20,351 nt of DNA. Source: a virus. The position numbers were made by a program, and so were the translations under genes. Positions 1-20,351 of the stretch are shown piece after piece. Under the pieces are notes generated by a model that saw nothing but the letters and a program-made list of their open reading frames with translations, had not been told where the DNA came from and made no database searches. Numbering within the stretch: the first letter of the stretch is position 1; each line of letters starts with the position of its first letter. Location of the stretch: IMG/VR virus record IMGVR_UViG_3300020400_000056, positions 1 to 20,351 of that record, one strand, 5' to 3'.

Positions 1-1178
1 TGAACATTGCCTCCACTGCCGATATAGTCAAAAATTAGACTATTGCTTGCAAATGTATTAGGATCTAAATTATATGTCAAATTTAATCCAACTCTATACC
101 AAACTCTAATTAATCCTTTGGGTATATTACCAAAATTACCATCTCCAAACACAATACTAATTTGATCATTTTCTCTGCTTGCTATGGTATAAATGTTTCT
201 AATATTATTTTGTTGTGCATTAAAAATAGTGCTATTACCATACTGTCTATCAACTCTTGTCCAATTTGCTTGTACTTGTCCAACTTCATCTACAGTCTGC
301 ACCCATACTTCACCGCTTGCAATATTGTCAACATTTATATCTAAAACAATATTAGGTACACCTTCTACAATATTGAAATCTTTGTATTCTAAACTGCCTT
401 GTTTGAACCCTACAAAAAATCCTGTGTTTGCACTACTATTTCCACTGTTGTCATTTCTATACAATAAATCTACTACAGCATAAGGATCTGGAGTTTTTTC
501 AATCAAAGCTGATCTAGCAGAATTAATTCCTACACTATGAAAACTAAATGAGCTTTGTGTGTTGTTAACATTGTTGGTAAATGATCTATCTGCTGTATTT
601 GTGGTACTGTTTGTTCTATATATTTCGTTTGTTACACCTCCACTGCTAAACTTACTAAATGGACTTCCGAATTGGCTACTGCTTTGAAATACACTGTTCA
701 TAATTGTAAGAAAATTTTGATAGCTATTTGTATCAGTAGTATCATCAAATTGAACACTTCTGTTAGCAAGACTCGTGCCTGTTGCATCAAACACTGGTTC
801 AGTGGTTCTTACGCTGTCCACTTTTAAATATCCGCTGGCAACAACGTTTCTCGTTGGAGTATAACCTAAAAATTCAGCAATACGTAAGGCGCTTTCTCTG
901 CGTTCTGCTGTACTTAGATAATTTTCTCTACTTGCTAAATCTGCTCTAAATGCCAAGTTATGTCCAAGGAATGCCATAAGTTCCATTAAACTTACAAATT
1001 CACTTGAATTAATCCAGTCATTGTAATTTTCTGGATAGTTTCTGTTTATATAATCAACCATTGTATTACGTATAGTTTCATAATCATATGCTTGAAAGTT
1101 TGCTTCGCTAAAACTTTCGTAAACTATACTAAAATCTTCAGCTGAGAATAAACTACTTTGTCTTGCGCCTTGTGCCAT
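1..1178 (-). CDS. 6: Baseplate wedge protein gp6-like, N-terminal part (runs off window)
   Basis: The frame is open from the ATG at 1178 to the left edge, about 392 codons with no stop, so the C-terminal part lies outside the window. The start overlaps the gp25 stop by one base (TAATG). The protein begins MAQGARQSSLFSAEDF. It then has a motif around residues 60-110 typical of gp6/gpJ baseplate wedge proteins: a 'VSLMELMAFLGHNLAFRADL' stretch followed by 'RESALRIAEFLGYTPTRN'. In T4, gp6 forms the inner ring of the baseplate wedges and links neighbouring wedges; it is part of the conserved wedge core with gp25 and gp53. Position directly after gp25 matches the conserved order in contractile injection systems (W-J in P2, gp25-gp6 in T4). 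The family call is from motif recognition and synteny, not from a search. Confidence 0.88.
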   Translation of the reverse strand, partial: MAQGARQSSLFSAEDFSIVYESFSEANFQAYDYETIRNTMVDYINRNYPENYNDWINSSEFVSLMELMAFLGHNLAFRADLASRENYLSTAERRESALRIAEFLGYTPTRNVVASGYLKVDSVRTTEPVFDATGTSLANRSVQFDDTTDTNSYQNFLTIMNSVFQSSSQFGSPFSKFSSGGVTNEIYRTNSTTNTADRSFTNNVNNTQSSFSFHSVGINSARSALIEKTPDPYAVVDLLYRNDNSGNSSANTGFFVGFKQGSLEYKDFNIVEGVPNIVLDINVDNIASGEVWVQTVDEVGQVQANWTRVDRQYGNSTIFNAQQNNIRNIYTIASRENDQISIVFGDGNFGNIPKGLIRVWYRVGLNLTYNLDPNTFASNSLIFDYIGSGGNV

Positions 1179-1540
1179 TATTCTTCACCTATATATTTTA
1201 AGAACAATTCATCTGCTGTTCCTGTGCTAACATATCGTAATCTAACTTTTATTTCTAAACTGTGATCATTTGGTTTTGATAAAAGTGTTTCCAGTACATT
1301 CCATCTAGGATCATTGTTAACAATTGTATCTACATCATCCTTAGCCAATTGCTGTGTGGTTTCATCCAATGGATCAAATACAAGTTCTGGCAAAATGCTA
1401 CCAAATTTTGGATTCATGACTCTTTCGCCACGCCTTGTATTAAAATGATTCATTAAATCTCGTTTAGCAAGCTCTTGGTCTTCAAGAGTCTTACTGATTG
1501 TCAATTCACCTATACTGCTATATCCTACATAAGTTGCCAT
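1178..1540 (-). CDS. 25: Baseplate wedge protein gp25-like
   Basis: A 120-residue protein, MATYVGYSSIGELTISKTL at the N-terminus, with the family hallmark around residues 32-60: FNTRRGERVM, then PKFGSILPELVFDPLD. gp25 is the smallest conserved wedge subunit in T4 and related contractile tails. It joins the gp6 ring and helps nucleate the sheath. The ATG at 1540 is preferred. An upstream in-frame TTG at 1570 would add ten residues (VFNFAINIS...) that do not look like the family N-terminus. There is no Shine-Dalgarno sequence before 1540. Instead a perfect late-promoter element TATAAATA ends five bases upstream, so the late transcript may be nearly leaderless. The stop overlaps the gp6 start. 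Confidence 0.92.
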   Translation of the reverse strand: MATYVGYSSIGELTISKTLEDQELAKRDLMNHFNTRRGERVMNPKFGSILPELVFDPLDETTQQLAKDDVDTIVNNDPRWNVLETLLSKPNDHSLEIKVRLRYVSTGTADELFLKYIGEE

Positions 1541-1545
1541 ACTAA

Positions 1546-1553
1546 TATTTATA
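1546..1553 (-). promoter_or_regulatory. T4-type late promoter element TATAAATA before gp25
   Basis: The minus strand reads TATAAATA at 1553-1546, identical to the T4 late-promoter core recognised by gp55. It lies within the 34-bp interval between the end of the 1572-2483 gene and the gp25 ATG at 1540. In T4, transcription starts about six bases after this element, which here falls on or next to the A of the gp25 ATG. It would allow gp25-gp6 to be transcribed separately within the baseplate operon. Confidence 0.7.
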
Positions 1554-1571
1554 GCAAAATTAAATACCAAG

Positions 1572-2483
1572 TTAAATTTTAATTATGGTATCAATCTTGT
1601 CATTGTTTGTCAAAGACTTACTAATTGTAAGTATACTTTTACTTCCAGTAGTGCCTAAAGTAAAATCAAAAAGATGTTGAATTATTTCTCCATTTACCAA
1701 TACTTGTAACTTTTCAACAGGCTCCATACTAGGTTGTTTGTCCAATGCAAACGTATTTGTTCCTGTATAGGTAAATTGTTGTCTTATAAGTGTTCTTTCA
1801 TATTTGTTTGCAACATCTCTTTTTAACGCTTCAGGAGTAAATGGTAAAAATTTTAATGTTTCTGCATAATAAGCCATTCTTGCACGTTTTAATTCAACGT
1901 CTGTTAGTAAAAATTTTTCGTTTTGGTCACGCATATTGAATATACCATTTGTACGCATCCAAGTCCTATTTTTATTTTTTCCATAATCTGCAAGTCGCAT
2001 AACATTAGATGCTATTGTACACTTAACTTGATTGATGTTACTACGTTTTATCATACTTGCAACTGTGTCGATATCATTTGCAAGTAAACTATTCAGCAAA
2101 CTATATTGGCCTTCTATTGCATTAACATAAAGTGTTTTGCCTGTGGCCCAATTCAAAAGAATTAAACCATCATATACTGTTTGACTTAATTTTGTAATCT
2201 TAGTTTGTTGTAATTGTTTTTTGACAAACTTTTGCTGTTTGTTAAATTCAATAGTCCAGATATCAAATGCCTGTTGTTCAGTGATACCTGATGCAACTGC
2301 ACTTTCTCCATATGCATATCCGTTGTATCCAATATATCTACTAAAATTTAATGCAGTAAGAATACAATCTTCACTTGCATTTAAGTTTGTTAAATCTACT
2401 TGAGTGGTATACAAGCTATCATTTAATACTGTAAAATCCGACCATACAGTTTGATTTCTTATGGAAACTTTTTCCAAGGACAT
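1572..2483 (-). CDS. Baseplate-operon protein with a degenerate lysozyme (GH24)-like region
   Basis: 303 residues, lying between the gp5-like spike and gp25. The ATG at 2483 overlaps the spike stop (TAATG) and has a strong GGAGG ribosome site nine bases upstream. Residues ~36-120 resemble the T4-lysozyme/GH24 layout: an acidic residue at E38, a 'YIGYNGYAYG' stretch where GH24 has its TIGYGH segment, 'GITEQQAFDIW' like the family's ITxxQAxxLL helix, then 'TVYDGLILLNWATGK' like xxFDALVSFAFNxG. The catalytic Asp/Thr positions are not clearly kept, so activity is doubtful. Residues ~190-303 look unrelated, perhaps an added baseplate-binding domain. T4 carries its lysozyme inside gp5; here the gp5-like spike next door lacks it. 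The fold assignment is inference. A plain 'baseplate-associated protein of unknown function' is the safe fallback. Confidence 0.55.
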   Translation of the reverse strand: MSLEKVSIRNQTVWSDFTVLNDSLYTTQVDLTNLNASEDCILTALNFSRYIGYNGYAYGESAVASGITEQQAFDIWTIEFNKQQKFVKKQLQQTKITKLSQTVYDGLILLNWATGKTLYVNAIEGQYSLLNSLLANDIDTVASMIKRSNINQVKCTIASNVMRLADYGKNKNRTWMRTNGIFNMRDQNEKFLLTDVELKRARMAYYAETLKFLPFTPEALKRDVANKYERTLIRQQFTYTGTNTFALDKQPSMEPVEKLQVLVNGEIIQHLFDFTLGTTGSKSILTISKSLTNNDKIDTIIKI

Positions 2484-4069
2484 TAGAAAGGACCTCCGTG
2501 TCTTGGATTAACATTAGTTGATTTGCGTCCATAACCACCCACTTGTGTTGCACTGTCATCAATTTTGGCACCTACACCTGGCATACGTCTACCATTCATA
2601 TAATATTCACCACCGCCAATGCTAGTATTAAATTCTTCAACTTCTTCATCTGTAGATAATATCATTTCTGCAACATCTGGTGCAGGGTCTTTGTATTTTT
2701 GATTTTGACTTTGCCCTAAAATCATACCTGCGACATCTGGGACTGGATCTGTGTACTGATTACTTGCTCCTGTTGTTGTATTATTTTGTATATTAGTTAC
2801 ATCTATATCCGTTGCTAACAAATTACTGTCACTACTAGCACAACTAGGAATTTTCACTTGCTCTTCTGCATGTCCTCCCCAAGGCTCTGCTTCTGGTACT
2901 CTTCCTGTAATACTTTGTTTCACACTTCTATTTACAGTAATATTATTATTGGTTGTTTTAGTGCTTGCTGTAGCTGTTGGTCCGTTTAAATCTAATATAC
3001 CATCAGTCGTCATTCTTAAAAATCCTGCACATTTAATATGACCATTAAGATCACAGGTTAATTTAATATCCTTGTTACTGTGCAAATTGAATTCACCTGT
3101 TGCAGTTTCAATTTTACAACCATCTGATCCTCGTGCCTTCATTATAATACTATCTGCATCCAAAGCAAAATCTCCGCCTACATGCAAGTTAAAATCATTT
3201 TCAGTATGCATGCTAATATCACCACTGCTATACAAATCAATTTTACCATCATTACTCATTTGTAACCAACAGTTTCCTGCTTGATTAATTACATAAACTA
3301 TGCCAGCTGTATCATTAAAAAGTATTTGTGCTCCACCAGCACTGCGCCAACGACAAAGATTACTCAATCCTTCTTCTCTGTCTTTGTCAGGAGCAAGACA
3401 AGCATCACTGTTTTTTACTGTTCCATCATCCATTACAAAACTATGACCCATTGGTGTATTAAAACCAAACACGTTACTAGGTGATTCTCTTCTTGCACCA
3501 CTACTACCTAAACCTCTAACACTGTCCAATCCTAAACCCTGTTTAGCTACAAAATTGCTATTAGGATGTCTAGGTCTTTCTCCTTTGTTTTGTTTTTTTA
3601 CAATACTACTATCAAAAGTTGCTCCAATTGTATTAGTGCCATCATCTAAAAATGCTGTGACATTGTCAGGAACACTTCCGTTTCTAGTTGCGTCCGGCAA
3701 TACACCAAGCATTATACCTTCTTGGTCACTGCCTGTAAATGCAATTAATACTTCTGTTCCCGGAGCAGGAGGATGGCAATTCATACCAAATGTTCTAGTA
3801 TGATCCGATCCTTGATAGGTACCTCCGTAGGGCATTAATCTACGCACACGCACATACTTTTGTGCTTCTTCTTTACTTGTGGTAGGACTACCTGTTTTTT
3901 CATGTCCAATTATGTCCACGTACATGTAACCTTCGTATCTGTCATCTACTATATTCATTACTTTACCAATGTATAATCCTTGATAACTGTTTACACCACC
4001 AACTGCATCTTTTTTGTAGTAATGAGGTACTTGTAGTGTACTTTGCATTTTGTTTGTTGTATTATCCAT
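2483..4069 (-). CDS. 5: Baseplate central spike protein, gp5/VgrG-like (OB fold plus beta-helix)
   Basis: 528 residues. Residues ~30-125 look like the gp5 N-terminal OB domain: 'YIGKVMNIVDDRYEGYMYVD', then 'VRRLMPYGGTYQG', then 'PAPGTEVLIAFTGSDQEGIM'. Residues ~205-370 contain 'GHSFVMDDG' and a run of short alternating beta repeats (GDISMHTENDFNLHVGGDF and similar) typical of the gp5C/VgrG triple-stranded needle. No lysozyme domain lies between the two parts, unlike T4 gp5. The C-terminal tail (from ~435) is polar and holds two copies of a DPxPDVAxMIL motif. The protein should form the cell-puncturing tip under the hub. The ATG at 4069 is five bases after the hub stop, with only a weak AAGAAA-type ribosome site, which suggests translational coupling. 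Confidence 0.85.
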   Translation of the reverse strand: MDNTTNKMQSTLQVPHYYKKDAVGGVNSYQGLYIGKVMNIVDDRYEGYMYVDIIGHEKTGSPTTSKEEAQKYVRVRRLMPYGGTYQGSDHTRTFGMNCHPPAPGTEVLIAFTGSDQEGIMLGVLPDATRNGSVPDNVTAFLDDGTNTIGATFDSSIVKKQNKGERPRHPNSNFVAKQGLGLDSVRGLGSSGARRESPSNVFGFNTPMGHSFVMDDGTVKNSDACLAPDKDREEGLSNLCRWRSAGGAQILFNDTAGIVYVINQAGNCWLQMSNDGKIDLYSSGDISMHTENDFNLHVGGDFALDADSIIMKARGSDGCKIETATGEFNLHSNKDIKLTCDLNGHIKCAGFLRMTTDGILDLNGPTATASTKTTNNNITVNRSVKQSITGRVPEAEPWGGHAEEQVKIPSCASSDSNLLATDIDVTNIQNNTTTGASNQYTDPVPDVAGMILGQSQNQKYKDPAPDVAEMILSTDEEVEEFNTSIGGGEYYMNGRRMPGVGAKIDDSATQVGGYGRKSTNVNPRHGGPF

Positions 4070-4074
4070 TTTCT

Positions 4075-6738
4075 TTATCCATAAGTTCTATGTATATCAC
4101 CTAACCATCCTGGTGCATTTTTAGTACGGAACTTTCCATTTTCAGCAAGTCCACCCCAATAGCCATCTTTAGCAATATCAATATGAAATGTATTATTACC
4201 CATATAGCCATTGCCAGCACCAATGCCTAATGCTCCATTCTTTTTAGCTTCTTTAATAAAAGTTTTTATTATTGCAACATCTCCAGGATTGTCCAATGAC
4301 AAACGTCTTCCTGATGCATCTAATAATGCTACATCTGCCGCATTACCATTATTATGTCTTGTGCTTCCTGTAAAGCCAGTTGTTGAGTCTTGACCACCAC
4401 TTCTGACATCAACATTAACTCCTGCCGCCACTGCCGCATTTTGTAAAATATTTTTTAGTTCAGTTTTTATTGGTTTTTTTCTTATTGAAGCAACACTGGA
4501 TTGGCTTTCAGTTACATTACCTGTTGCATCACCTGTTGCATTTTCTTCACTGGTTCCGTCATCTTGCTCTACAAACTCACCTTCTTGTTCTCCATCACCA
4601 AAAGCCGCATCTTCATACTCTTGTTGATTTTTGAATGTATCTGCATCCATTCTGTAATCACTTACTTCTATTACACCAGAAAGTAATTCTTCTAAAACTA
4701 ATCCTGTGTTAGTTGACAAATCTCTATACGATTGTAGAGTCATTGTAAACTGCCCATCAGCGTACATTGCTTGTGCCTGTGTGACTCTGTATACTCCTAC
4801 AATTCCAAAGTTTTGCCTTGCAATATCCATAAAGCCTGTGGTTTCATCTGGATATGTTGGAAAATTTAAATTTAAGAAATAATTTAATCCGCCTACTGTA
4901 TAGTTTGCACCTTCAAATTGTGCTTTACTGCCTTTGGGTTTTCCTAGCCAATAAGGATCACCTCTTATACTAATTACTTGTTGTTGTAAATCTCCTAGCG
5001 TGTTTAAATTTAGTTCAACAGCACCTAGCATTACTGCACCTGCATCTTCGTTGTCAGGTCCTCTGGTTGCTTTACTGTTTACAACATTTTGTGCAAATGA
5101 TGCAGGTAATATTTTTTCTTTTTCTGCTAATGTGTTTGTACGCAATTCACTTTGTGTAATGTATCTATCTTTATTGAGAACAGGATCAAGTCTTTCTTCC
5201 CGTTTTGGAAGTTTTTTATAAGCGTCTCTTACTTTGTCTTCAGCTTCTTTAATTATTTCATCACTAAGACCTTGTTGTTGGATTTGTGTATTAATATTGT
5301 TCAATTGATCCTCTAAATTTAATCTGTCCTGAATATCCATTGACATGTCTTGTTCGAGCTGACCCTGTATTTTTTGAGCTTGTATATCTAATTTTCTACG
5401 TTTTTTTAACAGTTCATCTAGTTCTTTATTTGTTAAATTAAAGTCATTTAACTCATCTCCAGCACCATCAAAGTTTTTAAATCTTGTTGATATTGCACCA
5501 TGTTTTATTGCCTGTAAATGGAAAAAAGTATTCTGTAAACTAATATCAAGATTCATAACTTCAGTGTTAAGTCCTGTGAAAGTATAATCAAATCTTTTTC
5601 TAAGTAAACCACTTTTAAAAATATTCTTAAGCCTTTCAACTTGTATATTTTTACTGTTAAACACTTCGTCATAGCTAATAGGGTCATGTACCAAATTTGA
5701 AGTGAGATACTTAACAATTTTATATTCGATATGTTTTTGATACATTTCTCTTTGATAGTCATAGTATCCAAATACTACTTCAGTATCAAATACAAACCAA
5801 CTGCTAAGTTCTTTAAATGTAGGTGCTTTTGCTTCACCATCTTCAGGCGCTTGTTTATGAAATCCTCCATTACCTGCAGGAAGTTTACGCATTTGGTTGG
5901 TATGTAATAATGCAACGACTACACAGTCACTGACAGCAGTACCTTGACTGAAATTAAAAGTAAGTGTGCCCGTTCCTGTTACACTAGTTCCTTTGAGTCC
6001 TGTATCACCTTGGGCACCTGCGGCACCAAAAGTCCAACTATTCCATTCACTTATTTTTTCATCAACTCCAAAAGTATAGGTATCAGGAAATAATTGTGCA
6101 TTTGATGCAAATGCTCTATCTTCTTCTTGCTTGTTAATTATTTGTGTTAGTTGTTCACAAAATTGTCCAAATGTGTTTGCTGTAATTGTGCCAGTGTCTT
6201 CTTTTAAAAACAATTGTTGTGGTCTAAATGCTTCTGTTTTTGTTTCTACTAGATCCATACGATATACAGTACCACCGTCACTGTAGTCCATTGTAACACC
6301 CGAAGTTGTACAAATATAATAGTATGGTCCTACAATATTGTCTGTAGTAACCATATCTTTTGTTCCTATAAATCTTAATTCTAACAAATAGCATGCCGCA
6401 AGATGATTTTCAATACTTAATCTACGTGCGGCTTCAATAATTCTTGTGAAAAACGTAGCACCTCCTGGCTCAATGAGATTGAAGCTAAACATATTACCTA
6501 CACCTAATCTATCTTGATTGCGTTTAAATGCAAGTGTCAAACTATGATCTACACTGGCAATGTTTATTTCACTTTCGACTCCACTTTCAGCAAGTACAAC
6601 AACTGCACCTGTATCAGGATCTAACAATTCTTCAAATCTGTGAGCTGTAGCCGGATGAACCATCATTAGTTTCCACTTGTAAGTGTAACTGTCAAATTGG
6701 TTCAAAACATTGTCTTGATAAAATTCTCTTAGTGCCAT
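4075..6738 (-). CDS. Baseplate hub protein (gp27-like position) fused to an M15-type zinc peptidase domain
   Basis: 887 residues. The N-terminal ~400 residues begin MALREFYQDNVLNQFDSYTY and look like a phage hub/structural beta-rich protein. Residues ~425-520 are a charged, Gln-rich helical stretch, probably coiled coil. Residues ~555-700 form another beta-rich part ending 'MTLQSYRDLST'. Residues ~705-750 are an acidic Gly/Thr/Ser linker. Residues 751-887 carry the zinc-ligand pattern of M15/DD-peptidases: STRHNNGNAAD (H795, D802, the HxxxxxxD motif) and TFHIDI (H852, D854). Its place between gp53 and the spike matches the hub (gp27, P2 gpD). It probably delivers a peptidoglycan endopeptidase with the tail tip. 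The hub assignment rests on position; the peptidase motif is seen directly. The start overlaps the gp53 stop (TGATG), with an AGGGG ribosome site. Confidence 0.78.
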   Translation of the reverse strand: MALREFYQDNVLNQFDSYTYKWKLMMVHPATAHRFEELLDPDTGAVVVLAESGVESEINIASVDHSLTLAFKRNQDRLGVGNMFSFNLIEPGGATFFTRIIEAARRLSIENHLAACYLLELRFIGTKDMVTTDNIVGPYYYICTTSGVTMDYSDGGTVYRMDLVETKTEAFRPQQLFLKEDTGTITANTFGQFCEQLTQIINKQEEDRAFASNAQLFPDTYTFGVDEKISEWNSWTFGAAGAQGDTGLKGTSVTGTGTLTFNFSQGTAVSDCVVVALLHTNQMRKLPAGNGGFHKQAPEDGEAKAPTFKELSSWFVFDTEVVFGYYDYQREMYQKHIEYKIVKYLTSNLVHDPISYDEVFNSKNIQVERLKNIFKSGLLRKRFDYTFTGLNTEVMNLDISLQNTFFHLQAIKHGAISTRFKNFDGAGDELNDFNLTNKELDELLKKRRKLDIQAQKIQGQLEQDMSMDIQDRLNLEDQLNNINTQIQQQGLSDEIIKEAEDKVRDAYKKLPKREERLDPVLNKDRYITQSELRTNTLAEKEKILPASFAQNVVNSKATRGPDNEDAGAVMLGAVELNLNTLGDLQQQVISIRGDPYWLGKPKGSKAQFEGANYTVGGLNYFLNLNFPTYPDETTGFMDIARQNFGIVGVYRVTQAQAMYADGQFTMTLQSYRDLSTNTGLVLEELLSGVIEVSDYRMDADTFKNQQEYEDAAFGDGEQEGEFVEQDDGTSEENATGDATGNVTESQSSVASIRKKPIKTELKNILQNAAVAAGVNVDVRSGGQDSTTGFTGSTRHNNGNAADVALLDASGRRLSLDNPGDVAIIKTFIKEAKKNGALGIGAGNGYMGNNTFHIDIAKDGYWGGLAENGKFRTKNAPGWLGDIHRTYG

Positions 6739-7040
6739 CAGTTGACCCCTAATGGTCTAAAATTCTTTGGTGCTTTTATTGTTTTTCCTGCTGTAAAATC
6801 CATTATTGGATCTTTTAGAGTGTCTCTATTATAGTGAGCAAATACCCACCATACACTAGGATTACCATACATGTCATTTGCCATTAGATCAGGTCTTCTA
6901 TTATATTTGGATGTTATTACCATATCAATTGTTTGTTTGGACAAACTTTCTCTAGTCAACGGAGGATTGTATAAATCTAAAAATTTTCTATTGACATTTG
7001 TGCGTGAATAATTACTGCTTTCTTTGTACTGTGTTTCCAT
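6738..7040 (-). CDS. 53: Baseplate wedge protein gp53-like
   Basis: 100 residues. The middle has the gp53-family pattern 'SKYNRRPDLMANDMYGNP' followed by 'VWWVFAHYN' and 'DPIMDFTAGKTIKAP'. In this family a LysM-like fold follows a short N-terminal strand. T4 gp53 binds the inner baseplate and clamps neighbouring wedges together; LysM-type small proteins hold the same place in simpler contractile systems. Genes on both sides overlap by one base (TAATG upstream, TGATG downstream), so expression is coupled within the operon. At 100 residues it is shorter than T4 gp53 (about 196 residues), keeping mainly the core. Confidence 0.82.
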   Translation of the reverse strand: METQYKESSNYSRTNVNRKFLDLYNPPLTRESLSKQTIDMVITSKYNRRPDLMANDMYGNPSVWWVFAHYNRDTLKDPIMDFTAGKTIKAPKNFRPLGVN

Positions 7041-7720
7041 TAGATAAACCCACCTCTATACATATCACCTTTTATAAATGCATCTGTGCTATATTCATTT
7101 TTTTGTTTATCTGGATTGATTTGAACAAGTAAACTTATAAAAATATTCATTATGACTGGTATTTGTACTCCATTAACATCTTTGAGGTCAACATTGCTAT
7201 CATATGTTGTACTAAAGTTGTCAACCAATACAGGTAAATTATTAAATTGTGTTTCACCAAATGCACTAAATCTTAAAACTGGAGGTGGCGTTCCTGCCAT
7301 AGGATTTGAACGCTCATTTAATCCAAAAAACATTTTTGTAATACTTCTAAGAAAATGCAAAACTCCTAAAGTATACTCGCCTTCTTCTTGAGTTACACTA
7401 GCAAATTGTGTATTCAATTGGATTGTTGGACTTGGTGTATTTCTATAGGCATAATAGGTATAATTGGTATGTACCAAGTCATATGGATTATAGCTAGCTT
7501 GAACACTATAAGTAATATCAGGCTGATAAGGAAATAGTATTCCACCATGCTGACGCAAAGGCTCAGCAGGTCCACTAAAATAAAAATCTGCTCCTGTACC
7601 TAACGTGTTTCCCATATCTGGAGTTGCTTGTTGAATAGCTCTCATGATACCTGTTGTTGAACCACGTAATGCACTTGCAGTAAATTGTAATTTTGCTCTA
7701 TTTTCAGCTAGCACTGCCAC
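7040..7720 (-). CDS. Tail tube-baseplate junction protein (gp48/gp54-type)
   Basis: 226 residues. Recognisable stretches are 'FPYQPDITYSVQASYNPYDL', 'HTNYTYYAYRNTPSPTIQLN', 'GVLHFLRSITKMFFG' and 'PPPVLRFSAFGETQFNNLPV'. This pattern is shared by proteins that cap the baseplate hub and start the tail tube (T4 gp48 and gp54 are related to tube proteins). I cannot decide between gp48 and gp54; only one such gene is present here. The start is GTG at 7720, preceded at good spacing by AAGGA. It overlaps the end of the upstream nucleotidyltransferase gene by 17 bases in another frame. The stop overlaps the gp53 start. Confidence 0.65.
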   Translation of the reverse strand: MAVLAENRAKLQFTASALRGSTTGIMRAIQQATPDMGNTLGTGADFYFSGPAEPLRQHGGILFPYQPDITYSVQASYNPYDLVHTNYTYYAYRNTPSPTIQLNTQFASVTQEEGEYTLGVLHFLRSITKMFFGLNERSNPMAGTPPPVLRFSAFGETQFNNLPVLVDNFSTTYDSNVDLKDVNGVQIPVIMNIFISLLVQINPDKQKNEYSTDAFIKGDMYRGGFI

Positions 7721-8297
7721 TTATTTTTTCCTTTACAAATTTAAATATTTTTTCATTGATGTTGCCAAAAAATTCTCTAAAAACCATCATCTTTTGATTT
7801 TCGTTAAGACTGTCATTTTTCATTGCTGTCCTAAAATCAGTTGCACTCATACCACCTTCTTGTATAGGAACTTCATAAATGTATGCGCCTTGGTCACTAG
7901 GAACCATTTCTGCTCCAGGTTCATAGTCTCTGAGAAAACCACCCCGTTTAAGTCTACCAGCATCTTTTGCACTAAAAACTAGCACTACCGCTGTGTTATT
8001 AGGATCTTTGCCGGTAAGCGTTACATCTGGTCTATAAGGTTGTGTTTGTACAACTTTATCTGTGGGTATTCCAAACATTCCATTCATAATCATACGTTTC
8101 TCATCAAATGAAAAAGGATCACGTTCTGGAGTTGCAGTTTTGCTAACTGTAGTAGCGATAAATACGTTAGAGGAACCAAACTGTTCCACTAGATCTGTAT
8201 AAACTTTATGATGTCCTTTATGCATAGGCTGAAATCTTCCACCATAAAAAACTGCAATATCAGTTGCTACATCTTCTGTCAATTGTGCATATCTCAT
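7704..8297 (-). CDS. Nucleotidyltransferase (cytidylyltransferase-like fold)
   Basis: 197 residues. The N-terminal motif 'FYGGRFQPMHKGHH' (H26, H29) is the HxGH nucleotide-binding signature of the adenylyl/cytidylyltransferase superfamily (NadD, NadM and CoaD type). 'MSATDFR' (S151-R156) matches the ISSTxxR phosphate-binding motif late in the fold. Such enzymes move AMP or CMP onto a phosphorylated substrate; the substrate here is unknown, and NMN or a sugar phosphate are guesses. It is the first gene of the baseplate operon, overlapping the tube-junction gene by 17 bases, so it is probably expressed late. The ATG at 8297 follows AGGAG at six bases. The C-terminus (~160-197) is a helical extension. 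Confidence 0.8.
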   Translation of the reverse strand: MRYAQLTEDVATDIAVFYGGRFQPMHKGHHKVYTDLVEQFGSSNVFIATTVSKTATPERDPFSFDEKRMIMNGMFGIPTDKVVQTQPYRPDVTLTGKDPNNTAVVLVFSAKDAGRLKRGGFLRDYEPGAEMVPSDQGAYIYEVPIQEGGMSATDFRTAMKNDSLNENQKMMVFREFFGNINEKIFKFVKEKISGSAS

Positions 8298-8315
8298 AAC
8301 GATCTCCTATAGTTA

Positions 8316-8323
8316 TATTTATT
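8316..8323 (-). promoter_or_regulatory. Late promoter element AATAAATA at the head of the baseplate operon
   Basis: The minus strand reads AATAAATA at 8323-8316, matching the NATAAATA form of T4-like late promoters. It is followed by AGGAG (8308-8304) and the ATG at 8297. This is the only promoter-like signal I see for the eight-gene minus-strand baseplate operon, apart from the internal one before gp25. Confidence 0.6.
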
Positions 8324-8344
8324 GCTGAAATATATGGGTAGTTA

Positions 8345-8373
8345 TTGACACACGAGGTTTTTGAACATATACT
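8345..8373 (+). promoter_or_regulatory. Sigma70-type promoter before gp55
   Basis: TTGACA at 8345-8350, a 17-base spacer, then TATACT at 8368-8373. This is a near-consensus bacterial promoter giving a start near 8380, just ahead of an AAGGA ribosome site and the gp55 ATG at 8395. It means the late sigma gene can be transcribed by unmodified host polymerase early in infection. Confidence 0.82.
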
Positions 8374-8394
8374 GTAACAAATTAAGGAATTACA

Positions 8395-9273
8395 ATGAGG
8401 AAACAAAAATATCTAAACAACAAAGACATGTTAAAAGAAATACACAAAAGCAAATTAAGTTTTTGTAGTGTGATAGATGATGATTACACAAGATTTGATG
8501 TAATTGTAGAAACACCAGAAGATATGCACAATCCTGCAATAGTTCAGCAAGCTAAAGAAAATAGGGCACAACAATTAAGTATTGAAGCATATGAAAATTC
8601 TTACATGGAATGGTATTCGGATGATGCTAGAAAAACCAGTCAAAAACCCAAACAAACAAATTACAAGATTGATCCAGAATCAATAGATGAAAAAAGTCTT
8701 GTATTTAGATTGATGACTTTTGATCACATACCGCTTGAGCCTGGTAGAAAAAGCAAGCCTAAAACCACAGCAGACCATCATGCTAAATGTAATTTTCCAC
8801 CATTTAAACATTATGCTTATGTGAATGATGAACTTATAGAAGTAGTGCGTAGTCACTGGGAAGGTGGATTTGACAATGGCAAATTTAATGTTAATCATGG
8901 AGCAATAAGTAATAACTTGGCAAAAATGTTTATTAAATTGTGTGAAAGATATAGCATGCGTAGTAACTGGCGTGGATACACCTATGTAGACGAAATGCGT
9001 AGCCATGCACTGTTACAACTAAGTCAAATTGGATTGCAGTTTAATGAACTCAAAAGTCAAAACCCATTTGCATACTATACAGCCGCAGTAACCAATAGTT
9101 TCACTAGAGTGCTAAATTTAGAAAAACGCAATCAAAATATCAGAGATGACTTGTTACAAGAAAATGGTCAAATGCCAAGTTGGACAAGACAGATTGAACA
9201 TGAAATGGCAGAACGTGCTAAATGGGACGAACAGTCAGACAAAGAACGTAAAGAACACGGGTTCAATATCTAG
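8395..9273 (+). CDS. 55: Late-transcription sigma factor gp55-like
   Basis: 292 residues. The N-terminus has 'YLNNKDMLKEIHKSK', close to T4 gp55 'YVNNKELLQAI'. Residues ~180-260 match the gp55 core: 'MFIKLCERYSMRSNWRGYTY', then 'DEMRSHALLQLSQIGLQFN', then 'NPFAYYTAAVTNSFTRVLN', a reduced sigma region 2 for binding polymerase and the -10-like late element. T4 gp55 directs host RNA polymerase to TATAAATA with gp33 and the gp45 clamp; neither of those genes is in this window. At 292 residues it is well over T4's 185. Most of the extra length is a polar segment at ~25-165 before the core. Late elements of the expected type occur nearby, which supports the call. The ATG follows AAGGA at six bases. 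Confidence 0.88.
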   Translation: MRKQKYLNNKDMLKEIHKSKLSFCSVIDDDYTRFDVIVETPEDMHNPAIVQQAKENRAQQLSIEAYENSYMEWYSDDARKTSQKPKQTNYKIDPESIDEKSLVFRLMTFDHIPLEPGRKSKPKTTADHHAKCNFPPFKHYAYVNDELIEVVRSHWEGGFDNGKFNVNHGAISNNLAKMFIKLCERYSMRSNWRGYTYVDEMRSHALLQLSQIGLQFNELKSQNPFAYYTAAVTNSFTRVLNLEKRNQNIRDDLLQENGQMPSWTRQIEHEMAERAKWDEQSDKERKEHGFNI

Positions 9274-9274
9274 G

Positions 9275-9303
9275 TTGACAATATCCTTAATAGAAAGTAC
9301 AAT
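9275..9303 (+). promoter_or_regulatory. Sigma70-type promoter before gp47-gp46
   Basis: TTGACA at 9275-9280, a 17-base spacer, then TACAAT at 9298-9303. The predicted start near 9310 lies inside or just before a perfect 6-bp hairpin, AGAAGT-AAA-ACTTCT (9307-9321), upstream of the gp47 ATG at 9336. Confidence 0.8.
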
Positions 9304-9335
9304 GATAGAAGTAAAACTTCTTTGAACGGAAAGTC

Positions 9336-10343
9336 ATGACATTTTTTAACAAAGCCGCTTGTTTTACAGACATACACTTTGGAAATAAAAATAACAGCAA
9401 ACAGCACAATAGAGATTGTGCAGAGTTTGTAGATTGGTTTATTAAACAAAGCGAAGACTGTGAAACTTGTATATTTTTAGGAGACTGGCATCATCATAGA
9501 GCCAGTGTAAATGTAAGCACACTCAATCACAGTGTAGAAAATGTAGGCAAACTCAGTCGTGCGTTTGAAAGTGTGTATATGATTATGGGCAATCATGATT
9601 TGTACTATAGAGAAAAACGTGACCTCAACAGTTTGCCTTATGCTGGTTTGTTTGAAAATGTTACACTCGTAGAAGATGCACTGATACAAGATGAAGTTGC
9701 ACTTATTCCTTGGTTGGTAGGTGATGAGTGGAAAAATTTAAGTAAAACCAAGTGCAGATACATGTTTGGACATTTTGAATTGCCCAACTTTAAAATGAAT
9801 GCTATGGTAGAAATGCCTGATCACGGCGGCATCAATGCAGAACATTTGACAGGTCCAGAATACGTGTTTACTGGTCATTTTCACAAAAGACAGTTTAAGA
9901 AAAATGTACATTATTTAGGATCACCGTTTGGTCACAACTATGCAGACACATGGGACGATGACAGAGGTATGATGAAATTAGTTTGGGGAGAAGAACCTCA
10001 GTATATTAATTTTGATGGTCCTCGATATAGAACTGTTCCTCTCAGTAGATTGATAGATGAACCAGAAGTAATACTTAACGATAAAACATATTGTAGAGCT
10101 ACATTAGATATAGCCATAAGCTACGAAGAAGCAAGTTTTATCAAAGAAACTTTTAGTCAACAATTTAATGCTAGAGAGATAGCATTGATTCCTAGTAAAA
10201 AAGAAGAACATGCACAGGATTGGAAAGTAGTAGATGATATTGAAGTTGAAAATGTTGATCAAATAGTGTATAATAGTTTAAACGCTGTAGACAGCGATAT
10301 GATTGATAAAAAGATTTTGGTAGACATTTATAATTCACTATGA
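9336..10343 (+). CDS. 47: Recombination endonuclease subunit gp47 (Mre11/SbcD-like)
   Basis: 335 residues with all metallophosphoesterase motifs in order: 'FTDIHFG' (D12, H14), 'FLGDWHH' (D50), 'MGNHD' (N86, H87), 'FGHFE' (H146) and 'TGHFHK' (H181, H183). These bind the two metal ions of Mre11-family nucleases. With gp46 it forms the complex that resects DNA ends for recombination-dependent replication and helps degrade host DNA in T4. The start is at 9336 behind a GGAAAG ribosome site. The stop overlaps the gp46 start as ATGA (10340-10343), so the subunits are translationally coupled. Length is about that of T4 gp47 (339). Confidence 0.96.
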   Translation: MTFFNKAACFTDIHFGNKNNSKQHNRDCAEFVDWFIKQSEDCETCIFLGDWHHHRASVNVSTLNHSVENVGKLSRAFESVYMIMGNHDLYYREKRDLNSLPYAGLFENVTLVEDALIQDEVALIPWLVGDEWKNLSKTKCRYMFGHFELPNFKMNAMVEMPDHGGINAEHLTGPEYVFTGHFHKRQFKKNVHYLGSPFGHNYADTWDDDRGMMKLVWGEEPQYINFDGPRYRTVPLSRLIDEPEVILNDKTYCRATLDIAISYEEASFIKETFSQQFNAREIALIPSKKEEHAQDWKVVDDIEVENVDQIVYNSLNAVDSDMIDKKILVDIYNSL

Positions 10344-12109
10344 TAACATTAAAAGATATTACAATTAAAAACTTTATGAGTGTTGGTAACGTTACACAGG
10401 CTGTACGTTTTTCTGACAATGGACTAACATTGGTATTGGGTAATAACTTAGACTTAGGTGGAGATGGTAGTAGAAATGGTACAGGAAAAACTACTATAAT
10501 CAATGCACTAAGTTATGCTATATTTGGCAATGCACTTACAAATATACGCAAAGACAACCTTGTAAACAAAACAAATAGTAAACAAATGCTGGTTACACTG
10601 GATTTTGCAGTGGAAGGCACAAAATATAGAATTGAAAGAGGCAGGAAACCTAATGTGCTTAAATACTATGTCAATGATCAGAATGTTGACGAAGATGAAG
10701 CACAAGGTGAAAATAGACAGACTCAGACACAAATAGAAAAACTTTTTGGTATGAGTCATGACATGTTCAAACACATTGTTGCTTTGAACACATATACTGA
10801 ACCTTTTCTTAGCATGAGATCCAATGATCAACGTGCTATCATTGAACAGCTATTAGGCATTACTATGCTCAGCGAAAAGGCAGAGGTTTTAAAAGAACAA
10901 CAAAGGTTGACTAGAGATGCAATCAAAGAAGAAGAATATAGAATTAAGGCTATTGAAGAAGCAAATTCCAGAATTGAGAAAAGTATTAGTGATTTGGAAC
11001 GGAGGCAGAAAATCTGGAAAGATAAACAAACGTCTGATGTCCAAGGTATCCAACAACAGATAAACACTCTAAAAAAAATTAATATTAAGACTGAACTGGA
11101 TAATCATGCATTGTTAAACGATTATTTAGAAAAGAAAAATTTAAAAGATCAAGCCGAAAAATGGAAATCCAATATTGAATCTGATAATCAAAAACAAGAC
11201 AGATCAATAGCTAAACTTGAAGAAGAAATTGTATTACTCAAAGATCACAAATGTCATAGTTGTGGACAAGACCTGCATGATGAAAAACAAGAAACAATAC
11301 TAAGAGACAAAGAAGAGCAATTAGGCGAAGCACGTAATCAAATATTAACAAATACAGATCAGCAAAAAGAATGGCAACAAGTACTTGATGAACTAGGTGA
11401 ACTTGGTCAAATGCCAGTTACACACTACAATACTCTACAAGAAGCACTTGAACATCAAAATACACTTAATAATCTTGAAACAGAAGTTCAAAGAAAACAA
11501 ACAGATCCTGACACTTATCAAGAACAGATAGACACACTCAGAGATACTGGTATGCAAGAAGTAGAGTGGGATAACATGAATGATTTAAGTGTACTCAAAG
11601 ACCATCAGGACTTTTTATACAAGTTGCTGACAAATAAAGACAGTTTTATTAGAAAACGTATCATTGAACAAAATTTACAATATTTGAATAGTAGACTAGC
11701 TTATTACTTGACTAAACTAGGACTTCCACATGAAGTTGCATTTCAACCTGATCTAACAGTTGAAATTACAGAACTAGGCAGAGATTTAGACTTTGACAAC
11801 TTGAGCAGAGGCGAACGTAATAGATTGATACTAGGACTTAGTTGGGCATTCAGAGATGTATTTGAAAGTATGAATACACCTATAAACTTCATGGCTATTG
11901 ATGAACTTATTGACAGTGGTATGGATACAAATGGAGTTGATTCAGCGTTAGGTGTACTAAAAAAGATTGAACGTGAACGCAACAAAAACATCTTTTTAAT
12001 CTCACATAGAGATGAACTAGTAGGTCGTGTAAACACAATATTACAAGTGATAAAAGAAGGTGGATTTACTATGTTTAGTAATGACACGGAGTTTATCGAT
12101 GCCAAGTAG
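10340..12109 (+). CDS. 46: Recombination endonuclease subunit gp46 (Rad50/SbcC-like ATPase)
   Basis: 589 residues with an SMC/Rad50 layout. The N-terminal ATPase half has Walker A 'NGTGKTT' (N46-T52). A coiled coil (~175-300) leads to a zinc hook 'KCHSCGQ' (C305, C308). A second coiled coil (~310-455) is followed by the ABC signature 'LSRGERNRLILGLSWAF' near residue 490 and Walker B 'FMAIDELIDSGMD' near 520. It pairs with gp47 and drives the nuclease by ATP-dependent opening and closing; zinc hooks join two complexes. It overlaps gp47 by 4 bases with no clear ribosome site of its own. T4 gp46 is 560 residues, so this is full length. Confidence 0.96.
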   Translation: MITLKDITIKNFMSVGNVTQAVRFSDNGLTLVLGNNLDLGGDGSRNGTGKTTIINALSYAIFGNALTNIRKDNLVNKTNSKQMLVTLDFAVEGTKYRIERGRKPNVLKYYVNDQNVDEDEAQGENRQTQTQIEKLFGMSHDMFKHIVALNTYTEPFLSMRSNDQRAIIEQLLGITMLSEKAEVLKEQQRLTRDAIKEEEYRIKAIEEANSRIEKSISDLERRQKIWKDKQTSDVQGIQQQINTLKKINIKTELDNHALLNDYLEKKNLKDQAEKWKSNIESDNQKQDRSIAKLEEEIVLLKDHKCHSCGQDLHDEKQETILRDKEEQLGEARNQILTNTDQQKEWQQVLDELGELGQMPVTHYNTLQEALEHQNTLNNLETEVQRKQTDPDTYQEQIDTLRDTGMQEVEWDNMNDLSVLKDHQDFLYKLLTNKDSFIRKRIIEQNLQYLNSRLAYYLTKLGLPHEVAFQPDLTVEITELGRDLDFDNLSRGERNRLILGLSWAFRDVFESMNTPINFMAIDELIDSGMDTNGVDSALGVLKKIERERNKNIFLISHRDELVGRVNTILQVIKEGGFTMFSNDTEFIDAK

Positions 12110-12323
12110 ATGGACTTATCAAGGAAACAAAAAAATATTCGAATCCCCAGATGGCGGTAAAACTGTGTTCGAAAGAGACATGGGAGATGATTATACAAAA
12201 AGAAAACTTGTTAAAACCACAGGTGAAAAATTGTATGGTTATCATCCGCAAGAATTGCTCACTAGTAAAATTTTACCTATAGACATATTTTACAAACTTT
12301 TCAGGAGTAAACATGGATCCTGA
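12099..12323 (+). CDS. Small conserved-looking protein of unknown function (WTYQG N-terminus)
   Basis: 74 residues from the ATG at 12099, chosen because GGAG (12088-12091) sits seven bases upstream; it overlaps the end of gp46 by 11 bases. The protein starts MPSRWTYQGNKKIFESPDGG and ends 'LPIDIFYKLFRSKHGS'. The WTYQG start is shared with the GIY-YIG protein at 13302 (15 identical bases, 12110-12124 and 13307-13321). The 'LPIDI..KL' ending is shared with the next gene. It is lysine-rich, has no membrane segment, and I do not recognise a family. Position in the gp47/gp46 operon suggests early or middle expression. Confidence 0.7.
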   Translation: MPSRWTYQGNKKIFESPDGGKTVFERDMGDDYTKRKLVKTTGEKLYGYHPQELLTSKILPIDIFYKLFRSKHGS

Positions 12324-12579
12324 TGATTATATTGTAGACTTAGAGCAGTTTAATAATAAAGGTTACAAAGGTGACGATGATTTCGATCACTGGTTGACTT
12401 ACGAAGCACCATTGGTAGATGTAAGTGTAAATTCCGATCCTATTACAGTCACCACAGCAAATATTCAATACAAAAACTGGCAACAAACAATGAGTAGTAG
12501 ACTACCAATTGATATTATGCATAAATTATACCCTAAACAAATGAAAGGACAAAATGATGACGACAACATTCCTTTTTGA
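12313..12579 (+). CDS. Small acidic protein of unknown function
   Basis: 88 residues, overlapping the previous gene by 11 bases, with a clear AGGAG (12303-12307) five bases before the ATG. It starts MDPDDYIVDLEQFNN, is acidic in its first third, and has 'SRLPIDIMHKLYPKQ' near residues 63-77, like the LPIDIFYKLF ending of the preceding protein. It ends in 'DDDNIPF', an acidic-hydrophobic tail resembling the C-terminal tips of single-stranded DNA-binding proteins. I do not recognise a family and the tail resemblance may be chance. Its own stop overlaps the next gene. Confidence 0.68.
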   Translation: MDPDDYIVDLEQFNNKGYKGDDDFDHWLTYEAPLVDVSVNSDPITVTTANIQYKNWQQTMSSRLPIDIMHKLYPKQMKGQNDDDNIPF

Positions 12580-13264
12580 TGTAGATGGTACACTTACAGA
12601 TGCACGTAAACCTATCAATCAAGACTTTGAACACTTTATGAAAGACTTTATAATGCGTGGTAATAAATGCATGATTATAACTGGTAGTGACAGACCAAAA
12701 ACTGTAGAACAGATTGGTTTAAGCCTTACTTTACGCTTTGCAAGGGTATATCATTGTAGCGGAAATCATGTGTTTGAAGACACTAAAGAGATCAAAAAGA
12801 ATGAATGGTTACTGTCAGATGAACAAAAAACATTTTTAACTGAATACTTACACAAAATTAATTATAATGAAATGACTGGTAATCATATAGAACAGCGTAT
12901 AGGTACTGCAAATTTTAGTATAGTAGGAAGAAATGCAAATTGGGCAGAACGTGATAGATATGCAAAATGGGATCAGATAAACAAAGGAAGAGAAACTGTT
13001 GCAATGTACTACAATCAACAGTTCAAAGATAGTGTAGCACAAGTAGCTGGAGAAACCAGTATAGATATATTTCCAGTAGGCTGTGACAAGAGTCAAGCCG
13101 TTAATGAACAAGAAGGTACAACTATATTTTTTGGAGACAATTGTTTTCCAGGCGGCAATGATTTTACAGCCGCACAAGCTAGCACATATTATCATCAAAT
13201 AGATGGTGGTTATAAGCAAACTTGGGAAATTTTAAAAAATACGTATATTTCGGTTGACAAATAG
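12554..13264 (+). CDS. Phosphomannomutase-like HAD hydrolase (eukaryotic-type PMM family)
   Basis: 236 residues. 'LFDVDGTLTDARKPI' (D9 nucleophile, D11 acid/base) is almost the motif of human PMM1/PMM2. 'TGSDRPKTVEQIG', 'FSIVGRNANWAER', 'SIDIFPVGCDK' and 'FFGDNCFPGGNDF' follow in the same order and spacing as in eukaryotic-type PMM. The family converts mannose-6-phosphate to mannose-1-phosphate for GDP-mannose synthesis, with a cap domain (roughly 85-185) binding the sugar. Differences: 'HCSGNHVF' replaces the usual ENG segment and 'RIGTANFS' the RxGMLN segment, so substrate may differ. ATGs at 12554 and 12557 both fit; the second is better spaced from the GGA at 12547. It overlaps the preceding gene by 26 bases and ends inside the next promoter. 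Confidence 0.88.
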   Translation: MMTTTFLFDVDGTLTDARKPINQDFEHFMKDFIMRGNKCMIITGSDRPKTVEQIGLSLTLRFARVYHCSGNHVFEDTKEIKKNEWLLSDEQKTFLTEYLHKINYNEMTGNHIEQRIGTANFSIVGRNANWAERDRYAKWDQINKGRETVAMYYNQQFKDSVAQVAGETSIDIFPVGCDKSQAVNEQEGTTIFFGDNCFPGGNDFTAAQASTYYHQIDGGYKQTWEILKNTYISVDK

Positions 13265-13283
13265 CTTAACTGGCATATATAGT
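13254..13283 (+). promoter_or_regulatory. Sigma70-type promoter before the GIY-YIG gene
   Basis: TTGACA at 13254-13259 overlaps the end of the phosphomannomutase gene. The -10 is TATATA (13276-13281, spacer 16) or TATAGT (13278-13283, spacer 18). The start would be near 13288, giving a short leader before the ATG at 13302. Confidence 0.68.
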
Positions 13284-13301
13284 AGTTGCTAAACAATAAA
13301 C

Positions 13302-13730
13302 ATGCAATGGACTTATCAAGGCAAAATAGTAGAACAAATATCAGAAGAATACGTGGGATTCGTATATCTAATTACTAATCTTACGAACGATAAAAAATAT
13401 ATTGGCAAAAAATTAGCACAATTTAAAGTAACTAAAAAACCCCTCAAAGGCAAAAAGAACAAAAGGCGTTCAACAAAAGAAAGTGATTGGAGAGACTATT
13501 GGGGATCCAGTGACACATTGAATGCAGACGTAGAAAACTTAGGCCCACAAAACTTTACCAGAGAAATACTGTATTACTGCACCAGCAGAGGTGAAATGAG
13601 CTACTTAGAAGCTCGTGAACAGTTTGATCGTAAAGTATTAGAAACTGATGAATATTACAACGGCATTATAAATGTACGAGTTGGCAGTTCTAAGGCACTT
13701 ATTGAATCACTAAACAGACACCAGTCATAA
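13302..13730 (+). CDS. GIY-YIG endonuclease-like protein (SegE type)
   Basis: 142 residues. After an N-terminal MQWTYQGKIVEQ comes 'GFVYLITNLTNDKKYIGKK', the GIY-YIG pair of strands (here FVY and YIG). Then a Lys/Arg-rich stretch (KPLKGKKNKRRS), 'SDWRDYWGSS', 'LGPQNFTREILYYC' and 'SYLEAREQF', and 'YYNGIINVRVG' near the end. This order matches phage SegE-like putative homing endonucleases. Many phage relatives may act in DNA repair or host DNA breakdown instead; nothing here shows intron or intein insertion. No strong ribosome site precedes the ATG. The WTYQG start matches the small protein at 12099. Confidence 0.8.
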   Translation: MQWTYQGKIVEQISEEYVGFVYLITNLTNDKKYIGKKLAQFKVTKKPLKGKKNKRRSTKESDWRDYWGSSDTLNADVENLGPQNFTREILYYCTSRGEMSYLEAREQFDRKVLETDEYYNGIINVRVGSSKALIESLNRHQS

Positions 13731-13740
13731 TATAGCTTCC

Positions 13741-13770
13741 TTGACTGTAGCATTGAGATTGTATTGTAAT
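13741..13770 (+). promoter_or_regulatory. Possible sigma70 promoter for the structured intergenic RNA
   Basis: TTGACT at 13741-13746 and TGTAAT at 13765-13770 with an 18-base spacer. It starts 11 bases after the GIY-YIG stop and would begin transcription near 13777, right where the G+C-rich foldable segment starts. It is weaker than the other TTGACA promoters here, but the placement is telling. Confidence 0.5.
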
Positions 13771-13776
13771 GATACT

Positions 13777-14025
13777 GTCGGATCTTGCTTGAAGCAAACA
13801 AACCAAACGAGTGGGCTCTACTGCGCCATTGTAACCCACGGATAGCTCAAAGGTCGTCGTTATGGCTGAGAGTGTTTCTGCGTTTAAGCAGTGCGTAAAG
13901 GGGTATAGCAAAACCGCCTCTGCCGAAAGGTTGCACTATAACGATGCTTTCTGGAGACGGGGTAATGACTCTGTTTTTTGCACTTGGCCGTAAACAGGCT
14001 AAGTGCGACTGAAAACAGGGTAATA
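13777..14025 (+). ncRNA. Candidate structured noncoding RNA between convergent genes
   Basis: No convincing reading frame occupies 13731-14096. Hand counting gives about 50% G+C for 13811-14020 against about 23% in 14021-14080 and about one third in nearby genes. Helices seen by eye: TTGCT/AGCAA (13785-13789 with 1393-13797, i.e. 13793-13797); GTGGG/CCCAC (13811-13815 with 13835-13839); a long stem AAAG plus CGTCGTTAT (13849-13863) with ATAACGATG plus CTTT (13938-13950), one G-U and a 2-base bulge; inside it CTGC/GCAG (13878-13891) and TATAG/CTATA (13904-13908 with 13936-13940); then CTCTGTTTT/AAAACAGGG (13969-13977 with 14012-14020) capped by a 10-bp stem (13980-13989 with 13997-14006). It does not match tRNA, tmRNA, RNase P or group I intron cores that I know. 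Strand is inferred from the promoter-like sequence upstream. Confidence 0.6.
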
Positions 14026-14050
14026 ACGAAATTAATCAAATAAAGAAATA

Positions 14051-14094
14051 TCAAACGAAATGAAATGAGTTTGACGATGAGCTTTAGCTCTTCG
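14051..14094. terminator. Two small hairpins between convergent transcripts
   Basis: TCAAAC/GTTTGA (14051-14056 with 14069-14074) is followed by CGA-T-GAGC-TTTA-GCTC-T-TCG (14075-14094). The second lies three bases beyond the minus-strand stop at 14097. Neither is followed directly by a T run on either strand, so an intrinsic terminator is only a possibility; they may belong to the structured RNA's 3' flank. Confidence 0.3.
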
Positions 14095-14096
14095 AT

Positions 14097-14360
14097 TTAG
14101 TATGTGATTGTTTTTTTAGGATTCATAGCTTCTTTGGTCTTTTTAGCTTTTTCCGACATGCGTTCTTGTATTTCTCTAAGTTCTCTAAAACTAATTCTAT
14201 ATAGGTTATCCAATTGAAATGCTCCTTCACTGTAAAGCACTACATCATAAAGCATATTTCTGATATCTTTATTTGTTGATTCATATTTGTCTATTATTTT
14301 TTGAATTAACTCTTCATTTCCCCTAGTGTCTCTAAGTTTTTGCTGAAAAAAAAAGCTGGG
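14097..14360 (-). CDS. -1 frame extension of the gp26-type gene (frameshift product tail)
   Basis: In the -1 frame relative to the upstream gene, stops lie just before 14360, then the frame is open to the TAA at 14099-14097. If ribosomes slip back one base on the T9 run (14354-14346), the product gains 82 residues after F276. They begin QQKLRDTRGNEELIQKIIDK and include 'LDNLYRISFRELREIQERM' and 'KAKKTKEAMNPKK', a sensible helical charged sequence. The fused protein would be 358 residues. There is no good internal start: the first ATG in this frame is about 30 codons in and has no ribosome site. Alternatives are an insertion/deletion error in the homopolymer, or a separate small gene. The minimum length of the listed open frame hides it because it lacks a start codon. 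Confidence 0.65.
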   Translation of the reverse strand, partial: PSFFFQQKLRDTRGNEELIQKIIDKYESTNKDIRNMLYDVVLYSEGAFQLDNLYRISFRELREIQERMSEKAKKTKEAMNPKKTITY

Positions 14361-15172
14361 TTAAATTCAACAGCACCTTTGAAGTCTTTTCCACATTTTT
14401 CTGCTGTGCATGTAAAATCGAATTCTGATGGTATTCCATTTTTATTAAGTTTACGCAATTGTGTTTCAATTTTTTCCAATACATCTTTGTTGCTGTTTCC
14501 CAACCATTCTATAATCTGACTTTGTTCATTTACAACATCTCCATTTGGAGTAGTTACACTTACAATTCCATCACTTATCATTGCTATATTTGCGGCGGTA
14601 ATTTCTTCAACAGACTTAAAATAAGTATCGCTTAGTTGTCGTCTTGCTTCTTCTTCATTTGTTGATAGTTTACCCAATAATTGGCTTGTGGCGATACTTT
14701 TCATATTGTATGCATTTATACTGGCGAGTGTATTAGGTTTAAGTTCAATGATTAAACCTTTAATATCTAATGTCACTTGTTCATTTACTACAGTAACCTG
14801 AGATAGTACAGATGGTATGTCTATTTCGTATTCATTTCTTGTGTTGCAGTGTGTGCATCTAGTTTCTATTTGCATCTTTTTATCATATGTCGCCGCTCTA
14901 CTTGCTAGTAGTATTACATCAACATCTGGCATGCTTATTTCAAAAGGATCATAGATATCAGGAGCAATACTTTGAATAAGATTGTATATTGCTTCACCAT
15001 TGAATAAAGCATCTGGAATATTAAGCATAACTTCATCGCTGATTGTCATTGGCTTGATTCCAATTTCACCATCTTTAGTCAAATTAGGTTTTTGTTTGTA
15101 CCATCTACCTTGTGTTGGTATAGTGACATATATTTCTTTTTGTCTGTAATAATCAGTTAGTGGATTGTTCAT
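14306..15172 (-). CDS. 26: gp26-type baseplate hub subunit / tail assembly chaperone-like protein
   Basis: 288 residues in the zero frame. It begins MNNPLTDYYRQKEIYVTIPT, then 'GEIGIKPMTISDEVML' and 'PDALFNGEAIYNLIQSIAPD', the pattern of the T4 baseplate (gp26) family. Two cysteine pairs, CTHC (C106, C109) and CTAEKC (C255, C260), probably bind zinc. It ends 12 residues after a FFF encoded by nine Ts, where the -1 frame opens. T4 gp26 (208 residues) is a hub subunit. Size, the frame switch and the place beside a tape-measure-like gene recall tail assembly chaperones (G/GT type); this functional link is inference. The ATG at 15172 has only a weak AGGCG ribosome site and a late-promoter element 31 bases upstream. 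Confidence 0.75.
   Translation of the reverse strand: MNNPLTDYYRQKEIYVTIPTQGRWYKQKPNLTKDGEIGIKPMTISDEVMLNIPDALFNGEAIYNLIQSIAPDIYDPFEISMPDVDVILLASRAATYDKKMQIETRCTHCNTRNEYEIDIPSVLSQVTVVNEQVTLDIKGLIIELKPNTLASINAYNMKSIATSQLLGKLSTNEEEARRQLSDTYFKSVEEITAANIAMISDGIVSVTTPNGDVVNEQSQIIEWLGNSNKDVLEKIETQLRKLNKNGIPSEFDFTCTAEKCGKDFKGAVEFNPAFFFSKNLETLGEMKS
14346..14354 (-). other. Candidate -1 ribosomal frameshift site (T9 slippery run)
   Basis: The coding strand reads GCT TTT TTT TTC in the zero frame, giving T-TTT-TTT, a perfect XXXYYYZ slippery heptamer. The -1 frame has stops (TGA and TAA) within 25 bases upstream and is then open for 80-odd codons downstream. The run therefore sits at the start of the 50-base window where both frames are open. 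No clear downstream pseudoknot was seen by eye. Confidence 0.6.
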
Positions 15173-15180
15173 TTTTCGCC

Positions 15181-15188
15181 TATAAATA
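15181..15188 (+). promoter_or_regulatory. Late promoter element TATAAATA before the tape-measure-like gene
   Basis: A perfect TATAAATA on the plus strand at 15181-15188, giving a start near 15194 and a leader of about 40 bases before the ATG at 15233. It faces the minus-strand element at 15203-15210. Confidence 0.7.
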
Positions 15189-15202
15189 ACTGTGTATAAA
15201 AG

Positions 15203-15210
15203 TATTTATC
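15203..15210 (-). promoter_or_regulatory. Late promoter element GATAAATA before the gp26-type gene
   Basis: The minus strand reads GATAAATA at 15210-15203, matching NATAAATA. Its predicted start near 15197 is within a few bases of the start predicted for the opposite-strand element, so the two late promoters face each other and their transcripts overlap briefly. Confidence 0.55.
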
Positions 15211-15232
15211 TAATTAAATGAGTAGTTAATTT

Positions 15233-17188
15233 ATGGCAACTATCAATATTCCAGGACCAAGTGGACAAGCAATACCAATCGAAGTACCTGATTTTGCAAT
15301 GGAACAGACCCAAGAAAGGGTTTTAGGAGTAATGACTGACATAGCGGCACAGTTAGGTGCTGATGTAAGTGAACAGGATCAACAGTCAAAGACACTTGGA
15401 CAAATACTACGTGCTGAAAAAGAAGCAAACAATAAAGCCAGTAAAGAAAGAGATAATCTAGCAAAAGATTTTCGAAAGTATGGTAAGACACAACTAGACA
15501 ACATACAAAGTGCTATGTTCAGTAAAACTGAAGTAACAGGTATGATACAAAATACTCTATCAGCATTGGGTGCACCAGCACTAATGGGTACTACATTTGG
15601 TTTAATCATGCAACAAGCACAAGAAGTAGGTGATGCTTTTAGAGTTGGTGGTAGAGTTGGATTAAATTTTGCAGACAATTTATTAGAAGTTACAGGCACA
15701 CTTGCAACTGCTGGATTGGATCTAGGATCATTCAGTCAAATTGTAGGTACAAATGTTGCGGCAGTGAGACAGTTTGCTGATACAACACAACAAGGTAGCA
15801 TGCGTCTAATGAACATGATAACAGGTTTTAGAACAGCCGCAGAAGGTTTTGGAAATTTTGGACTAACTAGCGGACAAGCCGCAGAACTTATGGCTGAAGA
15901 ACTAGAACTAAGACGTTTGACTATGGATGTTGAAAGTTTTAGAAATTTAAAAGAACAAGAACTTGTAGATGCAATGGTGCAAAATATTGCACAACAAGAG
16001 GCAATGGCAAAAATTACAGGACAAGATGTAAAACAGCGTATAAAAGCACAAATGGAAGCACGTAAAGATGCTGTAGCACAATCATTTTTAAGGACAGCAA
16101 GTGAAGATACAAGGAAAAAATTTAATGAGCTAGCCGCGGCAGTGGAAAATATTCCTGGTGGAGGTGAACTATCAAAAGCTATACTAAACAGTGTGGCAAC
16201 TGGAGGTGCAGTAGATGCGGCGGCATTTGCTCCGCAACTAATAGGAGAATTAGGATCAGCTGGTAGAAACTTGATAGACTTTGTTGTTGGTAACATGAAC
16301 AATAGCAGTATGAGTGCAATAGATTTTGCTTCAGGTATGACTGAAGCCATATCCGACATTAAAACAAGTCAAGTTGATAGAGAAGAAGCACTTAGAGTAA
16401 GAGCGGCATTTGGAGATGAAACTGCAAGAACACTATTAACTTTGTCTTCTGAAATTGTAGATGCAGGTAACGATGTAGCTAAACGTATGATAACAACATT
16501 GGCAAATGTTGAAGACGCACAAGGTGACTATGCTTCAAGAGCTAGAGGCATTGCATCTCAATTAGAACAAACTGAAATGCAGTTTCAAAATCTTATTTTG
16601 CGTATGACGGATAGAATGGGATTTGCGGCTACAGGTCAAAATGTAGGTGCTTCTGGTATGATACTAGAATTACAAGACATGTTGCAAGCTGGATTAAGTT
16701 CTGATGTATTAACAAATATTTTTGAAACTGTAGGACGTGGTGCTGGATCTATGTTTATGGGACCAATTGCCAAAATGGGCAGAGGCGAACTCACAGGTGC
16801 AGATAGTGAAAGTGCTATGCTAATTGGTATGCTAATGCGTGGTTTTCCTGGACCAATGGGCACTATGGGTACTGCTTTAATGGTTCCTCAAGGAATCAAA
16901 GCTCTTGGAGACATGGTCAAAGAACTTACTAAATTATCTGATGCACAAATGAGAGAATTAGAGGAAACTGGCACTTATCAAGAAACAGAATTACAAAAAC
17001 TTGCTAAGAAATTTGGTGTAACTATTGAAAATCAAGAACGCATGGCGGCAGAGGAAGAAGAAAGAAGAAGAACACAAAATGAACTAAGAGGTAATGCAGA
17101 AACTATTGTAAAATTATTACCTGAAGATATTAAAAGATTAGCAGATGAGATTAACAGACGCAATGCAGAACATAACAATACCAATTAA
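15233..17188 (+). CDS. Putative tail tape-measure protein (gp29-like role)
   Basis: 651 residues, almost wholly helical in character. It has a charged N-terminal segment (~50-90), an Ala/Gly-rich hydrophobic part (~105-165, with 'LGAPALMGTTFGLIMQQAQ'), long amphipathic helices (~190-300), a second Gly/Met-rich hydrophobic part (~495-560, with 'MGPIAKMGRG' and 'GFPGPMGTMGTALM'), and a charged helical end (~565-651, with 'EEEERRRTQNE'). Large helical proteins with hydrophobic patches next to tail assembly chaperone genes are typically tape measures. Its length is close to T4 gp29 (590), which sets a ~100 nm tail. I see no signature motif, so another virion protein is possible. The ribosome site is weak; a late promoter lies upstream. 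Confidence 0.5.
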   Translation: MATINIPGPSGQAIPIEVPDFAMEQTQERVLGVMTDIAAQLGADVSEQDQQSKTLGQILRAEKEANNKASKERDNLAKDFRKYGKTQLDNIQSAMFSKTEVTGMIQNTLSALGAPALMGTTFGLIMQQAQEVGDAFRVGGRVGLNFADNLLEVTGTLATAGLDLGSFSQIVGTNVAAVRQFADTTQQGSMRLMNMITGFRTAAEGFGNFGLTSGQAAELMAEELELRRLTMDVESFRNLKEQELVDAMVQNIAQQEAMAKITGQDVKQRIKAQMEARKDAVAQSFLRTASEDTRKKFNELAAAVENIPGGGELSKAILNSVATGGAVDAAAFAPQLIGELGSAGRNLIDFVVGNMNNSSMSAIDFASGMTEAISDIKTSQVDREEALRVRAAFGDETARTLLTLSSEIVDAGNDVAKRMITTLANVEDAQGDYASRARGIASQLEQTEMQFQNLILRMTDRMGFAATGQNVGASGMILELQDMLQAGLSSDVLTNIFETVGRGAGSMFMGPIAKMGRGELTGADSESAMLIGMLMRGFPGPMGTMGTALMVPQGIKALGDMVKELTKLSDAQMRELEETGTYQETELQKLAKKFGVTIENQERMAAEEEERRRTQNELRGNAETIVKLLPEDIKRLADEINRRNAEHNNTN

Positions 17189-17195
17189 TTTGGAG

Positions 17196-17223
17196 TTGAC
17201 AAAAGCTATAAATATACTATAAT
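17196..17223 (+). promoter_or_regulatory. Sigma70 promoter with an embedded late element before portal gene
   Basis: TTGACA at 17196-17201, a 16-base spacer, and TATAAT at 17218-17223 make a consensus host promoter with start near 17230. Inside its spacer is a perfect late element, TATAAATA, at 17207-17214, with start near 17220. Both lead into the gp20 ATG at 17241. Confidence 0.75.
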
Positions 17224-17240
17224 AGAACAAAGAGATTCAT

Positions 17241-18917
17241 ATGAGTTGGAAAAAACATTTTACTATGTATGGCGGACAATCCGCTGATAGCATGAAACCT
17301 AGCAGTGCTAGTAGATTTCAAAGCTGGTTACCTGAAGTATACAGTGGTCAGCCTAATCGTGTTGAAAGATATGCTCAATACGATCAAATGGACATGGACA
17401 GTGAAATAAATGCCGCTATTGATATTATCAGTGAATTTAGTACACAAGTAGATGAAACATCTAAACTTCCATTTAAAATAAATTACAAAGAAAAAGCAAC
17501 AGAAAGCGAAACCAAAATATTAGAGCAAACACTGCAACAATGGTGTGCTTTACAAGATTGGGATAAACGCATTTTCCGTATGTTTAGAAATACAATCAAA
17601 TATGGTGATCAGTTTTTTATAAGAGATCCTGAAACTTGGGAATTGTATTATGTAAATCCAGTAGATGTTACCAAATGTGTAGTTAATGAAGCCAAAGGTA
17701 AAAAGCCTGAACAGTATATTATTAAAAACATAGATTTAAACATGCAGGAAAAAACTGTCAGCAAGCCTGTTCAACACAGTCAAACATACGGTACTGTCAA
17801 TAGCATGATGCGTGGTCAGGTAATTGACAAAGGTGCATATGGTGCTTATTCAGGTCAATATGATCCGGGTAGTGGTAATGTACAAGAATATACAGTTGAT
17901 GCAAAACATGTAGTACATTTGGGTATGACTGAAGGCATGGATAATAATTATCCGTTTGGTGCAAGTATTTTAGATCCTATCTTTAAAACCTACAAACAAA
18001 AAGAACTACTAGAAGACAGTATTATTATCTACAGAGTACAACGTGCTCCTGAACGCAGAGTTTTTTATGTAGATGTAGGCAACATGCCGCCAAACAAAGC
18101 CATGGGTTTTGTTGAACGTGTTAAGAACGAGATACATCAAAAACGTATTCCTAACAAAACAGGTGGTGGTACTACTATTATGGATGCCGCATACAATCCA
18201 TTAAGCATTATGGAGGACTACTTTTTTGCACAAACTGCTGAAGGCAGAGGTAGCAAAGTTGAAGTATTACCTGGTGGAGAAAATTTAGGTCAGATTGATG
18301 ACCTAAGATATTTTACAAACAAAATGCTAAGAGCATTACGTGTACCTAGCAGTTATCTGCCAACAGGTCCAGATGATGGTACAGCTAGTTATGTAGATGG
18401 TAGAGTAGGTACTGCTTTTATTCAAGAATATAGATTCAATCAATATTGCATGAGATTACAAGGTGCAATTGCTCCTACTATGGATATGGAATTTAAACTG
18501 TTTATGAAAAACAAAGGCATTAGTATTGATGCTGGATTGTTTGATTTAGTATTTGTTGAACCACAGAGTTTTAGCACATACAAAGAAATAGAAATACACA
18601 ATGCAAGAGCCGCAGTATTTGGTAACTTGGAAGGTGTGCAATATCTCAGCAGAAGATTTATACTTGAAAAGTACTTAGGATGGAATGAAGAAGAAATTCT
18701 AAGGAATGAAAGAATGTGGGAAGAAGAAAATCAATCAGGTGTAACACCTGAAGCAGATAGTATGCCAGGTTTAGGTAACGTTGGTGTACGTGGTTTTGAT
18801 ATACCTGACGGAGCTCCAGATGATATTCCAACTGATGCTCCTGCAGGAGAAGAAACTGAAGGTGCAAGCCCTATTAGTGGAGCAGAAGCCGCACCAACGG
18901 GAGATGAAGATGCGTAG
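17241..18917 (+). CDS. 20: Portal vertex protein gp20
   Basis: 558 residues. The N-terminal region has 'RFQSWLPEVYSGQPNRVERY' and 'YDQMDMDSEINAAIDIISEF', the strongly conserved T4-like portal start. Further on are 'IKYGDQFFIRDP', 'YPFGASILDPIFKTYKQKEL', 'IIYRVQRAPERRVFYVDVGN' and 'LRYFTNKMLRALRVPSSYLP', all typical of gp20. Twelve copies form the DNA gateway of the head and the start point of prohead assembly. The C-terminal ~60 residues are acidic, Gly/Pro-rich and likely disordered (PDGAPDDIPTDAPAGEE). Length is near T4 gp20 (524). A weak AGAG ribosome site lies before the ATG. The stop overlaps the start of the following small gene, as gp67 follows gp20 in T4. Confidence 0.96.
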   Translation: MSWKKHFTMYGGQSADSMKPSSASRFQSWLPEVYSGQPNRVERYAQYDQMDMDSEINAAIDIISEFSTQVDETSKLPFKINYKEKATESETKILEQTLQQWCALQDWDKRIFRMFRNTIKYGDQFFIRDPETWELYYVNPVDVTKCVVNEAKGKKPEQYIIKNIDLNMQEKTVSKPVQHSQTYGTVNSMMRGQVIDKGAYGAYSGQYDPGSGNVQEYTVDAKHVVHLGMTEGMDNNYPFGASILDPIFKTYKQKELLEDSIIIYRVQRAPERRVFYVDVGNMPPNKAMGFVERVKNEIHQKRIPNKTGGGTTIMDAAYNPLSIMEDYFFAQTAEGRGSKVEVLPGGENLGQIDDLRYFTNKMLRALRVPSSYLPTGPDDGTASYVDGRVGTAFIQEYRFNQYCMRLQGAIAPTMDMEFKLFMKNKGISIDAGLFDLVFVEPQSFSTYKEIEIHNARAAVFGNLEGVQYLSRRFILEKYLGWNEEEILRNERMWEEENQSGVTPEADSMPGLGNVGVRGFDIPDGAPDDIPTDAPAGEETEGASPISGAEAAPTGDEDA

Positions 18918-19113
18918 TAAAGACATATTAAATGAATATTATGACGCTGAAAACGACGACTATAATAACAGAGAAATAGATGATACACGTAAGTCTAGAC
19001 TCACATTAAAGCATATAAATCGTTTGAGAAAACAGAGAGAAGTACATAATATCGAGCATGCTACACGTACAGAACGTATTAAAAAAATCTATGCAAAACC
19101 TGTACAAGGCTAA
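18910..19113 (+). CDS. Small basic protein downstream of the portal, possible prohead component
   Basis: 67-residue protein from the ATG at 18910, chosen over the in-frame ATG at 18904 because GGGAG (18899-18903) is six bases before it and touches the first. It overlaps the gp20 stop by eight bases. It starts MRSKDILNEYYDAEND, is acidic at first, then strongly basic and helical: 'DTRKSRLTLKHINRLRKQRE'. T4 has small head-core genes (67, 68) at this place, but I cannot match the sequence to them; similar short proteins follow gp20 in many T4-like marine phages. It could bind DNA or the acidic core protein encoded next. That role is speculative. Confidence 0.68.
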   Translation: MRSKDILNEYYDAENDDYNNREIDDTRKSRLTLKHINRLRKQREVHNIEHATRTERIKKIYAKPVQG

Positions 19114-19179
19114 AATTTTCAGCTAAAAACTACTTATCACAGTAATTTAATCATAAAATACCCGTTTTTTAGGCATTTA

Positions 19180-19235
19180 ACCAAGTAAAACGTCTTGGTA
19201 TTGTAAATATAGATGTAAACCATCTTGGTAAGCCT
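19180..19235 (+). repeat. Two 14-base direct repeats with alternative hairpin pairing in the core-protein leader
   Basis: AAAACGTCTTGGTA (19187-19200) and AAACCATCTTGGTA (19217-19230) agree at 11-12 of 14 positions, 30 bases apart. Upstream ACCAAG (19180-19185) can pair with the first CTTGGT (19194-19199), or with the second (19224-19229) reinforced by AGGC/GCCT (19171-19174 with 19232-19235). A late-like TGTAAATA (19202-19209) lies between the repeats. Function unknown. Confidence 0.45.
19202..19209 (+). promoter_or_regulatory. Possible late promoter element TGTAAATA before the core protein
   Basis: TGTAAATA differs from TATAAATA at one base. Its start would fall near 19215, leaving a ~43-base leader with a strong AAGGAG ribosome site before the ATG at 19258. 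A single mismatch in an AT-rich spacer is weak evidence on its own. Confidence 0.4.
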
Positions 19236-19257
19236 GTAATTTTTTAAGGAGAATGAT

Positions 19258-20097
19258 ATGAGCGAACACAAGGAATCTTTAGTTAAGGTCCTTGAATATA
19301 TCGTAAACGACGAGCAAGACAAAGCCGCCGATCTTCTTCATAATGTTTTTGTAGAAAAAGCCAAATCACATTGGTCAAGTCTACAAGAAAATGATGAAGT
19401 AGTAGAAGACGAAATTCAAGAAGACGACCTAGATGAAACTATCGATCTTGATGAAGCTGACGAAGATTCAAAGGACGAAGCTGAAGTAGAGGAAGCAGTA
19501 GATGCTTCAGATGCAGAAGAAGATTTCCTTGATGATATCGAAACAGCCGAAGAAGAGATCAATGATGAAGAAATCATGGACGATGATGACATGGAAGATG
19601 AAGAAATGGCAGAGCCAGAAATGGATCTAGCTATGGACATGGAACCTGAAGCAGAAGGCGAAGGCGAAATGGACGGAGAATCAGATGCAGAAGAAGCAAT
19701 GGATAACGTAGAAGATGCAATTGCAGAATTACGTGCCGCTTTTGCTGATATGATGGGTGATAAAGAAGAAATGGATGAGCCAGAAATGGAAGAATCAGCA
19801 GAACCAGTTGAAGAAACTGAAGAAGTTGAAGCTGTCGAAGAAGGCGCTGAAATGAAATCTGTAAATGTTACACACAGTGACACAGCTGATAAAGCATCAC
19901 CAGTAGCTGGAAACGCAAGTGCACCAACAGGCGCAACTGCACACAAAGCCCCAGGCGGAGACGAAAAGGGAAGACCTGCTCCAACTGCTGAAGGTATGGG
20001 TGTAGATGGGCCACAAGAAGCTGGTTCACCTAGTGCGGCTCCAAAGCCAAAAGCTGAAGTTACTAAGTCAGACAGTCCAATTAGAGGAATGAAGTAA
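19258..20097 (+). CDS. Acidic prohead core (scaffold) protein, gp67/gp68-like role
   Basis: 279 residues. The N-terminal ~45 residues, 'LVKVLEYIVNDEQDKAADLL' then 'FVEKAKSHWSSLQ', form a helical segment like those of T4-like prohead core proteins. Residues ~45-195 are extremely Glu/Asp-rich with repeated EEM/DEE runs. Residues ~200-279 are Ala/Pro/Gly-rich, ending 'KSDSPIRGMK'. In T4 the core proteins between gp20 and gp21 fill the prohead and are cut to small peptides by gp21, the next gene here; several 'xxE-A' type bonds suitable for such cutting occur. It is much longer than T4 gp67 (80), so it may replace the major scaffold or an internal protein. A strong AAGGAG site eight bases upstream suggests high expression. 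The low-complexity part blocks a firm family call. Confidence 0.7.
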   Translation: MSEHKESLVKVLEYIVNDEQDKAADLLHNVFVEKAKSHWSSLQENDEVVEDEIQEDDLDETIDLDEADEDSKDEAEVEEAVDASDAEEDFLDDIETAEEEINDEEIMDDDDMEDEEMAEPEMDLAMDMEPEAEGEGEMDGESDAEEAMDNVEDAIAELRAAFADMMGDKEEMDEPEMEESAEPVEETEEVEAVEEGAEMKSVNVTHSDTADKASPVAGNASAPTGATAHKAPGGDEKGRPAPTAEGMGVDGPQEAGSPSAAPKPKAEVTKSDSPIRGMK

Positions 20098-20098
20098 T

Positions 20099-20351
20099 AT
20101 GCTTACCTCACTGAAAGAACACTTAACTTATAATCAAGCTAATATCGTTACAGAAACATTAGATGATGCTAACGGTAAAAGCCTTTATATGAAAGGTATC
20201 TTTATAGAAGGTGATGTACGCAATCAAAACAATCGTATCTACACCAAAGATGAAATTCATAGTGCTGTTAAAGCAATAAATGAAAAGATCAAAGGTGGAT
20301 ACAGTGTATTAGGCGAAGCTGATCATCCAGATGACCTCAACATTAATTTAG
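20099..20351 (+). CDS. 21: Prohead core protease gp21, N-terminal part (runs off window)
   Basis: 84 codons are visible from the ATG at 20099, one base after the core protein's stop. 'LYMKGIFIEGDVRNQNNRIY' and 'YSVLGEADHPDDL' match T4 gp21 'LYIEGIFLQAEVVNRNKRLY' and 'LGELNHP'. H76 corresponds to the catalytic histidine of this herpesvirus-like serine protease; the catalytic serine lies beyond the window. gp21 matures the prohead by cutting core and capsid proteins. It starts three residues of spacing closer to the catalytic His than T4 but is otherwise ordinary. Confidence 0.95.
   Translation, partial: MLTSLKEHLTYNQANIVTETLDDANGKSLYMKGIFIEGDVRNQNNRIYTKDEIHSAVKAINEKIKGGYSVLGEADHPDDLNINL

Follow-up and report, generated by a model that had tools for sequence, protein, structure and literature searches.

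Structured RNAs of a few hundred bases that lie directly beside a small endonuclease gene are exemplified by the HEARO or omega RNAs, which accompany IscB and its relatives and of which HEARO constitutes an Rfam family. Group I introns often carry GIY-YIG nucleases. In this work we describe a pseudoknotted, conserved and noncoding RNA of ~295 bases that occurs once per phage at a fixed locus in a large group of marine T4-like phages. Like the HEARO and omega RNAs it is a structured RNA of a few hundred bases adjoining a small endonuclease gene; however, the nuclease of those systems is of the HNH/RuvC type whereas its neighbour here is a GIY-YIG gene, and it further differs in following that gene, in keeping a fixed locus, in lacking an Rfam match and in belonging to a nuclease that occurs RNA-less in cultured phages. 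With group I introns it shares the linkage of a GIY-YIG gene to a structured RNA with crossing helices, but it is intergenic, has no intron match and, by comparison with what is generally known of those introns, presents its helices in another order.

Among RNAs encoded by phages themselves, GOLLD and ROOL are likewise large, pseudoknotted and of no assigned function. Sections of one account describe GOLLD as conserved in its 3' part and variable in its 5' part, and give lengths of 659 nt for ROOL in one case and of more than 800 for many GOLLD RNAs (PMC12286853). The RNA described here is half as long or shorter and has no Rfam match; it adjoins a GIY-YIG nuclease gene and has twin words, whereas GOLLD and ROOL lie near tRNA islands, and their defining trait is a homo-oligomeric RNA cage. 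The marine T4-like phage Melnitz carries, according to sections of its description, a two-piece tmRNA with a glnA riboswitch (PMC9004378). It offers another structured RNA in a marine T4-like phage, whose SegE is 73-76% identical to the one studied here, but it differs in that tmRNA is absent from our sequence and Melnitz has no match to the new RNA. No such RNA was described in the open literature as searched by title and start of abstract, a scope that has subscription papers and most preprints outside it, and a prior description is possible.

Results

A conserved noncoding RNA downstream of segE

The window analyzed here is the whole stretch of 20,351 nucleotides of a viral record (IMGVR_UViG_3300020400_000056), in which an earlier note, made from the letters of the sequence, had proposed an undescribed structured RNA at 13777-14025. 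The features of the locus are as follows.

13254-13283 (+): predicted sigma-70-like promoter upstream of segE, TTGACA-18-TATAGT, 11 of 12 consensus bases
13302-13730 (+): segE-like GIY-YIG endonuclease gene, 142 aa, directly upstream of the RNA (Pfam SegE_GIY-YIG, E 1.3e-35, residues 3-123)
13733-14027 (+): class A structured RNA, defined by alignments of 38 relatives, covariation and a match to the core model (CM) R1
13735-13795 (+): P1, 13735-13739 with 13791-13795, enclosing hairpin P2 (13761-13775); 5 of 5 pairs in 37 of 38 sequences
13811-13839 (+): P3 hairpin, 9 pairs, 6 with both-side changes, 99.1% of cells paired; also found by RNAalifold
13841-13878 (+): P4/P4b hairpin, 2 + 4 + 3 pairs, 7 with both-side changes, its loop carrying the 5' strand of the pseudoknot
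13857-13944 (+): PK1 pseudoknot helix, 13857-13862 with 13939-13944, 6 pairs, 4 with both-side changes, 97.4% paired; also found by RNAalifold
13880-13917 (+): P6, GCGUU with AACCGC, crossing P8; 6 pairs, 100% paired, 2 with both-side changes
13890-13937 (+): P8, 13890-13894 with 13933-13937, enclosing P9; 5 pairs, 4 with both-side changes, 83.2% paired
13960-13969 (+): first twin-word copy, GGGTAATGAC, from the sequence and word concordance across relatives
13978-14008 (+): P11, the 3' hairpin, 13978-13989 with 13997-14008, 12 pairs, 99.8% paired
14018-14027 (+): second twin-word copy, GGGTAATAAC, 58 bases after the first, on the same evidence

Relatives were gathered through a SegE protein search, from which the best 80 of 590 related viral loci (designated by L and a number) were taken. 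Comparison of 13700-14120 with these by blastn gave matches in 22 of the 80, among which L021 matched only at a hairpin 3' of the RNA and some others partially, at contig ends; in an alignment of the window with 15 matched loci, conservation extended from just past the segE stop codon to ~14027. The class A core pattern TAAAGGGGTNNNGCNNNACCGCCTCT occurs in 98 stretches of IMG/VR and in none of 84,980 prokaryote species genomes. Its 98 full-length copies (window included, some contigs twice) reduced to 66 distinct sequences and to 38 representatives of less than 95% similarity, and the other 28 distinct copies were omitted from structure counts. Searches of a phage collection by blastn found no relative of class A or of the classes B and D introduced below, one search giving only four chance matches. 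The class A RNA is single-copy in all six long contigs (46-198 kb).

The RNA begins 2-4 bases past the segE stop codon, and R1, whose training set includes the window, matches it at 13796-13950 with E 2.4e-42. The element proposed earlier is real but longer than first drawn: its start is moved ~45 bases 5', to ~13733, because the 5-bp helix P1 closes its 5' end. G+C content of 13777-14025 is 48.2%, close to the 50% previously given, against 35.2% for the window and 28-29% immediately 3', a flank that is indeed poorer but slightly less so than the 23% first claimed; elsewhere in the window, 249-base stretches of equal G+C richness are confined to one region within a long ORF, with starts at 19764-19883. 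No reading frame across the RNA is open throughout all 38 relatives, and the element is noncoding in them, as had been supposed. Folding of the single sequence exceeds shuffled controls modestly (z -2.64, 4 of 200 shuffles as good).

None of the 4227 families of Rfam 15 matched at gathering score, either in the window or in a set of 19 loci that carry RNAs of classes A, B and D, and up to E = 10 these classes gave chance-level matches only, mostly to models of eukaryotic snoRNAs and miRNAs; the weak matches of snoRNA type at 13958-14105 were far below gathering and at chance level. The RNA family is new in that it matches no catalogued one, which, together with conserved sequence and the covariation given below, strongly supports the original proposal. 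The exclusions made in the earlier note also stand: ARAGORN finds 0 tRNA or tmRNA genes in the window and Rfam no tmRNA, and a group I intron is rejected since the RNA is intergenic, between segE (+) and a minus-strand gene, with no Rfam match.

Covariation supports a pseudoknotted core

The core structure was named from a covariation scan and was evaluated on core alignment A2, comprising the 38 class A relatives, which are the sequences it was derived from. Of 1471 cells, 93.1% are paired, and 26 of 39 pairs show changes on both sides, with 219 both-side-change cells observed vs 72.5 in shuffles. On four of five measures none of 500 shuffles reached the observed values; on the fifth, the count of additional pair types, 462 of 500 did. 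When the partner strand was slid by 1-3 bases, paired cells fell to 34-43% and both-side pairs to 2-5; the structure is favored over its slid versions because it was derived from these sequences, but the gap is nonetheless very large. Compensatory changes beyond chance and the lack of a conserved frame identify this element as a structured noncoding RNA, and its core of crossing helices, that is, pseudoknots, is strongly supported by covariation. This core takes the place of the 13-bp multibranched stem drawn from the single sequence, which the covariation does not bear out, while the GAAA loop suspected there was recovered as a CC-GAAA-GG hairpin at 13923-13930, which is P9 in the window.

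Individual helices vary in ways that preserve pairing. The P3 stem reads GUGGG/CCCAC in the window and CCAGG/CCUGG in relatives, and one P6 pair is UA in 19 sequences and GC in 18. P4b is paired in 70.4% of cells, partly because sequences with a two-base insertion sit one column off in the alignment. Supplied with no structure, RNAalifold picks P3 and PK1 plus two stems outside the named model; the invariant AGGGGU/GCCUCU pairing that it proposes overlaps P6 and is a candidate alternative. At the 5' end, P1 is formed by stems CCCTC, CCCCC, GCTTC, TCCTC, GCCTC and TCCCC with their complements, the 38th sequence (L105) having CCCTC/GAGGG by eye, and P2 pairs vary on both sides. The 3' hairpin recognized earlier is strong and real, although redrawn as the 12 pairs of P11, of which one is changed on both sides, five on one side and the others mostly invariant. 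A further helix, P2' (13750-13753 with 13944-13947), is possible: it is 94.1% paired with zero both-side changes and competes with PK1 for one base. Tested jointly, P2', P2 and P11 have 3 both-side pairs, not above shuffles (283 of 500).

The segE locus and its predicted promoter

SegE of the window retains the GIY-YIG core and active-site residues. Its match to an NCBIfam model for group I intron endonucleases is weak (E 2.5e-5, 24 bits vs a cut-off of 56), and by sequence it has no PDB relative at E up to 1. The gene lies directly upstream in 63 of 69 class A elements (114 copies minus near-identical ones), and the other six have <240 bases of upstream sequence. Gene order is kept as gp55-gp47-gp46-(HAD gene in many)-segE-RNA-...-gp26-...-gp20; in the divergent group of L020, L095 and L121 no HAD gene was found in the gp46-segE interval and gp26 is farther, with segE and the RNA still adjacent. 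The window's own HAD-superfamily gene, at 12554-13264 between gp46 and segE, resembles phosphomannomutase in its Pfam match (E 4e-22). A 651-aa ORF (15233-17188), whose position is kept in relatives, lies between the gp26-like gene and gp20 and has no match in Pfam, PHROGs or NCBIfam.

The earlier note had assigned the RNA an early promoter of its own, TTGACT-18-TGTAAT. This sequence is rejected as a promoter, as it lies inside the RNA (in the P1 helix and the hairpin it encloses), is absent from promoter-scan sites, and its TTGACT is not kept among aligned relatives. The sigma-70-like sequence at 13254-13283 is instead the likely promoter of both segE and the RNA. Among 54 segE loci examined, 17 had sites with at least 10 of 12 consensus bases, each at the same position and each in a near relative of the window; the other 37 lacked them. 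Since the predicted promoter precedes segE and is conserved in near relatives, the gene and the RNA are probably one transcription unit, and the motif suggests early expression by the host polymerase in the window's subgroup.

Related RNA classes and their inheritance

G+C-rich stretches also follow segE at loci without the class A pattern, where the conserved sequences differ. After 23 of the best 80 of 590 loci were dropped for having too little downstream sequence, 57 remained, chosen by protein similarity alone, to which patterns assigned 14 class A, 32 class B and 6 class D RNAs and 5 none. Four of the unassigned (L029, L052, L055 and L062) carry, by eye, a class B RNA in which the pattern is altered by base changes, and L078 has no such RNA in the 750 bases after segE; a structured RNA is thus present at 56 of 57 loci (A 14, B 36, D 6). 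The class B pattern is found in at least 120 stretches, with segE upstream on the same strand in 109 of 117 distinct elements and at most 365 bases of upstream sequence in the other eight. Among 78 class B sequences, counted without a shuffle control, one helix of 5 pairs has 4 pairs changed on both sides in at least 2 sequences each, and a second of 4 pairs has 3 such pairs. Class D is related to class A, the core model of which aligns along its whole length with L074, L080 (both E 7e-4) and L081 (E 2e-3), these E-values being rough. By eye, 5' domains and cores occur in varying combinations between loci.

On a gp46 tree of 143 rows, found mostly through RNA patterns so that RNA-less phages are under-sampled, class labels require 5-6 changes vs 42 in shuffles, which indicates mostly vertical inheritance and hence that allele replacement is rare. 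Two changes are needed for class A, since L021 has a class B RNA despite its place inside the class A clade, and three for class D. SegE of L021 is 86% identical to that of the window, yet adjoins class B RNA. L021 (4419-4679) and L056 (4422-4685) each have an ORF of 86-87 aa intervening between segE and the RNA and overlapping the end of the gene. The cultured phages Melnitz, S-SRM01, phiM12 and Moby possess SegE but lack an R1 core-model match anywhere in their records, and after segE there is no room or no such sequence.

Twin words change together

The RNAs fall into at least three sequence classes, and A, B and D have a common 3' module, consisting of a hairpin between two copies of a short word of 6-7 bases that varies between phages and is of GGTAAT type in class A of the window, of ACATGAA type in class B, and GAATAAT or AGATGAT in class D. 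The repeated 10-mer seen earlier in the window is the class A instance, its first copy placed correctly and its second at 14018-14027 rather than from 14019. Among 95 parsed distinct class B domains, 94 have identical 7-base words in both places; the words of the exception, L286, differ at one base, and two further unparsed domains are equal by eye. Ten different words occur among 102 equal ones. When domains are reduced to types of word pair, 25 of 26 agree over seven bases, compared with a permuted mean of 11.0 and maximum of 17 in 2000 permutations, a comparison for which the parser missed 12 domains and which counts related phages as separate, ignoring relatedness. Agreement stops at the eighth base (50%). 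Over six bases, 48 of 51 class A elements have equal words (47 with GGTAAT twice, one with GGAAAT twice), and the remaining three pair GACAAA with GCCAAA, so that both words have changed together but differ at one base. By a looser measure, the longest common stretch is 7.2 within an element vs 6.0 between elements of different words. Spacing in class B is nearly constant, mostly 56-59 bases, with 58 in the window.

Phage flanks showed no enrichment of the words (84 observed vs 120 expected) or their complements (29 vs 75), and the 10-base class A word has no further occurrence outside the RNA in six long contigs. Pairing of the words with a complement in the same RNA was considered and found unconvincing: in the best 15-base bin 15 of 102 class B elements have wobble complements, and 7 of 29 with a minority word.

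Discussion

We favor, at a probability of about 0.5 for the statement as a whole, a trans-acting phage RNA that is expressed with segE and whose twin words dock a putative partner. The RNA would be transcribed together with segE, in the window's subgroup from a host-type sigma-70 promoter that would probably confer early transcription, and would work in trans, as an independent RNA. Its pseudoknotted body may serve as a scaffold; the identical words on either side of the 3' hairpin, at a distance of 58 bases, may be docking sites for one partner, whether protein or RNA. The specificity of that partner would differ between phage lineages, so that both copies of the word must change together, and the adjacent nuclease gene may promote the replacement of one RNA allele by another when phages co-infect. 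We count in favor of this proposal the replacement of one class by another with the locus kept, as in L021, where class B stands within the class A clade.

Two alternatives would dispense with a trans-acting RNA. The first treats the RNA as a mere tail of the segE mRNA, a cis-acting 3' untranslated region that protects against exonucleases or tunes expression; this would agree with a class A RNA that begins a few bases past the segE stop codon and, wherever the flank reaches segE, with an RNA that follows it on the same strand. However, an ORF of 86-87 aa intervenes in L021 and L056, segE-to-core distances are 347-573 in 11 of 109 class B elements, and an invariant pseudoknotted core with lineage-specific twin words exceeds the needs of a decay block, so that we regard a cis-acting role as unlikely. 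If the element instead worked as DNA, with the hairpins acting at the DNA level and the words bound by a phage protein of replication or recombination, direct repeats at near-constant spacing would be in keeping, and their co-variation would resemble that of sites for a diverging DNA-binding protein; but in the six long contigs the repeats occur only at the RNA, and G-U intermediates among the pair changes, together with pseudoknots, point to RNA, making a DNA-level element quite improbable.

Other alternatives give the nuclease gene a larger part. By analogy with IscB and its omega RNA, the 142-aa GIY-YIG protein might use the RNA as a cofactor or guide, a ribonucleoprotein suggested by the near-invariable adjacency of gene and RNA, by the retained active-site residues, by a Pfam domain that fills residues 3-123 and leaves no separate DNA-binding domain in Pfam terms, and by lineage-specific words that resemble specificity elements. 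The occurrence of SegE without an R1 match in Melnitz, S-SRM01, phiM12 and Moby disfavors an RNA-guided SegE, near-same SegE proteins adjoin different RNA classes (86% identity for L021, class B), and targets for the words were not found in phage flanks or six long contigs; overall we hold it to be improbable. There is also a slim chance that the RNA is a ribozyme or the remnant of an intron, with a catalytic core derived, for example, from a group I intron whose endonuclease gene was segE. GIY-YIG nucleases are common in such introns, SegE weakly matches the intron endonuclease model, and the crossing P6/P8 and PK1 form a compact core; against this, no intron or ribozyme family of Rfam matches classes A, B and D up to E = 10, the unit is intergenic rather than set within a gene, and its helix order, P6a-P8a-P6b-P9-P8b, does not include the P4-P6 domain familiar from group I introns.

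Very doubtful is the further proposal that the RNA and SegE are a new kind of RNA-directed nuclease whose specificity is set by the twin lineage-specific words. If true, a large pseudoknotted RNA would bear a minimal GIY-YIG enzyme of 142 aa, and phages would deploy the pair against the host or against rival phages and pass it among themselves as a module. The RNAs described here form a superfamily that is abundant in marine T4-like phages (IMG/VR has 98 class A stretches and at least 120 of class B), that no Rfam family represents, and that is linked to a nuclease gene and to a conserved locus. That the two words of a pair change in step is an unusual clue and one open to direct testing, as any reader of the words must follow.

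Further observations around the locus include a GGTAAGTA motif that closely precedes the start codon of segE at many class B loci (in L033, for example, near 3985-4003) and was not seen in the window's relatives. In L007, L148 and several other class A relatives the first word lies in a possible hairpin loop followed by 7-9 T, resembling an intrinsic terminator within the RNA; no terminator was called in the window itself. A hairpin-rich stretch 3' of the RNA (14045-14096) is 96% identical over 52 bases to 5040-5091 of L021, a locus with a different RNA class, and is perhaps a terminator between convergent genes. Finally, the class B pattern was found in the genome collection in two contigs of one Neomarinimicrobiota MAG (RS350), a model scan of which gave one weak match (E 0.25). 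These contigs (L326 and L327, of 335 kb and 153 kb) carry T4-like phage genes alongside the class B RNA, and the bin therefore holds phage sequence, possibly that of a very large phage.

Follow-up and report, generated by a model that had tools for sequence, protein, structure and literature searches.

Across long-tailed phages, "except T4", frameshifting of the lambda G-T type in tail assembly chaperone genes is a widely conserved feature (Atkins et al. 2016). T4 genetics lists gp26 and gp51, the products of two separate genes, as hub assembly chaperones. For cyanophages and vibriophages, a gp51 without the first ~200 residues that matches the C-terminus of gp51 has been described (Sullivan et al. 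2010, PMC3037559). According to papers that cite it, Vladimirov et al. 2022 reported chaperone frameshifting in T4-like phages together with the gp26/gp51 exception. This overtakes a preliminary description of the locus analyzed here, in which a slip-produced form in a T4-like phage was regarded as notable. PRFect takes from Vladimirov et al. 2022 that a short gene together with a longer fusion gene stands in for frameshifting in some T4-like phages, and the Adele paper cites the same source for polyT -1 signals in T4-like TAC-N genes.

As far as these citing passages go, chaperone frameshifting in T4-like phages is already in print. Since the principle has been published, the gain of our analysis is its breadth, the placement of the duplication and a corrected annotation. 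Added here are an uncultured marine clade with a nine-T double site, the evidence from silent sites and profiles, and a position in the tree for the gp26/gp51 duplication. Judged against Vladimirov et al. 2022 as represented in the citing papers, the jumbo phages may be an addition as well.

The window, i.e. the whole stretch of DNA analyzed, comprises an IMG/VR record in full (20,351 bases) and comes from an uncultured T4-like myovirus. The features referred to below are:

13302-13730, plus strand: SegE-like GIY-YIG nuclease (PF19835, E=1.3e-35)
14097..14344, minus strand: C-terminal tail in the -1 frame (TAC-C domain), 82 codons, QQKLRD...TITY, then stop (profile match, dN/dS, AlphaFold2)
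14306..15172, minus strand: tail assembly chaperone of the T4 gp26 type, the short form (TAC-N) of 288 aa in the 0 frame (PF12322, PHROG 150)
14345..14354, minus strand: slippery site GC-T_TTT_TTT_TTC with two overlapping -1 heptamers (from the sequence; same site in 64/64 related genes)
14361..14369 (about), minus strand: TGA and TAA, which shut the -1 frame a little upstream of the slip (from the sequence)
15233..17188, plus strand: divergent neighbour of 651 aa, probably a tape measure or else a structural protein of tail or virion (hhalign)
17241..18917, plus strand: neighbouring gene used to find 80 marine relatives; jumbo phages have a gp20-type portal gene in this position

The 288-aa protein matched PF12322 (T4_baseplate) with E=1.9e-16 and 60.8 bits at a cut-off of 24.5 bits, and PHROG 150 (baseplate hub) with E=1.3e-18. 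Close to the end of its gene lies a run of nine Ts (14354..14346), which is the longest single-base run of the window and is read in frame as GCT TTT TTT TTC, followed by AGC. Two overlapping heptamers are contained in it, T_TTT_TTT at 14354-14348 and T_TTT_TTC at 14351-14345, of which T_TTT_TTC is the one common to distant relatives. After F276 the 0 frame continues for twelve codons, SKNLETLGEMKS, and is then closed by TAA. The -1 frame is open from Q277 for 82 codons up to a stop at 14099-14097, which would give a fusion product of 276+82 = 358 aa. Because TGA and TAA are located just upstream of the run, the -1 frame can be entered only at or near the slip site. The first ATG, GTG or TTG in this frame is codon 35 of the open stretch, so that the whole tail is without a usable canonical start. 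The anatomy given in the preliminary description was thus reproduced, namely a 288-codon gene ending 12 codons past the nine-T run, a -1 frame shut by TGA and TAA and then open for 82 codons, and a tail that lacks a usable start of its own.

In the structure model the body was confident up to the slip region (pLDDT 83) and the 0-frame end beyond it was disordered. The -1 tail was predicted to be helical by AlphaFold2 (pLDDT 88). A scan of the window for Rfam families, tRNA and tmRNA found none.

Two side observations concern the body. C106, C109, C255 and C260 of the gene at 14306-15172 form two Cys pairs that are invariant in the jumbo and marine relatives, which suggests a zinc-binding chaperone body. 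Furthermore, a comparison of the body fold with BFVD matched unnamed proteins of the giant phages Ralstonia phiRSL1, RSF1 and RP12 and Erwinia Special G, and additionally proteins of Bacillus SP-15, Campylobacter CP220 and Ackermannviridae, with E values from 1e-4 to 1e-11. Going by these modelled folds, unrecognised tail chaperones are possible in the respective phage groups.

We consider it very probable that -1 ribosomal frameshifting yields two proteins from this gene, TAC-N of 288 aa and TAC-NC of 358 aa. Most ribosomes would read the 0 frame and produce the gp26-type body. A fraction of them would slip back by one base while tRNA-Phe occupies both the P and the A site on T_TTT_TTC (or the preceding T_TTT_TTT), and would go on reading CAG CAA AAA..., resulting in ...NPAFFF-QQKLRD... 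A slip one codon earlier would lead to the identical 358-aa protein. This long form would be a gp51-type TAC-NC whose C-terminal domain is helical. If the proteins act like lambda gpG/gpGT, the bodies would coat the tape measure protein, the tail domain would recruit tail-tube subunits and the slip rate would set the ratio of short to long form. Both products are presumably made. A chaperone function would be expected from T4 genetics and from lambda gpG/gpGT.

A search of viral contigs with the chaperone protein itself found no relatives. The marine relatives were obtained with the gene at 17241..18917, whose portal position is based on annotated portal genes in PA5oct, GAP32, 121Q and Phosso. 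The chaperone gene was present in 55 marine IMG/VR contigs with protein identities of 32-60%, and all 55 had the in-phase heptamer followed by an open, homologous -1 frame. For the codon statistics the marine set was reduced to 41 distinct genes, including that of the window. Forty of these read (GCT/AGT/ACT/TCT) TTT TTT TTC, and the remaining one reads CTT TTT TTC.

The silent sites of the slip region were extremely conserved. Among the 255 columns of a codon alignment built from these genes, the four slip codons took ranks 1-4 in third-base conservation, with 0.56 for the median column. The last Phe codon of the run was TTC in 41/41 genes, whereas Phe elsewhere was encoded by TTT 85% of the time. 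Likewise, the codon preceding the Phe run ended in T in 41/41 genes, compared to only 42% of the Ala, Ser and Thr codons elsewhere. A final TTT in front of the codon that usually follows, which starts with A, would often create a stop or alter the residue in the -1 frame. Past the 0-frame stop the -1 frame had a dN/dS of 0.14-0.37 in the closest marine pairs; by this measure of its codons, the tail is under selection as a protein.

Among annotated phages, tblastn matched the gene only in jumbo T4-like myoviruses, and most of the alignments end at residue 276-277, which is the slip point. Eighteen jumbo records were included: Atu_ph07, PA5oct, PAC2, GAP32, 121Q, Phosso, Vibrio 2.275.O, BF, CBB, XbC2, Kaldavass, XaC1, XacN1, 7t3, RAS14, RaK2, Hallingskeid and SCTP-2. 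In each of them an in-phase T_TTT_TTC or T_TTT_TTT lies shortly before the end of the gene. The -1 tails are 70-85 aa in size and start with FFR, FFQ or FFY. A profile of the tails of 18 other phages, from which the window was excluded, matched the tail of the window with 35 bits, and the 18-row tail profile found it in a search of the whole record with E=9e-7.

The same gene end with T_TTT_TTC/T and a -1 tail was present in 5/5 single-copy cyano-, pelagi-, vibrio- and sinorhizobium-phages, i.e. S-PM2, P-SSM2, HTVC008M, KVP40 and phiM12; one of their tails reads FFRISMAHEDLESYYKINFALMQHHKYSLTELENMMPWEREIYL. Together with the 41 distinct marine and the 18 jumbo-phage genes these amount to 64 related genes, and all 64 share the position of an in-phase T_TTT_TTC/T heptamer and continue into a homologous -1 tail, which goes far beyond what chance would produce. 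The preliminary description had proposed a programmed -1 frameshift and an alignment of homologues as a check on it. The slippery run and the -1 frame were kept in every relative examined, whether marine, jumbo or single-copy phage, and the proposal is supported.

In jumbo phages GenBank often lists a part of the tail as a separate hypothetical gene, which lies in the same -1 frame. As observed here, PBI_121Q_595 and GAP32_242 (PHROG 18291) correspond to chaperone -1 tails, often annotated with a truncated N-terminus. Jumbo tail ORFs of this kind are located at L004:3867-4043, L005:3828-4037, L006:3828-4058, L007:3849-4052 and at other loci.

A nine-base homopolymer is a typical site of sequencing or assembly errors, and an error of this kind, with the frames joined in the real DNA, was the main rival explanation in the preliminary description. 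This rival fails. The three-Phe, nine-T-type run stands in the same phase in 51/55 marine loci from many different metagenomes, finished isolate genomes have the two-frame layout with shorter runs, and a real in-frame fusion looks different, as in the two-copy phages. The frozen silent sites, the dN/dS of the tail and the site kept in the relatives together exclude a homopolymer error and indicate that the -1 frame is selected as a protein. The error was rejected, with a negligible probability left to it, as the nine-T run recurs in independent contigs in which the synonymous positions are frozen. Next to no probability is given to a separate small gene with its own start either, which would be translated by reinitiation or coupling at the stop codon. 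Starts that would suit it do occur: in 121Q, Phosso and Atu_ph07 one of the first few codons of the -1 frame is an ATG, which lies close to the 0-frame stop or overlaps it. Small ORFs are also annotated in GAP32, 121Q, BF, CBB and others. However, the first ATG, GTG or TTG of the window comes only at codon 35, the -1 frame of PA5oct contains none, and start positions are scattered among the marine relatives. The homology of the tails moreover begins right at the slip codons (FFR..LL / FFQ.QL), whose silent sites are frozen, and gp51 carries this tail as an in-frame continuation of its body. As a general explanation the separate gene was rejected because its starts are unconserved and PA5oct is start-less. 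A separate downstream gene in homologues, which the preliminary description had named as evidence that would count against the frameshift, was encountered only as a GenBank annotation in some jumbo phages.

Slippage of the RNA polymerase on the nine-T run would produce the long form from a mixed mRNA population. Such slippage is known for A/T runs of nine bases, and exactly nine Ts are kept in 40/41 distinct marine genes, window included. On the other hand, most jumbo phages, the cyanophages and KVP40 have six or seven Ts, which is too short for efficient slippage, and the feature conserved in common is the in-phase tandem tRNA-Phe heptamer. Some relatives also possess stimulators of the ribosomal type, namely hairpins downstream and, in two cyanophages, an SD-like GGAGG 10 nt upstream, which likewise speak against the polymerase. 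We hold polymerase slippage to be very unlikely, and it would rather be the ribosomes that slip.

The putative stimulators of ribosomal frameshifting differ between the relatives. In P-SSM2 and S-PM2 the SD-like GGAGG 10 nt upstream is combined with a strong hairpin right after T_TTT_TTC. Downstream hairpins had z -3.8 in P-SSM2, -3.7 in S-PM2 and -4.3 in KVP40, and SD-like elements upstream of the slip were found in the cyanophage-type group, which comprises HTVC008M, KVP40, phiM12 and the two cyanophages. The arrangement of the slip site in P-SSM2 (L027) and S-PM2 (L028) is dnaX-like. On the 3' side of the slip site of the window only a weak stem was present (-5.5 kcal/mol, z -1.5), and no SD-like element was found upstream of the slip in the window or in the marine genes shown. 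The nine-T triple-Phe double heptamer might be a distinct marine signal that replaces the one stimulated by hairpin and SD-like element, with a different short to long ratio and possibly with a part of polymerase slippage; we regard this as rather unlikely.

In line with the preliminary description, T4 has separate genes for gp26 and gp51, i.e. two PF12322 copies and no frameshift. Both are PF12322 proteins, and gp51 spans the PHROG 150 profile to its end. Since the window is a 20 kb piece, the copy counts rest on other, complete genomes. A six-frame PF12322 search of 24 complete genomes counted two copies each for T4 and RB49, and a single one for 21 others; SCTP-2, which had been found by BLAST, was below the threshold of this search. 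The single-copy genomes have the slip site at the junction, whereas T4 and RB49 have two copies instead. Furthermore, a profile of the five single-copy -1 tails matched the C-terminus of gp51, as the only match, in each of five two-copy genomes, with E values of 7e-10 (Aeromonas 31), 1e-8 (RB49), 1e-4 (RB43), 2e-4 (T4) and 7e-4 (Acinetobacter PhT2). Judged by this profile match, gp51 contains in frame the tail that the other phages encode in the -1 frame.

In the tree, gp26 and gp51 fall into a single clade (96/98). KVP40 is placed next to it with weak support (82/69), followed by the cyanophage group, and the jumbo and window lineages are found on the side opposite to gp26/gp51, KVP40 and the cyanophages. 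The row RB43_a is an unrelated gene with a long branch and was ignored. Since the gp51 tail is an in-frame -1 tail and gp26 and gp51 group together, a gene duplication appears to have taken the place of the frameshift in T4, RB49 and their allies. Read most simply, a single gene with a -1 frameshift is ancestral, and the duplication took place in T4-type phages within the Straboviridae.

The divergent 651-aa neighbour at 15233..17188 matched a virion protein of jumbo phages in the same position (98.8% in hhalign), the counterpart of which is annotated in RaK2 as similar to tape measure protein. A comparison with T4 gp29 detected no match, and the cyanophage genes downstream of the chaperone gave no signal. 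The neighbour is likely a tape measure, as far as profile similarity and position indicate.

Between the GIY-YIG ORF and the chaperone gene, a candidate structured noncoding RNA of ~290 nt was observed at about 13745-14035 on the plus strand. Its nucleotide identity reaches 92% between marine relatives that share only about 50% identity in their chaperones. Folding gave z -2.5 for the plus and -0.4 for the minus strand. Eight helices showed covariation, with 98.5% of cells paired (slid controls 30-48%) and 67 two-sided changes compared to 23.5 in shuffles. The RNA was found in 79 viral contigs, e.g. at L084:3022-3355, L056:3510-3850 and L094:1010-1345; it was found neither in isolate phages by blastn nor in GTDB genomes by exact pattern, and Rfam contained no credible match. 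It is a candidate for a new structured RNA outside the Rfam families. The GIY-YIG gene is 70-93% identical in most relatives and lies directly upstream of the RNA in 38/38 and 72/72 loci with room for it; Melnitz phage carries a 76% identical GIY-YIG elsewhere without the RNA. Nuclease and RNA may possibly act as a pair.

Taken as a large independent comparative case, these data point to chaperone -1 frameshifting as widespread and probably ancestral in T4-like phages. The separate gp26 and gp51 of T4 would then be derived, having arisen by a duplication that made slipping unnecessary. Small "hypothetical" genes of jumbo phages (PHROG 18291 and similar) and the truncated cyanophage "gp51" would be misannotated frameshift tails.

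When compared to lambda gpG/gpGT, the gene of the window appears to work in the same way, with a short form and a -1 extended form. It has a heptamer of the type X_XXY_YYZ in phase near its 3' end and an open -1 frame, as in genes of the lambda G/GT type. Different from lambda, the slippery sequence is T_TTT_TTY and the neighbouring gene is divergent, not co-directional. The likeness is one of working, and we make no claim of homology to lambda gpG or HK97 gp13: a PDB sequence search with the chaperone found no relatives, and a fold search of the PDB with the body gave none that was significant (best chaperone, 2ob9 of HK97, E=4.3).

The small ORF described as cyanophage gp51 by Sullivan et al. 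2010 (PMC3037559) is equivalent to the -1 tail, but was treated there as a short separate gene, and the text of that paper does not mention frameshifting. The short gp26 and the long gp51 of T4, the latter a baseplate hub assembly catalyst, share the PF12322 family with the window gene, and the C-terminal tail of gp51 is homologous to the -1 tails; in contrast, they are separate genes without a frameshift. The PF12322 chaperones of S-PM2, P-SSM2, KVP40 and the jumbo phages agree with the window gene in body family, homologous -1 tail and a slip at conserved Phe-Phe near the 3' end, and have one copy per genome. The cyanophages have a strong downstream hairpin and an SD-like element, which the marine clade lacks. 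Whereas these T4-like single-gene chaperones contain one T_TTT_TTC, the marine clade has three Phe codons, nine Ts and two overlapping heptamers.
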